Assembly: GCF_000243135.2 (NCBI RefSeq)
Contig: NC_019903.1
Location: 3,138,001-3,202,000 of the forward strand
DNA length: 64,000 nt
Direction: 5' to 3'
From: Desulfitobacterium dichloroeliminans LMG P-21439
Lineage (GTDB): Bacteria > Bacillota > Desulfitobacteriia > Desulfitobacteriales > Desulfitobacteriaceae
Part shown: one piece after another, positions 1 to 64,000 of the stretch
Position numbering within the stretch: the stretch's first letter is position 1
Layout of the letters: each line of letters begins with the position of its first letter
Made by a program: the position numbers and the translations under genes
The notes under the pieces: model-generated
Databases searched by the model: none
What the model saw: the letters and a program-made list of their open reading frames with translations, nothing else
What the model was told of the DNA's origin: nothing

Positions 1-953
1 TGGGCTACACCCGCGGCCAGTTGAACGATATTAACTGCCTCACGTCCATTCGTTGCATACAATTTGACCACATTGAGGGCGCTCATTGTGATGGGAATCT
101 CCATCTTAGCAGCTGCACCTCGAGCAATCTGGGCGATTTCTTCTGGTAAGAGGGAACGAAAAAAAATCTCCATACATCTGGAGCGGATAGCCGGCGGAAT
201 CTCTTCCGGACTCCGAGTGGTTGCTCCCACCATACGAAAATCCGCAGGCAAACCATTTTGAAAAATATCGTGAATGTGAGCAGGAACATTAGTGTCTTCT
301 GAGCTGTAATAAGAGCTTTCTAAAATGACCTTTCGGTCTTCCAATACTTTCAACAGTTTATTAATCTGGATAGGATGAAGTTCCCCGATCTCATCGATAA
401 AGAGCACTCCCCCATGGGCCTTCGTTACCGCTCCAGCCTTTGGCTGCGGTATGCCGGCCATACCCATGGCTCCAGCTCCCTGGTAGATTGGATCATGGAC
501 CGAACCGATCAAGGGATCTGCAATCCCTCGTTCATCAAAGCGAGCCGTAGCCCCATCGATTTCTATGAACTTAGCTTCTTCCTTAAATGGGGAAAGGGGA
601 TTCTTTTTTGCTTCTTCAAGAACCAAACGGGCCGCAGCCGTTTTTCCTATACCGGGAGGCCCATAAACCAAAACATGCTGAGGATTGGGCCCACATAAAG
701 CCGCCCGTAACGCTTTAATCCCCTCCATCTGCCCCACAATTTCTTCAAAATGAGCAGGTCGAGTCTTCTCGGACAATGGAGTAGTAAGAGCGATTTTCCG
801 CATCTTTTCTAACTTCTCTAATTCTTTCTTAGATTCCCTCTCGATTGAGACCTTATTCCCTTGTTGGGATTTAAGCAGACCCCAAAAATACAAGCCAATG
901 ATGACGGCAAAGATAAACTGTACCATCATAACGATTCCGGTTAAGCCAGCCAT
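1..953 (-). CDS. lonB: ATP-dependent protease LonB (3' end outside window)
   Basis: Membrane-anchored AAA+ serine protease of the LonB family. At least 317 codons are visible; the proteolytic domain lies beyond position 1. The N-terminus has one membrane segment (about residues 5-27), then a basic coiled stretch, Walker A (GPPGIGKT, near residue 97) and Walker B/DEIGE motif (LFIDEIGELH). The ATG at 951-953 has an AGGAGGG ribosome site. It sits directly downstream of clpX on the same strand, the usual Firmicute clpX-lonB order, with a hairpin between them. In Bacillus LonB is a forespore/membrane protease; the role here is inferred from family. Confidence 0.9.
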   Translation of the reverse strand, partial: MAGLTGIVMMVQFIFAVIIGLYFWGLLKSQQGNKVSIERESKKELEKLEKMRKIALTTPLSEKTRPAHFEEIVGQMEGIKALRAALCGPNPQHVLVYGPPGIGKTAAARLVLEEAKKNPLSPFKEEAKFIEIDGATARFDERGIADPLIGSVHDPIYQGAGAMGMAGIPQPKAGAVTKAHGGVLFIDEIGELHPIQINKLLKVLEDRKVILESSYYSSEDTNVPAHIHDIFQNGLPADFRMVGATTRSPEEIPPAIRSRCMEIFFRSLLPEEIAQIARGAAAKMEIPITMSALNVVKLYATNGREAVNIVQLAAGVA

Positions 954-1057
954 AGTTTTATTCCCTCCTGAGGCTAATACTTTTTATACTTGCTAGTATT
1001 GCCCGCGAAGAGACTTTTAATAATAATGTGAAAAGAGGGGCCTGACCCCTTTTTGCA

Positions 1058-1095
1058 AAAAACTGAGGCAAGGATAACTCCTTGCCTCAGTTTTT
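1058..1095 (-). terminator. Hairpin terminator between clpX and lonB
   Basis: Arms AAAAACTGAGGCAAGGA and TCCTTGCCTCAGTTTTT form a near-perfect 17-bp palindrome that overlaps the clpX stop codon. The run of T on either strand makes it a good Rho-independent terminator; it would end or attenuate clpX transcription before lonB. Confidence 0.75.
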
Positions 1096-2359
1096 ATGCT
1101 GATTCTTCTTTTTTATTTTTCTTGTTTTTATCGATAGTCACGAGCAGTGGTTCTTCCTTCTTGGCGATGGCATCTTTGGTGACGACGCACTTGGTCACAT
1201 CACTACGGGATGGCAGGTCATACATCACATTGAGCATAACCTCTTCCATGATGGCTCTTAGGCCCCGAGCCCCGGTATTGCGTCGAATCGCTTCTTCCGC
1301 AATCCCTTGGAGTGCATCTTCCTTGAATTCCAGGGCGACCCCATCGAGCTCAAGGAGCTTTTCATACTGCTTCACTAAAGCGTTCTTAGGTTCAGTCAGA
1401 ATCCGCACCAAAGCTTCCTCATCCAAAGCATCCAGTTTGACCATAACCGGCAAACGTCCGACGAACTCTGGAATCAGACCAAATTTAAGAAGGTCAGCAG
1501 GGAGAAGCTCTTTGAGTGACTCCCCAATATTCTGCTCGCCCTTTGCCTTAATCTCAGCTCCAAAGCCCATCACCTTTTTCCCGATGCGGTTTTGGATAAT
1601 CTTATCGATCCCATCAAAAGCTCCGCCCACGATGAACAAGATATTCGTGGTATCCAATTGGATGAACTCCTGATGAGGATGCTTACGACCCCCTTGGGGC
1701 GGGACGCTAGCTACAGTTCCTTCTAGAATCTTCAGAAGTGCCTGTTGCACTCCTTCCCCGGATACGTCACGGGTGATGGAAGGATTCTCTGATTTACGAG
1801 CAATTTTATCAATTTCATCAATGTAGACAATGCCTTTTTCAGCTTTCTCCACATCATAATCTGCAGCTTGAATCAGCTTGAGGAGGATATTCTCGACGTC
1901 TTCGCCCACATAGCCAGCCTCTGTCAAAGAGGTCGCATCCGCAATTGCAAAAGGCACATTCAGAACTTTGGCCAACGTTGAAGCAAGCAACGTTTTGCCT
2001 GATCCGGTAGGTCCCAGCATCACGATATTCGACTTTTGGAGTTCCACATCATCGATTTTCATACCCAGATTGATTCGTTTATAGTGGTTATAAACAGCAA
2101 CTGACAAAGCCTTTTTGGCCTCATCCTGCCCAATCACATACTGGTCGAGAATCGCCCGTATTTCTTTGGGTTTTGGAATATCTCCAATCTCCATCCCTAA
2201 ATCTTCATTGAGCTCTTCCTCAATGATTTCATTGCAGAGTTCAATGCACTCATCGCAAATATATACACCAGGGCCAGCAACTAACTTTTTAACCTGGTCT
2301 TGAGTCTTTCCACAGAACGAACATTTAAGCTGGTTCTTTTCGTCGTTGTACTTTGCCAT
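1094..2359 (-). CDS. clpX: ClpX, ATP-binding subunit of Clp protease
   Basis: Unfoldase that feeds substrates to ClpP. 421 aa, the normal family length. N-terminal C4 zinc-binding domain (CSFC ... CDEC, residues about 13-40), Walker A GPTGSGKT near residue 116, pore loop GYVG, Walker [11 protein letters not shown], and C-terminal sensor-2 GARGLR. A GTG nine bases upstream is possible, but the ATG at 2357-2359 has AGAGG eight bases away. It lies between tig (upstream) and lonB (downstream); clpP is not in the window between tig and clpX, where Bacillus-type orders often place it. Confidence 0.97.
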
Positions 2360-2399
2360 TCCTCTCACCTCTTTAGCACAGAATACCTCTGCACATAGA

Positions 2400-3680
2400 C
2401 TATGCCTGTTCGACGAGGAAGTTTACCGTTTTTTCGGAAACTAAGCTCTGGCGATACATGCCAATCTCACCACGTGCCATGAGGGCCTGTTTCAAATTTT
2501 CCGGGCTGGTCTGATAACGTTCTGCGAGTTTTGCTAATTCGCTATTTAGTTCTTCTTCGGTTACTTCAATTCCTTCTGCTTTAGCAATTGCTTCTAGAAC
2601 GAGTTCGGTTTTGACATTCTCCGAAGCTTGAGGGCGAATGTTTTCTTTTAAGGAATCCATGCTGGTACCCGTATACTGACAATAGGTTTCTAGGTCCAGA
2701 CCTTGATAAGAAAGATTCTGCGCCATATCCTCGAGCATCATACCAATACGATTATCAATCATAGCTGTTGGGATTTCGACACTCGCATGATCTACGGCTT
2801 TAGCAACGACAGCATTTTTATATTCCGCTTCTGCACGTTGTTCTGCCGCTTTCATCAGTTTGTCTCTCAAGTCTGCTTTCAATTCATCAAGAGTCTCAAA
2901 TTCGCTGATATCTTTGGCGAATTCATCATCCAAAGCAGCTATTTCTTTTCTCTTAATTCTGTTGACTTTGACCTTAAACAAAGCTTCCTTACCTTTAAGG
3001 TCTTCAACATGATATTCATCTGGGAAGCGAACGTTGACATCAACTTCCTGTCCAATTTGCGCTCCGATTAATTGCTCTTCAAAACCAGGGATAAACGAAC
3101 CGGATCCGATGACTAAATCATAGCCTTCAGCGGTACCTCCGTCAAAAAGAACTCCGTCGACAGAACCTGAAAAGTCAATATTAGTATTATCTTTATCTTG
3201 AACAGATCCCTCTTCAAGATTGAGAATCTTAGCATGTTGATCTTGCTTACGAACAAGATCTTGCTCTACTTCCTCATCAGTCACCATAGCAGCCGTCTTT
3301 TCCACTTCTAAGCCCTGATAGCTTCCTAGTTCAACTTCAGGCTTCACAGTAACCTTAGCCTTAAAAATCAAGTCCTGGCCATCTTCTATTTGGACAAGCT
3401 CGATCTCCGGGCGATCGACCGGCTCGATTCCTGCTTCATCCACAGCCTTCATGTACTCAGCACCAAGAATATCATCCGCAGCATCGTTATAGAGTGCGGC
3501 AGTTCCTACGTGACGTTCAACCATGATGCGTGGCGCTTTCCCTTTGCGGAAACCCGGTACGTTCACTTTACTAGCTAATGCTTTGGCAGCCTTGTTTACT
3601 GCTGCACTAAATACTTTCGCATCGACGGTCACTTCAAGCTCCACAGAATTCTTTTCTATTTTCTCCATTTTTACTGACAT
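2400..3680 (-). CDS. tig: Trigger factor, ribosome-associated chaperone
   Basis: Binds the ribosome exit site and folds nascent chains. 426 aa. N-terminal ribosome-binding domain with the signature GFRKGK (about residues 43-48), central FKBP-like peptidyl-prolyl isomerase domain (about 160-245) and helical C-terminal chaperone arms. ATG at 3678-3680 follows GGGGGAG at 8 bases. Followed 40 bases later by clpX, so probably one transcript. Confidence 0.97.
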
Positions 3681-4006
3681 TTGCTGTGCTCCCCCTTAAT
3701 ACTTCCTTTGGAAAAAAAACATATCTATGTTCATCCTCATGCTGAAACTAGTTTGTCCGGAATTTCCTTGAGGCAAACTTGACATTTTTCGTCATTTATT
3801 GCCTACTCCTGCTTTTCAAACAAGTGCTAAAGGGGGAACTTTGCGTTCCCCCTTCAAAGCAAGGTTTCCATTAAGGAAAGTTGCTTCAGATGGACTTATC
3901 CAAAGGTACTAATAACAAATTTCCTGACCATTCTACCAGACAGTATGCCTAAAATCAAGTTGTCAAGGCTTCAAAGGCCCTATTTTAAAAAGTATACATC
4001 ATTTCA
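3681..4006. other. Intergenic region upstream of tig, with one GC-rich hairpin
   Basis: No gene seen. At 3829-3855 the arms AAGGGGGAAC and GTTCCCCCTT form a strong stem-loop without a clear U-tract; it most likely ends the upstream glycosyltransferase transcript or structures the tig leader. The bases CTTCAGATGG near 3887 recall one block of the intergenic element at 40709 and 48072, but the second block is absent. Confidence 0.5.
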
Positions 4007-5122
4007 TTAGAGTATAGCAAGGATATGTTCAACTGCTCTTTCACTAGCATGGCCCGGCAAAGCATTGGCGGCAGCTTTACGCATGTTCTCAATCTCCTCC
4101 GGATGACTAAGGAGAAATGTAATGGTTTCCTCCAACTCCTCCTCAGTGGTAGCCAATTTGGCGGCCCCAATCCTCTCTAAGAAGTGCGCATTTTCGGCTT
4201 CTTGACCTGGGATAGGCTTAAAGACTATCATGGGTAGCTTCTTCGTTAAGGATTCAGATACTGTGAGCCCGCCGGCCTTAGTGATAATTAAATCGGCAAC
4301 GCTCATCAGCTCTTCAACATTTTTGATATAACCATAACAAACCATAGGATTATGCCCTTCAAGGCCTTCGAGGGTACGATAAAGCTTTTCATCCCGTCCG
4401 CAAACGACCAGGATCTGCAGGGAGGTCTCAGAATTCAAGAGCAACTTACATATTTGTTTAGAACCGCCTAACACCCCGTAAGCTCCCCCCATAACGAGAA
4501 TGGTGGGGCGAATCGGTTTCAGATTCAGCCGTTGCGACACTTCTTCTCGATCAAGGACTTGCTCAAACTTCGGACTTACCGGGATGCCGGTAATTTTAAT
4601 ACGTTCAGGAGCAATTCCTTCCGCTCGCAGTCCATCATAGACATCCTGACACCCAACAATATAGAGATCCACACCGCGATGGATATATTGGCTATGTACC
4701 CCATAGTCTGTAACTACAGAGGCGACCTTACAATCTAAGACTCCCTTATTACGTAGCTCGCCTAAAACTACTCCAATAACTGGATAAGTACAGATAATCA
4801 CGTCAGGATTTAGTTTTTTGATATAATCCAAGAATTCTTTGCGCCCCACGATATTAATAAATCGTTGGAACAAGGAATCCTGACGTATTTTAGAGGTCCG
4901 ATAATAAAACATTCCGTAGAGCTTTGGGGTATGCTTAATCAATTTTATATATGTATTCTTGGCAAGTGTATTAAATCTTTTACTTATAAAAGCAAGAAAA
5001 TCCAAGTGGGTAATTTCTGCATTTGGTGATTTTTCGCGTAAGGCTTCGATCAATGCTTCAGCAGCTCTAATATGACCTGCTCCAAAGGTAGCGGAAAATA
5101 CCAAGACCCTTAACTCCTCCAC
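4007..5122 (-). CDS. MGDG synthase/UgtP-type glycosyltransferase
   Basis: Family GT28 glycosyltransferase, 371 aa, similar in layout to processive diacylglycerol glucosyltransferases and MurG. N-terminal MGDG-synthase domain with the SATFGAGHIRAAEAL motif (about residues 9-23), C-terminal nucleotide-sugar domain with GGAYGVLGG and TKAGGLTVSE. It would transfer a sugar from UDP-sugar to diacylglycerol on the inner membrane face, for glycolipid or lipoteichoic-acid anchor synthesis. GTG start has GGAGG at 8 bases. Donor sugar cannot be read from sequence. Confidence 0.85.
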   Translation of the reverse strand: MEELRVLVFSATFGAGHIRAAEALIEALREKSPNAEITHLDFLAFISKRFNTLAKNTYIKLIKHTPKLYGMFYYRTSKIRQDSLFQRFINIVGRKEFLDYIKKLNPDVIICTYPVIGVVLGELRNKGVLDCKVASVVTDYGVHSQYIHRGVDLYIVGCQDVYDGLRAEGIAPERIKITGIPVSPKFEQVLDREEVSQRLNLKPIRPTILVMGGAYGVLGGSKQICKLLLNSETSLQILVVCGRDEKLYRTLEGLEGHNPMVCYGYIKNVEELMSVADLIITKAGGLTVSESLTKKLPMIVFKPIPGQEAENAHFLERIGAAKLATTEEELEETITFLLSHPEEIENMRKAAANALPGHASERAVEHILAIL

Positions 5123-5239
5123 GCTATTGTCCTCCTTAGGGTTTAGCTTATCTTTTATTATTTTAACTCATTATAACATAATCTTGAATCAAGTATATTA
5201 TATTCCATATTTTAGCAGATAATGAGCATATAAAAAAGC

Positions 5240-5268
5240 TTGTCTTTTAATCAGAACTACGCTATAAT
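5240..5268 (+). promoter_or_regulatory. Sigma-A type promoter of tRNA-Leu
   Basis: TTGTCT (5240-5245), 17-base spacer, TATAAT (5263-5268). Predicted transcription start about 15 bases before the tRNA. Confidence 0.8.
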
Positions 5269-5289
5269 CATACGTGCAGCAACAAACAT

Positions 5290-5372
5290 GCGAGAGTGGC
5301 GGAACTGGCAGACGCACTGGATTTAGGTTCCAGCGGGAAACCGTGGGGGTTCAAGTCCCTTCTCTCGCACCA
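5290..5372 (+). tRNA. tRNA-Leu (anticodon UAG), CCA encoded
   Basis: Acceptor arms GCGAGAG and CTCTCGC pair perfectly, discriminator A and an encoded CCA follow. Anticodon loop TTTAGGT in stem CTGGA/TCCAG gives UAG. A short class-II variable arm precedes the T arm GGGGG-TTCAAGT. It stands alone with its own promoter and terminator. Confidence 0.96.
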
Positions 5373-5384
5373 AATTAAAAGATT

Positions 5385-5412
5385 AAGCGCACTAAATGAG
5401 TGTGCTTTTTTT
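5385..5412 (+). terminator. Terminator of tRNA-Leu
   Basis: AAGCGCACT / AGTGTGCTT stem with loop AAATG and seven T, starting 13 bases after the CCA end. Confidence 0.85.
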
Positions 5413-5431
5413 ATTTCGGGAGCATTTTTCC

Positions 5432-5519
5432 GCTCCGTCGTGATCGTCGTGTAGCGACGGAGCAAGCATGAGTGAGGCCATTGCTTGACGAACTCATCTG
5501 TTCGTTTTGCAATGGCCTC
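5432..5519. repeat. Two adjacent palindromes after tRNA-Leu
   Basis: GCTCCGTCG (5432-5440) pairs with CGACGGAGC (5455-5463); GAGGCCATTGC (5474-5484) pairs with GCAATGGCCTC (5509-5519), with CGAAC/GTTCG pairing inside. They lie between two convergent units. The first has fragments in common (CTTGCTCCG, ATCACG, on the minus strand) with the palindromic units at the tRNA-His tail. Confidence 0.6.
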
Positions 5520-5605
5520 TTGCGCTTACCTCTAAAGAAAACGGCTTTTTTGCTTTGGGTTATTTTGCTTTACATATTAATGTATAGAAAAACTCTACAA
5601 GCACC

Positions 5606-6637
5606 TTAGTCTTGCTCCTGACTTCCTTTCACATTCCCCCGATCGTCGTCACGATCGCGGGCATTCTTGTCCTTATTGTCATTTTGATTGTCACGACTGC
5701 GGTTCTTGTCAGAGTTTGATTTATCTGCTTCCTTATTATCACGAACTTGGTCATTATCATCATCTTTAGCTTGGTTATTTTCTTTATCTTTATCTGGACC
5801 CTTTAGCCCTAATTCCGCTTGTAACTGTTTCAAAGTATCTTTTGCTTCCTTACGCAGTGCTTTGTAATCTTCTTTTGTTTGTTTGTCCATTGCCTTAGCA
5901 TTTTCTTTTTCAAGAGCATCGGCATCCTCAACACCCGGTGTTGTCTCATCTACTGCATCGGTCTCCGTTACATCATCCTCTGTTGTCTTTTCCTCTTCTT
6001 GATTCTTTGCTTCCATTTTCTCCATCTTATCTACTGCCTTTTCCATAGAACGGACAATATTCAGTGCAAGTCTTTGGGAAGCTTGAGGAGGAAGTTTTTC
6101 CAGCAGGCCTCCTAGGACAATGACATTATTAGCATTGACCTTGGTAAAAGCTTCTTGGAGATTTTTATATTCTTCTGACTCCGGATTCTCCAGTTGGGTT
6201 AAAATTTCTTGGGCATTAGCAATCTTTTCATTATAGCGAGTTAAAGCCTTCTCAAAAGCTTTGAGCTTCTTTTCAGAAATTGATTTCGCAGCCTCCTCGG
6301 TTTCCTCGGTCTCCGTAGCTTCCTCGGTCTCCGTGACTACCTCGTTTTTCTCATCGTCATTTACTTTCTTGGCCAGAGCTAAGATTTCTGCCATACTTTC
6401 ATTGGCATGTTCCTCTAGAAGTTTAATTTTCTTCTGAGAATCGAAAGTAAGAGCAACCTGCAATTTCTCAACTAGCTCATCGAGCCAATACAAGGGGGAA
6501 TCAGGAAGAGTTCCCGGATCGATTTCTGTTGCGGACACAATAGCGGTCTCTTCTGTAGTATCTGCTAGTACCATTACCGGGGATACCGGCAGAGCCATAA
6601 GGGCCGCTGTCAATATGAGTGCGATTTGTTTTTTCAT
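5606..6637 (-). CDS. Exported DUF5667 protein with charged, disordered tail
   Basis: 343 aa. Signal peptide at residues 1-25. Then the DUF5667 pattern (PDSPLYWLDELVEKLQ, about residues 45-60, followed by a helical LTFDSQKK segment), an acidic Glu/Thr-rich insertion, a second helical part, and from about residue 260 an Asp/Lys/Asn/Arg-rich low-complexity tail. The family is common in clostridial secreted proteins, with no established function. Monocistronic; ATG with GGGAGAGAG upstream. Confidence 0.75.
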   Translation of the reverse strand: MKKQIALILTAALMALPVSPVMVLADTTEETAIVSATEIDPGTLPDSPLYWLDELVEKLQVALTFDSQKKIKLLEEHANESMAEILALAKKVNDDEKNEVVTETEEATETEETEEAAKSISEKKLKAFEKALTRYNEKIANAQEILTQLENPESEEYKNLQEAFTKVNANNVIVLGGLLEKLPPQASQRLALNIVRSMEKAVDKMEKMEAKNQEEEKTTEDDVTETDAVDETTPGVEDADALEKENAKAMDKQTKEDYKALRKEAKDTLKQLQAELGLKGPDKDKENNQAKDDDNDQVRDNKEADKSNSDKNRSRDNQNDNKDKNARDRDDDRGNVKGSQEQD

Positions 6638-6783
6638 GTTTTCTCTCTCCCAATTATTATTTTTGATTCTCCGAATTCGGTTTTAGCGCTTTCATCTATA
6701 ATTACGAGCCCATTATTCCTTTTTCGGGGGGGACAAAACTAATTTCATCTCAAAAAAATCATCTACTGGTGCAAGTACGTTAG

Positions 6784-6813
6784 CTTCGGAGCGCAAAAAT
6801 GCTCTCAGCGAAG
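6784..6813. repeat. Intergenic stem-loop
   Basis: CTTCG+GAGC (6784-6792) can pair with GCTC (6801-6804) and CGAAG (6809-6813), with TCAG bulged out. It lies in the 254-base gap between the cupin and the DUF5667 gene. No T-run; function unknown. Confidence 0.35.
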
Positions 6814-6891
6814 GGAGTGCATCACACCCCTTTTGCCAAGAGCATTAAGTTCATTAAGGTAAAGTTAAGTTTTAGTTATGTGGTTCTGCAA

Positions 6892-7242
6892 TCAATCTAA
6901 TCTTTCAGTTTGGACAGGTACAGGAGCTGCTACACCAATGAAGACGAAGCGATCCTTACCGGTGTTTCTCATGCCATGAGTTTGGCCTGGCTCAGCGAGA
7001 ATCGCCATTCCTTTGGAGATAGGGACTTCTTTACCATCACCTGCAAAGTACAATCCAGATTCACCTTCAAGGCAAATCCATACATCATCAGCGTTGGGAT
7101 GCATATGCAGGAATACTTCTTGTCCGGGTTCTAGGCACCACATAGCTGCTAGAGTCTTTCCAGATTGGTACACTACGACTTTTTGCGGCACATTGGCATC
7201 AAACTTCGCAAGTTCACCCAGATTAAATAATCTTTTTTCCAT
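6892..7242 (-). CDS. Small cupin-domain protein
   Basis: 116 aa single-domain cupin. Motif 1 is visible as EVFLHMHPNADDVWICLEG (His, His and Glu metal-ligand pattern) and motif 2 as PGQTHGMRNTG. Such stand-alone cupins bind a divalent metal or a small ligand; no specific reaction can be assigned. ATG at 7240-7242 has GGGAG at 8 bases. Single gene, downstream of the glycolate-type oxidase operon but separated from it by a terminator. Confidence 0.8.
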   Translation of the reverse strand: MEKRLFNLGELAKFDANVPQKVVVYQSGKTLAAMWCLEPGQEVFLHMHPNADDVWICLEGESGLYFAGDGKEVPISKGMAILAEPGQTHGMRNTGKDRFVFIGVAAPVPVQTERLD

Positions 7243-7458
7243 ACGATCAACTCCCAATTTATTGTAGCCTTTAATTTTAAAAAGCTTCTAAATCATTTTA
7301 GCACAATACTTGTTTATTCTCTAGCTCGGTTATTAGACAGTAATTTGAGGCGCAACTCCAGGAATCACATAAGTCTAAATCAGAATAAATACGATGACTA
7401 GTATAAGACATTCTGTATAGTTGATCAGATAAGCACTGCGATGGGAGCTACCTAAAAT

Positions 7459-7502
7459 AAGAAACCTAGTACAAGTCCGCAGGCCCTGTACTAGGTTTCT
7501 TT
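7459..7502 (-). terminator. Terminator of the GlcF-GlcE-GlcD operon
   Basis: GAAACCTAGTACA (7461-7473) and TGTACTAGGTTTC (7487-7499) form a 13-bp stem, T-rich on the minus side. Confidence 0.8.
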
Positions 7503-7534
7503 AGAGTTTTCATTGAAAACTGCAATTTATAAAC

Positions 7535-8914
7535 TTATATAGAAATGATCTTTTCTGGGTTAAAGCGGTTAGCAGGGTCAAAGGTTCTCTTCAGCTTACG
7601 GAATGTTTCCATAGCTTCCGGAGTGAATTCCTTATCTAGATATTTTTTCTTAACAATCCCGATGCCATGCTCGCCACTCATAGTACCGCCGAGATCGACG
7701 GCCAGTTCACACAGCGCTTGTTCAGCAGCATGAACCCGCTCAACTTCATCAGGATTCCGTTGATCGAAGAGCACCAAGGGGTGAACATTGCCGTCACCAG
7801 CATGGGCTACGATACCGATAATCATATCGTAATCCTTAGCCACCTTGAGAATCCCCTCAATCGCTTGTGGAAACTTGTCTCTCGGCAAGGTAATATCCTG
7901 AATCGAATAGCAAGGCTTAACACGGGCAACCGATCCAAAAGCGACCCGGCGAGAGAGCCAGATTTGGTCTACTTCTGCAGCTGACTGAGCAATTTTGAAG
8001 TCCCTGGCATTTGCTTTCTCAGTGACGCCACGAATGGTCGCGATTTGCTCCTCCATATCTTCCGGATAACCATCGATTTCGATGATGAGAATAGCTCCCG
8101 CATCACGAGGCAATCCAGCATGACAATAATCCTCAGTGGTATTGATGAGCAGGTTGTCCATCATTTCTAACGTCGTGGGGATAATTCCAGCCGCAACGAT
8201 GTCTGCAACGGTCTGAGAAGCCTCTTCTACCTTACTATAAACAGCCAACATCGTCTTTTTCGTGGTCGGCTTGGGTAAAATTCGCAGATATGCTTTGGTA
8301 ACATACCCTAAAGTTCCTTCAGAACCGACAATGATACGGGTCAAATCAAGACCCGGTTCGCTTTTAAAGTTCCGTCCACCCGTACGAATAACTTTGCCAT
8401 TGGGCAAAACGACTTCTAAGCCGAGAATGGAGTCACGGGTTACCCCATACTTAAAGCAACGAGGTCCACCGGAACACTCTCCGATATTACCGCCCAGAGT
8501 CGAAGCCTTCCAGGAAGAAGGATCGGGAGGATAGTAAAAACCGTATTTCTCGAGCTCTTGTTGCAGATCAAAGTTAACTACCCCTGGCTCAACAACGGCG
8601 ACAAAATTCTCCGTATCAATCTCCAGCACCTTCGTCATCCGCGTGCAGTTCACAACGATTGATTTCTCTGAAGGGATCGTACCACCACTAACGTTGGTAC
8701 CGGCACCCCGAGGAACCATCTTAATATTTTGCTCATTCATATATTTGACAAGTTCAACCACTTGATCGGTACTTTGTGGAAACACAACGCCCATCGCGTC
8801 ACCGCTGAGCAATGTACCGTCATAGCCGTATGCGTAGAGCTCTGTGGGACGAGTCACCACATTTTTCTCTCCGACAATCTCTTGCAGTCGATCAATAATT
8901 GTTTGAGATAACAT
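7535..8914 (-). CDS. FAD-linked 2-hydroxyacid dehydrogenase, GlcD type
   Basis: 459 aa VAO-family flavoprotein that would oxidise glycolate, D-lactate or a related 2-hydroxyacid. N-terminal FAD_binding_4 domain with PRGAGTNVSGGTIP (about residues 69-82), C-terminal FAD-oxidase domain ending with the GEHGIG motif. ATG with AAGGAGGG upstream. Third gene of a GlcF-GlcE-GlcD type operon read from 11.5 kb; the Fe-S partner would carry electrons to the membrane or to an electron-transfer flavoprotein. Substrate is not readable from sequence. Confidence 0.88.
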   Translation of the reverse strand: MLSQTIIDRLQEIVGEKNVVTRPTELYAYGYDGTLLSGDAMGVVFPQSTDQVVELVKYMNEQNIKMVPRGAGTNVSGGTIPSEKSIVVNCTRMTKVLEIDTENFVAVVEPGVVNFDLQQELEKYGFYYPPDPSSWKASTLGGNIGECSGGPRCFKYGVTRDSILGLEVVLPNGKVIRTGGRNFKSEPGLDLTRIIVGSEGTLGYVTKAYLRILPKPTTKKTMLAVYSKVEEASQTVADIVAAGIIPTTLEMMDNLLINTTEDYCHAGLPRDAGAILIIEIDGYPEDMEEQIATIRGVTEKANARDFKIAQSAAEVDQIWLSRRVAFGSVARVKPCYSIQDITLPRDKFPQAIEGILKVAKDYDMIIGIVAHAGDGNVHPLVLFDQRNPDEVERVHAAEQALCELAVDLGGTMSGEHGIGIVKKKYLDKEFTPEAMETFRKLKRTFDPANRFNPEKIISI

Positions 8915-8933
8915 TTTCAGCCCTCCTTCTTTC

Positions 8934-10235
8934 TTAAGCCAACAGCTTTACACCTGGATTGAGAATACCGTTGGGGTCGAATTGCTTCCGCAGTCCGTCG
9001 AGCAGACCCGCTGTCTCCGACCACATCTGTTCATCATTAAACGCTTCACACATAAGCTTATGACCAAGGAGGCCAGTAACATTACCACCTAAGGACATAG
9101 CCATATCGTTTACTTTACGAGCAAGAGCCATTTTATCTGTATTCTCAGGCAGCAACAACATAACAGCTCCGAGAAGTCCTTCGACAACGACTCCGGGATA
9201 ATCGCTTAGGGCACCGTTCATTGCCTTTAATTGAGCCAAGGCTTGCGGCATTTTCATAGGACCTACAGCAAATTCCAGAACACTTTCCGGTGCATTATTA
9301 ATGGTTTGACGCACTTTAAGCCAGCCCTGAATAAGCTTTTCATAAGCTTCTTTGTCCGTGATGATTTGAACGTCCTTACCCCCGCCTAAGCAAAGAATAG
9401 CTTCGATTTCATTGGCCAGTTTCGTACCGGAATTATTAAAACCTTCCAAATCAATCAGAACCAGATGTCCTTCTCCCGGAAGAATCTCTTTAGCTAACGA
9501 TGCACTCACAAGATTCATCCGGTCTGGATGAATGTGACGTTTAAGCAAGGTGCTGAATGTTTTATTGGCTTCTTCCATGCAATCAAAGCGGGCAACAACA
9601 GCCTTTTTCGCAGCAGGTTGAGGTAGAAGCTTGACTAAGATTTTCGTAAAGATGCCAAAGGTTCCTTGGCTTCCCACGGCAAAGTGAATAAAATCATAGC
9701 CGGAAACGTTCTTAATGCACTTATTACCGATGAACATAACCTCACCAGTAGCCATTACCATCTCAAATCCCATCATGAAGGTCCTCGTCGGACCATAGTT
9801 GAAGGATTTGGAATCCGCATCTCCGATGGCAAAGCAACCACCAACGGAGCTAGTATCCACTGCATAGGGCTCCACAGGGAATAAGTATCCATCAGCCTCA
9901 AGCTGTTGGACAAAATCCTGATGAAGCATACCCGGTTGTACAGTAGCAACGAAATTCTTGCTGTCAATCTCCAGCATTTTATTCATGCGGTTCATGATCA
10001 GAACGATTCCGCCCTCTAAATCCTTCGTATCGGCGACTAAACCGGCGACGGAGATTTTTACGTTTTGCGCATTGGCTAACTTGACGATATTAGAAACTTC
10101 CGCTGTATCTCCAGGGAAAACAACAGCCGTTGTCTTTCCATCTCCCTTAAGATATTGGGCCATATCCCCAGGATTGTCCAAGACATAACTCTCGCCGACA
10201 ATCCCTTTTAACTCACTAATGATTGTATTGCTCAT
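8934..10235 (-). CDS. FAD-binding subunit, GlcE-like
   Basis: 433 aa, second member of the FAD_binding_4 family in this operon but more divergent: the flavin loop is less Gly-rich (ISVAGLVADTKDLEGG) and the GEHGIG motif is replaced by LGGNVTGLLGHKL. This matches GlcE-type accessory subunits, although it keeps nearly full length where classical GlcE is about 350 aa. ATG at 10233-10235 is preceded by GGCGGG. 19 bases separate it from the GlcD gene, consistent with a complex. Confidence 0.8.
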   Translation of the reverse strand: MSNTIISELKGIVGESYVLDNPGDMAQYLKGDGKTTAVVFPGDTAEVSNIVKLANAQNVKISVAGLVADTKDLEGGIVLIMNRMNKMLEIDSKNFVATVQPGMLHQDFVQQLEADGYLFPVEPYAVDTSSVGGCFAIGDADSKSFNYGPTRTFMMGFEMVMATGEVMFIGNKCIKNVSGYDFIHFAVGSQGTFGIFTKILVKLLPQPAAKKAVVARFDCMEEANKTFSTLLKRHIHPDRMNLVSASLAKEILPGEGHLVLIDLEGFNNSGTKLANEIEAILCLGGGKDVQIITDKEAYEKLIQGWLKVRQTINNAPESVLEFAVGPMKMPQALAQLKAMNGALSDYPGVVVEGLLGAVMLLLPENTDKMALARKVNDMAMSLGGNVTGLLGHKLMCEAFNDEQMWSETAGLLDGLRKQFDPNGILNPGVKLLA

Positions 10236-10296
10236 GACTACCCGCCTTTCCACTCATTTACTTAAAAGCATTCCTGCTTTAATGGATCTTCAGAAT

Positions 10297-11541
10297 CTAG
10301 TCTTCGTAAGCTTTAGCCATCAAATCAGCTACGTGCATTACTTTTTGTTTTCCACCGGCCATATTGATTCCGCCTTGTAATCTCATAATGCAGGCAGGGC
10401 AGCTGGTAGCTACAACTTCAGCACCGCTGTCTTGAATGTTCTTGGCCTTTTGACGTGTAATATTGGTAGCCATTTCATGATAGAAGGCTTGGACCAGTCC
10501 GGAAGCTCCACAGCAACGATCGGCTTCGAACATCTCTATATATTCAACTCTCGGCAGGCTCTTTAACATCTGACGGGGTTGTGTTTTAACTTTGATGCCG
10601 CGAACCATATGGCATGGATCGTGGTAAGTTACCTTGACGGGAGCAGAATTATGGAATTTACTTTCATCCACCCCGATTTCAGCCATATATTCAGAGAACT
10701 CTTTTACTTTAGCGCAGAACATCTTTACTTTTGGCAGATAGGATGCATCATCAGCAAAGAGTTTAAGATAGTCTTCTTTTAGCATAGCTGCACAGGATCC
10801 ACAAGCAGTAATGATGGCTTCAACATCTTTAGCTAGGAAAGTATCAATGGTTTTACGAGCATTCACTTTAGCCGTCTCGAAATCGCCATAAGCGTATTGA
10901 GGCAATCCACAGCACACTTGATCTTTGGGGATAATCACTTCACAGTCATTCTTGGTTAAAACTTTAACCACGGAATTAGCTGTATCATCAAGTGAAAAGT
11001 TTAAGAAGCAACCGACATAAAAAGCAACTTTATGCTTAGGTTGTGCTACAAGAATTCTTTCCGGTACTTGGTTAAGGAATGGGACGCGAGCCACATTCAT
11101 TCCTTTAATATCGACACCACGGAAATAGTCCATACCGTCGACTTTTTTAAGGACATTCTTGCCAAGTCCACCAAAGAGCTTAAATGCCCGTTCAAGTTTA
11201 TGCGGGTTGGCTAAGGTGTTAAGGGCATAAGACTTAGCAAAAGGTTTAACTCCTTTTCTGAGCTTCAGATCACGACGAGCTGCCATGACCAGTTCTTTAG
11301 CGCTGACTCCACTGGGACAAGCAACAGCACACTCTCCACAAAGCAAGCAGCTATTGATAGCATCCTCATAATCCGCGTCAGGCTCGATTTTCCCATCGAC
11401 CACTGCTTTGATTAATTGGATTCTTCCCCGAGAAACCATTGGCTCAGCTCCATCAACTTTGTATGTCTTACAAGCAGTATGACAGAAACCACATTTGTTA
11501 CACGTGTTTAGCATTTCATACTTTTCTGCTAAAACCCCCAC
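10297..11541 (-). CDS. Fe-S subunit of 2-hydroxyacid oxidase, GlcF type
   Basis: 414 aa. Two ferredoxin clusters near the N-terminus (CNKCGFCHTAC and CLLCGECAVACPSG), then two CCG domains (CCGLPQ, CCGASG) of the heterodisulfide-reductase/GlcF type. It transfers electrons from the two flavoproteins encoded next. The start is taken as GTG at 11539-11541, which has GGGGG eight bases upstream; an upstream in-frame extension lacks a ribosome site. First gene of the operon. Confidence 0.88.
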   Translation of the reverse strand: MGVLAEKYEMLNTCNKCGFCHTACKTYKVDGAEPMVSRGRIQLIKAVVDGKIEPDADYEDAINSCLLCGECAVACPSGVSAKELVMAARRDLKLRKGVKPFAKSYALNTLANPHKLERAFKLFGGLGKNVLKKVDGMDYFRGVDIKGMNVARVPFLNQVPERILVAQPKHKVAFYVGCFLNFSLDDTANSVVKVLTKNDCEVIIPKDQVCCGLPQYAYGDFETAKVNARKTIDTFLAKDVEAIITACGSCAAMLKEDYLKLFADDASYLPKVKMFCAKVKEFSEYMAEIGVDESKFHNSAPVKVTYHDPCHMVRGIKVKTQPRQMLKSLPRVEYIEMFEADRCCGASGLVQAFYHEMATNITRQKAKNIQDSGAEVVATSCPACIMRLQGGINMAGGKQKVMHVADLMAKAYED

Positions 11542-11624
11542 TTTAATTTCCCCCTTCACTGTTAGATGGTCAGACCACCGATGCAAATAAATTGAACTGC
11601 GTATCAATTCAAGTCACTGAGACT

Positions 11625-11652
11625 ATTATAACTCATCCATATTTTCTTTCAA
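11625..11652 (-). promoter_or_regulatory. Promoter of the GlcF-GlcE-GlcD operon
   Basis: On the minus strand TTGAAA (11647-11652), 16-base spacer, TATAAT (11625-11630). It sits about 75 bases ahead of the GTG start. Confidence 0.7.
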
Positions 11653-11781
11653 CCCATTGTGAAAAAGTTTATTTAATAATCTCAACATTCTACAAAACTT
11701 AGTAATATTTTAATTATCTGGACGAAATCTACATTTTTATATGCTATGAATAATTACGCAGCATTTCAGGTATAGGACATC

Positions 11782-11810
11782 AAAACGAGGCAGGAAAATC
11801 CCTGCCTCGC
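11782..11810 (-). terminator. Terminator of the unknown gene at 11.87 kb
   Basis: CGAGGCAGG / CCTGCCTCG stem (11786-11794 with 11801-11809), followed by TTTT on the minus strand. Confidence 0.75.
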
Positions 11811-11869
11811 TAAGTTATGTCACTTATATTTTTGTTATTTAATGATTAATAAATAGGGTTATCCAGTAA

Positions 11870-12508
11870 TTATTGAATAGTTATCACGGGAGATGGATAA
11901 TTCTCACAGAATCGATGAAAGCCAAAAACATAGGCTGCCATTTTTTCAGGGCGGAGTTTGAACCAATTAAGAATGTTCATCCGCTCTCCAAAGCGATTTT
12001 CAGCGACAAACTCTGAGCTAATCCAACCACGGAGTTTCTCATCACCGAGGATCAGTTCCCACCCTAGCAGATTATTCCCCTTCTCGCATTGGGCAATCTT
12101 TAGTCCACACCGAGCATGGTAAATTTCAATTAGCTTTACAAACAGCTCAAACAAATCATCCTTAGTCTCAGCAGAGCTCAAAGGAAAGGCAAAATCCTTA
12201 GAAATGTCATCAGCCAAACGACTCAGGCCTCTTTCTACTGAATAGCGAGAGACAAGCGATGCCCTTAGGGTCTTATACCGTATAGTTCCCGTATTTAATT
12301 CAAACCGCAGGGGTTGTTCGAAACCCTCTAATTGCAGGAGGATTTCTTCCTTCTTTATCTGCCAAGTCCCTGAATAGCGCTTCAGAAAAAGATGAGCAAG
12401 CTGATAGGACAAAATCTGTGCCGCTACCTTATTCTCGTCTTGTAGGGAATAGCCCTGGCATTGTTTTACTGGATTGTAGCTCGGTACAGTTAATCTCATT
12501 GCATTCAT
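11870..12508 (-). CDS. Unrecognised 212-aa protein
   Basis: I do not recognise this protein. It has no signal peptide, membrane segment or motif I can name; it is mixed alpha/beta with a Trp/Leu-rich middle. ATG at 12506-12508 has AGGAG nine bases upstream, and a terminator follows, so it is very likely a real single gene. It lies just downstream of the IclR gene, and the gap between them carries two palindromes that look like operators, so IclR control is a reasonable guess. Confidence 0.6.
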   Translation of the reverse strand: MNAMRLTVPSYNPVKQCQGYSLQDENKVAAQILSYQLAHLFLKRYSGTWQIKKEEILLQLEGFEQPLRFELNTGTIRYKTLRASLVSRYSVERGLSRLADDISKDFAFPLSSAETKDDLFELFVKLIEIYHARCGLKIAQCEKGNNLLGWELILGDEKLRGWISSEFVAENRFGERMNILNWFKLRPEKMAAYVFGFHRFCENYPSPVITIQ

Positions 12509-12550
12509 TCCGTCACACTCCTTAATTTTTAGGCTTGGCTTGTCTCACAT

Positions 12551-12569
12551 TATGAAACTACGTTTCATA
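12551..12569. promoter_or_regulatory. Candidate IclR operator 1
   Basis: Perfect palindrome TATGAAAC-TAC-GTTTCATA just upstream of the 212-aa gene. Confidence 0.5.
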
Positions 12570-12681
12570 GTTGCTTTAAAAAAAAGAAAAAAGGAAAGAG
12601 ATAAGAAAAATAGAGAAGAAACAGGGTATACCATTGTGAAGCTGGCAAAAGCAATGCATCAAACAGATGTTGTTTCATTAT

Positions 12682-12698
12682 TTGATACGTCGTTTCAA
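12682..12698. promoter_or_regulatory. Candidate IclR operator 2
   Basis: TTGATAC-GTC-GTTTCAA, same TGAAAC-n3-GTTTCA layout with one mismatch; a further half-site GTTTCATT is at 12672-12679. Confidence 0.45.
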
Positions 12699-12792
12699 TG
12701 TTTCTTGAAGCTATATTATCATCTCTTCCCCAGAAGGTCAATAGGGAATTTTCAAAAAATTATTATATTTATTCGTTCGATTTTAGCATAGA

Positions 12793-13575
12793 CTACATTC
12801 CTGGACCCCGGAAATAGGCATATCCTAATTTAGCAGAAATAATCTCGCCGCTCTTCTTCATTTCTTGACCAATCGAGTCAATTCCCTTTTCTCTCATGCG
12901 AGCAGCCGGTCCTGAAACACTAATAGCTCCAATCGCCCGTCCTGAGAAATCATAGATAGGAGTACCCAGACAAATAATACCAATCTCGTTCTCTTCATAT
13001 TCTACAGAAATCTGGGTCTGACGAATTTCCTCTAGATTCTTGATGAGCTCTGCTGGCTCGACCATTGTATGCGGGGTAAAGCCCGGCATTCCCTTGCTCT
13101 CGAGAATTCTCACGACTTCCTCATCAGGCATAGTGGAAAGAAGAGCCTTCCCGACCGCAGTACAATGCATAGGTGCGCGTCGACCGACTTTAGAACGCAT
13201 ACTAACTACGTGTGAGCTTTCCCTTTTATCAATATAAACGACTTCACCGTCATCATGAAGCACTAAGTGGACCACTTCATCAAGTTCCTTGGCCAAATCT
13301 TCTAAAACAGGTCCTGCCACCTTGCGAATTTCAAGATCATTGAAGAAACGAATTCCCAACTCCACAATTTTGATTCCTAGCTTATAGCGTTCACTGTTCT
13401 TCTCCTTTTCTACATAACCTCGATAGCATAAGGTTTGCAGAATTCGATGCACAGTACTTTTGTGTAGACTAATTCGGTTCCCTATTTCTGTTACTCCCAA
13501 AGGTTCCTCAGTATGGGCAAGAACTTCTAAAATATCCAAAGAACGTTCCAACGTTTGAACATATTTTTCTGCCAC
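12793..13575 (-). CDS. IclR-family transcriptional regulator
   Basis: 260 aa. N-terminal winged helix-turn-helix (about residues 10-65, GVTEIGNRISLHKSTVHRIL) and C-terminal IclR effector domain (about 75-250, with GRRAPMHCTAVGKALL). GTG start has GGAGG at 9 bases. These regulators usually control neighbouring catabolic genes; the candidate operators in the gap downstream and the nearby hydroxyacid oxidase operon are the obvious targets, but the oxidase promoter itself shows no matching palindrome. Confidence 0.9.
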   Translation of the reverse strand: MAEKYVQTLERSLDILEVLAHTEEPLGVTEIGNRISLHKSTVHRILQTLCYRGYVEKEKNSERYKLGIKIVELGIRFFNDLEIRKVAGPVLEDLAKELDEVVHLVLHDDGEVVYIDKRESSHVVSMRSKVGRRAPMHCTAVGKALLSTMPDEEVVRILESKGMPGFTPHTMVEPAELIKNLEEIRQTQISVEYEENEIGIICLGTPIYDFSGRAIGAISVSGPAARMREKGIDSIGQEMKKSGEIISAKLGYAYFRGPGM

Positions 13576-13704
13576 TTAAAAAATCCTCCAATCAGGTATA
13601 AAGTTTCATCAATCAAAACTCTGTTTCGCTTACTCACTCATTGACTAGTATGACTTTTTTAAAAACTTTAGTCAAGTCATGAATCCCAAGTTTTTCGTAT
13701 GTAT

Positions 13705-13731
13705 CAAAAAAGCACCAGATATCTGGTGCTT
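13705..13731 (-). terminator. Terminal palindrome of the tRNA transcript
   Basis: Perfect palindrome AGCACCAGAT/ATCTGGTGCT followed by six T on the minus strand; last of three terminators behind tRNA-His. Confidence 0.8.
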
Positions 13732-13748
13732 CACCTTCGTTATTGGGG

Positions 13749-13856
13749 TGGATGAGGGGACTTGCTCCGCTCGCTTTCGCTCGCTATCACGCCGGGGCGG
13801 GAAAACCCTCCCAAAGGTCGGCTTTTCTATCTCCGCCCGTTCAAGTCCCCTCATCC
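13749..13856. repeat. Palindromic unit B behind tRNA-His
   Basis: Bounded by 15-bp inverted repeats GGATGAGGGGACTTG (13749-13763) and CAAGTCCCCTCATCC (13842-13856). The inverted repeats equal the T-arm/acceptor 3' half of tRNA-His. The interior is GC-rich and self-complementary (CGGGGCGGG, CCTCCC, CCGCCCG). Copy of unit A with few differences. Confidence 0.8.
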
Positions 13857-13866
13857 CTTTTCATAC

Positions 13867-13894
13867 AAAAAAAGCCGTGCGCTGCACGGCTTTT
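13867..13894 (-). terminator. Terminator copy 2 behind tRNA-His
   Basis: AGCCGTGC-GCT-GCACGGCT stem with T-run on the minus strand, identical to the copy at 14027-14054. Confidence 0.8.
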
Positions 13895-13909
13895 GCTTTC
13901 GTATGGGGT

Positions 13910-14016
13910 GGATGAGGGGACTTGCTCCGCTCGCTCTCGCTCGCTATCACGCCGGGGCGGGAAAACCCTCCCAAAGGTCGGCTTTTCTTTTTCCGCCCGT
14001 TCAAGTCCCCTCATCC
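13910..14016. repeat. Palindromic unit A behind tRNA-His
   Basis: 107-bp unit with 15-bp inverted ends (13910-13924 and 14002-14016) identical to those of unit B. The period from one unit to the next, and to the true tRNA 3' end at 14070, is 160-161 bp, so this is a tandem array whose first member is the tRNA itself. Confidence 0.8.
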
Positions 14017-14026
14017 TTATTCGTAC

Positions 14027-14054
14027 AAAAAAAGCCGTGCGCTGCACGGCTTTT
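14027..14054 (-). terminator. Primary terminator of the tRNA-Pro/Arg/His transcript
   Basis: AGCCGTGC-GCT-GCACGGCT stem followed by T7 on the minus strand, ten bases past the CCA of tRNA-His. Confidence 0.85.
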
Positions 14055-14063
14055 GCTTTCGTA

Positions 14064-14140
14064 TGGGGTGGATGAGGGGACTTGAACCCCCGAGTGCCGG
14101 AGCCACAATCCGGTGCGTTAACCACTTCGCCACAACCACC
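14064..14140 (-). tRNA. tRNA-His (anticodon GUG), CCA encoded
   Basis: Anticodon stem-loop CGGAT-TGTGG-CTCCG gives GUG. G-1 at 14140 faces C73, as expected of tRNA-His, and CCA is encoded. Acceptor GTGGTTG against CATCCAC leaves a U5-U68 mismatch. The 3' 15 bases recur in the tandem units downstream. Last tRNA of a Pro-Arg-His cluster. Confidence 0.95.
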
Positions 14141-14155
14141 ACGTTAAAGTTTAAA

Positions 14156-14232
14156 TGGTGCGCCTGGAGAGATTCGAACTCCCGACAACCTGCTTAGAAG
14201 GCAGATGCTCTATCCGACTGAGCTACAGGCGC
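14156..14232 (-). tRNA. tRNA-Arg (anticodon UCU), CCA encoded
   Basis: Acceptor GCGCCTG/CAGGCGC perfect; anticodon loop CTTCTAA in stem CTGC/GCAG gives UCU; T loop TTCGAAT; discriminator A and CCA encoded. Confidence 0.96.
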
Positions 14233-14261
14233 CCAATAAAGGGAGCTCGAACATCGAAAAT

Positions 14262-14338
14262 TGGTCGGGGCAGAGGGATTTGAACCCCCGGCCTCCTGCT
14301 CCCAAGGCAGGCGCGCTACCAAACTGCGCTATACCCCG
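14262..14338 (-). tRNA. tRNA-Pro (anticodon UGG), CCA encoded
   Basis: Acceptor CGGGGTA/TGCCCCG with one G-U; anticodon loop CTTGGGA gives UGG; T loop TTCAAAT; CCA encoded. First tRNA of the minus-strand cluster. Confidence 0.96.
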
Positions 14339-14390
14339 TTTTCGTGACAATGATTATTCTATCTGATTCGATTACTATAGTCAAGCACTT

Positions 14391-15011
14391 TTAAAAGTTT
14401 TCTTTACGAGTCGTATGCCTTTGCGCAATTTCCTTTAAAACCGGGATAGCGTTTAATAACGCCTGTGCTCGATGACTGATTTTATTCTTTTGACACAAAT
14501 TAAGTTGAGCCATGGTTCGCCCAAAATCCGGCAAATAGAATAATGGATCATAGCCAAATCCTTCTTTGCCACGACGCTCATTCAAAATCCGTCCCTCTAC
14601 CGCACCCTCAGTTAAAAATTCTTCTCCAGCTGGGGTAGCAATGACTAAAGCACAACGAAAGCGCCCAGTGCGTTGGGCTTCTGGTACCCCTTCCAGCTCA
14701 TTTAATAACTTATCATTGTTTTTATCATCATCTTTAGATTCCCCCGCATAGCGCGCGGAATATACCCCAGGAGCCCCATCTAGGGCGTCCACTTCTAGAC
14801 CGGAATCATCCGCTAGTGAGATCAGCCCTGTACGCTCAGCTGCAATTCTCGCCTTCATGGCCGCATTTTCAGCAAAGGTCACTCCTGTTTCCTCGACCTC
14901 TTCCCAATCCTCGATATCCTCTAATGAAATCACCTCTATATCTTCTCCCGAAAGAAGATCCTGAAGCTCTTTTACCTTACCGAGATTTTTCGTTGCTAGC
15001 AAAACCTTCAT
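14391..15011 (-). CDS. rdgB: XTP/dITP diphosphatase (Ham1/RdgB)
   Basis: House-cleaning nucleotide pyrophosphatase that removes ITP, dITP and XTP. 206 aa. N-terminal ATKNLGKVKEL loop (about residues 6-16) and SLADDSGLEVDALDGAPG signature (about 65-82). ATG at 15009-15011 with AGGTTGG upstream; an earlier GTG has no ribosome site. 52 bases after rph, the common clostridial rph-rdgB pair. Confidence 0.95.
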   Translation of the reverse strand: MKVLLATKNLGKVKELQDLLSGEDIEVISLEDIEDWEEVEETGVTFAENAAMKARIAAERTGLISLADDSGLEVDALDGAPGVYSARYAGESKDDDKNNDKLLNELEGVPEAQRTGRFRCALVIATPAGEEFLTEGAVEGRILNERRGKEGFGYDPLFYLPDFGRTMAQLNLCQKNKISHRAQALLNAIPVLKEIAQRHTTRKENF

Positions 15012-15063
15012 AACCAACCTGCTTTCAATCCCTCTAATAGTCACACACTGTTCATTAGGTATT

Positions 15064-15786
15064 CTACAGCACTTGAAGAGCCGCTTTTTGCTCGCGGATT
15101 AACTCGTGGATTCCCTTCTCCGCTAGCTCTAAAAACTTATTTAACTCTTCACGATCAAAGGGAATATCTTCAGCGGTACCTTGTATCTCTACAAATTTCC
15201 CTTGCCCGGTCAACACCACATTCATATCCACTTCAGCTTTAGAATCCTCTTCATAAGCAAGATCCAAAAGAGCCACCCCACCGACTTTTCCCACAGAAAC
15301 CGCCGCTAAGGAATCAATGATTGGGTTTTCTTTTAATAAACCTTTGGTCAGAAGATAATTCACCGCATCGACTAAAGCTACATAAGCTCCGGTAATCGAA
15401 GCCGTACGAGTCCCTCCATCAGCTTGGATAACATCACAGTCCAGCCAGATGGTCCGCTCTCCCAGCTTTTTGAGATCGACAACGGAACGCAGCGCTCTCC
15501 CAATCAAACGCTGAATTTCCATGGTTCGGCCTGTCAGCTTACCCTTGCTGGCTTCACGTTGGTTGCGGGTTTGAGTCGCTCGCGGCAGCATAGAATACTC
15601 AGCTGTAACCCAACCGACTCCGCTACCCTTTTTAAAAAGAGGCACCTTTTCCTCCACTGTAGCGGTGCAAATGACTCGGGTCATGCCCACCTCGATAAGA
15701 ACAGACCCTTCAGGAATACGAGTATACCCTCGAGTAATTTTTATAGGTCTAAGCTCAGATGTCTCGCGACCATCGAATCGTTTCAT
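15064..15786 (-). CDS. rph: Ribonuclease PH
   Basis: Phosphorolytic 3' exoribonuclease that trims tRNA precursors. 240 aa, family length. The start [14 protein letters not shown], the [10 protein letters not shown] loop and [14 protein letters not shown] (phosphate-binding region) are canonical. Position just upstream of rdgB and a tRNA cluster fits the role. Confidence 0.96.
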
Positions 15787-15890
15787 ATTTCTACCTCTTT
15801 TCAGTAATTTGCTTACTCGTTGGATTACTTATTATTAGATCTATGACCTATGGCTTATCCATTACTACTCTCTATTGTAGACAGGAAAAG

Positions 15891-16550
15891 TCAATTTGAA
15901 AAGTCCCTTCGTAAACTTACCGCTAACCCATCCCCTAAAGGAAGGATACTGGTTTGAAACTCGGGGTTCTGATTCAGTCGACTTAAAAACTCCCGTAAAT
16001 GACTGACCATGCGCTCATACTTAGGAGCATATTCAGCACCCGGCACCACCCACCCACGAAAGAGCACATTGTCGACGACGAGGATCCCCCCCGCACCGAC
16101 CAAAGGTGTGACCAATTCCAGATAATCCAGATACTCTCCTTTAGCCGCATCCACGAACACAAAATCAAATTCGCCCGCCTGGAAATCTGGCAATAGCTTG
16201 CGTGCATCCCCTAGGAGAACCTGAATCTTCGCTGACACACCACCACGTTTAAAATATTCTATGGCTCGAGTCCCTCGATCAACATTCATATCAATCGTCG
16301 TAATTTTCCCCTCACGATTCTCCAATCCCTTAGCCAACCAAAGGGTAGAGTAACCGATAGCTGTCCCTACCTCAAGAATCCGTGATGCACCACTAACCTT
16401 AACCAACCAAGACAAAAAATTCCCCACAGGGGGGGTAACAACCGGGATAGTCTCCTTTAGAGCCTGCTCCTCCATCTCTAGGAATAATGGCTCCCGCTCG
16501 GGCAACAAATCTCCTAGAAACTGTTCTAACTCAAAAGAATAAAACACCAC
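15891..16550 (-). CDS. SAM-dependent O-methyltransferase, TrmR/YrrM-like
   Basis: 219 aa class I methyltransferase of the caffeoyl-CoA OMT-like family. SAM motif EVGTAIGYSTLWLA (about residues 60-73), acidic loop TTIDMNVDRG, and metal/catalytic region FVFVDAAKGEYLDYLE and VVDNVLFRGWV. In Bacillus the closest type is TrmR, which methylates 5-hydroxyuridine at the tRNA wobble base; that assignment is by family. GTG start with AGAAGG upstream. Confidence 0.75.
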   Translation of the reverse strand: MVFYSFELEQFLGDLLPEREPLFLEMEEQALKETIPVVTPPVGNFLSWLVKVSGASRILEVGTAIGYSTLWLAKGLENREGKITTIDMNVDRGTRAIEYFKRGGVSAKIQVLLGDARKLLPDFQAGEFDFVFVDAAKGEYLDYLELVTPLVGAGGILVVDNVLFRGWVVPGAEYAPKYERMVSHLREFLSRLNQNPEFQTSILPLGDGLAVSLRRDFSN

Positions 16551-16723
16551 TACACCTTCTTTAAAAGAATCTGAACGAGCCTTTCCTTAGTGAGTATCAT
16601 AACCCCAAAATAAAAAAATAACAATTCTGCCTCATAAGAAAGGACAAAGGCTCCCTGTCCTTTGTCCCAACGTGTAATATTCCCATCATGAAATTTAAAA
16701 ATTCAATTCGTCCCAGTAGTGAT

Positions 16724-17947
16724 CTAGAGCAAAATTTTACGCGCCCGTTCCATGAGGTTAGAATCTACGGAGGTACCCACACCCCGCCCAATGATTTCGA
16801 GAGCCTTTTCAGCGCTGAGCGCCTCTCGATAAGGACGATCCTCAGTTAATGCAGTAAACATATCGGCTATGGTCATGAGGCGTGCCCCTGTGTTTAGTTT
16901 CTCCTCAGAGATACCAAAGGGATACCCTTGCCCATCCAAACGCTCATGATGGAAAGCCGCCCATTGAATCACATGATGGGGAAACCCTGCCCCAGCCAAC
17001 AGATGATACGTGTAATAGGTGTGAGTCCGAATCACCTCGACCTCATGGGATTCAAGGGGTCCCGGCTTATCGAGGATTTTCTTGGGCACGGAAAGCTTGC
17101 CCAGATCATGCAGCAAACCGGCGATTCTAATCGCTTTGCAGGCTTTTTTATCCCAGCCAATCCCGATTGCCAATCTCTCGACATTAGAAGCCACATCTTG
17201 AGAATGGCAGGCTGTAAAAGCACTCTTTTGGTCAATTAGTCTAGCAAACGTTTTCGCCAAGATATACGTTTGCTTATCATCAATTCTAGAGGTGGACCAG
17301 ATATCCCATTGATCAAAAAGAAGATCCAAGGAAACCTGAAGCAGGTCTTGGTGCTCTAAATCCAGCCAAAAAGCTTCTGTCTTAACCAACTTTAGAAAAG
17401 GAGGGACAACCTCCGCATAGAGGCTTCTTCCTTCATGCTCTTTGACCCACTGGATTAGCTTCCCTCGTTCTTCCCGGTTAAGCACCTTCCGCGAAAGATT
17501 CACATCCACCTTATCCGCGAACGAAATGATTTTTGCCACGAGGCTCACCTGGGATGGATCAGCCTTCAAGGCCGCATAGTTACGATGAGGGGCCTCATGA
17601 TGGTGAAGAATAGCCTCGGATAATATCTCCCCCTCCGGAAAGCGCTTGATAATCTCTGCTCCCAGAAGAGCATGCTCCTTCATCCAATAAGGAATTCCAT
17701 GGAATTTATGAAATCCCCCCACCGCACCGATATCATGCATCAGACCGGCGATGAGCAGGCGAACCAGCTCATTATGGGACATCCCCAGGGTCAAGCCAAT
17801 TCTTAAACACATGTATCCGACCCTCTCCCCATGCCTCATGCCAATAGGAAGATTCTGCCCGATCACTATCTCTTCATCCACTAGGGCAAGATCTAATGCT
17901 TTAGAGAAGTTCCACATTCTGCGGATGTATAAAGCCTCTGATCTCAC
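16724..17947 (-). CDS. Tandem HD / HD-GYP domain protein
   Basis: 407 aa, cytoplasmic. N-terminal HD domain (about residues 35-150, HGERVGYMCLR, LMHDIGAV, HHHEAPH) and C-terminal HD domain (about 225-390, GLLHDLGKLSVP, HHERLDGQGYP). The second carries the HHExxDGxGYP motif of HD-GYP cyclic-di-GMP phosphodiesterases; the first lacks a GYP and resembles the first HD of two-HD proteins. GTG start with GAGAGAGGG. Same strand as and just downstream of the HemAT-like sensor (43 bases). Confidence 0.85.
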   Translation of the reverse strand: MRSEALYIRRMWNFSKALDLALVDEEIVIGQNLPIGMRHGERVGYMCLRIGLTLGMSHNELVRLLIAGLMHDIGAVGGFHKFHGIPYWMKEHALLGAEIIKRFPEGEILSEAILHHHEAPHRNYAALKADPSQVSLVAKIISFADKVDVNLSRKVLNREERGKLIQWVKEHEGRSLYAEVVPPFLKLVKTEAFWLDLEHQDLLQVSLDLLFDQWDIWSTSRIDDKQTYILAKTFARLIDQKSAFTACHSQDVASNVERLAIGIGWDKKACKAIRIAGLLHDLGKLSVPKKILDKPGPLESHEVEVIRTHTYYTYHLLAGAGFPHHVIQWAAFHHERLDGQGYPFGISEEKLNTGARLMTIADMFTALTEDRPYREALSAEKALEIIGRGVGTSVDSNLMERARKILL

Positions 17948-17990
17948 AATATCCCTCTCTCCCTCGGATTATGTTCCTATCTAAATATCC

Positions 17991-19238
17991 CTATTCTCTT
18001 AAGCCCATGTGAGCTAAGGAAGTAGCAGAATTAGCCACATCCTCGGAAGCTGCCCCAATCTGTCCAGCTGTCATGGTCAAAGCATCAATTTGCGAAGCAA
18101 TCTCGCGAACTTGTTGAATACTGGATTGTATAGCCGACATGATATCCCCAAAGCGATCGACCACTCCATGCGCCTCAGCCGCCGCTTCATGCATGGCCTT
18201 CGTGGTATCTTCAATGACCTTGCTCACCGCAGTTGTATTTTGCCGAGTCAAAGCAATCATCGAACTAATTTCTTTAACGGATTGCTCTGAATTATTGGCA
18301 AGTTTTTTCACTTCCTCTGCCACGACCCCAAAGCCTCTTCCTGATTCACCGGCTCGAGCTGCTTCAATAGCCGCGTTCAGAGCCAAAAGATTGGTCTGCG
18401 CAGCAATCTCTTTAATCACGTCGGTAATATTAGCAATCCGAGCCGAACTGTGGTCAAGCTCCGTCATCTTTTCCTGCATCTTTTCGGACATACCCGCCAA
18501 CCCAAGAATCCGCTCCGAGATTTGTTGAATCTTCTGAGCCCCTTCTTGAGCGAGACTGTCCACCTGACGGGAAAACTCTGCGGCATCGCCGGCGTTGTGA
18601 GAGATTTGCTCAGTAGCCTCATGCATTTGAGCTGCCGAGGCTGCTGTTTGTTCCGAGGTTGCTGCTAAGGCTTGACTGGCTTCACTGACTCGACGCTGGA
18701 GAAGATCAATCTCCCCGTAGGCTTTTTCCAAATCATCCTTTTTATCTATTTCAGCCATATAGGACTGTATGTAGCTGGCCATAACCACCTGTTGGTCAAA
18801 GCTAAAAATGCGCAGGACAGCTAAGCTTAAACGCATCGCTTGCTCCGGTTTCTTACGGTAATGAGCAAAAATTCTCGGTAAAATTAAATCGAAAAAAGTC
18901 TGGTACGAACTCAAGTAAACAAAAGGTGGTAAATTAATGCGCTTATGAGTATTGCCGATTTTAATCCGCCCATTAATATACTCTTCAGTAATCGTATCTG
19001 GGAAAATGGATAATAGATAGTTTCTTTGTAAACCTCTAAGCCGTTCTACAGATGAAAATTCATTGATAATCCCACCGAGTCGAGGAAGCTTCATAATATG
19101 AGCATAAAATTCGTCGACGATCTGGTCGACATCCCTCTCCATAATAGGCTTGAAATCCTTTAAGAGATTCAACTGATCCTGGTCTAACCTTAAAAGCTTT
19201 ATGGATTCACTAATGTCGAATTGTTGGAGATTCGCCAT
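17991..19238 (-). CDS. HemAT-like globin-coupled methyl-accepting sensor
   Basis: 415 aa soluble chemoreceptor, no membrane segments. N-terminal protoglobin domain (about residues 10-165) with the heme-ligand region [15 protein letters not shown]; the His is the expected proximal ligand. C-terminal MCP signalling domain with the hairpin tip [17 protein letters not shown]. The signalling domain is short for the family. It would sense oxygen or another diatomic gas. ATG with GAGG seven bases upstream. Probably cotranscribed with the HD-GYP gene. Confidence 0.88.
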
Positions 19239-19323
19239 CTCTTTGCCTCTTTTCATCTAATATTTGCATTGTTCAGCAGATTTCTTAGATTTATTACTTA
19301 TTATTACTTCTTTCAAAATAACG

Positions 19324-19360
19324 AAATTCCTGCAGGACATATTACCTACAGGAATTTTTT
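19324..19360. terminator. Hairpin between zinc-ribbon and HemAT-like genes
   Basis: AAATTCCTG (19324-19332) and CAGGAATTT (19349-19357) with T-run. Confidence 0.6.
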
Positions 19361-19410
19361 AAAAATATTTACTTCTATTAACTACTTCCATATTATCTAT
19401 ATCCATTGTA

Positions 19411-19611
19411 TCAGCAAGCTGCTGTAGAAAGGTCCACGGTAAGGTTCGCTTTAGGACGCAAGCGCACGATGGTCCCATCACTGGTGATTCTATATACCGT
19501 AATACTACCTTCATTTTCCACAGTCCACTCATGGCAACATTCTCCGCAAAAGTATCTTCCTCGGTTAATCTTGCCAGTCTCTCTCGAACTACACATTGGG
19601 CACACACTCAA
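19411..19611 (-). CDS. Small zinc-ribbon protein
   Basis: About 66 aa. Two Cys pairs (CPMC and CGEC, 18 residues apart) form a zinc ribbon, followed by an all-beta stretch ending in Cys. I take the TTG at 19609-19611 because AGGAG lies nine bases upstream; a TTG at 19620 is too close. Function not recognised. Confidence 0.6.
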   Translation of the reverse strand: MSVCPMCSSRETGKINRGRYFCGECCHEWTVENEGSITVYRITSDGTIVRLRPKANLTVDLSTAAC

Positions 19612-19834
19612 ACCAGCCAACTCCTCTCAACCGAACTCCAAGCCAGTATACCTATCCAGATAGTATTATATCGTATAGTATAACAGACAATTCTTAACTT
19701 CCTCTTAAGAAAGTGTGAACTTTTGGTGAACAAATGTAAATATCGACCAAATGCGAGCAATTCTCTAGAAAGCATCACTAAATTTTTCCCTTGCAATTCC
19801 CCACAAGGTATGATAAAAAAATAAGAGAGTATTA

Positions 19835-19854
19835 AATACCTATAGGGGGTATCC
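19835..19854. promoter_or_regulatory. Candidate CsoR/CstR-type operator
   Basis: ATACC-TATAGG-GGGTAT between a possible -10 element (TATGAT, 19809-19814) and the start codon; it overlaps the ribosome site. The TACC...GGGGGTA layout is that of CsoR-family operators in Firmicutes. Confidence 0.4.
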
Positions 19855-19856
19855 GT

Positions 19857-20930
19857 ATGAAAAATAAAATTTCTCGCCGCGCCTTTCTCAAGCGGACTTC
19901 AGCCGCTAGCTTATTGGGCGCACTTGCCGCCACTGGCTTTAGCCCATCCGTTCAAGCTTCCGAACTGACTAACGAAAAACTAGGAACTTTAATCGATCTT
20001 ACCCAATGTGATGGCTGTAAAGGCAGACCCACCCCACTTTGCGTGACTGCCTGTCGCCAACACAATCAAAATCGCTTTCCCGAGCCGCAGAAACCTCTCA
20101 AAATGTATTGGCCACAAAAAAAGGTAGAAGACTGGTCCGGCAAAAGAGAGCTTACCTCCCGTCTTACACCTTACAATTGGACCTTTGTTGACAACGTCAA
20201 AGTCGAGCACAACGGCCTTGAACACGATGTCCATGTTCCCAGACGCTGCATGCATTGTGATAACCCCACATGCTTGAAACTCTGTCCCTTTAGTGCGATT
20301 ACCAAAGAGAGCACCGGGGCCGTGTCCATCGATGATGAAATCTGCTTCGGAGGAGCAAAATGTCGCGATGTCTGCCCCTGGGGTATCCCCCAACGCCAAG
20401 CCGGGGTGGGTCTCTATCTTCAGATCGCTCCTGATCTGGCAGGCGGTGGTGTTATGTATAAATGCGATCTCTGCAGCGACCTCCTCGCGGTCGGAAAGCA
20501 ACCCGCTTGCGTCCAAGCCTGTCCCCAAGGAGCATTAACCATTGGCCCTCGTGAGGAGATAAAAGCACTAGCCCATAAAAAAGCCCAAGAGATAGGCGGT
20601 TATGTTTATGGAGATCAAGAAAACGGCGGCACTGCCACCCTCTATGTCTCCAGCGTCCCCTTTGACAAGATCGATAAAGCTATCAAAGCTGATAAAAAGG
20701 AGAAAAAAGACACATCTCCCGGACGCCCAGGCATGCCCGTAAAGGTCGATAATTACCTTGAAAGCGAAAAGGGATTATTCCACAGCGCTATCATCGCCCC
20801 CTTTGCCGGTGCAGCAGCAGCAGGCATAACCGCCTATCGGACCCTCAAGGGTAAGCCGATCAAAGACATCACCTCATCCCCTGTTAATCTGCGAGAGGAG
20901 GAAGAAGAGCATGACCACAACGAAAACTAA
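19857..20930 (+). CDS. Tat-exported 4x[4Fe-4S] subunit, FdhB/HybA-like
   Basis: 357 aa. Tat signal (SRRAFLKR, about residues 6-13) and cleavage near residue 35. Four Cys groups follow: CDGCKGRPTPLCVTAC, CMHCDNPTCLKLCP, CFGGAKCRDVCPWG and CDLCSDLLAVGKQPACVQACP, the electron-wire pattern of formate dehydrogenase beta or hydrogenase HybA subunits. A hydrophobic segment near residues 310-327 would anchor it. Overlaps the cytochrome b gene by 20 bases. No catalytic subunit is adjacent, so its partner is encoded elsewhere or the pair is a free electron conduit. Confidence 0.85.
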   Translation: MKNKISRRAFLKRTSAASLLGALAATGFSPSVQASELTNEKLGTLIDLTQCDGCKGRPTPLCVTACRQHNQNRFPEPQKPLKMYWPQKKVEDWSGKRELTSRLTPYNWTFVDNVKVEHNGLEHDVHVPRRCMHCDNPTCLKLCPFSAITKESTGAVSIDDEICFGGAKCRDVCPWGIPQRQAGVGLYLQIAPDLAGGGVMYKCDLCSDLLAVGKQPACVQACPQGALTIGPREEIKALAHKKAQEIGGYVYGDQENGGTATLYVSSVPFDKIDKAIKADKKEKKDTSPGRPGMPVKVDNYLESEKGLFHSAIIAPFAGAAAAGITAYRTLKGKPIKDITSSPVNLREEEEEHDHNEN

Positions 20931-21672
20931 GGGAAAAGAGGGGAAGGTCTTACGCCAAAGTGCTATCAATCGCTTCGTTCATTGGGCAACAGCCCTCTCC
21001 ATCTTCATATTAATTCTCACCGGCCTCGGTCAAATGCCCCTCTACAATCGGTATAATGTTACCAAGCTTCCCGGGGCAGAATGGCTCGGCGATTACTTCA
21101 TCACGATTGGCCTTCATTACCTGGCAGCGGTTCTCCTCATCTTTATCACCTTCTATCACCTCATTAATGCCTTTATTCGCAAAGAATTTGATATCTTCCC
21201 TCGTCGTGGGGATCTAAAAGAATCCTACCTTATTATCAAAGCCATGTTCACCAAGGGCCAGGAACCCCCCTCTCATAAATATCTAGCCGAGCAACGCCTA
21301 GCCTATCTATTTATCGGCGGTAATGTGCTCCTGCTCATCCTTACCGGGTTAATCAAAATGTATAAGAATGTTCCCGGTGTGGAGCTGTCGAGTTCGCTTC
21401 TCTATTGGACTACAATGCTTCATAATATCGGAACAGTCTTACTCATCCTCGGCATTGTCGGCCACCTAGCGGCCTTCCTCATCAAGGAAAATCGCGCCCT
21501 GCTACCTGGAATGTTCACCGGTTATATCGACCACGACTATGTAAAACATCGCCATAGTCTTTGGTATAAGGATCTTCAGTCGCAAGATAAGGTCCAGCCC
21601 CAACCAGATGCTAGCCTTGGTCTCTCAAGTAAAAATAACACTCATATACCTGCAAAATCTTCATCCATGTAG
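20911..21672 (+). CDS. Formate-dehydrogenase gamma-like cytochrome b
   Basis: 253 aa integral membrane protein with four predicted helices. Heme-ligand candidates are His in FVHWATALS, HYLAAV, FYHLINAF, MLHNIG and VGHLAAF, as in FdnI/FdoI-type di-heme cytochromes. It would pass electrons between the exported Fe-S subunit and the quinone pool. Start ATG within the end of the Fe-S gene, with GAGGAGG upstream, indicating translational coupling. Confidence 0.85.
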   Translation: MTTTKTKGKEGKVLRQSAINRFVHWATALSIFILILTGLGQMPLYNRYNVTKLPGAEWLGDYFITIGLHYLAAVLLIFITFYHLINAFIRKEFDIFPRRGDLKESYLIIKAMFTKGQEPPSHKYLAEQRLAYLFIGGNVLLLILTGLIKMYKNVPGVELSSSLLYWTTMLHNIGTVLLILGIVGHLAAFLIKENRALLPGMFTGYIDHDYVKHRHSLWYKDLQSQDKVQPQPDASLGLSSKNNTHIPAKSSSM

Positions 21673-21686
21673 CCATTTGGTAAAAC

Positions 21687-21737
21687 TTGACTCCTCTTAG
21701 AGTATTACTTATAATATAGGTAATACTCTAAGAGGAG
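21687..21737 (+). promoter_or_regulatory. vapBC promoter embedded in a palindromic operator
   Basis: TTGACT (21687-21692), 17-base spacer, TATAAT (21710-21715). An 18-bp-arm perfect palindrome (21691-21708 and 21720-21737) is centred on the -10 box, its right arm reaching the ribosome site AAGAGGAGG. Confidence 0.85.
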
Positions 21738-21747
21738 GTTTTTTATT

Positions 21748-22035
21748 ATGGCAAAGCAACTTCTTTCTGGAAAGTTAACTAGTAAAGGCCAACTCACTAT
21801 CCCAGTCGAACTAAGAACCCTTTTAAACATCAAAGAAGGAGACCGATTGGCTTTTGTCTTAGATGAAAATGATAGAATTATTGAAGTTCAGCCCAAAACA
21901 AAGAAATCCATCCGCGAAGTCATGGGAGTATTGAAATCCACCATGAACGTTGACGCAGATGAAGCAATTGGTGTGGCTAGGGCGGAACGGGCAAAAGAAA
22001 TTTCAGCCAAATCGAAGGAGTTAAGGGATGAATAA
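21748..22035 (+). CDS. AbrB/MazE-type antitoxin (VapB-like)
   Basis: 95 aa. N-terminal swapped-hairpin AbrB domain (about residues 8-50, KLTSKGQLTIPVELRTLLNI) that binds DNA, C-terminal helical tail (about 55-95) that would wrap the toxin. ATG with AAGAGGAGG. It overlaps the PIN toxin by 8 bases. The palindrome over its promoter is the expected autorepression site of the VapBC complex. Confidence 0.9.
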   Translation: MAKQLLSGKLTSKGQLTIPVELRTLLNIKEGDRLAFVLDENDRIIEVQPKTKKSIREVMGVLKSTMNVDADEAIGVARAERAKEISAKSKELRDE

Positions 22036-22438
22036 GGCAATGATAGTCGACACTAACATTCTTATTCGTTTATTTACGAAGGATGATGACCCCCAGATTG
22101 AGCAATTAGTTCGGCTTATGGAACAGGGCGATATAGTATTTCACGTGCTATCCATTGTTCTAATAGAAGCCTATTGGGTCTTACACAAGGTATATAACTT
22201 CAACAAGGAAACGATATTGCGAGTCTTTGAGGACTTTATCGAAGCTGACGGAATTGAGCTTGATGAGGAAGGTTTAGTACAACGTATCCTTGCTCGTTTC
22301 CGAGGGGTAAATGTTGATTTCGTTGATATTTACTTAGCTGAAAAATCGAGAAGCTCAAGGTTGCCGGTATTAACTTGGAATGCTAAGGATTTTAGAAAGT
22401 TAGAATGTGAGTTTTACAGACCGCAAGATTTAGTATAA
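22028..22438 (+). CDS. PIN-domain ribonuclease toxin (VapC-like)
   Basis: 136 aa PIN-domain protein. Acidic active-site residues are visible: Asp in MIVDTNILIR (about residue 8), Glu in LIEAYWVLH (about 47), Asp in VDFVDIYLAEKS (about 98). VapC toxins cut tRNA or rRNA. Second gene of a two-gene toxin-antitoxin unit, followed by a strong bidirectional terminator. Confidence 0.9.
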   Translation: MNKAMIVDTNILIRLFTKDDDPQIEQLVRLMEQGDIVFHVLSIVLIEAYWVLHKVYNFNKETILRVFEDFIEADGIELDEEGLVQRILARFRGVNVDFVDIYLAEKSRSSRLPVLTWNAKDFRKLECEFYRPQDLV

Positions 22439-22480
22439 CTATCACCATAGGTGTCATAATTTAAAACAAAGAAATTTATC

Positions 22481-22533
22481 AAACAAAATGAGAAGGACGC
22501 CAGTTTAAACTGCATCCTTCTCATTTTGTTTTT
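22481..22533. terminator. Bidirectional terminator between vapC and fumarase
   Basis: AAACAAAATGAGAAGGA and TCCTTCTCATTTTGTTT arms, loop containing CAGTTTAAACTG; T-rich on both sides. Confidence 0.85.
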
Positions 22534-22537
22534 GCCA

Positions 22538-23095
22538 TTATTTTTTGCGATACTTGGCCTTGCCTAACTCGTAAAGATTGTTACCCTTTTGATCGATAAC
22601 CACCATCACCGGGAAATCCTTGACCACTAATTTACGAACAGCTTCGGTGCCTAGTTCCGGATAAGCTATGACCTCCGCAGAAATAATTCGCTTAGCCAGC
22701 AGTGCCCCGGATCCTCCGATAGCTCCGAAATAGACTGCCCCATGGTTCTTCATAGCTTCAATGACCTCAGGCGAACGCAGACCCTTACCGATCATTCCCG
22801 TCAAACCCCGTTCAATCAGCTTAGGTGAATAAGCATCCATGCGCCCACTGGTCGTCGGACCAGCCGAACCAATCACCTGGCCTGGCTTGGGCGGAGTAGG
22901 TCCCACAAAATAAATCACTTGATCACGCACATCAAAGGGGAGTTCCTCACCTCGGTCTAAGGACTCCACCATCTTCTTATGAGCAGCATCACGACCAGTA
23001 TAAAGTACTCCGCTCAGCAGGACGCTGTCTCCCGCGTGAAGTCCAGCCACTTTATCCTGTGTTAAAGGAAGTTCTACACGAATCGGTTCACCCAT
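22538..23095 (-). CDS. Class I fumarate hydratase, beta subunit
   Basis: 185 aa Fumerase_C subunit of a two-subunit Fe-S hydratase (fumarate/malate; tartrate dehydratase is the alternative). Signatures GPTPPKPGQVIGSAGPTTSGRMD, MIGKG and GAIGGSGALLAKRI. ATG one base after the alpha-subunit stop, ribosome site AGGAAGG inside the alpha gene, so translation is coupled. Confidence 0.9.
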   Translation of the reverse strand: MGEPIRVELPLTQDKVAGLHAGDSVLLSGVLYTGRDAAHKKMVESLDRGEELPFDVRDQVIYFVGPTPPKPGQVIGSAGPTTSGRMDAYSPKLIERGLTGMIGKGLRSPEVIEAMKNHGAVYFGAIGGSGALLAKRIISAEVIAYPELGTEAVRKLVVKDFPVMVVIDQKGNNLYELGKAKYRKK

Positions 23096-23096
23096 C

Positions 23097-23966
23097 TTAT
23101 AGCGCACCTTCCTGTCTGCCCTTTAAAACAACTTCCTTATGTCGGGCGGCATGACATTGAATATTCACGGCAACCGGCAAGGAAGCAATATGGGTAGGAT
23201 AGACCTCTAATTGAACCCCAAGAGCGGTATTCGTTCCCCCAAATCCTTGCGGACCAATCCCTAATTTATTCACCCTCTGGAGAATCTCTGCTTCGATAGC
23301 TGCTAAACGCTCTTCAGGGTTGGGCACCCCCACATTGCGGAGGAGGGATTTTTTAGCCAGATAAGTAGCCTTCTCCATGGTTCCTCCGATACCGACCCCG
23401 ACGATAATCGGCGGGCAGGGATTTCCACCGGCACGCTCTACAGTATCCACTACGAACTGTATCGCCCCTTCCAACCCATCGGAAGGCTTACACATTTTCA
23501 AAGCACCCATATTCTCACTACCTGCTCCTTTGGGTGCTACCGTAATCTTCAGCTCATCACCATGCACGATATCGTAATGAATAATCGCCGGGGTATTATC
23601 CCCGGTATTCACGCGCTCGAAGGGATCCTTCACCATGGATTTACGCAGGTAGCCCTTTTCATAGCCTCGGCGGACACCTTCATTTAAAGCATCCCCTAAG
23701 GCCCCACCCGTGACCATGACCTCCTGTCCCACTTCAACAAAAATTACGACCATACCTGTATCCTGGCACATAGGAACCCGCTCTTCATGGGCTATGGTGG
23801 CATTTTCAATCAAGCGTTCAAAAACTTCACAGCCCAAAGGAGATTCCTCCGTTTGCAAAGCCTCCCTGAACTTGTGCATCATATCGTTCCCAAGATTATA
23901 ATTGGCTTCGATACAAAGCTTTTCCACCGCATCGGTGATTTCATCCACATGAATAACCTTCGGCAT
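23097..23966 (-). CDS. Class I fumarate hydratase, alpha subunit
   Basis: About 289 aa Fumerase domain carrying the [4Fe-4S] cluster. Expected Cys positions: [22 protein letters not shown] and NIQCHAARH. The gene may start at the GTG two codons earlier (23970-23972), which lies closer to GGGGG. Oxygen-sensitive fumarases of this type are usual in strict anaerobes, linking malate and fumarate. Confidence 0.9.
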
Positions 23967-24019
23967 CGTCACTGACAACCCCCTTCGCAAACGCTTTCTT
24001 TCCCGACAATCCTCTATAG

Positions 24020-24820
24020 TTACTCCTCATTCTCCTCCAGTTCCTCAAATCCATACACCGCACAGCCAATTGCCCCATTAAATTGGGGTTGCTTAGGTAC
24101 GACGATTTCTTTCCCCGTTCCCTCTCGCAAGAGCTCCCGAATCGCTTTGCTGTGGGCCACTCCTCCCGTAAATACGATGACTTCGCTAGTATAATTACGA
24201 AGAAGGGGTAGAATGCGCTTAACAATGGTCTCATTGACCCCCGCAGCAAGTCGCGACAAAGGTTGCCCTTCCACAATCTTACCGATCAATTCGCTCTCCC
24301 CAAACACCGCACAGGTCGAGTTCAATATCACAGGGTCCACCGAATGCTCCCCTAATTCCTCGAGGGTCATCCCTATGACATGAGCCATGTTCTCCAGATA
24401 TCGTCCCGAAGAAGCCGCACATTTATCATTAGTCTGAAAATCCAACATCCGCCCTTTTCTAACCTTAATAATCTTGCTGTCCTGACCACCAAGATCCACC
24501 AGGGTGAAGTCCTCCAGCCCCGTCTGAAATATCGCTCCCTTAACATGGGCTTTCAATTCCGGAATCGTCTCCCCCCCCGCTACCTCCAGGGTATTACGCC
24601 CATAACCCGTCGAGATAATACAATCCACCTCAGGTAACCCCAAGGCCTTAAAGTCAACAGCTAGCTTACCCTGAACCTTTCGCCCATATTCCCGATAAAA
24701 TTTAATCGTATCCAACCGGTCCAAACGCCTAATCTGCGGAAGCTCCCCAGCTAAAGAACACTCCATCACCGCAATCTTAACGCTTCGACTCCCCAAATCA
24801 ATCCCACATACCAAAGCCAT
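24020..24820 (-). CDS. HgdC/BcrA-family ATPase activator
   Basis: 266 aa ASKHA-fold ATPase of the BadF/BadG/BcrA/HgdC group. Phosphate-1 loop CGIDLGSRSVK (about residues 5-15), LVDLGGQDSKII, the cluster Cys in NDKCAASSGRYLE and STCAVFGESE (two Cys per subunit, [4Fe-4S] bridging the dimer), and FTGGVAHSKAI. Such proteins inject an electron into a 2-hydroxyacyl-CoA dehydratase-type partner with ATP hydrolysis. The partner-type gene lies upstream at 25.5 kb, beyond a repeat tract. Its first ~25 bases recur in that tract. Confidence 0.88.
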   Translation of the reverse strand: MALVCGIDLGSRSVKIAVMECSLAGELPQIRRLDRLDTIKFYREYGRKVQGKLAVDFKALGLPEVDCIISTGYGRNTLEVAGGETIPELKAHVKGAIFQTGLEDFTLVDLGGQDSKIIKVRKGRMLDFQTNDKCAASSGRYLENMAHVIGMTLEELGEHSVDPVILNSTCAVFGESELIGKIVEGQPLSRLAAGVNETIVKRILPLLRNYTSEVIVFTGGVAHSKAIRELLREGTGKEIVVPKQPQFNGAIGCAVYGFEELEENEE

Positions 24821-24847
24821 TCAAACATTACTCCCCTATATTTTTTA

Positions 24848-25252
24848 CCATAATCACCACTACTACGACTGCCACTGCTACTCCTACTGCCACTAATGCT
24901 GCCACAACCAAAACTACTAGCTTTAGCTGGTAGAAAATCTAAATCAAAGCATCCTAGGATCTTGCTCTACCGAGATCAATCCCACACACCAAAACCAACT
25001 ACTGCCACTGCTACTCCTACTGCCACTGCTACTCCTACTGCCACTAATGCTGCCACAACCAAAACTACTAGCTTTAGCTGGTAGAAAATCTAAATCAAAG
25101 CATCCTAGGATTTTGCCCTACGGAGATCAATCCCACATATCAAAACCAACTACTGATACCACCACTGCTACTACTCCTGCCGCCACTAATGCTGCCACAA
25201 CCAAACTACTAGCTTTAGCTGGTAGAAAATCTAAATCAAAGCATCCTAGGAT
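24848..25252. repeat. Three-unit tandem repeat containing copies of a gene start
   Basis: Three units of about 151, 151 and 142 bp. Each has a (GCCACTGCTACTCCTACT)-like minisatellite, a conserved ~62-bp core (24898-24960, 25049-25111, 25191-25252) and, in the first two junctions, a degenerate copy of the first ~25 bases of the HgdC-type gene (CCCACAyA near 24981 and 25132). The copies are followed by stops and are not coding. Confidence 0.85.
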
Positions 25253-25292
25253 TTTGCTTTACGGAGGTGAACGACTTCTAAGCGAGCAGGAA

Positions 25293-25417
25293 ACAAAACT
25301 TCGCGAAAAGTACGGCGTGGAGACGGGTTGGAAACAGGACGTTTCCAACAGCCCACTGAGCAGGAGCGAATTGGGCTGGCACCCGTCGGAACAGAGTACT
25401 TGAGCGATTAGTTTTGT
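25293..25417. other. Multibranched structured element, candidate ncRNA or mobile palindrome
   Basis: Closing stem ACAAAACT (25293-25300) with AGTTTTGT (25410-25417), continued by TCGC/GCGA (25301-25304 with 25404-25407) and AAGTAC/GTACTT (25308-25313 with 25396-25401). Inside: GACGGGT/ACCCGTC (25322-25328 with 25381-25387), hairpin TGGAAAC/GTTTCCA (25329-25335 with 25341-25347) and hairpin CAGCCCA/TGGGCTG (25349-25355 with 25372-25378). It sits just downstream of the HgdB-type gene. Family not recognised. Confidence 0.6.
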
Positions 25418-25457
25418 CCGCGCAGCTTACCGAGTGAACCCCGTAAAGCAAAATCCC

Positions 25458-26465
25458 CTACTCACGCAGCATCTGAATGAAAGACTCCAACCTCATTTTA
25501 CTCCGGGCATCTATACCTGTGGGATTCTCACCCTCAAGATTCATAATAGGATATTCGAGTCGTTTGCGCACGATCAAATCTTCAATCTGGCGATAACAGA
25601 AGCTCTGAGTGTAGTGGATGATGCCATCCAATTCTCTTCTTTCCGCTTCCCGAGCCACATCCTCAATTCGTCCAAAAACATTATAGGGGTAGGTATAAAG
25701 TTGGTATTGCTCCACAATATCTTCCGTCGCAAAAGGCATACTAAATTGCCTTTGCACTTCATTAAAAACAACCCTTGCCCCATGGTCCTCTAAAAAATTA
25801 TAGAGATCCGGCATAATGGGCGGAACACCCATAAAGCCAATCCGCAGTTCTCTTTTCCTACGCCCTTTAAACTTGCTACTCAGAGGCTCCCGCCCCTTAG
25901 CCTCCGCAATGAATTGCTCCATTTCCTGAGCAAAGCCTTCCGGATTTCCGTTAAAATCGGAACAAGAGACCAAGCAAAGGTGATTTTCAAAACCACTGAC
26001 CTTATTCTCCTCCCAAGTAAGTCGGTCAATTTCCCAAGCAAGCTTACGGACCTCGTCCAAGCGCCGCTTTTGCTCCAGCACTTTATCCCATGAGGTTCCT
26101 AAGGCTGTAATCAACTTCTCCAGTTGCAGCACAAGCATGTCCCGATCTCGATCATAGGGAAAAGCAAAAGGAATAATCCCGATGCCATGCTCTGACCAAG
26201 TCTCCATCAAAGCATGGGTATTGCTACAATCCCCTTGGGTTACAGCCACAATCTTCTTAATCTCCGGATTCTGTAAAGCCGTAGCATACAAACCCTTAAT
26301 CCACCCACAAACACTCCGCGGATACCCCGCTAGCTCCGCTTCTTCAATCCGGCGCATGGCTTCTACAGGATCCGAAATAAATATATTATTTAGATCCACC
26401 GGGGTATCCCCAGCCGCATAAATGACCTCAACAGGCACCGTTGTCGTTAAACCAATTTTACTCAT
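25458..26465 (-). CDS. HgdB/BcrC-family 2-hydroxyacyl-CoA dehydratase-like protein
   Basis: 335 aa single-subunit member of the HGD-D family. Cys at RSVCGWIKG, TQGDCSNTH, LCLVSCSDF and QSFCYRQ can serve as cluster ligands. A true dehydratase would need two different subunits and a CoA-substrate operon; only one is present. With an HgdC-type activator downstream, the arrangement resembles the YjiM/YjiL pair and the double-cubane-cluster protein system, which performs ATP-driven low-potential reductions. That assignment is inference. Confidence 0.75.
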   Translation of the reverse strand: MSKIGLTTTVPVEVIYAAGDTPVDLNNIFISDPVEAMRRIEEAELAGYPRSVCGWIKGLYATALQNPEIKKIVAVTQGDCSNTHALMETWSEHGIGIIPFAFPYDRDRDMLVLQLEKLITALGTSWDKVLEQKRRLDEVRKLAWEIDRLTWEENKVSGFENHLCLVSCSDFNGNPEGFAQEMEQFIAEAKGREPLSSKFKGRRKRELRIGFMGVPPIMPDLYNFLEDHGARVVFNEVQRQFSMPFATEDIVEQYQLYTYPYNVFGRIEDVAREAERRELDGIIHYTQSFCYRQIEDLIVRKRLEYPIMNLEGENPTGIDARSKMRLESFIQMLRE

Positions 26466-26561
26466 CTTATCTAAAGCCCCTTATACAAACTTAAAGCCAT
26501 TATAGCTCTATCTTACTTATTATCCTAAAACGAGTGCAAAGAAATACCAAGTAATTTAGAA

Positions 26562-27422
26562 TTAAACGTCCCAACTGACTTGCTTCACATCATGAATCTG
26601 CCCAGGAAGCAAGGTATTACCCACCTGCTCAAACAGTGCCGGATCCCCACTAACAAAGAATCGATGCCCATCAAAACTCTTTTCATTATCAAGCTCTAGC
26701 TGCAGAAGTACCTCTTTCAATTCTTCAACCATCGCTTGGGCAGGGTCCACTAAAGTAATCCTATCTTCCATTATTTCTCGGATAACCGAAGCTAGAAACG
26801 GATAATGGGTGCAGCCCAGGATGAGAGTATCCACCTCCGCCTCTTGAATCGGAGCTAAATAAGTACGAGCAATCCCCTTTGCCTCCGGCGAGTGAGAGAG
26901 GCCCGCTTCCACTAAAGGAACAAACAGCGGACAAGCCTGGGCTCGCACCACTTCAATCACTGCCTTCTCCATCTGCCACCCCTTACGTAGCTCATCCTTT
27001 TCCGGAAAAACTCCCTTTGTTAAAACTCGTTTCACCGCCGAAGTATAGGCTTTACTGCGAACTGTCGCCTCGGTGGCAATCAGGCCAATTTTACCGTTTT
27101 TTGTTGCCCGTACTGCTGCTCTCGCTCCCGGCTCGATGGTCCCGATCAAAGGCAGGTTAAATTGCTCCTTCAATACAGGAAGTGCATTGGCTGAGCTGGT
27201 ATTACAAGCAATTACAATCGCCTCAGCACCCTGATCGATTAAAAAGGATATAATCTCTTCACCAAAACTGATCAACTCTTCCCGACTCCGATTCCCATAA
27301 GGAACCCGAGCCGTATCACCAAAGTAAATAATTTGAAGTTCCGGAAGCTGCGCTAAGATTTCCTTCATGACCGTCAATCCGCCCACGCCCGAATCAAACA
27401 TCCCAATCACATGCTGTTTCAT
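26562..27422 (-). CDS. murI: Glutamate racemase
   Basis: Supplies D-glutamate for peptidoglycan. 286 aa. FDSGVGGLTV near the start, catalytic Cys in IACNTSSANALP (about residue 74) and GCTHYPFL (about 190). ATG start. Separate unit preceded by a 200-base leader with a TATAAT box on the minus strand. Confidence 0.96.
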   Translation of the reverse strand: MKQHVIGMFDSGVGGLTVMKEILAQLPELQIIYFGDTARVPYGNRSREELISFGEEIISFLIDQGAEAIVIACNTSSANALPVLKEQFNLPLIGTIEPGARAAVRATKNGKIGLIATEATVRSKAYTSAVKRVLTKGVFPEKDELRKGWQMEKAVIEVVRAQACPLFVPLVEAGLSHSPEAKGIARTYLAPIQEAEVDTLILGCTHYPFLASVIREIMEDRITLVDPAQAMVEELKEVLLQLELDNEKSFDGHRFFVSGDPALFEQVGNTLLPGQIHDVKQVSWDV

Positions 27423-27584
27423 ATCAAAAAACGCCTCACTTTATCCATAGCAGGTATAACAAAAGCACTGCTTTGGCACTTGTTATCCCTGGGCGACGGT
27501 AGCTGCCCTAGTTGTATTATACTATCAACCGATAAAAACTTAAATTATCTTGCTTAAAAAATAGTGGCCCATATGTTACTCGGG

Positions 27585-27617
27585 TAAACAAAAAGAACGT
27601 GGTGTAAAACCCCGTTC
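27585..27617 (-). terminator. Terminator of the HD-domain gene
   Basis: GAACG...CGTTC stem (27595-27599 with 27613-27617, extended by GGGG/CC pairing) followed by TTTTTGTTT on the minus strand. Confidence 0.65.
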
Positions 27618-27639
27618 GTTGGTCTTTGATTATTATGTT

Positions 27640-28200
27640 TTAAGCAATGAGCCGGATAAACTCTTCAGCCAATTTGGGGTGGAACTGCTTACCGCGCTCA
27701 GCCTCAATGATGCTTAAAGCCTGTTCCTTAGACATGGCACTACGGTAGGGTCGATTCGATATCATTGCATCGTAGGCATCGGCCAAAGAAATGATCTGAG
27801 AGAGAAATGGAATCTCCCTGCCATTGATGCCTGCTGGATATCCAAACCCATCAAAACGTTCATGATGATTAAGGATAACCTCCGCCACGTAGAGCCATTC
27901 AAGATTTCCGTCTGCTCGATCGAAGATTATCTCTGCTCCCCAAAGAGGGTGACGCTTTATCACCTTAAACTCCTCAGCTGTTAAGGAAGTAGGCTTAATC
28001 AGAATCTCATCCGGCACTCTAATCTTCCCCAAATCATGCAAGGGTGCTGCAATACTTAAAATCGCCAACTCATCGTTGGTTAATGTTAGGCTTCTACCAA
28101 GAAGTACCGCATACTCAGCTGATTTGCTACAGTGACAGCTAGTCAAAGGGTTCTTCTGCTCAATCCATCCAATATACTCATTGATCTTGCAACTTATCAT
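27640..28200 (-). CDS. Stand-alone HD-GYP phosphodiesterase domain
   Basis: 186 aa consisting of a single HD-GYP domain: HDLGKIRVP (about residues 54-62), HPLWGAEII, and HHERFDGFGYP (about 116-126). Likely cyclic-di-GMP hydrolase without a sensory domain. It is the second HD-GYP protein in the window. Ribosome site AGGAGG is rather far (13 bases) from the ATG. Confidence 0.85.
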   Translation of the reverse strand: MISCKINEYIGWIEQKNPLTSCHCSKSAEYAVLLGRSLTLTNDELAILSIAAPLHDLGKIRVPDEILIKPTSLTAEEFKVIKRHPLWGAEIIFDRADGNLEWLYVAEVILNHHERFDGFGYPAGINGREIPFLSQIISLADAYDAMISNRPYRSAMSKEQALSIIEAERGKQFHPKLAEEFIRLIA

Positions 28201-28231
28201 GCCGATAATCCAACCTCCTTAAGTGACGCAG

Positions 28232-28275
28232 TTTTATGCCGAGGCGAAACCAATTTTTATGCCGAGGCGAATCCA
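28232..28275. repeat. Short direct repeat, two 21-bp copies
   Basis: TTTTATGCCGAGGCGAAaCCA at 28232-28252 and with one change at 28255-28275, 23-bp period, in the leader of the HD-GYP gene. Confidence 0.7.
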
Positions 28276-28362
28276 TCGACTCGTAATGTATTCGGATTAT
28301 TCGACACTTCATCATTAAAAACCTTTGTAGCGCACTTAAAAACCAGGACTTCTTTACAAATC

Positions 28363-28839
28363 TTATATTTTCACGTTCTCCAATTCAACCGGATTTGCCT
28401 TATCGATACGCTCGACTCGCTCTATTAAGCGTTTCAGACTTTCCAACATCGTTTCATGCTCTTCAGAGGTATATTCGGTCAGCACCTCTTTTAAAAAGCG
28501 ATAGCGTTCATTCATGACGACCTCTACAGTTTTCCTCCCTTTAGCAAGCAGATGCATCCTGACAATCCGTCGATCCCTAGCATCACGCTTCCTCTCCACT
28601 AACCCAAACCGTTCTAAGCGATCGGCTAAATCAGTGGCCGTGCTGCAAGCAGTAAAAAGATGTTTCCCTAAATCACCCATAGTCAGTGGTCCAAACTCAT
28701 ACAAGGCTAATAAGGTATTAAACTGAGGATTTGAAATTCCCATTTCGGCAAGCAGAGCTTGTCCTCTGCGAGAGATTACAGTATTTGAGCGACGAATATC
28801 CTCTTCTAATTCTCTACTCAACTCTTCATTGATTTCCAT
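28363..28839 (-). CDS. MarR-family transcriptional regulator
   Basis: 158 aa winged helix protein. DNA-binding part about residues 45-110 (LTMGDLGKHLFTACSTATDLADRLERFGLVERKRDARDRR), flanked by dimerisation helices. Effector and targets unknown; it precedes the HD-GYP gene by 160 bases on the same strand. Confidence 0.9.
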   Translation of the reverse strand: MEINEELSRELEEDIRRSNTVISRRGQALLAEMGISNPQFNTLLALYEFGPLTMGDLGKHLFTACSTATDLADRLERFGLVERKRDARDRRIVRMHLLAKGRKTVEVVMNERYRFLKEVLTEYTSEEHETMLESLKRLIERVERIDKANPVELENVKI

Positions 28840-28999
28840 TCCCCAACCCCCTCATGATGGACAAATATTGCCAATTTTCACTCTATTTTTTTACCATTTT
28901 AGCATACTTCCACTTAAATGAACATGCCCATAGGTTAACTTTTTGAAAGAGTTTCGGAGTTGGGATGCAGCCCGGATGAATGGCTGAAGAGAAGGGCGA

Positions 29000-29497
29000 T
29001 CAAACGCGCTGCTGGGCAACATTTCTTTTCTTCCCTGTCAAATGTGTAACTTTTAATCTAAGCAGGGACGTATTCGGTACAACTTTCTCCTGAAAATGGT
29101 AGTTTGGGTCTTCACACACATTATAGTGTTTAAGCAATGTGTACAATGCCTCAACCTTTTGATCATCACCCAAATAATCTATCACACCCGTCCCCATTAT
29201 GCTTTCAAACTCCATAGTACACTCACAAGCACCCACTTGTTTACCAATCACAATCCCATGGGTACATTCCATTACAAAAGCGACTTTATTATTCTTCTTT
29301 ATCAAGTCGTGCTTTTTACCTACGTTAGAACCGTGAAAATACAGAATGACATCAGAGCCTTCGACATGCATACCAAAGTTCATCGGAACCACATATGGAT
29401 ATTCCTCATCCAAAAAGGCTACATGGCAAACCTCACACGCCTTCATGACCGTGATGATTTCGTTAAAACTTGTTATTTCTCGATCTGCTCTTCTCAT
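29000..29497 (-). CDS. PPOX-type flavin protein (NimA-like)
   Basis: 165 aa split-barrel FMN-binding protein of the pyridoxamine-5'-phosphate-oxidase-like/5-nitroimidazole reductase group. HVAFLDEEYPYVVPMNFG and ILYFHGSNVGKKHDLI are the typical barrel segments. ATG at 29495-29497 follows GAGG at nine bases. Downstream neighbour of the Ldh2-type gene, possibly the last gene of that transcript. Confidence 0.8.
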   Translation of the reverse strand: MRRADREITSFNEIITVMKACEVCHVAFLDEEYPYVVPMNFGMHVEGSDVILYFHGSNVGKKHDLIKKNNKVAFVMECTHGIVIGKQVGACECTMEFESIMGTGVIDYLGDDQKVEALYTLLKHYNVCEDPNYHFQEKVVPNTSLLRLKVTHLTGKKRNVAQQRV

Positions 29498-29559
29498 ACT
29501 ATCAGTCCTCAAATAGTATTTTGGTTACTCGTCTATTAGAAATTTAGCAACAAACCATC

Positions 29560-30624
29560 TTAATAAGATTGGCAACCTAGAGGTTCGTTTAGTGTCGGGA
29601 TGCCTAGATTTTCAGCTAACGCATTTAATTCCTGCAACAATCCATCAGTAATCGGTATTCCCTCATTCTTCCGTTTCTCTGCGGTCACTTGTCGCCTCTC
29701 GCCGGGAATTCTGATCTCATGAATACCATCCGCCCTCGGAATTTCCTTAATTTCACAAATCATGTTTCCCAATCTTTGGGTATATTCCTCAACGGGCAAA
29801 AGCTTTGAAATATCCATTGCCATAAAACTATGTCCAATATTTACAGAATCACTTCTCTCATCATATATCCATCCCACATGAGTCCCATATGCAGAACCAC
29901 TGATAATTCCCGACATCACCTCGCCTGCCAAAGCCAATGCATAACCCTTCGCTCCGCCAACAGGCAATACCGCACCATCGAGAGCATCCCTAGCATTCGT
30001 TGTGGGGTTTCCATATTTATCAATAGCCCAGCCCTCTGGAATAGGCTTATTCTCCTTTGCTGCTAAGATAATATTACCACGCGCAACTATTGATGAAGAC
30101 ATATCAATAACAATAGGATGATCAGAATTTGGGAATCCGTAAGATATTGGATTGGTTCCAAAGTATGCAGTTCTACCTCCCCAAGGAGGAATAGCACTAG
30201 GCGAATTCGTATAAGCCTGCCCGATCATTTGATGCTCTGTTGCCATTTTGCAATAGGTAGAAGCCGCGCCAAAATGATTACTGTTCTTAGCAGTAACAAA
30301 ACCAATACCATACATCTTTGCTAAATCGATGGCAATATTCATTGCCCGATATGCAACTAATTGACCAAGCCCGTTATCTCCGTCCACGCTAGCTACAGCA
30401 GCATTGATATTTTTTCCAATATTAGGTTTGGGGTTGATGCGTCCATTTAATAAACACTTCAGATAAACTGGTAAGCGGCTAATCCCATGGGTATCAACTC
30501 CCTCTAGGCTCGTATCCACCATTATGGATGAAACGATTTCAGCATCAGCTACCGGCACGCCACTTGCTTCTAACAGACGTTTACAAAAATCATCAATCAC
30601 CTGACAAGCAAACACCTGACTCAT
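29560..30624 (-). CDS. Malate/L-lactate dehydrogenase family (Ldh2) oxidoreductase
   Basis: 354 aa NAD(P)-dependent 2-hydroxyacid dehydrogenase of the Ldh2 family (members include sulfolactate, ureidoglycolate and malate dehydrogenases). DTHGISRLPVYL (about residues 44-55, catalytic His) and SNHFGAASTYC (about 108-118) are the family signatures. ATG at 30622-30624 has GAGGGAGG eight bases upstream. It overlaps the regulator gene, so they are cotranscribed. Substrate is presumably the acid handled by the lyase and racemase upstream. Confidence 0.88.
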   Translation of the reverse strand: MSQVFACQVIDDFCKRLLEASGVPVADAEIVSSIMVDTSLEGVDTHGISRLPVYLKCLLNGRINPKPNIGKNINAAVASVDGDNGLGQLVAYRAMNIAIDLAKMYGIGFVTAKNSNHFGAASTYCKMATEHQMIGQAYTNSPSAIPPWGGRTAYFGTNPISYGFPNSDHPIVIDMSSSIVARGNIILAAKENKPIPEGWAIDKYGNPTTNARDALDGAVLPVGGAKGYALALAGEVMSGIISGSAYGTHVGWIYDERSDSVNIGHSFMAMDISKLLPVEEYTQRLGNMICEIKEIPRADGIHEIRIPGERRQVTAEKRKNEGIPITDGLLQELNALAENLGIPTLNEPLGCQSY

Positions 30625-31348
30625 TCTCGCAACCTCCCTCTGATCCAGCCCCCTCCCCATGGGCGCTCGAATGGATATCTTTTTCCACGGTTTCTATGTG
30701 TTTTATCATGTTCTGAAACGCCAAATCGGGATCACGCTGTTTAATCGACTCATAAATCGCTTCATGCTCTAAAACAGATAGATATTGACGTCCGGGAATT
30801 TTAAAGCTACTGTCTCTGATTTCTCCGGTTAAATCCAAGATGTTAATCATCAGCCGCTTGAGGACTTTATTACCCGATGCTTCAGCAACCTTAAGATGGA
30901 ATTCCGCATCAAGTAAAGTAAGTTTACCATCACTCGCGGGGCCCAGCTCTTTACCCCTCTTGACGATCTTCCCGAGCTCTTCGATATCCTTATCAGTAGC
31001 ATTTTGAGTACACCATAATGCCGCATACCCTTCTAATATTTCTCGAACCTGAAATATTTCTTCAAAGGTACCTAGGGATATCTGGAGCAATGATGCTAAT
31101 CTCGATGCATCTTCATCCACTTCATTAACATAAGCCCCTAGACCATGGCGAATCGTAACCATACCCAGTCCTGACAGAGTCTTCAACGCATCGCGAACCA
31201 CTGTTCTGCTCACTGAAAACACATTACACATTTCGCGTTCGGAAGGCAACTTATCGCCTGGCTTAAGTTCACCATTACTTATACTTTGTACTACTTGTTT
31301 CACAATTTCCTCGGATAGATTACCATGTGTTTTAACTGGTTCAAACAA
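30593..31348 (-). CDS. GntR-family regulator with FCD domain
   Basis: About 251 aa. N-terminal wHTH (about residues 10-75, KLPSEREMCNVFSVSRTVVRDALK) and C-terminal FCD ligand domain (about 90-220, with AEFHLKVAEASGN and EHEAIYESI metal-ligand His). Start taken as TTG at 31346-31348, which has AAGGGTGG at 8 bases; the open frame extends to 31414. Overlaps the dehydrogenase start by 32 bases. Likely repressor of the island through the palindrome at 39253. Confidence 0.88.
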   Translation of the reverse strand: MFEPVKTHGNLSEEIVKQVVQSISNGELKPGDKLPSEREMCNVFSVSRTVVRDALKTLSGLGMVTIRHGLGAYVNEVDEDASRLASLLQISLGTFEEIFQVREILEGYAALWCTQNATDKDIEELGKIVKRGKELGPASDGKLTLLDAEFHLKVAEASGNKVLKRLMINILDLTGEIRDSSFKIPGRQYLSVLEHEAIYESIKQRDPDLAFQNMIKHIETVEKDIHSSAHGEGAGSEGGCENESGVCLSGD

Positions 31349-31505
31349 AATCAATACCACCCTTACAAAACTCTCCGGTAATATATAATACCACTTAAAA
31401 TAACAAAGAGGCAATAAACGACTTGTTTTAAAGTTTATTGCCCTCTATGACCATTCCTAATATTCAGTTCTAATTTTATTCGTCTTATTCAGACCATACT
31501 TTCTA

Positions 31506-31958
31506 CTAGAATAATATACCTTCAGGGGTTGGCACTTTAAGAAGTACTGTAAATAAAAGATACAACATTACTGTTAGGAACAAAGCAAACCCAGCTGATA
31601 TACCGATAGCTCTAAGGTTTAGACCCTTTTTACTTAAATACCAGGAACAGAGAGCAAGGAAGAAAAACGTTGATACATAAAACCCAATAAAGTAAATAGC
31701 TGCTACATAAATAATCGATGCGATAACAATAACAACGCCCTTAACCTTATCAAAATCCACTTCAGCAACTTGTTCAGAAGCTTTGGCAGTTACGACTCCG
31801 CGAGCAAGTAAAAATACTCCAATCAGGGCAATACAGACTTCTAGCACTTGGGGATAAAGGTTAGCATCCGGACTCAAATTCTTGCCTTGAACAAAAAACA
31901 TTAGTACTACAACCAAACATGCTAAACCAGCTATAATATCTGTCCTACTTTTAGTCAT
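31506..31958 (-). CDS. Tripartite tricarboxylate transporter small subunit TctB
   Basis: 150 aa with four predicted membrane helices (about residues 9-27, 36-55, 73-95, 105-145). Start ATG overlaps the end of the TctA gene, the usual TctA-TctB coupling. Gene order here is receptor, TctA, TctB. Confidence 0.85.
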   Translation of the reverse strand: MTKSRTDIIAGLACLVVVLMFFVQGKNLSPDANLYPQVLEVCIALIGVFLLARGVVTAKASEQVAEVDFDKVKGVVIVIASIIYVAAIYFIGFYVSTFFFLALCSWYLSKKGLNLRAIGISAGFALFLTVMLYLLFTVLLKVPTPEGILF

Positions 31959-33462
31959 TTTGATTCGCCTCCTTTTTCGCAAGCCGTTTACTAACCACAT
32001 ATGGTGAAAATATAGAGGCCAAGGTTAAAATAATCAAAATGACGGAGATTGCACTTCCAAAGAAGCCACCGAATACAGAGCCATCTGCTGTTCCCAACGC
32101 GATAGCCTTAGTGAAATTATCTTCAACAATAGGTCCAAGAATGATACCTAACGCCATCGTTCCTACATCAAGGCCAACTCGATCGCCAAAATATCCAATG
32201 AGACCAAAAACGAGCATTACAATAACATCAAGCATGCTATTCCTGATTGCATATGAGCCAATAGCAGCTAATGCGACGATTGCCACGCCAATATAAGGAG
32301 TAGGGATATTAAGAATTTTCGCAATCCCCTTAATCAGGATTGCACCAATAATCACCATAATAACATTACCGATAATAAGAGAATTGATAAATGTATAAGC
32401 TAATTCACCATTCGTTTCAAATATCTTAAATCCGGGCACAATTCCGTGAGCTAACAAGGCACCCATAATGATAGCTGCTACAGCACTACCGGGAATCCCC
32501 AGTGTCAACATAGGAATTAAGCTACCTCCAATTACTGCATTATTTGCCGTTTCACTCGATATAACGCCTTCCATGCAACCTTTCCCGTACTTGCTACAGT
32601 TTTTATCCCAACGTTTCCCTTCATTATAGGAAATAATTGAAGCAATTTCTCCACCAGCCCCAGGTAGGATACCAATAATTGTACCAATTAAAGATGACCG
32701 CAGGAGGTTAGCCTTACATTTTGAAAAAGTATAGCGCAAAACTCGGAATATAACGCCTTTTTCTTGAGTATAAGAAGCAATATTTTCATTACTACTACCC
32801 ACGAGTCTAATTACCTGGGAAAAAGAAAACAAACCAATCATCGCCGGAATGACTTCAATTCCTTGAACAAGAGTGTAATTTCCAAAAGTAAAGCGCGGGG
32901 CTCCTATAACCGGATCTAAGCCTATTGTTGCAATTAACATGCCCAAAGCAGCTGCAACGAGCCCTTTGGCAACGTTGTTTTGTGACATAGCTGCAATTGT
33001 ACTCAAGCCGAATATACATAGCCAAAAGAATTCTGCAGCCCCGAACATTAGCGAAAATCTAGCCAAGGGTCCAGCGAGCAGCAAGAGAAATATCGCACCG
33101 ATAATCCCTCCAAAAGCTGATCCCACTAATGCTGTGTTTAATGCCTCTGGAGCCTTACCATTTTGAGTCATTGGCCATCCGTCAAAGGTAGTCGCAACGG
33201 AAGAAGGAGTTCCCGGAGTATTAATCAGAATCGCTGAGTTTGAACCGCCATAAATTGCACCTTGATATATACCACCTAGCATTATTAAGCCACTTATCGG
33301 ATCCATTGCAAATGTGACAGGGACCATCAGGGCGACTCCCATAGTTGCTGTCAAGCCTGGCAGTGCACCAATAATAATACCCCCGCCAATGCCCGCTATC
33401 AAAAGGAATAAGTTAAAAGGAGAAAAAATATTAACGAGGCTTGGCAGCAAATATTCTAACAT
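31951..33462 (-). CDS. Tripartite tricarboxylate transporter large subunit TctA
   Basis: 503 aa polytopic secondary transporter. Family signatures GALPGLTATMGVALMVP near residue 34 and GILPGAGGEIASIISYNEGKR near residue 260, plus GSLIPMLTLGIPGSAVAAI. Imports a carboxylate delivered by the TctC receptor, driven by an ion gradient. 72 bases after the receptor gene. Confidence 0.95.
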   Translation of the reverse strand: MLEYLLPSLVNIFSPFNLFLLIAGIGGGIIIGALPGLTATMGVALMVPVTFAMDPISGLIMLGGIYQGAIYGGSNSAILINTPGTPSSVATTFDGWPMTQNGKAPEALNTALVGSAFGGIIGAIFLLLLAGPLARFSLMFGAAEFFWLCIFGLSTIAAMSQNNVAKGLVAAALGMLIATIGLDPVIGAPRFTFGNYTLVQGIEVIPAMIGLFSFSQVIRLVGSSNENIASYTQEKGVIFRVLRYTFSKCKANLLRSSLIGTIIGILPGAGGEIASIISYNEGKRWDKNCSKYGKGCMEGVISSETANNAVIGGSLIPMLTLGIPGSAVAAIIMGALLAHGIVPGFKIFETNGELAYTFINSLIIGNVIMVIIGAILIKGIAKILNIPTPYIGVAIVALAAIGSYAIRNSMLDVIVMLVFGLIGYFGDRVGLDVGTMALGIILGPIVEDNFTKAIALGTADGSVFGGFFGSAISVILIILTLASIFSPYVVSKRLAKKEANQND

Positions 33463-33534
33463 TAGGTAACCTCCTTTTTAGAAGGGGGCGAATATATATC
33501 GCCCCTAACACAATTATGTCATTTGCCAATTTAC

Positions 33535-34518
33535 TTAAATTAACCCAAACTTCTTGAGTAGGTTCTCAGCTTTTGTATTTTGGCCGAAAACAAATTTTTC
33601 AAATTCTTCACCTGACATATATTCCATTGGCTGTCCAGCCTTCTTCATATCCGCAATATATTCTGGGTTCTCATTGATCTTCTTGAATGTATCGCGTAAA
33701 AACTGAAGCGATCCAGCATCTATCCCTTTAGGAGCAACGAAACCACGACGAATATCAGATACAACATCAATTCCCTGGTCTTTTAGGGTCTTAACGCCTG
33801 GTAAGAATTCATGCTCTTTCTCGGCTGCGATTCCGAGAACATTTATCATATCCAAGCTGCGCATTACATCATTTACATTACCGATCATAATATCAAGTTC
33901 GCCACCTAAAAGAGCAGCATTCTGATCAGCGGCACCCTTATAGACAATTTGGGCAGGTTCTATGCCAGTCTTTTCCTGAAGTTCGAGGAGCATTAAATGA
34001 TGGCCGGTAAACGTCCCCACAATACCCACCTTTAATTTCCCAGGATTCGCCTTTGCATAGTCTATAACTTCTTGAACTGACTTAAATTGACTATCTTTTT
34101 TAACTGCGATTACTTGCGGGTCATTAACTACCTGACAAATATAATCAAAATCTTCAATTTTAAACTGAGCTCCTTGACCCATCGGCTGAAGTACCATGTG
34201 AGGTACGTTAACCCCGCCTATCGTGTATCCATCTGGAGTAGATCGTGCTATTTCTCCAAAACCGATAGCTCCACCTGCACCTGTTTTATATTCAAATACC
34301 CAAGGTTGTTCAGGGACATACTGATTCCAATACTTTTGCATAAGACGTGCTTGAACATCACTAGAACCACCAGCACTAAAAGCTATTACCATATTAACAG
34401 GTTTGCTAGGATACTTTGGAGCATCACCGGAGCTCGACGATTTGCTACACCCAGTAAGCACTAACGATACCATTATTAGTGTAGCAGCAAGTGTTAGAAA
34501 AATTTTATTTTTTTTCAT
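33535..34518 (-). CDS. TctC-type extracytoplasmic solute receptor (lipoprotein)
   Basis: 327 aa. Lipoprotein signal with lipobox LTGC (Cys about residue 24), then the TctC/Bug fold: YPSKPVNMVIAFSAGGSSDVQARLM, GAGGAIGFGEIA and GYTIGGVN. TctC receptors bind carboxylates by their proximal carboxylate; the ligand cannot be predicted. ATG with GGGAGG upstream. Confidence 0.93.
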   Translation of the reverse strand: MKKNKIFLTLAATLIMVSLVLTGCSKSSSSGDAPKYPSKPVNMVIAFSAGGSSDVQARLMQKYWNQYVPEQPWVFEYKTGAGGAIGFGEIARSTPDGYTIGGVNVPHMVLQPMGQGAQFKIEDFDYICQVVNDPQVIAVKKDSQFKSVQEVIDYAKANPGKLKVGIVGTFTGHHLMLLELQEKTGIEPAQIVYKGAADQNAALLGGELDIMIGNVNDVMRSLDMINVLGIAAEKEHEFLPGVKTLKDQGIDVVSDIRRGFVAPKGIDAGSLQFLRDTFKKINENPEYIADMKKAGQPMEYMSGEEFEKFVFGQNTKAENLLKKFGLI

Positions 34519-34884
34519 AACCTAAAATAGCCTCCCTTATTCTTTCTCAATTTGAAACGTTACCTATTATGTAAATACTCTTCTGAAGTTTCGCACCCCA
34601 AAAGTACAATCCACACCCAGCTGCTCTTAGCAATTTCTCTCGCTTGAACAATGATAGAGATCGATAAAATTAAGAGGTAATATTTTGTTTGAATTTCCAA
34701 ACTACTACAGCTCTTACCGTCACCCCCTTTGCTGGATATCTCCAAATGTTTTTTTTCACTAGGTATTAGACACCTTTTTAATGGATTTATATTAGATGCT
34801 AAGTGCTTCTCTGAAAGAAGCACTTAGCTTAATACGTTCCGTATCCCTTATCTGGGCAAAACCATTATATTCTTTTTAATTTAA
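34519..34884. other. Gap between lyase copy 1 and transporter genes, with one strong hairpin
   Basis: No convincing gene; an 87-codon minus-strand open frame lacks a ribosome site. GCTAAGTGCTTCT (34798-34810) pairs with AGAAGCACTTAGC (34816-34828) in a 13-bp stem without a T-run; it may attenuate or protect the mRNA end of the lyase genes. Confidence 0.5.
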
Positions 34885-36039
34885 TTAAGCGCTGGGATAG
34901 AGACGAGTCAGAACAAATTCCTTATGATTGAGCACTTCAGCATCGGTTAGACAACCACGTGAAGTTTGTACTGCACATTCCATCACTTTATCAGCTGCCT
35001 GATCGAGAGTCAGTTCTCTACTAAGTACACCACTGATGTCCACATCGATATGCTCAACCATAAATTCACAAGTCTTCGGATTTGCAGACATTTTAATTAC
35101 AGGCTCAATCGGATTACCAACGATATTACCTTGACCTGTGATGAAAATATGGAGGGTTGCTCCTGCAGCCATCATTAGTGTGATACATTCAGCTGCTGCT
35201 GCTGAGGTATTCATGAAATAGCGTCCTGGTTTCGTAGGTTCTTCAGCCATTTCCAACAGACCAATAATAGGGCTCTTACCCGCCTTTTGGATATTACCCA
35301 TGGCCTTCTCTTCAATCGTTGTTAAACCACCGGCAATATTGCCTTGGGTGGGTTGGGTGCCCAAAAGATCGGCTCCCTTGGATTCAATCATATCCATATA
35401 TTCTTTATGGACTCTTAAAAACTCTTGACCAAGTTCAGGCGTAGCAAAGTGTTTAGCAAGAATATGCTCCCCACCCGTTGTTTCAGGGGTTTCCCCAAAG
35501 ATAACCGTTCCGCCCATTTCCACCAGACGGTCACCGACGACACCTGCGACTGGGTTTCCAGCGAGTCCAGAAGTCGTATCGGATTCACCGCATTTGAAGC
35601 TCACTACAAGATCTTTTAATTCGCACTCGACTTTTTCTAAGGAGGTAGCATATTTTACATATTCATGCGCTTTTCTGGAAGCCATTTCGATAGTTTTCAG
35701 GTCACCATAACCTTCGATACCGAAATAAGATACCGGTTTGCCGGTCTCGGCAATGCCATCAGCAACTCGTTTTGCCCAGTTTTGCTCAATACCAATGACC
35801 ACGACAGCCGCTACGTTGGGATTACGTCCTGCTCCAATGATCGTTTTGAAATGCAGCTCAAGGTCTGCTCCGAATTGAATACGTCCATAGGGATGAGGAA
35901 GTGCTAACGTTCCAGCAATATTATTGGCAACTGCCTCACAAGCTGCATTGGATAAATCATCGACGGGAAGAATAAGAACATGGTTACGTATTCCGATACG
36001 TCCATTGTCGCGGCGATAGCCTAAAATCTTAGTTTCCAT
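34885..36039 (-). CDS. UxaA/SuyB-type lyase large subunit, copy 1
   Basis: 384 aa GarD/UxaA C-terminal-type domain. Signatures: GYRRDNGRIGIRNHVLILP at the start, KCGESDTTSGLAGNPVAG (about residues 150-167), and C-terminal SRGCLTDAEVLNHKEF. With the SAF-domain subunit it forms an Fe-dependent dehydratase or lyase; split pairs of these lengths are annotated either as altronate/galactarate-type dehydratase or as (2R)-sulfolactate sulfo-lyase SuyAB. Overlaps its small subunit by 11 bases. Differs from copy 2 at three residues that I can find. Confidence 0.82.
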   Translation of the reverse strand: METKILGYRRDNGRIGIRNHVLILPVDDLSNAACEAVANNIAGTLALPHPYGRIQFGADLELHFKTIIGAGRNPNVAAVVVIGIEQNWAKRVADGIAETGKPVSYFGIEGYGDLKTIEMASRKAHEYVKYATSLEKVECELKDLVVSFKCGESDTTSGLAGNPVAGVVGDRLVEMGGTVIFGETPETTGGEHILAKHFATPELGQEFLRVHKEYMDMIESKGADLLGTQPTQGNIAGGLTTIEEKAMGNIQKAGKSPIIGLLEMAEEPTKPGRYFMNTSAAAAECITLMMAAGATLHIFITGQGNIVGNPIEPVIKMSANPKTCEFMVEHIDVDISGVLSRELTLDQAADKVMECAVQTSRGCLTDAEVLNHKEFVLTRLYPSA

Positions 36040-36328
36040 AGTCCCACCTCGCAGTCTTTAAGTTATGTGTATGGACCCAGTCCCCTACCTTAATATCTTC
36101 GGTGACTTTACCTACATTCTCACCATATTTTATTAGGGTCTCACCCTTCTTCTTGCCTTTTAGAGCAATTTTGTGTCCCAATTGAATATCTTCGTTCGAT
36201 TTAACATGGAATTCTTTTCCGCTATGAATGTCCACACCCATGACTTCCTCGCCGGCTTTAATATCAGCAACAGCGACACCAACATCATCTTGAGCTTCAT
36301 GTAATAAGAACTTATGGCTACTCATCAT
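36029..36328 (-). CDS. SAF-domain lyase small subunit (UxaA N-terminal/SuyA type), copy 1
   Basis: 99 aa SAF domain (HEAQDDVGVAVADIKAGEEVMGVD, residues about 8-31), the partner of the large subunit. Identical in protein sequence to copy 2. ATG with AAGGAGG upstream; 13 bases after larA. It marks the 5' end of the 1,455-bp duplicated block. Confidence 0.82.
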   Translation of the reverse strand: MMSSHKFLLHEAQDDVGVAVADIKAGEEVMGVDIHSGKEFHVKSNEDIQLGHKIALKGKKKGETLIKYGENVGKVTEDIKVGDWVHTHNLKTARWDYGN

Positions 36329-36341
36329 GTTTCCTCCTTAA

Positions 36342-37634
36342 TTAAATCTCGATTGAATCCTCGCTACTATCATCCCTTATTATAGGAATAATAGAGTTAG
36401 CATGGGTTAATACTGTTATTTTTAAATTAGCCGAAGAATTAGGAATAACTTCATCAATCGCTTCTTGCAGGCTCTTAGTAACCTTTATCATCAGTGTTTT
36501 TGCCAATTCTGGAGATACTTTGTCAGATACTAAGATTGTTTTCGCTTTTAAGAATGTTCTAGCCCAAAGATAAGCTTTATGTGGACCGATAACAAATTCT
36601 TTTTCTTTAAAAGAAGACACAACATCTGACAGATCATCATATATGGCCATTGTCTCTTCAAAACTTTCTTCTCCAGACCCTTCAACACATTGAGCCACTA
36701 ATATGATAGTTCCTCCTGGCTTAACCAGCTGTAACGCAGGCGTTAAAGCCTTCTGCGCTTGGTATGCATTGATATCTTTCGGAAAACCTCCTGGTGATGC
36801 AATGACAATATCAGCTAAACTCATCGATACACCAAAAATACTCTTAGCAAATTCAACCGCAACACGATGGGCCGCTACGGGATGACCAGCGACAGCTTTA
36901 ATGACCTTTTTTTGGGTATTAAGTACGACATTGACAATCATATCTACACCAATAATCCGACCACAATCCTCTAAATCCATTCGCGCAGGATTTCCTTCCA
37001 TATGCCCCAGTTCAGCACCGGGTTGAAAAAGCCGGACATGATTTCCTGTAATCGTCTGTCTTCCACCCAAGCCAATAACTGCACCTTTAACACCGGCTGT
37101 AAATCCCATAAATTGATGAGCATCAACCATTCCGGTAACGATTTTATAATCTGCCTGAGCAAAATATTTATTAACGTATACCGGAGTCCCTAAGGGAGAG
37201 GTACCCAAAAAAGTTAAGCTAGCTTCATCGTCTGCATCGTGAGGAAGAACCTGTTTCACTCTTTTTTGCAGTTCCTCACCAACTATATAAATCATTTCTT
37301 CCCGGGTTGCAGGATGATGCAATCCGCCACCCACAAGCACTGTAATTTGGTCTCCATAGATTCCAAATTCAGCTAACCAGAGTAACAGCTTTTCCAAAAT
37401 GAGGCGAGAAGGCACAGGACGAGTCATATCACTCACAGCGATAGCCACTGACTTTGCGTTTCTAAGTTTATCAAAATTGATATCACCTATTAAATTCAGC
37501 AAAGCTGTAGAAATTTGTTCACCGGCTTCAATACTAGGCTCTACCGATTTTAATCTACCGTATACACAGTCAATATCATCTGGTATTGAGCAAGATTGTG
37601 TCCCATGCCCATAAGGCACTTCAATTGTCTTCAC
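36342..37634 (-). CDS. LarA-family nickel-pincer-dependent racemase/epimerase
   Basis: 430 aa, close to the 424 aa of lactate racemase LarA. All catalytic or cofactor positions known from Lactobacillus LarA have counterparts: Arg72, His106/107, His173, Lys183 (cofactor-tethering Lys in AGVKGAV), His199, Gln292 and Lys295. It would invert the alpha-carbon of a 2-hydroxyacid using the NPN cofactor. The cofactor genes larB, larC and larE are not in the window. Placed between the two lyase copies, so the substrate is probably the acid entering that lyase. Confidence 0.88.
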   Translation of the reverse strand: MKTIEVPYGHGTQSCSIPDDIDCVYGRLKSVEPSIEAGEQISTALLNLIGDINFDKLRNAKSVAIAVSDMTRPVPSRLILEKLLLWLAEFGIYGDQITVLVGGGLHHPATREEMIYIVGEELQKRVKQVLPHDADDEASLTFLGTSPLGTPVYVNKYFAQADYKIVTGMVDAHQFMGFTAGVKGAVIGLGGRQTITGNHVRLFQPGAELGHMEGNPARMDLEDCGRIIGVDMIVNVVLNTQKKVIKAVAGHPVAAHRVAVEFAKSIFGVSMSLADIVIASPGGFPKDINAYQAQKALTPALQLVKPGGTIILVAQCVEGSGEESFEETMAIYDDLSDVVSSFKEKEFVIGPHKAYLWARTFLKAKTILVSDKVSPELAKTLMIKVTKSLQEAIDEVIPNSSANLKITVLTHANSIIPIIRDDSSEDSIEI

Positions 37635-37759
37635 ACTACCACCTCTGCCTCACTTATAGTTAAAATTGCATCTGCATCCCCATGGATTGTGACATTTTTC
37701 CCTTTTATGTCTTATAATTCGCAAAATAACGGCACATTCCTCTAATGGAATTACAAAAT

Positions 37760-38914
37760 TTAAGCGCTGGGATAAAGACGAGTCAGAACAAATTCCTTAT
37801 GATTGAGTACTTCGGCATCGGTTAGACAACCACGTGAAGTTTGTACTACACATTCCATCACTTTATCAGCTGCCTGATCGAGAGTCAGTTCTCTGCTCAG
37901 TACACCACTGATGTCCACATCGATATGCTCAGCCATAAATTCACAAGTCTTCGGATTTGCAGACATTTTAATTACAGGCTCAATCGGATTACCAACGATA
38001 TTACCTTGACCTGTGATGAAAATATGGAGGGTTGCTCCTGCAGCCATCATTAGTGTGATACATTCAGCTGCTGCTGCTGAGGTATTCATGAAATAGCGTC
38101 CTGCTTTCGTAGGTTCTTCAGCCATTTCCAACAGACCTATAATAGGGCTCTTACCCGCCTTTTGGATATTACCCATGGCCTTCTCTTCAATCGTTGTTAA
38201 ACCACCGGCAATATTGCCTTGAGTTGGTTGGGTGCCCAAAAGATCGGCTCCTTTGGATTCAATCATATCCATATATTCTTTATGGACTCTTAAAAACTCT
38301 TGACCAAGTTCAGGCGTAGCAAAGTGCTTAGCAAGAATATGTTCTCCACCCGTTGTTTCAGGGGTTTCCCCAAAGATAACCGTTCCGCCCATTTCCACCA
38401 GACGGTCACCGACGACACCTGCGACTGGGTTTCCAGCGAGTCCAGAAGTCGTATCGGATTCACCGCATTTGAAGCTCACTACAAGATCTTTTAATTCGCA
38501 CTCGACCTTTTCTAAGGAGGTAGCATATTTTACATATTCATGAGCCTTTCTGGAAGCCATTTCGATAGTTTTTAGGTCACCATAACCTTCGATACCGAAA
38601 TAAGATACCGGTTTGCCGGTTTCGGCAATGCCATCAGCAACTCGTTTTGCCCAGTTTTGCTCAATACCAATGACCACGACAGCTGCTACGTTGGGATTAC
38701 GTCCTGCTCCAATGATCGTTTTGAAATGCAGTTCAAGGTCTGCTCCGAATTGAATACGTCCGTAGGGATGAGGAAGTGCTAACGTTCCAGCAATATTATT
38801 GGCAACTGCCTCACAAGCTGCATTGGATAAATCATCGACGGGAAGAATAAGAACATGGTTACGTATTCCGATACGTCCATTGTCGCGGCGATAGCCTAAA
38901 ATCTTAGTTTCCAT
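37760..38914 (-). CDS. UxaA/SuyB-type lyase large subunit, copy 2
   Basis: 384 aa, near-identical to the product at 34885 (differences: Ala for Pro in EEPTKAGRY, Ala for Val in CEFMAEHID, Val for Ala in MECVVQT). Same motifs and same 11-base overlap with its small subunit. Nucleotide differences are scattered and mostly silent. The block ends exactly at the stop codon, after which the two copies diverge completely. Confidence 0.82.
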   Translation of the reverse strand: METKILGYRRDNGRIGIRNHVLILPVDDLSNAACEAVANNIAGTLALPHPYGRIQFGADLELHFKTIIGAGRNPNVAAVVVIGIEQNWAKRVADGIAETGKPVSYFGIEGYGDLKTIEMASRKAHEYVKYATSLEKVECELKDLVVSFKCGESDTTSGLAGNPVAGVVGDRLVEMGGTVIFGETPETTGGEHILAKHFATPELGQEFLRVHKEYMDMIESKGADLLGTQPTQGNIAGGLTTIEEKAMGNIQKAGKSPIIGLLEMAEEPTKAGRYFMNTSAAAAECITLMMAAGATLHIFITGQGNIVGNPIEPVIKMSANPKTCEFMAEHIDVDISGVLSRELTLDQAADKVMECVVQTSRGCLTDAEVLNHKEFVLTRLYPSA

Positions 38915-39203
38915 AGTCCCACCTCGCAGTCTTTAAGTTATGTGTATGGACCCAGTCCCCTACCTTAATATCTTCGGTGACTTTACCTACATTCTCACCA
39001 TATTTTATTAGGGTCTCACCCTTCTTCTTGCCTTTTAGAGCAATTTTGTGTCCCAATTGAATATCTTCGTTCGATTTAACATGGAATTCTTTTCCGCTAT
39101 GAATGTCCACACCCATGACTTCCTCGCCGGCTTTAATATCAGCAACAGCGACACCAACATCATCTTGAGCTTCATGTAATAAAAACTTATGGCTACTCAT
39201 CAT
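38904..39203 (-). CDS. SAF-domain lyase small subunit, copy 2
   Basis: 99 aa, protein-identical to copy 1. First gene of the minus-strand island; the promoter and GntR-type operator lie 50-100 bases upstream. The duplicated block starts at its ribosome site (39214). Confidence 0.82.
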   Translation of the reverse strand: MMSSHKFLLHEAQDDVGVAVADIKAGEEVMGVDIHSGKEFHVKSNEDIQLGHKIALKGKKKGETLIKYGENVGKVTEDIKVGDWVHTHNLKTARWDYGN

Positions 39204-39251
39204 GTTTCCTCCTTTAAACTTATTATCACTTATTTAGGTGGTATGTTGTAT

Positions 39252-39300
39252 GTGGTATTACCACTAGGATCAGTTTATATGATTCGCGATAATCTGTCAA
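39252..39300 (-). promoter_or_regulatory. Promoter and GntR/FCD-type operator of the lyase-larA island
   Basis: Minus strand TTGACA (39295-39300), 17-base spacer, TAAACT (39272-39277). Immediately downstream is the perfect palindrome GTGGTA-T-TACCAC (39252-39264), of the TGGT-n3-ACCA class bound by FCD-type GntR proteins, placed over the start of transcription. Confidence 0.7.
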
Positions 39301-39487
39301 TATGTATTTAAAATTTTTTTCACTAATTATAGTTTTATTTCTATACCTCTTAAGCATCAGAGGAAGCCAGTATGATTTTGAATTATCAGTCTATAAATTA
39401 AGGTAATCCATCGCATAATTTATTTCAATTTTACATTTTTATGCACTCGTTTTATTATTAGCTTAATAGTTTGGAGGGGGAATTTAT

Positions 39488-39664
39488 ATGTTATCTACTT
39501 TATTAATCATCATAGGAATCGCCATCTATGGCTCGCTTGCCGTGGGTGTAGTTTCTTACAATACTCACTATAATCTGAAGTCTGGAGCTGTTCCAAACAA
39601 AGCCATTATCGCTAGCAAAATTCGTACTCAGCCCGAATACTCTCATTCAATTTGTGCTCGTTGA
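39488..39664 (+). CDS. Small single-span membrane protein, 58 aa
   Basis: 58 codons from ATG 39488 with a perfect GGAGGGGG ribosome site seven bases upstream. Residues about 4-23 form one membrane helix; a short basic tail ends in CAR. A strong terminator follows 28 bases later, so it is a complete tiny unit. Function unknown. Confidence 0.7.
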   Translation: MLSTLLIIIGIAIYGSLAVGVVSYNTHYNLKSGAVPNKAIIASKIRTQPEYSHSICAR

Positions 39665-39691
39665 TAGTACTTTACAAGCAGATATTTAGTA

Positions 39692-39733
39692 TTACAAAGA
39701 AAAACGTCCTAGCCTGGACGTTTTTCTTTGTAA
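39692..39733. terminator. Bidirectional terminator after the 58-aa gene
   Basis: Perfect 18-bp arms (39692-39709 and 39716-39733) with six-base loop; five T within the right arm. Confidence 0.85.
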
Positions 39734-39916
39734 CTCTTCTTCCTCGAATAAAGATTAATACTGATCAATGCAGCATGGGCTTATAAAAATATTTTGAAAA
39801 TTACCCTACACGAATCCATCATTTTATATTATAATATTTTAAAGCAACTACACCGCTGTTCTTTTTTATCCAAACAATGAAACGCAGTTTTATATAGCGG
39901 AACGATTTGCCCAACC

Positions 39917-40609
39917 CTAACTGGTGGTCACGGGAGCTGAGAAAATATTGATAGAACTTGGCGAATCCGCAGGGTTAGAATTTTGGGGCGAAATCGGGGA
40001 GACTATATTACTACTATCCCCTGTGACCGCTCCTCCACCTAGCACCAAGCCCTCTCGGTAAGATAAGCGGGTCACATCAAGGCTTCCCAATTGGGTTAAG
40101 GCTTTTCCTTCGATCCTAAAAGTAACTTCCCGGACCGTTGGAAATTGGGTCAAGGTATTGACGAGACCATAGACAGCTACTTCTTGATTGACATTCCCAT
40201 AGACTTGGGTAAACTCTCGGCTTAAATCCACAATCGCCACTCCATCCTTTATGGCTATATCCACTAAGGTCGTGGCAGGATCCACTGCTCCTTGAGTAGA
40301 TCCTTGAACTGCAGGTCCCATCAGCCATTGATTCACAGTTTCGCGAGCTAAGCTCAAGGTTTTGGGAATGCTCCGCTCCTCCTTGATGAGCACCTTGCCG
40401 GTGGCATCCGGGAAATATAGACTGATCATCTTGCCATCGCCAAGATTGCTTGTAGCAGGAATCGTCGTCTCTTCATTGTTACCCCCGATCCAATCAGCCA
40501 AAAAGGAACTCTCACTATCCTCTTTTACCAATGTTTGCAATGTTCCACACCCTCCAAGCAGGGCGGATACAATTAAAAGCACTCCTAAGTAGAGAAAGTA
40601 TTTTCTCAT
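39917..40609 (-). CDS. GerMN-domain lipoprotein
   Basis: 230 aa. Lipoprotein signal with lipobox LGGC (Cys about residue 20), a linker, then one GerMN (sporulation/germination) domain, about residues 60-190, with the segment DGVAIVDLSREF and NTLTQFPTVREVTFRIEG. Ser/Asn/Pro-rich C-terminus. ATG at 40607-40609 has GGAGG seven bases upstream. GerM-like proteins act in the spore envelope or as substrate-binding lipoproteins. Its leader contains the element at 40709-40758. Confidence 0.85.
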   Translation of the reverse strand: MRKYFLYLGVLLIVSALLGGCGTLQTLVKEDSESSFLADWIGGNNEETTIPATSNLGDGKMISLYFPDATGKVLIKEERSIPKTLSLARETVNQWLMGPAVQGSTQGAVDPATTLVDIAIKDGVAIVDLSREFTQVYGNVNQEVAVYGLVNTLTQFPTVREVTFRIEGKALTQLGSLDVTRLSYREGLVLGGGAVTGDSSNIVSPISPQNSNPADSPSSINIFSAPVTTS

Positions 40610-40708
40610 TTTCATTCCTCCAATCCAACTTCCCATTCCTCTACTTAATGCTATGCTTTGTCCGAGAAAATAGTACAGGTCTACCAGCAAAATTCTTCGA
40701 ATCCATTG

Positions 40709-40758
40709 ATTCTTAGCTCAGATGGAAGTTTTACGGCTGGTAGTCATCAGAAAAATTT
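40709..40758 (-). repeat. Two-block intergenic element, short copy
   Basis: Block 1 ATTCTTAGC-TCAGATGG (40709-40725) and block 2 TTACGGCTGGTAGTCATCAG onward (40731-40757). Block 2 matches 24 of 27 bases in the copy at 48186-48212; block 1 matches with a one-base gap. Confidence 0.65.
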
Positions 40759-40849
40759 CTCTTCGAGAAGCAGGAATCTTCAATTATTATCAGAATAGTA
40801 TGAAAAGTAGTTAATTCTTGCTTTTCACCCGCAGAAAGGAGTGGAACTC

Positions 40850-41674
40850 TTGAAATTACGTGCTTTATTAGTCGACGATGAGTCTCCCGCTCGTAAAGAG
40901 CTACGCTACTTACTCCAAGACTATGCGGATCTTCAGATTATCGGTGAAGCAGCCAACGCAATTGAAGCTTTAGAACTCATCAATAATCTCGATTACTCCG
41001 TGGTCTTTCTTGATATCGATATGCCCGGTCTCAAAGGAATCGATCTCGCACGCCAGCTCAAGGACAAAAAAGATGCTCCGGCGATTATCTTTATCACGGC
41101 CCATGAAGAATTTGCAGTTGATGCATTTTGTGTGAACGCCTTAGACTACTTGCTAAAGCCCATCAATACGAAGCGACTGGATCAAGCTATAAAAAAGTTA
41201 TTTGTTCTGCACGGAGCATTAAATGGTTCGGCAGCTGTGCCAACCACAGAGCACTCCCTCTCATCAGAACTGAGCGATCCTGAAGTGAGTACCCAAGCCC
41301 AGCCCCCAAAGCCCTCGACCGAAAACGGTACCGCCCGTGCCATGGAAGTCATTCCCGTGGAGCAGCGCGGCAAAACCATCCTCTTGCGACCAGAAGAGAT
41401 TATCTATATCTACACCGATAAAGACAATGTTTTTGCCAAAACACAGAAAGAATCCTACCTTACTCGTTTTACCCTCAGAGATTTGGAAGCACGCCTTAAT
41501 CCCAATCTATTTTTCCGTACTCATCGCTGCTACCTAGTCAATATCAAACGCATGCGCGAGCTCGTTCCTTATTTTAATGGCACCTACTCCGTTGTGGTCG
41601 ATGATCACGAGCGCAGTGAAGTCCCCGTAAGCCGCACCCAATCCCGCAAATTAAAAGAAATTCTTGGTCTCTAA
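40850..41674 (+). CDS. LytTR-family response regulator
   Basis: 274 aa. N-terminal receiver domain (about residues 1-118: DDE near residue 9, phospho-acceptor Asp in VVFLDIDMPG, Lys in LLKPI), linker rich in Ser/Pro/Gln, C-terminal LytTR DNA-binding domain (about 170-272, FFRTHRCYLVNIKRM). TTG start with AAAGGAG at 8 bases. No sensor kinase is adjacent, so it is an orphan; LytTR regulators often control autolysis, exported peptides or carbon uptake. Confidence 0.9.
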   Translation: MKLRALLVDDESPARKELRYLLQDYADLQIIGEAANAIEALELINNLDYSVVFLDIDMPGLKGIDLARQLKDKKDAPAIIFITAHEEFAVDAFCVNALDYLLKPINTKRLDQAIKKLFVLHGALNGSAAVPTTEHSLSSELSDPEVSTQAQPPKPSTENGTARAMEVIPVEQRGKTILLRPEEIIYIYTDKDNVFAKTQKESYLTRFTLRDLEARLNPNLFFRTHRCYLVNIKRMRELVPYFNGTYSVVVDDHERSEVPVSRTQSRKLKEILGL

Positions 41675-41695
41675 TAGGAATTCCAGCTGATTGAA

Positions 41696-41756
41696 TAAAG
41701 CCCCGCCCCTTATGCAGCGATACCGTTCTATCGCGTCATAGGGAGCGGGGCTCTAC
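41696..41756. terminator. Terminator between LytTR and spoIIR genes
   Basis: AGCCCCGC (41699-41706) pairs with GCGGGGCT (41745-41752), with further CCTTATG/CATAGGG pairing inside. Confidence 0.7.
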
Positions 41757-41820
41757 TTATTGTAATTTTTTACAAAGTTGCTTATTAGACTAATCGCCAT
41801 AGTCGTCTATAGGGCAAAGC

Positions 41821-42513
41821 TTAAGAAAATATATTCCTGAGCTTCTCTACTATCCAAAAACGGACCCGCCGTTCCGAATTCTCGGCTACGGGAAGAGTAT
41901 CAGAAAGGGTGTTGCCTTCGTCATAAGGGATTCCTACTTTACCATCGACAGGTTGGGCCGTTGAATGCTCGATATCCACGAAGCAAAGGGGAGGAAATAG
42001 CACACACCACCAGTTTGAACCCTTTCCCTCGCCAATCACTACCCGCACTGCCTCATACTCTCCCGCCGGTAGAATAAGTGAGCCATAAGACTTCGTTGGG
42101 AAAATAAAATCGCCATACTCCGTATTTACATCATAATCTTTTTGCCATGCCCCGATGACCTCTCGGCTAATCTCTTCCATCACCGGGCGCAAGCCAGTTA
42201 AAATTTGGCGTGACTCCGCCAAAGTCTTGGACTGGGCAAGCTGGGGAGAGACTTCTTTAAGAATCGCATCCCTGACCGCGCGCTTGAGTGCTTGGTCCTC
42301 ATCAGAATCGGAATTAGCCACCACATGAAAACGAATAAGCTCTCGCCAATTCTCTGCGGCCTGGGTTATTTCGAGCATGTCCTTTGCCTGCTCTACAGAG
42401 CGAGCATAAGCAAATGAGGAATGAAAAACTTCGATTTGAAAAAGAACCGTTAAGATTAGAACTAGTATTGTCCCTGCTATCTTTGGATAATCAGCACATT
42501 GAGTATCCTTCAC
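41821..42513 (-). CDS. spoIIR: Stage II sporulation protein R
   Basis: Forespore-secreted signal that activates SpoIIGA, which processes pro-sigma-E. 230 aa from a GTG with GAGAGG at 8 bases. N-terminal signal/anchor (about residues 12-36), then the SpoIIR domain: RFHVVANSDSDEDQALKRAVRDAIL and GSLILPAGEYEAVRVVIGEGKGSNWWCVLFPPLCFVD are diagnostic; spans are about residues 58-82 and 130-164. Single gene. Proves a sporulation programme in this organism. Confidence 0.94.
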   Translation of the reverse strand: MKDTQCADYPKIAGTILVLILTVLFQIEVFHSSFAYARSVEQAKDMLEITQAAENWRELIRFHVVANSDSDEDQALKRAVRDAILKEVSPQLAQSKTLAESRQILTGLRPVMEEISREVIGAWQKDYDVNTEYGDFIFPTKSYGSLILPAGEYEAVRVVIGEGKGSNWWCVLFPPLCFVDIEHSTAQPVDGKVGIPYDEGNTLSDTLPVAENSERRVRFWIVEKLRNIFS

Positions 42514-42790
42514 CCTAAAACCCTCTCTTCTCTCAGAACATCCATCTAACTCCATTATGTCCAGAGAGGGGCAGGGTTTAGACATATGATTGCTAAAAAA
42601 TGTACTTATTTAGCCAAGAGTGAAAAGGGGTCTGCGAAATGGGGTCCCGCCTCGTTTTTCACCTTCTAACCTTATGCTTTTTTTCATACTATCAGTACTA
42701 GCAGACTTTCATTTTCCATCAAGCAGCTTGATTGCCTATCCTACTCTCAAAGGAAACACACTTAGATATACTTCATGGGAGGAATACGTA

Positions 42791-43525
42791 ATGCAGGATT
42801 GGCTCCCCATCCTTTGGGTTAGCACCGTTGCAGGGCTTGCGACAACTTTAGGAAGTGTACTGGTATTAATCTTTGGTCGCCCCCAAGAGCGTGTACTCGC
42901 TACCCTCTTAGCAGGGTCCGGCGGGGTCATGCTTGCAGTGGTCTCTTTGGACCTGCTACCCACAGCTTGCCAAATCGGTCCCTTAAAGCAGGTTATATTC
43001 GGCTTTGCCCTCGGCATCATCTTTATGAAGATAGCCGATCATCAACTTAACTCTTCTTCTCCCTCTTTACCGCTTTCCCGCCAACAAAAGCTGAAGCGGA
43101 TCGGTCTATTAGTCGCTGCGGGGATTGCCCTCCACGATCTCCCAGAAGGGATGGCTATCTCGGTGGGGCAAGAAGCCACCGGGGAACTTGGGTTTCTCAT
43201 CGCCCTAGCCATTACCTTGCACAATCTCCCGGAAGGGATGGCCACGACAGCGCCACTGAAAATGGCCAAAATCAAGGGCTGGAAAATTCTCCTTTTAAAC
43301 TTCGGCATCGCCTTTTTCACTCCCCTTGGCGCTTTGATCGGTTTATTCGCTATGGATAGGGTGCAAAATTCCCTGTCTTTCTTCCTCGCTTTAGCCGGTG
43401 GGGCCATGTCCTTCTTAGTTTTCGCCGAACTCTGGCCCCTTTCCCGCGAACGTCACCCTCACTACGCCTTACTAGGCGGGGCCATTGGTTACATCCTCTT
43501 TGCTCTCATCAGCCTACTGCATTAG
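42791..43525 (+). CDS. ZIP-family metal transporter
   Basis: 244 aa with about eight predicted helices. The two metal-binding motifs HDLPEGMA and HNLPEGMA are intact in helices 4 and 5, as in bacterial ZupT-like zinc/divalent metal transporters. ATG at 42791 has GGGAGG eight bases upstream; a much longer open frame upstream has no ribosome site. Single gene convergent with the SGNH hydrolase. Confidence 0.9.
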   Translation: MQDWLPILWVSTVAGLATTLGSVLVLIFGRPQERVLATLLAGSGGVMLAVVSLDLLPTACQIGPLKQVIFGFALGIIFMKIADHQLNSSSPSLPLSRQQKLKRIGLLVAAGIALHDLPEGMAISVGQEATGELGFLIALAITLHNLPEGMATTAPLKMAKIKGWKILLLNFGIAFFTPLGALIGLFAMDRVQNSLSFFLALAGGAMSFLVFAELWPLSRERHPHYALLGGAIGYILFALISLLH

Positions 43526-43562
43526 AAAGACCCTCGAGCGTAGCTTCACGACCCATAGCCTC

Positions 43563-44249
43563 TTAACGCAGTACGCGAGCTGCGTACTCCCCCATAAGTT
43601 TATAGCCGGTATCCGTGGGATACTTACCATCTTTGGATAATCCCTCTAAATATTTATTATCCGCATCCATCAACACAGAGGCAAAATCCAAGACAAGGAT
43701 ATCGTTCTCCTTGGCATAGTTCTTTTCCCATTCACGATATTCCTTAATCAGAGATTGTACTCCCGTATACGGCAAAGGTAAGGCCAGAATCGGAGTAATA
43801 TGATTGCTTTCAGCCTTATCGACCATAGCCTGAATATATTCCTGATAGGTTTCCATGGGAATATCCTGAAGAGCATCGCCATTACCGGAAAAGATAATCA
43901 CCCGGCCAGGCTTTTCGTTCAGCACATCCGTTTCAAATCGAGAATAGAGATCCTGCACATTCTGAAAGGTCTTACCTTTGTTCACCACCTCTACCTGCAA
44001 GGCTTCCCGTAATACTGCAGGCCAAGCCTTTTTTGAATCGCCCGGATAGCCATAGGTAAAGGAATCCCCCAGTGTCACAATTTTAGTATTCACAAGTGGG
44101 GGAGGGGTAGTATCTTCTTGTTGAGGAGAAGTGACAGCTTGCTCGCCGGTCTGATTATCCCATAGCCCCAAGAAGCCAGCAATCACGACAAGCACACTAA
44201 TAAATACTGAAAACTGAATCAAGCGTATTTCAATCCGATACGTCCGCAT
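43563..44249 (-). CDS. Membrane-anchored SGNH/GDSL hydrolase-like protein, catalytic triad altered
   Basis: 228 aa. N-terminal anchor (about residues 11-29), then an SGNH fold. Block I LGDSFTYG carries the nucleophile Ser. Block III reads SGNGDAL instead of GxND, and block V reads DGKYPTDTGYKLM where the family normally has DxxHP: the catalytic His is replaced by Tyr. It may be inactive, a binding protein, or use another base. Alone between convergent neighbours. Confidence 0.78.
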   Translation of the reverse strand: MRTYRIEIRLIQFSVFISVLVVIAGFLGLWDNQTGEQAVTSPQQEDTTPPPLVNTKIVTLGDSFTYGYPGDSKKAWPAVLREALQVEVVNKGKTFQNVQDLYSRFETDVLNEKPGRVIIFSGNGDALQDIPMETYQEYIQAMVDKAESNHITPILALPLPYTGVQSLIKEYREWEKNYAKENDILVLDFASVLMDADNKYLEGLSKDGKYPTDTGYKLMGEYAARVLR

Positions 44250-44426
44250 ATTTCTGTCATCCCCCTTAACGAAAACATCTAATGAAGGATTATTCTACGA
44301 ATCTCTCCTCAATCCCTCCAACTTAAAGAGAATTTCTGCTGTGTAGAGCTCCTCGAGGTTCCCTCATCACCTTCAGCACCTGCTATGCATACTTTAGTGT
44401 TAGGAAGCGAAGGAGGTGCCCTATTA

Positions 44427-44933
44427 ATGAGCTACATTGACAAGGCCAGAGAACTCGGGGAAGCTCTAGCCCAAACCCACGAAGTACAAGCTGTTCTAGC
44501 TGCAGAAGCGGCCATCAAAGCTGATTCGGAAGCCAGCGAAGCGTTTCTTCAGTATCAAGAGAAAGAACGACAAATCGTCACCACCCAAATGATTAGTAAG
44601 GTCATTCCGGAAAAGGAAGCTCTGGCTCTTATCGACCTTAAGGTTCGTCTTTTGAACAAATACCCACTGATTCGCACCTATTTTCAAACCCAACAGAGCT
44701 TTGAACGGGTTATGGCCATGGTTAATCTCACCATAACCACCACCATTCATGGTATGCCCAGCGTTGATCAGCTTCCCTTGCCTGATGAAATCAAAAACAT
44801 GGCCCAAAAAGTGCTCGACAGTGTGGGGGGCGGCAAGCAAACGAAGACCTTAGATATTCCTAAGGATATGAAGCTTCCCCCAGGTCTAAAACTGCCACCC
44901 GGCTTAAAAATCCCCGGCCTAACCGATGATTGA
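44427..44933 (+). CDS. YlbF/YmcA-family protein with LPPGLK repeat tail
   Basis: 168 aa. N-terminal Com_YlbF helical domain (about residues 1-115, SYIDKARELGEALAQT and EAFLQYQEKE). In Bacillus YlbF-YmcA-YaaT forms a Y-complex acting on RNase Y and development. The C-terminus carries a short proline repeat (LPPGLK LPPGLK IPGL). ATG with AAGGAGG. First gene of a four-gene plus-strand run of small, mostly unknown proteins. Confidence 0.75.
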   Translation: MSYIDKARELGEALAQTHEVQAVLAAEAAIKADSEASEAFLQYQEKERQIVTTQMISKVIPEKEALALIDLKVRLLNKYPLIRTYFQTQQSFERVMAMVNLTITTTIHGMPSVDQLPLPDEIKNMAQKVLDSVGGGKQTKTLDIPKDMKLPPGLKLPPGLKIPGLTDD

Positions 44934-44956
44934 TAATTAATCAGGGGGAACCATCT

Positions 44957-45082
44957 ATGCCACCGAACAATTATTGCGGCCCCCAATTTAAAAATGAGAT
45001 AACCCATCCCATTACCCTTCTGGTCTTTCTCATCGTGCTCGCCATCGGAGGATTCCTCATCCTCAACACTTGGTTTATGTAG
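44957..45082 (+). CDS. Tiny membrane protein, 41 aa
   Basis: ATG at 44957 with GGGGGAA six bases upstream, TAG at 45080-45082. Short polar head (PPNNYCGPQF) and one membrane helix (about residues 17-39). 23 bases after the YlbF-like gene and 7 bases before the next, clearly in the same operon. Resembles YjcZ/sporulation-type miniproteins in size only; not recognised. Confidence 0.65.
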   Translation: MPPNNYCGPQFKNEITHPITLLVFLIVLAIGGFLILNTWFM

Positions 45083-45089
45083 AGAGGAT

Positions 45090-45695
45090 GTGAGTGATTT
45101 GGCAACATCAACTGAATCCATCCCTACTCCGCCTATCACTCCCCTTTCCTTTTCCTTGCTTATTTCCAGTCCCATTCGACGCAATATCCCCTTCGCCCCG
45201 GTTACTGCTGCCATACTGCCCTTGGCAAAGGTAAAACTACCCTATGCCAACCTCGTCGTGGCCGCCTTAGATATCTTTACAGCATTCTTGACCAAGCGCT
45301 TCCCCCATGAAGCGACATCTCCCCAACGCCTTCCCCCGGAAAACTATCCCGTGACTCTGACCTTAGCCCAGCTCGCCGAGCTTATCCAAAACTATTCCCA
45401 AGGTCAAGGCACTCGCCTTAACCCTACCCCGTGCCGACCCGACCTCCGGGTTGCCTCAAACGAGGATGAGCCCCTTTTTCCAGATCATCTAAGTGTCTCC
45501 CTCTTCGTGAGTGGCCCCCTCGATGGTTTTGACGGAACACCGGATTCCTCCTTCAATGTCCCCTTATTTTCCATCCCCGGAGTCCCGGGAAATCTTATCA
45601 TTGCTGTGATCACTCTAATCGCTCAATTTCTTCTCGAGCAAGCTAATGTGAATGGCTCCACCGGCACGCCCGCCTCTCAGTGTCTAAGGAGGTAA
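45090..45695 (+). CDS. Unrecognised 201-aa protein
   Basis: No domain recognised. Thr/Pro/Ser-rich start, a hydrophobic stretch near residues 30-65, a polar middle with many Pro, and a second hydrophobic stretch near 165-185. GTG (45090) has GAGAGG nearby; TTG at 45099 is an alternative start. Cotranscribed with its tiny neighbours. Not obviously secreted. Confidence 0.55.
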   Translation: MSDLATSTESIPTPPITPLSFSLLISSPIRRNIPFAPVTAAILPLAKVKLPYANLVVAALDIFTAFLTKRFPHEATSPQRLPPENYPVTLTLAQLAELIQNYSQGQGTRLNPTPCRPDLRVASNEDEPLFPDHLSVSLFVSGPLDGFDGTPDSSFNVPLFSIPGVPGNLIIAVITLIAQFLLEQANVNGSTGTPASQCLRR

Positions 45696-45700
45696 TGTCT

Positions 45701-45907
45701 TTGAATAGTCCAGCGAACAATTCAGCCTTCGTCTTCACCTCGCCACCTGCCGGAGCCGGCTTCATTGCCATTACTCTTTTTTTCCTCATTGTCTTTTCCG
45801 CTAACCCGATTCTGAATTCAGCTACCCTGCGCACCCTAGGCATTGCCGTTACCCTAAGTGTTTTAGGGTTTTTACTTATTATCCTAATGATCCTGTTCTT
45901 ATTTTGA
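45701..45907 (+). CDS. Small two-span membrane protein, 68 aa
   Basis: TTG start with GGAGG at 8 bases. Polar Asn/Ser/Ala head, then two predicted membrane helices (about residues 18-36 and 43-66). Last gene of the plus-strand run. Function unknown. Confidence 0.6.
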   Translation: MNSPANNSAFVFTSPPAGAGFIAITLFFLIVFSANPILNSATLRTLGIAVTLSVLGFLLIILMILFLF

Positions 45908-45910
45908 TTA

Positions 45911-45939
45911 AATAAAAAAGTCTCGCCAAATAGCGAGAC
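45911..45939 (-). terminator. Terminator of the Gly-rich protein gene
   Basis: GTCTCGC (45920-45926) and GCGAGAC (45933-45939), followed by TTTTTTATTT on the minus strand. Confidence 0.85.
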
Positions 45940-46011
45940 AGTGAATCAAGGATATTCAGCTGCAATTGGATCAGTTATATCCATCTTATTACTAGCCGAT
46001 TACGGTACAAA

Positions 46012-47010
46012 TTATTCAAGGGCACTGTCAGCAGAAATACTACCTTCCACCGCGGGTTCTAAGCTACTTAAAGGTAGTTCTGTTGTGGGCGCAATGGTTG
46101 CCCCTTCTGAAGCAACTCCTTCTACACTTCCCGGGGAAGCGAAGCGTCTTTGAATCAATCCGGAAACCTTACCCCACACAGACCCGCCCGCTTTCTTGAT
46201 GGGAGTAAGGAAACGAATAGGACCAGGGGATTGTTTCACCTGTAAGATAATCGGGCCTTGGGGGACATGACCCAATTGCTGGGGACTTTCCACGGAGATG
46301 ACGACCCGACTATAATGGGCCAAGGGAACCTGACTACGGAACTGAGCTTGATATACACCATTACCGACGGGCCTTAAGATACCCGCCAAGAAACCGGTTT
46401 GACCTTTACTATCCACAAGATAAGCTGCATAAGTTCCGGGACCGCCCCCAATCAACGTGCTTGGCGAAGGTAGATTGGCTATACAGGAAAATACATTATC
46501 GTTGGAGATGGAGGCAATACCATTCGCATTAATCCCTTGTTGAGCCGCCTCTAAGAACAATTGCCGGGGTTGCATCCCAGGAGCCCCCGGCTCACCCCCA
46601 CCACCTAAGAATGAGAAAGGTCCGACGCCCATAGCTCCCCCTCCTTGAGGTATCCCTTGCTTATGGGGCTTGGCACCAAAGAAACCCCCGCGGGAGTTGT
46701 TGATTTGCCCATCCTTTTGAAAAAAGCCCCGTTTCTTTAGTTCCGAGCCCAAATTATTGCGAATAGATCCCCCGGGCGTCATCCCGGGGCCATTTATAGG
46801 GGGTTGACCCATATAACTATAACCGTTTGGTGGTCCATAGGTATATCCCCCGCCAGTGAACATCGGTGTATTTCCGGTCGGGCCCCATCCTGGGCTTTGG
46901 CTAGGCGGCATCCCACCCCCAGGCATTCCCTGGTAGGTGTCCATCCGGCGCGGTGCTCGTGGATCCATCTGTCCAAAGGATCCGCTACCCTGATTCCACG
47001 TATATCTCAC
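46012..47010 (-). CDS. Gly/Pro-rich protein with RskA-like C-terminal domain
   Basis: 332 aa. Residues 1-150 are low-complexity Gly/Pro/Met/Gln (GMPGGGMPP, GPPNGYSYMG), typical of coat or matrix proteins. About residues 165-265 look like the extracellular half of RskA-type anti-sigma factors: GGPGTYAAYLVDSKGQ, FLAGILRPVGNGVYQ, VVISVESPQQLGHVPQGPI. There is no membrane segment between them. GTG start with GAGGG. Convergent to the small-protein run. Confidence 0.6.
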   Translation of the reverse strand: MRYTWNQGSGSFGQMDPRAPRRMDTYQGMPGGGMPPSQSPGWGPTGNTPMFTGGGYTYGPPNGYSYMGQPPINGPGMTPGGSIRNNLGSELKKRGFFQKDGQINNSRGGFFGAKPHKQGIPQGGGAMGVGPFSFLGGGGEPGAPGMQPRQLFLEAAQQGINANGIASISNDNVFSCIANLPSPSTLIGGGPGTYAAYLVDSKGQTGFLAGILRPVGNGVYQAQFRSQVPLAHYSRVVISVESPQQLGHVPQGPIILQVKQSPGPIRFLTPIKKAGGSVWGKVSGLIQRRFASPGSVEGVASEGATIAPTTELPLSSLEPAVEGSISADSALE

Positions 47011-47091
47011 ATTTTTCCCTCCCGACGACAAACTTCTCTCCATAGAATATGAACATCCGAACTATTTTGTGTTCCTACTTAGAAGAGAATA

Positions 47092-47119
47092 AGCCTGTCT
47101 TGCTTATGCAAAACAGGCT
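47092..47119 (-). terminator. Hairpin after the LysM-SleB gene
   Basis: AGCCTGTCTTGC and GCAAAACAGGCT arms with TTAT loop, 20 bases past the stop. Confidence 0.65.
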
Positions 47120-47139
47120 CTCTCGATTAAATCAAACAA

Positions 47140-48042
47140 TTAAATGCCAAAGGTATGATTCCCAATGGTTCTTACCACAGGGCGAGTCTTAATCCAGCGA
47201 TCTGTCGCCGTTCTTGGGTTATAATAATAAATCGCTCCTTGGGTCGGATCCTCACCCATTAAGGCAACCTCCGCTGCTCGATAAGCACTTTGGTTAGGGG
47301 TAAGATGGATTTGCTTATCGATGACGGCAGTAAAAGCACCCGGTTGATACACCACATCGTGGATTGTGTCCGGAAAACGATCATCCTCAACCCGATTGAG
47401 TACTACGGCCCCTACCGCAACTTGACCTTCGAAGTCTTCGCCCCGCGCCTCAGCATGGATTACGCGCGCCAGCAAATCAAGTTCTTCTTGAGTCACAAAC
47501 GCCCTTCCTCGGGATGGATCTGCTGTAGCCGAGTAGATGATGACACCTGAGGCAGGAACCCATATTTTTTGGCCGGCCTGGACATAATTCGGCTTAGCAA
47601 TCTTATTGAGTCTTACTAGTTCAGCCGTTGTTGTCTGGTACCTATGAGCAACTTCCGAGAGAGTTTCACCCATCTGGATGGTTACTAACTGTGCCCCACC
47701 CTTTAAGTCCAGCTCATAAGACGGCGAGGTCGATGTATTAGTATCCATATTTTGATCGTTGACCTTTTGTGTATTTGTATTACTGATCTGAGTATTACTA
47801 ATCTGCGCATTACTAGCCTGAACATTACTTTCTTCTTGAGAGCTCTCAATTACATGATCTTTCTCAGCTTCATCTTTAACCGCATCCTTATCTTCATCTA
47901 GGAACTGGATATCAGCTATTTCAAACGTAATCATACCTAATTCTCCATTGACTGGGTAAACCATCCCTTGGCATAAAAACAATGTTACGAGCAACCAGCC
48001 CAGGAAAATTGCCGTGGTTTTTCGGCTTCGTCGGAGTGGCAA
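47140..48042 (-). CDS. LysM-SleB cell wall hydrolase
   Basis: 300 aa exported enzyme. Signal peptide about residues 1-33, a long polar linker with NAQISNTQISNT-type repeats, one LysM peptidoglycan-binding domain (about 118-162, MGETLSEVAHRYQTTTAELVRLN), and a C-terminal Hydrolase_2/SleB domain (about 185-300) with the catalytic Glu region VIHAEARGEDFEGQVAVGAV. SleB-type enzymes are lytic transglycosylases of the spore cortex. TTG start with AGAGGTG. Its leader contains the two-block element at 48072-48212. Confidence 0.9.
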   Translation of the reverse strand: MPLRRSRKTTAIFLGWLLVTLFLCQGMVYPVNGELGMITFEIADIQFLDEDKDAVKDEAEKDHVIESSQEESNVQASNAQISNTQISNTNTQKVNDQNMDTNTSTSPSYELDLKGGAQLVTIQMGETLSEVAHRYQTTTAELVRLNKIAKPNYVQAGQKIWVPASGVIIYSATADPSRGRAFVTQEELDLLARVIHAEARGEDFEGQVAVGAVVLNRVEDDRFPDTIHDVVYQPGAFTAVIDKQIHLTPNQSAYRAAEVALMGEDPTQGAIYYYNPRTATDRWIKTRPVVRTIGNHTFGI

Positions 48043-48071
48043 ACAAAATCACCTCTTGAATTCATTAACTA

Positions 48072-48212
48072 ATTCTTAGCTTCAGATGGTGTTTGCCTAG
48101 AAGGCATGCTTACTCTAACTGAAGCTTAGAAGAACCTATCCAGAGACGTAGCAACCGTTACTCCCATTTGTGGAACATGGGACTCTTACGGCTGATAGTC
48201 ATCGGATAAATT
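48072..48212 (-). repeat. Two-block intergenic element, long copy
   Basis: Same outer blocks as 40709-40758 but with ~95 bp between them. Stem 1: TTCTTAGCTTCAG (48073-48085) with CTGAAGCTTAGAA (48119-48131), one mismatch. Stem 2: CCGTTACTCCCAT (48155-48167) with ATGGGACTCTTACGG (48177-48191). Upstream of the LysM-SleB gene in the same orientation as the short copy relative to its gene. Confidence 0.65.
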
Positions 48213-48280
48213 ATTTCTAGTCTTTCCCAAGTTCAGTGATTTTTATAACACAAATTCATTTTTATGGTAAAAAAGGCACA

Positions 48281-48326
48281 AAAAGGCCAATATCCGACCC
48301 CCGAGAGGTTAGATATTGGCCTTTTT
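48281..48326 (-). terminator. Terminator of the MazG-like gene
   Basis: AAAAGGCCAATATC (48281-48294) with GATATTGGCCTTTT (48312-48325); bidirectional. Confidence 0.85.
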
Positions 48327-48365
48327 CAATCTTTCCTTGTTTTTGACTATCGGTTGCAAATGTTC

Positions 48366-48707
48366 TTAATCGCAATACCCTTTCTGCTTAAGCTTCTTGA
48401 CATGCTCCTCGAGAATTTTCTCAATATCTATTCCATACTGTTCCTCTAAGACAAACATCATGGTCACCGCTGTTTGAGCCACATCGATCAGCTCCTGAGC
48501 CACCATATGCATAGCTTCCGCTTCTTCAATCCTTAAGAGTTCACCATTGAGCCCACGAAATTTGCCAATGGCCTGCGCCAACTCACCCGACTCTTCCATG
48601 ATTTTTAGCGCCGTACTCTCTAAAGAGGGACTAAGCCGATTTAAACGCGGCAGGGTCACTGTTTTCGAGTGACACAGAACGGAATCCCCCCTACTCTTTT
48701 CCATCAT
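48366..48707 (-). CDS. MazG-like nucleotide pyrophosphohydrolase family protein
   Basis: 113 aa all-alpha NTP-PPase. The EESGELAQAIGK helix (about residues 37-48) and AQELIDVAQTAVTMM (about 70-84) give the ExxE...ExxD metal site of the MazG/iMazG superfamily. It may clear aberrant nucleotides. ATG with GGGAG close by; downstream of the S41 protease gene's reading direction, independent terminator. Confidence 0.75.
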   Translation of the reverse strand: MMEKSRGDSVLCHSKTVTLPRLNRLSPSLESTALKIMEESGELAQAIGKFRGLNGELLRIEEAEAMHMVAQELIDVAQTAVTMMFVLEEQYGIDIEKILEEHVKKLKQKGYCD

Positions 48708-48728
48708 TAACACTCCCACTTCACTGTC

Positions 48729-50342
48729 TTACTTAGTTTTAATTAGGGTGAGAACTCCCTCGCGCAGGGTCGCTCCCTCCTGATCCTCAATCCCTTGATG
48801 GGTAATCAACCAATAGGTTTTTCCTGATTCCATCGGCTCCACTGGGCTAACCAGAACGGTCCGATCGTCCTTGGCCTCGAATTTCACAGGGATGCGTTGC
48901 CCACTCTCACTCTCCACGAGCTCGATCGTATCTTCAGTGACACTTTGAAAATTGATGGGTGCCGTGAATCGAATCGTAAAGGTTTTATCTAAGGGCATAT
49001 CCCTTAATTCACTCATCCCCTTATATCCGGGGTAAAAAAGTGGCCACACTGCCTTCTGTTCAGTAATAGAGAACTCCTTCCAAGCCGACCCACTCCGCCA
49101 AGTCAGCCCGCCGGGAGGATTGTTGCCTTGGATAAATTCCCGATAGGTAGACCAGTATTCCGGAGTTCTAGCTTGCTCAAGGGGTACCTCCCAATCCTTC
49201 CCTCCGGCAGTAAATTGCACAAGGTCCGAATTAAGCTCACCCTCGCCATCATCCCGTGTATATTTCTCCAGCATTAACTCGGCCAGCAAAACCGGATCAT
49301 TCTTGAGAATCTCGACATCGGGAAGAATTCCTACTTCGTTGATTTCCTTGCCAAAGGGAGAATAAAACTTGGCCACGGTAATCTTTAGTACATCCCCATT
49401 AGTGAGCTCATATAAACTCTGGACAGAACCTTTGCCGTAGGTTGTCTCACCCACCACCACGGCCTTCTGATAATCCTTGACAACCGCAGTTAATATCTCT
49501 GAGGCACTGGCACTATTCGCATTGGTTAAAAAAAGCACAGGTTCGGTAAAGATAAAATCTTGCTTTTCGCCCTTGTAAGGAGTGAACTCTTGCGAGCTGT
49601 CCTTGGTTTGGAGGGCTGTTTGTTCACCGACAAAATATCCGGCCAAACCTAAGGCTGACGTTAGATACCCTCCCGGGTTATTCCGCAAATCCATAATCCA
49701 AGCATCAGCCCCTTGAGCCTCTAATCCCTTGACGACCTTCGCAAAGGTCTCCTCAGTCGTCACCCCAAAGGACTGAATTGCTACATAGCCAATATCTTCA
49801 TTGAGCATTTCGCCGGTGACGGTGGGCACCTCAATGGCCCGCCGCTCAACCCTTATATTCAGGCGCTCCTCTCCCCGTAGCACCACGATATCAACACTGC
49901 TGCCTGAGGGTCCCTTGAGAAGGCCCGTGGCCACCTCCTGGGGAAGACCGGCCAGACTCTGCCCGGCTGCCTCAATAATAACATCTTCCGACTGGAGCCT
50001 CACATCCTCCGCCGGTGAGCCCTCAATCACCGAAACAACCTGTAAACCCCGCGGTACCAGCTCAATATACACCCCAATCCCTGAAAAACTCATGTCCATA
50101 GAATTGAGAAAATCCTGATACTGCGCATTGGAGAAAAAGACGGTATGAGGGTCCTCTAACCGCTTCAGCATCTCATCAACAGTAGGTGCGTCAAGCACTT
50201 CGGCGTCAACTGGCTCCACATATTGATTCTCTAATAAAGAGCGCACATCTTCTAAGGGACTTGCCCAAGCTTGAACCGGCGCAGATATCCCAATAATCAA
50301 TGCCAAGGCGGATGTCGCCAACATTCTTCTTACTCTAAACAT
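48729..50342 (-). CDS. S41 carboxy-terminal-processing peptidase with PDZ and Ig-like (Big_5) domains
   Basis: 537 aa. Signal peptide (about residues 1-28), PDZ domain (about 80-165, SFSGIGVYIELVP), S41 catalytic core with Ser in NANSASASEI and Lys in TYGKGSVQ, then a Glu-rich linker and a C-terminal SbsA Ig-like/Big_5 domain (about 440-535, KTFTIRFTAPINFQ). CtpA-type proteases cleave exported proteins. The Ig-like tail is an unusual addition. ATG with AAGGGGG; 20 bases after mutY. Confidence 0.88.
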   Translation of the reverse strand: MFRVRRMLATSALALIIGISAPVQAWASPLEDVRSLLENQYVEPVDAEVLDAPTVDEMLKRLEDPHTVFFSNAQYQDFLNSMDMSFSGIGVYIELVPRGLQVVSVIEGSPAEDVRLQSEDVIIEAAGQSLAGLPQEVATGLLKGPSGSSVDIVVLRGEERLNIRVERRAIEVPTVTGEMLNEDIGYVAIQSFGVTTEETFAKVVKGLEAQGADAWIMDLRNNPGGYLTSALGLAGYFVGEQTALQTKDSSQEFTPYKGEKQDFIFTEPVLFLTNANSASASEILTAVVKDYQKAVVVGETTYGKGSVQSLYELTNGDVLKITVAKFYSPFGKEINEVGILPDVEILKNDPVLLAELMLEKYTRDDGEGELNSDLVQFTAGGKDWEVPLEQARTPEYWSTYREFIQGNNPPGGLTWRSGSAWKEFSITEQKAVWPLFYPGYKGMSELRDMPLDKTFTIRFTAPINFQSVTEDTIELVESESGQRIPVKFEAKDDRTVLVSPVEPMESGKTYWLITHQGIEDQEGATLREGVLTLIKTK

Positions 50343-50362
50343 ATCTTTTATCCCCCTTATCT

Positions 50363-51565
50363 CTAACAGGAATTCGACACAGATTCTGTGATTCCTGTTG
50401 CGGTGGACCAGATCTTCTGAAAGGCCACCGGAAGAGCGATGCGCTCCAGCTGCGATACATCCAACCAACAGGTCCTATCTTCAGACCCAAGATAATCTGA
50501 GGATGACTCTCTAATCGTTTGCTCTGAATTATGAACATCTAGACTTTGACCGGCATCTAGATTAAGGACTACCCAATACATCTGCCAACGTCGATGGCTG
50601 AACGTATGGACTAAGGGCCCTTGTACATTCGTTTTGGCCTGAAGCAGCTCTTCGACGATTTCATCATAAGAACGGTCAATCACCTGTGTTTTATAGAGAT
50701 CATACCAAGAATAATCTGCTAGGGAGTCGAGGATGAGTTCTTCCCCCGGAAATTCCCACAGATTAGCCAGCAGCCCTTCCGAAGGTCGTTTCTTCAGAAG
50801 AACTCGCCCCTCGCATACTAGGATTAGAGTTGGCCGAAGGACTTCCTTAACCTTCTCACGACTCTTTTTCACCGGGTAGACAGTAGGATTACCTAAAGAA
50901 TACCCCTGACAATCAACCTGCAGTGGGCATAGTTCGCATTTTGGATTCTTAGGAGTACACACAGTCGCCCCAAGCTCCATCAATCCTTGGTTAAAGTCCC
51001 CCGGACAATCCGCAGGCAATACTATTTTTATGTACTCTAGAAAAAAACGATAAGATTTAGCCTTATCTACATCTTCTTCCCAGCGCAGGAGGCGGCTCAA
51101 CACCCTTTTGACATTCCCATCAATCGCTGGGACACATTCCCCATAAGCAATACTAGCAATAGCTCCGGCAGTATATTCACCGACTCCGGGGATCATAAGC
51201 AGGGAAGCAAAGTCTTCCGGCATTCTTCCCCCTGTTGTCCTCACCACATAGCGAGCACCCTCCCATAACCGTCTGGCACGAGAGTAATACCCCAGCCCAC
51301 GCCATAGCTCCTGCACCTCTTCTTCACTGGCTCCGGCCAAAGCAAAAACATCCGGAAACCGCTCCATAAACCGTTGGTAATAGGGGATCACAGTGATAAC
51401 CTGAGTCTGCTGAAGCATCACCTCAGATACCCATATGGCATAAGCACACTTTGACCTTCGCCAAGGCAAATCCCGCTTGACCCGTCTATACCAGCCCACA
51501 AGGCTGGGAGCCCAATTATTGAATCTTATATGAGTATCTATCTCGTTTTTCATCTGTGGTTTCAT
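50363..51565 (-). CDS. mutY: A/G-specific adenine glycosylase
   Basis: Removes A opposite 8-oxoG. 400 aa. Catalytic HhH-GPD core: EVMLQQTQV (Glu), helix-hairpin-helix LLMIPGVGEYTAGAIASIA, Asp in AIDGNV; [4Fe-4S] loop C-x6-C-x2-C-x5-C (CTPKNPKCELCPLQVDC); C-terminal NUDIX-like 8-oxoG-recognition domain. ATG at 51563-51565 has AGGAG at 5 bases. Confidence 0.95.
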   Translation of the reverse strand: MKPQMKNEIDTHIRFNNWAPSLVGWYRRVKRDLPWRRSKCAYAIWVSEVMLQQTQVITVIPYYQRFMERFPDVFALAGASEEEVQELWRGLGYYSRARRLWEGARYVVRTTGGRMPEDFASLLMIPGVGEYTAGAIASIAYGECVPAIDGNVKRVLSRLLRWEEDVDKAKSYRFFLEYIKIVLPADCPGDFNQGLMELGATVCTPKNPKCELCPLQVDCQGYSLGNPTVYPVKKSREKVKEVLRPTLILVCEGRVLLKKRPSEGLLANLWEFPGEELILDSLADYSWYDLYKTQVIDRSYDEIVEELLQAKTNVQGPLVHTFSHRRWQMYWVVLNLDAGQSLDVHNSEQTIRESSSDYLGSEDRTCWLDVSQLERIALPVAFQKIWSTATGITESVSNSC

Positions 51566-51773
51566 CTCAGCTCCTATCCCAGCTCTCTTCCCAGTTCTCT
51601 CACTGTTCTCTTCACAGCTCTCCTCTGCTAATCCTCTGAAACTTATTATATAGCATCTCCCCCAGCCAAGCTCTGGATATTTCACCCAGCAGTCTTCACA
51701 AAGTACCACATGCATTAATCTAAAAAAGGAGCTCTCTTGGAGCATCCCTTTTAGGTGTTACCCTTCTTTATAG

Positions 51774-52649
51774 CTACGTTAATCGCTGAACTGATCCAGC
51801 CATAAAAACTTCATATAACCGTCGCGTCAGCGGACCGGAGACCCCTTGTCCTACAGTTACACCATCCAGTTCGCACACCCCTAAAACCTCGACACCCGTG
51901 CTGGTGAGGATAACCTCTTCAGCGCCACGCATCTCCTCTAAGGTAATTTCCCGTTCTTCTACCTCAATTCTGGCTGCCCGGGCTGTCTCCAGCATGATTG
52001 CCCGACTGACTCCGGGGAGGATTCGTCCGTTGAGGGGTGGAGTCACTACTTTTCCCTTGATGACCGCGGCTATGTTGCTACTGGAGGCCTCTGTAACCAG
52101 ACCCCCACCCGGCTCTGTTCCCAGGACAAAAATCGCTTCAAACGCCCCCTGCTCTGCGGCGGCCTGTTTGGCTAAGACATTGGGCAGCAAATTTAGGGTC
52201 TTGATATGAGGATGAGCCCACCGCTCATCCGGTACCGTAATACAGCTGACTCCCGCTACCCGAACGCTTTCCTCTAGGGAGGCCATCGGGGCAACAAATA
52301 AAGTGACCATCGGCTCCCCTTGAGGTAAAAAGGCATGCATTCTCGGCCCAATCCCTCTTGTTACCTGCAAGTAGACCATAGCATCAGGTATTCCTGCTTT
52401 TTCTAAACATTCCATGATGATATCCGTAAATTCTGCTTTAGTTTTAGGAGGGGTAATACGAATCTCCTTCATACTTCGTTCGAAACGCTCTAGATGTTCC
52501 TCCAACGCAAAGAGCTTCCCTTCCACGACCTTGACTGCTTCATAAACTCCATCACCAAAAAAATACCCGCGGTCAAGGAAAGGTATCTTTGCCTCTTCCA
52601 TACTGGTAATCTTACCATCCACCCATGCTATCCCTCTATTATCCGACAT
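51774..52649 (-). CDS. Class IV aminotransferase (D-amino-acid or branched-chain type)
   Basis: 291 aa PLP fold-type IV enzyme. FLDRGYFFGDGVYEAVKV (about residues 23-40), catalytic Lys in HIKTLNLLPN, GLVTEASSSNIAAV and LTSTGVEVLGV. Overall length and the first motif favour D-alanine transaminase or 4-amino-4-deoxychorismate lyase-like enzymes over IlvE; the substrate is not settled. Single gene. Confidence 0.85.
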   Translation of the reverse strand: MSDNRGIAWVDGKITSMEEAKIPFLDRGYFFGDGVYEAVKVVEGKLFALEEHLERFERSMKEIRITPPKTKAEFTDIIMECLEKAGIPDAMVYLQVTRGIGPRMHAFLPQGEPMVTLFVAPMASLEESVRVAGVSCITVPDERWAHPHIKTLNLLPNVLAKQAAAEQGAFEAIFVLGTEPGGGLVTEASSSNIAAVIKGKVVTPPLNGRILPGVSRAIMLETARAARIEVEEREITLEEMRGAEEVILTSTGVEVLGVCELDGVTVGQGVSGPLTRRLYEVFMAGSVQRLT

Positions 52650-52743
52650 GTGCATCATCTCCAATCTCTACTTTGGATTATATACCGACCTTTGGATAAA
52701 GAAAACCCGGCATCGGTAATCCTAGTATAGAGCAAACAAAGCA

Positions 52744-52772
52744 AACCCCAAAGCAGTTACAGCTTTGGGGTT
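52744..52772 (-). terminator. Terminator of the ferredoxin-Spo0E-like operon
   Basis: AACCCCAAAGC / GCTTTGGGGTT arms, 11 bp, about ten bases past the stop. Confidence 0.75.
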
Positions 52773-52782
52773 ACTCTTCCCT

Positions 52783-52986
52783 TCAAACGACCTTACGATA
52801 ATCTAGCCTAAGATAGTCACTATTAAGATAGTTCCTATAATACATATTTAACAAGATATCTAACTCCTGGCTCAATTGGACCACCTCAGGGTCCGCCAGT
52901 TCCTTATCTGCCGATAAGACATAAAGCTGATGCCTTAGATTTTCAATTTCTCTAAGTAAATACTCGTTGTCCATAAAATCAGTCAC
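52783..52986 (-). CDS. Spo0E-like aspartyl-phosphate phosphatase
   Basis: 67 aa two-helix protein. LLREIENLRHQLYVL (helix 1) and VVQLSQELDILLNMYY (helix 2) with the SQELD signature of Spo0E-family phosphatases, which dephosphorylate Spo0A~P and delay sporulation. GTG start with GGAG at 6 bases. Follows the ferredoxin gene by 3 bases, an unusual pairing of a redox carrier with a sporulation brake. Confidence 0.88.
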   Translation of the reverse strand: MTDFMDNEYLLREIENLRHQLYVLSADKELADPEVVQLSQELDILLNMYYRNYLNSDYLRLDYRKVV

Positions 52987-52989
52987 TTT

Positions 52990-53178
52990 CTACTCCAAGG
53001 TAATTGCTTCGACTGGGCAGCCATCTGCTGCTTCCTGAGCCCCGGCCTCTTCATCCTGGGGAACAGGAGTCGCAATGACAATAGCCAATCCTTCCTCATC
53101 CATCTCGAAAACCTTAGGACACACACTCGCGCACGCCCCACACCCAATACAACTCTCTCTGTTAACTTTAGCTATCAT
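52990..53178 (-). CDS. Ferredoxin
   Basis: 62 aa. One [4Fe-4S] motif CIGCGACASVCP (about residues 10-21) with the fourth Cys in DGCPVEAI near the C-terminus; the second cluster is missing, so this is a monocluster ferredoxin of the Fer type. ATG at 53176-53178 with GGGAG upstream. Confidence 0.9.
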   Translation of the reverse strand: MIAKVNRESCIGCGACASVCPKVFEMDEEGLAIVIATPVPQDEEAGAQEAADGCPVEAITLE

Positions 53179-53592
53179 ACCTAAACCACTCCCTTCATCA
53201 TTACAAGAACATTTTACATGACAGGCGACACAGGAATGTTGATACAACGCATAGGAAAAGAGTACCATTAATCACACTGACTTGTCCTTCTGACATTCTT
53301 ATCTGACTAGCTCTTTTTCTAGAGAGGGGGGGTGTATGGTTTGAGAATTATTCTAATCTATTTTAGTGAAAAAATATCGAAAATTATGTCGAGAGTGATT
53401 AGTGTTTTATCCGCTTTTTAGTAGAATTTCGTAGGAATATAAAGAATATAGCAATTTCAACCAGTCTTGTTCTTATACTTTTTAGCACATATTCATGAAA
53501 CTTGGGTTAATTTATTCTTATATAAATCTTAACAACTTAGCCAGATTAAAAATCCGCTATTAATTGATTGGCAAACCTTGGCTGGCACTATA
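53179..53592. other. AT-rich gap upstream of the ferredoxin gene
   Basis: No gene seen. Contains ATGTCGAG near 53387, one base off the Spo0A-box core TGTCGAA. No confident promoter. Confidence 0.5.
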
Positions 53593-53633
53593 AAAAAACG
53601 AGACTGATTTCACTGCGGAAACCATGTCTCGTT
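53593..53633 (-). terminator. Terminator of the CZB chemoreceptor
   Basis: AACGAGAC (53597-53604) with GTCTCGTT (53626-53633), then T-run on the minus strand. Confidence 0.75.
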
Positions 53634-53658
53634 ACAGAACTTATCATAACGTGTCTCG

Positions 53659-55611
53659 TTAAGAGATACTTTTGCGTTTTTCTTTCTCGATCAGACTGTT
53701 TAAATACTTGATTACCTTGCCTGAGTGCCTATCGAGCTTCTTCAAGCAGGCTTGGGCGTGTTTGATATTTCCTTCGTGGTAAGCCTTGGCTGCCTCTTGG
53801 GCCATGATATGGACCTGACTATGAGGCTCATCTAAGGCCTTAAAGTCTGAGTTCTCCTTTAAAGTATTACCATCTTGGAAGTACCATTTCCCTAGGCGAC
53901 AGTGCTCATGTGACGTAACTTCCTCAGGAGCTACATCCTCTAGGCCTTTAAGCATGTTGACAATGCGGGATTTCCAGAGTAAGTGGTCGGTTTTAGCCTT
54001 TTCCAAGGTCTCAATTGTTGATAGATTAGCACTCGTCAGCTTAAAGTGCTCGACATTCTGATTAAGCTCCTGAGCCAGATAGGCAGTTCCTTGAATGGTA
54101 GTGGCTACCGTTTCTAAGGACGCGTTGATCTCTTGGGAAGAAGCAGCTACTTCTTCGGCATGAGCGGATGTATTTTCAATGACTGAAGCTACAGAGTTAA
54201 TCAAGGTCACAATCTTATCTGAGCTAGCTACCTCCGAGTCTGTCACTTCCACACTGGACTGGACATCCTCTGCAGTTTTCCTAACGGCACCGTAGATGTT
54301 ATTGAGTGCATCGCCGGCTTGGTTCATGACCTGAACCCCACTCTCCACCTCTTGCCGGGTGATTTGAGTGGCTTGCACCACATCCTCAACCCCTAGGAGA
54401 ACCTTCTGGACTAAACCTGCCACATCATGGGCTCCTTGGGTAGACTGCTCTGCTAACTTCCGGACTTCCTCAGCTACCACGGCAAAGCCCCGTCCGGATT
54501 CACCCGCCCGAGCAGCCTCGATAGCAGCATTAAGGGCCAAGAGATTCGTCTGGTCCGCTAGCCCGGTAATAGTCCCGGTAATCGAATCAATCTGTTTGGA
54601 AAGCTCATTGAGCTGTAGCATCAATTCTTCCGTCTCGAGGGTCTTAGAACGGATGGTCGCCATACGGCCGATAGCATCGTCCACCGTGTGCTTCCCTTGC
54701 TCTGCAATCTTCATAGTTTGTTGCGAATTCACCGCAGCCGCTTGACTCTGGCTTTTCGCGATTTGGGTTAAGGAGGAAAGCTCTAGCAACACCTGAGAAG
54801 CCTCCACGATGGACTTCGCCCCCGTATCGGATTCCGCCGCTACATTTTGCATGCTTTCACTCACTTCAGCAACGGCCACCGTTGCCTCTTCGCTGGTTGC
54901 GGCCAACTCCTCTGAGGTCGCAGCCAGATTCTCCGTCATCTCACGGACCTTCTTCACCACATCAGACAAGCGAGTAATCATCACGTTGAAGGCCGCGCTT
55001 AAGTCACCAAATTCATCATTGGACTTCACTGGCGCTACGACAGTCAAGTCTCCCAGCCCTGCTTTACTCATAGTTTCTTGGATCTCATTGATAGAATTTA
55101 GGACATAACGAGAAATATGATAACCCATGAATAAGGCGATCAAAGCGGCAACAGCTATCCCTAGTTTACTCACTAAAGCCGCCATATCGATATCCTTATG
55201 TATTTCCTGTTCATGCCCAAGCAGGACCTCATTATTTCTGTCTATGATAGAATCCAAAACCTCTAGAATAGGTCCAAGAGTGCCCGCCGAACCCTGAATA
55301 AGATCGGCCTCATGGGCCTTTAGCAAAGGTTGGAGCTTCTCCAAATCCCGATGATCCTCCGGTTCCAGCTTTTCGTTGTTCTTTAACTGCTCGAAACCTT
55401 GCAGAATTCCCACCATATCACTTTGGATTGCATTCCTGATATCCGCTTTAATTGTCTGAGTTGAGTTAACAACGCCGGAATGATGCAAAATATTATCGAT
55501 CTCATCATTCACCAAACTCTGATAATACATATTGATCAAACTCGTCGCAATAAAAATAACCATAATTCCTAAAAAACCGCCGAGGACCTTTAGCCTTACC
55601 CCAATTTTCAT
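53659..55611 (-). CDS. Methyl-accepting chemotaxis protein with C-terminal CZB zinc domain
   Basis: 650 aa. Membrane helix about residues 8-27, four-helix periplasmic sensor, second helix about 147-168, HAMP, MCP signalling hairpin with [17 protein letters not shown], and a C-terminal CZB domain (about 560-625) with its zinc ligands in [18 protein letters not shown] and PHSQVH. CZB domains sense zinc or hypochlorous acid through a reactive Cys. ATG at 55609-55611. Next to the partner-switch operon. Confidence 0.92.
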
Positions 55612-55689
55612 CGCAAACACCTCACTTCTTTGTACCTAGAATTGCTAGTTTCTCTAATATCTGTAGTATCTGTAGTTTCTCTATTCCCC

Positions 55690-55992
55690 TTAAATAATCT
55701 CAAATACCCGATTGAGGCGAGTTAATGAAAAGAGTTCCTTTACGGCGCCTTGCAGTCCTTTGACGACGATTCCGCCGCCTCGTTCAATCGTTCGCTTGTG
55801 AATGGCTACTAGCACCCCCAACCCTGAGCTATCAATGTAATTCAGCTTGCTCATATCAAAAATAAAGCGTGTTTTCCCTTGATCAATCAACTGGAGTAGA
55901 TTTTCTCGGAGGATCGCTGCATCCTCCACGTAGATTTTTCCTTCTAATTCCACCTGGACCTCAAGCTTATCTGACTGGATATTTATTGACAT
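55690..55992 (-). CDS. STAS-domain anti-anti-sigma factor (RsbV/SpoIIAA-like)
   Basis: 100 aa single STAS domain. The phosphorylatable Ser sits in LNYIDSSGLGVLV (about residues 50-62). ATG with GGGGAGG. Third gene of a PP2C phosphatase, anti-sigma kinase, STAS operon, a complete partner-switch cassette. No sigma factor gene follows, so the output target is elsewhere or non-sigma. Confidence 0.9.
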   Translation of the reverse strand: MSINIQSDKLEVQVELEGKIYVEDAAILRENLLQLIDQGKTRFIFDMSKLNYIDSSGLGVLVAIHKRTIERGGGIVVKGLQGAVKELFSLTRLNRVFEII

Positions 55993-56041
55993 GAAATTTG
56001 TCCTCCCCAAGTTACTAGATTTTTTTCACTAGGTATCTTTA

Positions 56042-56509
56042 TCACTTTAATAGTGTTTTCATGAGCATGACGCAGTTGCCCTTGGCATTATAACGCACCT
56101 TATCCATAACTTGGGCCATGATAAACAGACCCCGACCGGATTCTCCCCACTGCCAGGTCTCCTCTTCCTCCCCGCACAGGCAGGCAAGTTTGGTCATGAC
56201 CTGATTGGCTTTAAAGCCAGTTCCACTATCCTTAACCCGAATAATCAGCCATTGGGAATGGAGCAAGCACATACTAAGGGTCACCGCGGGTATGGATACC
56301 CTATCCTCAGCATACTTAAAGGCATTGTTCACCGCTTCATTCAGAGCAATTTCCAGTAAAGTGACCTCATTTTCCAAAGAGTCCGTATCCTTGCCATCCT
56401 GCTTCGCCAAAGCTTCCCGCAAGCAGTGTTGCAATTGATCCCGATAAGTGCAAAACTCCTCTTCTGTACAAAAAGTTTCCCGTATTATTTTTTGTCGCAT
56501 AACCTTCAC
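56042..56509 (-). CDS. Anti-sigma factor serine kinase (RsbW-like HATPase)
   Basis: 155 aa GHKL ATPase. N-box ALNEAVNNAFKYA (about residues 52-64), G1 RVKDSGTGF (about 90-98) and G2 ESGRGLFIMAQVMD (about 122-135). It would phosphorylate the STAS partner. GTG start overlaps the phosphatase stop (GTGA), so translation is coupled. Confidence 0.88.
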   Translation of the reverse strand: MKVMRQKIIRETFCTEEEFCTYRDQLQHCLREALAKQDGKDTDSLENEVTLLEIALNEAVNNAFKYAEDRVSIPAVTLSMCLLHSQWLIIRVKDSGTGFKANQVMTKLACLCGEEEETWQWGESGRGLFIMAQVMDKVRYNAKGNCVMLMKTLLK

Positions 56510-57621
56510 CCACCCTTTTCTCCGAGGATAAACCCTAAAGCCGTGGCGTCATCCGTTAGTTCCTTCCCTTTGGCTAAGGAATCCAGCCAAGACATCACAT
56601 CCTTAATGCCTTGCCCTTGGATAGGATATTCTTTTGCTTGGATTAAATCATAGAAGCCATCCGTAAGAAAAATCAGCCCATCTCCCGATCTAACGAGACA
56701 TTCATGCTCCTCGAACTCAGCGTGCTCCGTAATCCCTAAGAAGGTCCCCGGCTGGCTTAAGGCCTTAACGCCCGACCCTCCTTCCGCAGAAAATAAAAGG
56801 AAATGATTAATGCCCGCCATCACGTAGGCGAGCTTTCCTTGAGCTAAATCTATTTCAAAAAGAGTCGCCGCAGCAAAAGAATCCTCCGGAAGAATGCCGA
56901 TTGCTTCCTGATTCATCCACTCCACCTTCTCTGCCAGAGGAATTTGACGCCCGACTACTTGTCGGAAGAGAACTCGCAGGGCAGACACTTGTAACGCTGT
57001 GACCACCCCATGACCCATCACATCAAAAAGGAATCCCTTGAAAATCTGATTCCTCTCATCCCAGCGATAATCATAATAATCTCCACTTAAGTGCTGGTAA
57101 GGAAGAAAAATACTCTTCATTGTTAACTTCTCATTAGCAAAATCTGACCGTAAAATCCTTTTTTGAATTCGCCCAGCCAATTCGACCTCTTGGCGAATTC
57201 TCATATCCTCCGTTATATCCCGGAAAATCGCCACATAATGGGTTAGGCCTAGCTCGCCGTGACGAACAGCATGAATGTTCAACCATTCCGGATAAATCTC
57301 CCCATTTTTTCGCCTATTCCAGATCTCCCCTTGCCACTGACCTTTGACCGCCAGATCTCCCCACATAGACGTGTAGAATTGCTGTGCATGGCGACCGGAC
57401 TTGAGAATTCGCGGGTTCTTGCCCAGAGCCTCTGCCAGCGTGTAACCTGTAGTCTGGGTAAAGGCCGGATTTACATAGATAATCTCACCTTGGGGATTCG
57501 TAATGGAAATCCCTTCTTGGGCATACTCAAAAACCCGAGCAAAAATATCACTTGTGGATTCACAGAAATCCATCACACTTAAGGACAAGGGCCTTGACTT
57601 GCTATTTTCCTCTACTTGCAC
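56506..57621 (-). CDS. PAS-PP2C phosphatase (RsbP/RsbU-like)
   Basis: 371 aa. N-terminal PAS domain (about residues 30-140, ISITNPQGEIIYVNPAFTQTTGY) with PAC, then SpoIIE/PP2C domain (about 175-370) with metal-site Asp in HLSGDYYDY, FDVMGHG and FLTDGFYD. The PAS domain senses an unknown signal and the phosphatase reactivates the STAS protein. GTG start with GAGG eight bases upstream. Leader carries two direct repeats (57677-57738). Confidence 0.9.
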   Translation of the reverse strand: MQVEENSKSRPLSLSVMDFCESTSDIFARVFEYAQEGISITNPQGEIIYVNPAFTQTTGYTLAEALGKNPRILKSGRHAQQFYTSMWGDLAVKGQWQGEIWNRRKNGEIYPEWLNIHAVRHGELGLTHYVAIFRDITEDMRIRQEVELAGRIQKRILRSDFANEKLTMKSIFLPYQHLSGDYYDYRWDERNQIFKGFLFDVMGHGVVTALQVSALRVLFRQVVGRQIPLAEKVEWMNQEAIGILPEDSFAAATLFEIDLAQGKLAYVMAGINHFLLFSAEGGSGVKALSQPGTFLGITEHAEFEEHECLVRSGDGLIFLTDGFYDLIQAKEYPIQGQGIKDVMSWLDSLAKGKELTDDATALGFILGEKGG

Positions 57622-57676
57622 TCGTCATTCCTCACAGTACTAACGGCTATTTTTACATATTCCATGTTTTATACGA

Positions 57677-57738
57677 AATCTCGACAAATTACAATGATTC
57701 CTTCTACTATCAATTCTCGACAAATTATAATAATTCCT
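57677..57738. promoter_or_regulatory. Two direct repeats with Spo0A-box-like cores
   Basis: TCTCGACAAATTAyAATrATTCCT occurs twice with a 36-bp period. On the minus strand each reads TTTGTCGAGA, one base off the Spo0A box TGTCGAA. Lies upstream of the PAS-PP2C gene. Confidence 0.45.
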
Positions 57739-57950
57739 GCCTAAATTCCGACCTTATGAGAAAATTCCCACATATATTTTTTAATAAAATCCCTATACTA
57801 AGTAACAATCAAGAGAAATTTTAACATATTCCATTCTTTTGGCAGGATTCTCAAAGGATAAAGTCGAAAATAAATTTGGTTGTCCTTCGTCTTTGGGAGT
57901 TCAATCCTTTTGTCTATGGAGTTCAATAATTTAGTGAAAGGGGTGCTAAG

Positions 57951-58385
57951 ATGATTTTTTTGATTTTCACCCTCGTTATTGCTTTAGTCGTGGCGATCTT
58001 TGCCGTACAAAATGCCGCCCCCGTGGCCATAAATTTATTGTGGTATGTGGCTGAGGTCCCTTTAGTCCTTGTTATCTTGGGTTCGGCCCTAGCCGGAGCC
58101 CTCATTGTCTTCTTTATAGCCATCTGGCGTGAGTTTCGTTTGAAAGGAAAGGCCAAGACTAAGGCCAAAGCAGACGCCAAAGCCCTAACGGAAGCAGAAG
58201 CAGCCAAAGCTAAAGCCATAACGGAAGCCGCCAAAGCGGAAATAGCCAAAGTTGAAGCAATGGCCAAGCATGAGGCACAACCAACGAATACCCAAGGCAC
58301 AGTAGCCTTAGATCAACCTCTGCCCTTAGTAGAGGATTCTCCCAGCGAATCTAACACACCAGATACGAAGGAGCCTAACTTGTGA
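57951..58385 (+). CDS. LapA-domain membrane protein with Ala/Lys-rich tail
   Basis: 144 aa. Two membrane helices (about residues 2-22 and 37-60) with the AVQNAAPVAINLLWY motif of LapA/DUF1049 proteins, then an Ala/Lys/Glu-repeat helix (KAKTKAKADAKALTEAEAAK) predicted as coiled coil, then a Pro/Ser tail. First gene of LapA, M23 peptidase, bactofilin. In enterobacteria LapA is linked to LPS assembly; here it is probably a scaffold. Confidence 0.78.
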   Translation: MIFLIFTLVIALVVAIFAVQNAAPVAINLLWYVAEVPLVLVILGSALAGALIVFFIAIWREFRLKGKAKTKAKADAKALTEAEAAKAKAITEAAKAEIAKVEAMAKHEAQPTNTQGTVALDQPLPLVEDSPSESNTPDTKEPNL

Positions 58386-59308
58386 AGAATAAATATACCT
58401 TTTTAATGATCCCACCGGATCATGGACCCACCAAGCAGTTTCAAGTGACCCACAAAGGAAAACAGCTGATTATCTCTGGTATATGCACCTTATCCCTCCT
58501 CTTTGTCGGAATGTTTTCCTTTAATCTCTATCTATCTAAAACTGTCGATTCTCAAGAAGCTCAATTAGCAGCCATTGAAGAGCTTAAGCAGGAAAACTTG
58601 GCCAAAGATCAGGAGATTGCTCAGCTAAAGGCTCAGTCTCAACAGGTAGTGAAAGACATGGCTACCATGCAAGAACTCGAATTGCGTCTCACTTCGATCC
58701 TCAAGATCGACCCTGCCGAGTCTTCCACCTTCTCAACTACCGGCAATACCCTCAGCGCATCCTCTACCATAAGCCGCGGGGCTCCTGCACCCACCACCCC
58801 AGCCCCTACAATCAGTGATCCACAACAAATTTCTCGAGAGCTGAAGCTCTTGGAAAATTATTATGCACTGGCCGTAGAGCACCAAGAGGAAATCGACCGC
58901 ACCCCCAGCATTCTGCCCCTGAAGGTGGATTTTGATATTGCTTCAGAGTTTGGTTATCGCCGCAATCCTTTTGGCGGGTGGTCGAAGGAGTTTCATAATG
59001 GGGTAGACATGCCTTGCGACTACGGTACCGAAGTCTATGCCACCGCTTCCGGGATAGTCACTGTCTCAACCTTCGATCGAGTCTATGGTCGACTCATCGA
59101 GATCGATCACGGACGAGGTGTCGAAACCATCTATGCACATAACTCTCGCCTACTCGTTAAGGTAGGAGATAAGATAGAAAAAGGCGAGTTAATCGCTTAC
59201 AGCGGAAACTCCGGGCGGAGCACCGGCTCCCATCTCCATTATGGGGCCCGTATCAATGGCGTAACCGTAGATCCACTCCAATTCACAGATTTTACAAAGG
59301 AGCAATGA
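58382..59308 (+). CDS. M23 (LytM) peptidase
   Basis: 308 aa. Membrane anchor (about residues 29-51), coiled coil (about 55-100), Ser/Pro/Thr linker, LytM domain (about 185-305) with HNGVDMPCD (His, Asp) and SHLHYG (HxH) zinc/catalytic residues all present. Endopeptidase acting on peptidoglycan cross-links. GTG overlaps the LapA stop. Next to bactofilin, a pairing known to control cell shape in other bacteria. Confidence 0.9.
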   Translation: MKNKYTFLMIPPDHGPTKQFQVTHKGKQLIISGICTLSLLFVGMFSFNLYLSKTVDSQEAQLAAIEELKQENLAKDQEIAQLKAQSQQVVKDMATMQELELRLTSILKIDPAESSTFSTTGNTLSASSTISRGAPAPTTPAPTISDPQQISRELKLLENYYALAVEHQEEIDRTPSILPLKVDFDIASEFGYRRNPFGGWSKEFHNGVDMPCDYGTEVYATASGIVTVSTFDRVYGRLIEIDHGRGVETIYAHNSRLLVKVGDKIEKGELIAYSGNSGRSTGSHLHYGARINGVTVDPLQFTDFTKEQ

Positions 59309-59312
59309 GCTA

Positions 59313-59903
59313 ATGTGGGGTAAAAATCCAGAGAGTCCTAAGCGCACGTCCGGTGCCTTTCAAGCCAGTTCCGGTGAAACAACCTATATCGCCAGTGATG
59401 CCGAATTTAACGGCAAGCTCACCCTAAAAGGCAGTGCCCGCATCGACGGCAAGGTTGAAGGACAAATCATTATCAGCGGGGACCTCATTGTAGGGCCAAG
59501 TGCTGTGATCAACGCCAATATCAAGGCCAATTCCGTCAGCCTCTCCGGCGCAATCCGCGGCGATGTCGTAACCCAAGAGACCTTGGAGCTCTGTTCTACT
59601 GCCCGCATGAAAGGCAATATTTTTAGCAAGCAACTGAAGATTGACCAAGGTGCCCAATTCATTGGCACAAGCTGTCTCTTGGAAGATGCTCAGAAACAGA
59701 CTCTGAAAGAAGTTAAAGTTCCAGAAGAAGCGCCTTCGACCAGTGAGCGAGAATCAGAAAGCGATATCGATGTCGATAATGTTTTAAGTCCCTTAGCCCC
59801 CCTCGATGATGATGCTGCGGAATCTTCCGCAGATGATAGTTCTCCTAGTTCGCAGCAAAAAAATGTGGCCTATGGTAAATCTTCCCGATCGAGGAGACGC
59901 TAG
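59313..59903 (+). CDS. Bactofilin (polymer-forming cytoskeletal protein)
   Basis: 196 aa. Central beta-helical bactofilin domain (about residues 22-115, LTLKGSARIDGKVEGQIIISGDLIVG), disordered acidic C-terminus ending in a basic SRSRRR patch. Self-assembling scaffold that localises wall enzymes; the M23 gene four bases upstream is its likely client. Confidence 0.9.
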   Translation: MWGKNPESPKRTSGAFQASSGETTYIASDAEFNGKLTLKGSARIDGKVEGQIIISGDLIVGPSAVINANIKANSVSLSGAIRGDVVTQETLELCSTARMKGNIFSKQLKIDQGAQFIGTSCLLEDAQKQTLKEVKVPEEAPSTSERESESDIDVDNVLSPLAPLDDDAAESSADDSSPSSQQKNVAYGKSSRSRRR

Positions 59904-60113
59904 ACATAATCGTCTTATCTACACACATATACTGAGGAGTGTCACTGAACCTTTTTCAACAAGGCCGGTGATACTCTTTTTTGCACTATGACCGCTTACT
60001 ATAAAATTCTCGTCGATAGGGATTTTTTTACATAAAGGAAAATCTCTATCGACGAAGAATAATTACTAGAAGAATAATTACTAGCTACAGAATTTCTATT
60101 TGGGGGAAACAAC

Positions 60114-61628
60114 TTGAACACCAAAAAATATGTAATATTGGCCCTCCTGTTTGTCGGCCTCTCCCTGGCCACCACCTTGGGAATTAACTATTTGTACTAT
60201 GCCCAAAAGGATCGCCCCTTCACTGAAGGCACCAGCATCGCCGGAGTTGATATTGGCAAGCTCACTCAGGAGCAGGCCCATGAGAAAATCACCGCTGAGC
60301 TCGAAACCTGGTTAGCTCAACCTCTCAAATTCCAGATTGACGAAAAAACTGCCGAACTACCCTTAAAAGACCTCGACCCTAGGGTAGAAGTCGATGCCCT
60401 CATTGCTGAAGCTTATGCACAGAGTCAACCGGGTTCGCTTTTTGCCCGAATCCAAAAAGCGAATGCTACTCATGATGCTCCCTTGGATCTCGGACTCCAT
60501 TGGGATGAGCAGAAGCTTGCCGATACCCTAAAGAATAGCTTAGCCTCCTTCGAAAAAGCCCCCGTGGATGCTTCCTTTACAGTCAATGACCGGAACCAGA
60601 TGGATATCCAGGCTGAACAAATGGGTCAAACCGTCGATACGGTCGCTCTTCTCACTCAAATTAAAGAAATCCAAATGCTCCAAGAGCTAACCCCACTTAA
60701 GGTCGATCGGGTAGAAGTAAAGCCTACAGTTACCGCTGCCGAACTGGAAGCCAAAAAAATTGACGGTCTGATTGCCAGCTATACGACGTGGTTTGACCCG
60801 GGTAATATTGAACGGAGCGCTAATGTTCGCCTTGCGGCCGAATCCTTGGATGGTGCCCTGATTGAACCCGGAGGGATTATCTCCTTTAATAAAATTGTCG
60901 GCGAAAGAACTGGCGACAAAGGCTATCAAGACGCCCTCATCATTGTCAACGGTGAATTCGTACCCGGACTGGGCGGCGGCATCTGCCAAGTCTCCAGCAC
61001 CCTCTACAATGCCGGTGTCCTTGCCAACCTTAAGATTGAAGAAAGAACCAACCACGGCTTGGCTGTAGCCTATGTACCCCTAGGACGTGATGCTACCGTC
61101 GTATATGGAGCTATTGATCTAAAGCTTAAAAATGATACCGACCGCTATATGCTCCTACGTTCTAAGCTCAGTGGTGGTTCCGTAACGATCGAATTTTATG
61201 GCAAAGCAACTCCCGGACAAGAGATTATCATTACTAATCAGGTCGAGCAAGTAATTCCCTTCGAGACTCAAATCACTCAAGATAATTCCTTAGCCCCCGG
61301 AACCGAAATCGTCAAGCAAAACGGCCAAAACGGCTATGTGGCCTCCGCCTCCCGAATCATCAAGATCAATGGAGAAGTAGTGGAAACTCAAGCCTTAGGC
61401 AGAAGCACCTATATTTCTCTTGCGAAGATCATTGTGAAGGGACCGGCGCTACCGGCAAAGCCGAAGCCGGAACCCAAACCCGAACCGCCAGCACCTGAAC
61501 CAGAAACCCCCACCGAGCCTGAAGAACCTCAGACTCCTACCGAACCAGAATCCCCTGCTGACGAACCCGGAGAACCTAATCCGGGAACAGAGTCGGAGAC
61601 CGAACCGGATACAAACCCTGAAGCTTAA
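60114..61628 (+). CDS. VanW-family surface protein with PG_binding_4 and G5-type domains
   Basis: 504 aa. Signal/anchor (about residues 7-27), PG_binding_4 domain (about 60-170), VanW domain (about 225-350, with ISFNKIVGERTGDKGYQDA and GGGICQVSSTLYNA), G5-like domain (about 370-440) and a Pro/Glu/Thr-repeat tail of ~60 residues. Envelope protein of unknown biochemical role, common in Firmicutes. TTG start with GGGGG at 7 bases. Confidence 0.88.
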   Translation: MNTKKYVILALLFVGLSLATTLGINYLYYAQKDRPFTEGTSIAGVDIGKLTQEQAHEKITAELETWLAQPLKFQIDEKTAELPLKDLDPRVEVDALIAEAYAQSQPGSLFARIQKANATHDAPLDLGLHWDEQKLADTLKNSLASFEKAPVDASFTVNDRNQMDIQAEQMGQTVDTVALLTQIKEIQMLQELTPLKVDRVEVKPTVTAAELEAKKIDGLIASYTTWFDPGNIERSANVRLAAESLDGALIEPGGIISFNKIVGERTGDKGYQDALIIVNGEFVPGLGGGICQVSSTLYNAGVLANLKIEERTNHGLAVAYVPLGRDATVVYGAIDLKLKNDTDRYMLLRSKLSGGSVTIEFYGKATPGQEIIITNQVEQVIPFETQITQDNSLAPGTEIVKQNGQNGYVASASRIIKINGEVVETQALGRSTYISLAKIIVKGPALPAKPKPEPKPEPPAPEPETPTEPEEPQTPTEPESPADEPGEPNPGTESETEPDTNPEA

Positions 61629-61661
61629 CTCAGGACAAACGGTAAATCACCATAACCATTA

Positions 61662-61696
61662 AAAATCCTGGCCACTCTTTGAGCGACCAGGATTTT
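61662..61696. terminator. Bidirectional terminator between vanW and fic
   Basis: AAAATCCTGG (61662-61671) with CCAGGATTTT (61687-61696), loop related to the hairpin at 62950-62983. Confidence 0.8.
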
Positions 61697-61698
61697 AC

Positions 61699-62862
61699 TT
61701 ATTTCAACCTATAACGCACCCTATTGCCATACCGCTGTGAAGATAGCAGCCCTTTGTTCTCAAGTTTAAGAACAAAATTCCTGATCGTGGCATAGGCTGC
61801 GCTTTTAAAATCCTTTTCAAGCTGCTTTGTGGAAAATTCCTGAGCACCATAGGCAGATAGTACATAATGAAATAAATCCTTTTCCTTAGCTGTAATCTCT
61901 CCACTTTGAAGCAGCCCATCAAATTTCAGAAGTGAATCCGTTGGTTCAGCTCTTTTCAGAAGCTTTATAATCACATAGTCGATAAAATAGTCCACAAACG
62001 GTGTTACATCTATAATCTGGGAAACCTTATAATTATTCATTATTGATGTAAACGCTTTATAATACGTACTCCTACTTTCATTAATATAGGCAGAAAACGG
62101 AATGAACAGCGCAGAAGTATAGCCCTTTTGTACCAAATACCAAAGCTGCATGAGCCGTGCCATTCTCCCATTGCCATCGAAATATGGATGCAGATAGGCA
62201 AAGTAATAGTGAATTACAATGGATTTAACAATTTGGTCCAACCCGTCATCCTTCTGCATATAGTCAATCAAATCTGCTATATACTCCGGAAGCAGCTGAT
62301 GTTTAAGCCCCTGATGTTCGATATCCTGCCCTACTACATACACTGCGTCATGCCGATATTTTTGCTCCTGCATTAGTCTATCTTCATCGTTTAAAAAATC
62401 ACCAACCGCAAGCTTGTAGAGCTGATATAAATTTTCCTCTGTGATTTTGTTTGTCGAGTCTGCTATAAAATCTAAGCCTCGCTTAATGCCATATGCTTTA
62501 TTTTCATTACTTGTTTCCGGTGCCCCGCCATTTAAGATTTTCCTCACACTCTCCCTTGATGAGTCAATTTGCTCAATGGACAGCGTTGAAATAATTTCAT
62601 CCTCCATGGCTTGAATCCCGTACTTTTCACCCGAATAGGAAATTGCTATAGACCTTGAAAGCTGAGTTGTTAGGTTGATTTTTGCAGGAAGCAGTACTAT
62701 TGGCATACCTTTAAAATCACACAATTGGATCTTATAATAAAAGCTCTCACTTAGTGTAGCTAAATATCCAGTTAAATTTTCTTCTCCATATTTGTACTTT
62801 AGTTTATTAAAGTTTAAGGCATTTTTATCTCTAAGCATCTCAGTAAAGATTTTCAATTCCAT
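61699..62862 (-). CDS. Fic-domain protein (probable AMP-transferase)
   Basis: 387 aa. N-terminal Fic_N-like region with an inhibitory-helix motif reading TLSIEQI (Glu present, following Gly/Asn replaced by Gln), Fic core with HPYFDGNGRMAR (about residue 215-226, complete active site), and a C-terminal winged-helix domain (about 310-385). Fic enzymes modify target hydroxyls with AMP. Codon usage and AT content look closer to mobile genes than to the neighbouring vanW. ATG at 62860-62862 with weak ribosome site. Confidence 0.85.
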   Translation of the reverse strand: MELKIFTEMLRDKNALNFNKLKYKYGEENLTGYLATLSESFYYKIQLCDFKGMPIVLLPAKINLTTQLSRSIAISYSGEKYGIQAMEDEIISTLSIEQIDSSRESVRKILNGGAPETSNENKAYGIKRGLDFIADSTNKITEENLYQLYKLAVGDFLNDEDRLMQEQKYRHDAVYVVGQDIEHQGLKHQLLPEYIADLIDYMQKDDGLDQIVKSIVIHYYFAYLHPYFDGNGRMARLMQLWYLVQKGYTSALFIPFSAYINESRSTYYKAFTSIMNNYKVSQIIDVTPFVDYFIDYVIIKLLKRAEPTDSLLKFDGLLQSGEITAKEKDLFHYVLSAYGAQEFSTKQLEKDFKSAAYATIRNFVLKLENKGLLSSQRYGNRVRYRLK

Positions 62863-62949
62863 AGTCGCTTTCACACCCCGTCTGATATATTTTAGTATCA
62901 ATAACTATCAATCCTATTTTACCATAAAAATGCAGGATGTAAACCTGAA

Positions 62950-62983
62950 GAACCCAGGTCGCTCAAAAGAGTGACCTGGGTTC
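62950..62983. terminator. Hairpin between fic and surface-protein gene
   Basis: GAACCCAGGTCGCTC (62950-62964) with GAGTGACCTGGGTTC (62969-62983), 15-bp stem with one G-U, AAAA loop. Confidence 0.75.
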
Positions 62984-63021
62984 CCGTATGTTGCTTATTC
63001 AGTTCAAGGTGCCTTTTACGA

Positions 63022-64000
63022 TTATCTTGAATAAGTCGCCATATAGGTTACATTATCAAATACAACTTCAACAACCAATTGATTCGGTACACTTGCATTG
63101 GTTGCTGTACAAGCCGAACTTATCCAATAACTATTGTTAGATTCCTCAGTCCTAGTGCTAAATGCAGCTGACATCGTTCTTTTACCCTTAACTTCCGTAT
63201 AGGTATCTGCACTCTTTTCCCAATATTGGGCACAATCTTTTAAGAGATTAACCAGATTGTCACCGTTTGAGAATCGCGTGCCTAGTAATTCATTGTTGTT
63301 ATACAATGAGAATTTAATCGAATCAATATCCGAAACATTCACGATATCGAAATCAAAGTATATCGATGTATCCAAGTATTTATTCTCATCACCATACCAA
63401 CTGGTGATGTTCGCTCCGAACACCTTACTTGCATCTTTAGTAAATACTGAATAATTTGGTGGTGCTACTATTTCCACATTACCAGCATCTGAGACAATTT
63501 GCTTCGCTTCAGCTATTATTCCGCTATTGAGCGTAAATCTTGTTGCTGGGGCGCCTAAACTGGGATTAGAGCCGTTGTCAACATTAATTCCATATCCCCA
63601 GGCATTGCCACTTGTATTTAAACCATCAGCGACAACTATCGAGTTATTTACGACCAAGCCAGCTCCCGCGTTGTTAATAGAAGAAATATTTTTCAATGCC
63701 ACATTGTCCGATTCAAAGACATTAATCCCTGATCGTGTAGAACTTTGAATCACCATATTTTCCAGCTTAACGAGGCCCCGGACACTATTAATTGAAATCA
63801 AATGCTTATCTGAGTTTTGAGTTCCCCCATTGAAGGGGTCAGCAACTGTAATTATCACTCCCCCAGCGCCAACAATAGCTAACGGTTTGGTAATTTTCAG
63901 TTGTTCGGATAGTTCATACACTCCAGCCGCCAACAGCATTGTCCCGCCGTCTCCCATATATTCCAGACTGCTTAGTTGCTCTTTATTTGAAGCGAAGTAA
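63022..64000 (-). CDS. C-terminal part of a beta-helix surface protein (5' end outside window)
   Basis: At least 326 codons, open to the window edge. Residues near the edge form a right-handed parallel beta-helix (pectate-lyase-like: LKITKPLAIVGAGGVIITV, LENMVIQSSTRSGINVFES, VALKNISSINNAGAGLVV), followed by a separate C-terminal beta domain (about last 150 residues) with an SxCTATNAS segment. Probably a large exported or surface-layer-associated protein. Full domain layout cannot be seen. Confidence 0.75.
   Translation of the reverse strand, partial: YFASNKEQLSSLEYMGDGGTMLLAAGVYELSEQLKITKPLAIVGAGGVIITVADPFNGGTQNSDKHLISINSVRGLVKLENMVIQSSTRSGINVFESDNVALKNISSINNAGAGLVVNNSIVVADGLNTSGNAWGYGINVDNGSNPSLGAPATRFTLNSGIIAEAKQIVSDAGNVEIVAPPNYSVFTKDASKVFGANITSWYGDENKYLDTSIYFDFDIVNVSDIDSIKFSLYNNNELLGTRFSNGDNLVNLLKDCAQYWEKSADTYTEVKGKRTMSAAFSTRTEESNNSYWISSACTATNASVPNQLVVEVVFDNVTYMATYSR

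Follow-up and report, generated by a model that had tools for sequence, protein, structure and literature searches.

Positions 25293-25417 of the window (the whole 64,000-nucleotide stretch of DNA analysed here) form the inner part of a 212-nt intergenic repeat, which is mobile, belongs to a multi-copy family whose fold is conserved by coordinated changes, and carries conserved GGA tips on two side hairpins. The reading that we favour, tentatively and with slightly less than even confidence, is that of a mobile repeat spreading CsrA-type hairpins, the dispersed copies of which would serve as CsrA-binding decoys or tethers.

Extent and fold of the element

For structural characterization of the element, both strands of 25293-25417 were folded and compared with shuffled sequences. 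The + strand gave a minimum free energy of -56 kcal/mol (z -6.67), which none of 200 shuffles equalled, and the - strand -52 kcal/mol (z -7.45), and the arrangement proposed in the initial annotation, an interrupted closing stem around a second stem and two side hairpins, was recovered in the folds of both strands. The stretch is thus a real folded unit, but its limits had been drawn too narrowly: the pairing extends further out, within a whole element of 25245-25456, and a fold of 25240-25465 reached -98.7 kcal/mol (z -7.5). The outer pairing is a perfect 16-bp stem between GGATTTTGCTTTACGG (25249-25264) and CCGTAAAGCAAAATCC (25441-25456). Features of the element and its surroundings are listed below.

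25245-25456, + strand: whole element, copy c1, termed type A, 212 nt; limits from blastn and the covariance-model match, fold z about -7.5
25249-25264, + strand: left arm of the outer stem (terminal inverted repeat), 100% complementary to 25441-25456
25441-25456, + strand: right arm of the outer stem; the neighbouring gene's stop codon begins 2 nt beyond its end
25293-25417, + strand: inner part, the stretch first annotated, from the fold
25319-25321, + strand: left side of a 3x3 internal loop GGA/GGA (tandem G.A type), G-N-A/G-N-A in most of 90 copies; partner 25388-25390
25388-25390, + strand: right side of the same internal loop; partner 25319-25321
25328-25348, + strand: side hairpin 1 from the fold, loop AGGAC at 25336-25340, CsrA-type ACA-GGA-CGU tip; GGA in 88 of 89 copies
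25349-25378, + strand: side hairpin 2 from the fold, tip GC-AGGA-GC with GGA at 25363-25365; GGA in 88 of 89 copies
25458-26465, - strand: HGD-D gene (2-hydroxyglutaryl-CoA dehydratase D-component family; Pfam PF06050, E 8e-42), its 3' end abutting the element
24020-24820, - strand: BcrAD_BadFG ATPase family gene (activator; Pfam PF01869, E 2e-34)
about 24840-25457, no strand assigned: 151-nt tandem repeats plus the element, absent in two sister species, where the orthologous site is a gap of 47-55 nt

Copies, spread and covariation

BLASTN placed the element at about 20 sites in this genome, so that the single occurrence which would have counted against a structured family does not apply. A covariance model, R1, was built from nine copies of the family. 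It found 21 matches here; two sister species had 62 and 87, and two other genera 22 and 15. Genomes with matches numbered 32 of the 73 in the order, all belonging to the same bacterial family. The distant holders, identified by an exact pattern scan, were Desulfosporosinus and one Clostridiales MAG. In these distant relatives the stems and end sequences are largely different, and the layout and GGA tips are kept.

Covariation in the stems, by which the proposed structure stood or fell, proved strong. Among 90 aligned copies 96.9% of cells were paired, and double changes were seen in 56 of 64 pairs (477 cells), as against 15-21 pairs and 30-52 cells in slid controls; none of 500 shuffles matched this level. 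The 90-copy alignment was fitted to the R1 model, and its counts therefore lean toward structure; RNAalifold on the nine unfitted copies gave double changes in 24 of 64 pairs. Paired positions also co-vary when copies that share a site in different species are compared, with four double changes, one G-U and no breaks at one such site. Same-site orthology was assigned from similar downstream flanks, and conversion or re-insertion at shared sites is possible because a copy's closest relative is often a copy other than its orthologue. The earlier description as a structured RNA or large cruciform holds as regards an element under pairing selection; it missed the size, the multi-copy mobility and the GGA loops.

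Copies vary in their architecture, some having extra hairpins in the tip of hairpin 2 and others lacking the core. At L116:5157-5422, L110:6904-7167 and L101:3886-4154, inserts of about 50 nt lie within a hairpin tip; on the opposite strand these inserts have the same GGA-type hairpins, which looks as though a small element had inserted into another's loop. At L099:4906-5719, three copies follow one another on one strand at intervals of about 300 nt, a tandem duplication of element plus spacer. Tandem copies on a single strand occur in Desulfosporosinus.

Mobility and arrangement

The window locus measures 47-55 nt in two sister species versus about 645 nt in this genome. The site of copy c3 is empty in both sister species; copy c8 is absent from one of them, and the other has an opposite-orientation element beside a partner termed type B. 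Each of the three sites tested thus is empty in one or both sister species, which shows that the elements move. They are non-coding and have inverted terminal repeats and insertion polymorphism, traits that they share with MITEs. Insertion ends were not clean, and no clean target-site duplication was seen at the sites read.

A second element nearby usually lies to the left and inverted, giving a head-to-head pair. The type B partner (about 185 nt) is weakly related to type A, scoring 32-39 bits with R1, and in all 45 close cases it lay inverted on the left side of type A; A-A neighbours on opposite strands are likewise head to head. Examples of type B include L149:1290-1471 and L069:1778-1960, with more than 40 further copies. 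No GGA-tipped side hairpins were seen by eye in the type B copies read. In genome G003, the 5-kb interval separating two inverted copies was read for an autonomous transposon; this was rejected, as its only ORFs resembled, by eye, glycosyltransferase and polysaccharide-transport genes. A phage or virus origin was likewise set aside, as the Desulfosporosinus-type pattern had no match in viral contigs, and a replication-strand bias as for single-strand transposons was not significant. The literature hits listed for repeats in these genera contained nothing relevant.

Distances to genes were taken from ORFs rather than curated gene calls. Depending on set and gene direction, the right end lies a median of 36-86 nt from the nearest gene and the left end 319-414 nt. 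The right end is a median of 44-51 nt from the 3' end of a converging gene, and in about one-third of copies it faces a gene start. Copies were not biased toward the sense orientation of genes: 41 were antisense and 32 sense, and in the mostly distant set the counts were 27 and 10.

Strand and transcription signals

The folded + strand is favoured on account of its stability, its conserved G-N-A loops and a modest G-U excess. It is the more stable strand in 87 of 89 copies, by a mean of 8.9 kcal/mol, copies not being independent. G-N-A is kept on both sides of the internal loop in most of the 90 copies, a sheared G.A pattern found on the + strand only, and wobble counts lean modestly the same way (G-U 85 versus A-C 52). 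The conserved G.A-type internal loops favour the + strand as the selected strand, whether as RNA or as single-stranded DNA.

As initially proposed, the element follows an operon gene: the stop codon of HGD-D on the - strand begins 2 nt past it, and the element sits between two - strand genes. Since both neighbours are read on the - strand, operon read-through would yield the complement, which lacks GGA here. A promoter just upstream was sought by a scan for sigma-70-like sites, which were neither enriched upstream of the copies nor found in the window stretch. No terminator-like site was found at the element.

Comparison with TwoAYGGAY and Bacillaceae-1

The window copy itself had no Rfam match, which disposed of a riboswitch or other known RNA at this site; TwoAYGGAY (RF01731) in particular gave no match, whether the gathering score or an E of up to 5 was applied, the copy falling short of the 43-bit cut-off. 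With strict filters there was also no RF01731 match in genomes G000 (the host), G002 and G003. The initial view that the element matches no RNA family thus holds for the window copy, but not for relatives found with R1: at R1 hit positions in Desulfosporosinus, RF01731 matched over its full length with 50.3 and 45.0 bits (both L118) and 44.8 bits (L115), above the cut-off, and another Desulfosporosinus match reached 42.9 bits, just under it. These scores identify the element as kin to TwoAYGGAY.

Both have two GGA-tipped side hairpins in one rod and tandem-GA internal loops, the latter described for TwoAYGGAY in PMC4333381. The element differs in its longer outer stems, in loops that are mostly AGGAC/AGGA and not AYGGAY, and in the lack of an RF01731 match for the window copy and its genus. 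It is also a mobile high-copy repeat, often head to head, a feature that the available part of PMC4333381 does not mention for TwoAYGGAY. RF01731 was present in 53 of 398 genomes, with several copies per genome in many other genera. At least one such copy, from another genus (L221), has a long, nearly perfect outer inverted repeat of about 30 bp beyond the Rfam model. The RF01731 model may therefore represent just the central part of something larger.

One relative matched Bacillaceae-1 (RF01690), a 67-nt family, on the opposite strand with a sub-threshold 31.2 bits (cut-off 35). An opposite-strand match is expected because, according to PMC4333381, the reverse complement of Bacillaceae-1 carries CsrA motifs. 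The 2014 report gives a motif-based prediction of CsrA binding for TwoAYGGAY and for the reverse complement of Bacillaceae-1, with validation then in progress (PMC4333381); no experimental test of the TwoAYGGAY prediction was found in the literature searched. Near Desulfosporosinus elements, sub-threshold Guanidine-I riboswitch matches were noted at L106:7417-7510 and L118:6938-7035 (50.5 and 47.4 bits; cut-off 63).

GGA tips and CsrA

GGA occurs in both side-hairpin loops in 87 of 89 close copies and in 42 of 48 mostly distant copies, a set to which the window copy and a few close copies also belong. Spacing between the two is near-constant, mostly 25-28 nt, and the second GGA of the window copy lies 26 nt from the first. 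SELEX gave RUACARGGAUGU as the CsrA consensus, its GGA lying in a hairpin loop (PMC7652899), and several distant copies read ACAAGGATGT, which fits this consensus. Paired GGA in hairpin loops is the pattern of Csr/Rsm-type RNAs, and the element shares it with the CsrB/RsmZ-type sRNAs that act as CsrA sponges. Those sRNAs hold many GGA tips in one RNA. The element differs in having two tips, in being dispersed and mobile, and in that no dedicated promoter was found for it.

The host encodes csrA (genome G000, ORF L245 1294-1584), beside an ORF that by eye resembles FliW. Counts of csrA were read by hand from genome lists. It was present in 51 of 53 RF01731-positive versus 248 of 345 negative genomes (p 2.6e-5, uncorrected for phylogeny), and in 40 of 42 versus 163 of 228 at genus level (p 4e-4); within the window's bacterial family it was found in 30 of 32 versus 5 of 13 genomes. 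Both misses (G243 and G435) are draft assemblies with a completeness of 92-94%, and csrA is present in other members of their family. The association may reflect motility in general.

Taken together as a mechanism, copies of the repeat settle in intergenic sites, frequently in head-to-head pairs, and a single strand folds into a long rod with two GGA-tipped side hairpins. In the transcribed + strand, the two tips, 26-28 nt apart, would be held by one CsrA dimer, and dispersed copies would therefore act as decoys or tethers. Transcription of the + strand, binding of CsrA and any influence on regulation are inferred. Several observations speak against the CsrA reading: no sigma-70-like promoter was found, the GGA strand is antisense to the operon in the window, there is no sense bias, the wobble bias is modest, very stable stems are said to disfavour CsrA binding (PMC7652899), and type B appears by eye to lack GGA tips.

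CsrA-sequestering RNAs have been described mainly for Gammaproteobacteria, and the known CsrA antagonist of Bacillus subtilis is the protein FliW (PMC7652899). With its many copies and strong covariation in culturable bacteria, together with csrA co-occurrence across 398 genomes and evidence of mobile units, the present family makes the CsrA idea and the spread of structured repeats directly testable. A broader claim, which we regard as rather unlikely, is that transposable repeats have provided an entire bacterial family with CsrA-binding hairpin RNAs, dozens of them in each genome; these would be the first Csr-type decoys outside Gammaproteobacteria and the first to spread as mobile DNA in head-to-head pairs.

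Alternative readings

The absence of sigma-70-like promoter sites, the antisense position in the operon and the lack of sense bias make a purely DNA-level mobile hairpin a serious rival, one that is possible although we are inclined to doubt it. The element would be MITE- or REPIN-like, a transposase encoded elsewhere would recognise the folded strand, GGA tips included, and the RNA would have no role. Insertion polymorphism between sister species, the left-inverted type B partner in every detected case, and double changes that are mostly Watson-Crick agree with this. REPINs and MITEs are likewise short non-coding intergenic mobile repeats, with inverted pairs. However, the terminal sequences of the subfamilies are very different, which would not be expected of ends recognised by a single transposase, and the element keeps its structure while its ends diverge, which REPINs and MITEs do not share. 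No partner transposase was found, the one 5-kb A(-)...A(+) interval read (in G003) holding no transposase-like ORF. The units are 212 nt and branched, much larger than REP palindromes, and are not the pair of 20-40 bp REP palindromes that defines a REPIN. A DNA-only element also leaves the CsrA-type tips and the csrA association unexplained.

A 3'-end element in the style of BIME/REP, sitting after genes and protecting or ending mRNAs, would suit the short distance from the right end to converging 3' ends and the window copy that abuts a stop codon. It is improbable, given that about one-third of right ends face a gene start, that the element has no terminator-like site and that copy c8 lies beyond an apparent existing terminator. 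Least probable is a structured RNA whose function has nothing to do with CsrA: the strand-specific conserved loops would fit, and the CsrA link is a prediction, but CsrA is indicated by the sequence of the tips, by their near-constant spacing and by the co-occurrence of csrA.

Sequences flanking the element

The 151-nt tandem repeats occupy window positions 24855-25250, between the BcrAD_BadFG ATPase gene and the element. They combine pieces resembling the start of the neighbouring gene and the left end of the element, and contain abundant CTACTGCCACTGC units. Elsewhere in the window, at 21748-22438, two small adjoining ORFs resemble by eye an AbrB-type antitoxin and PIN-domain toxin pair.
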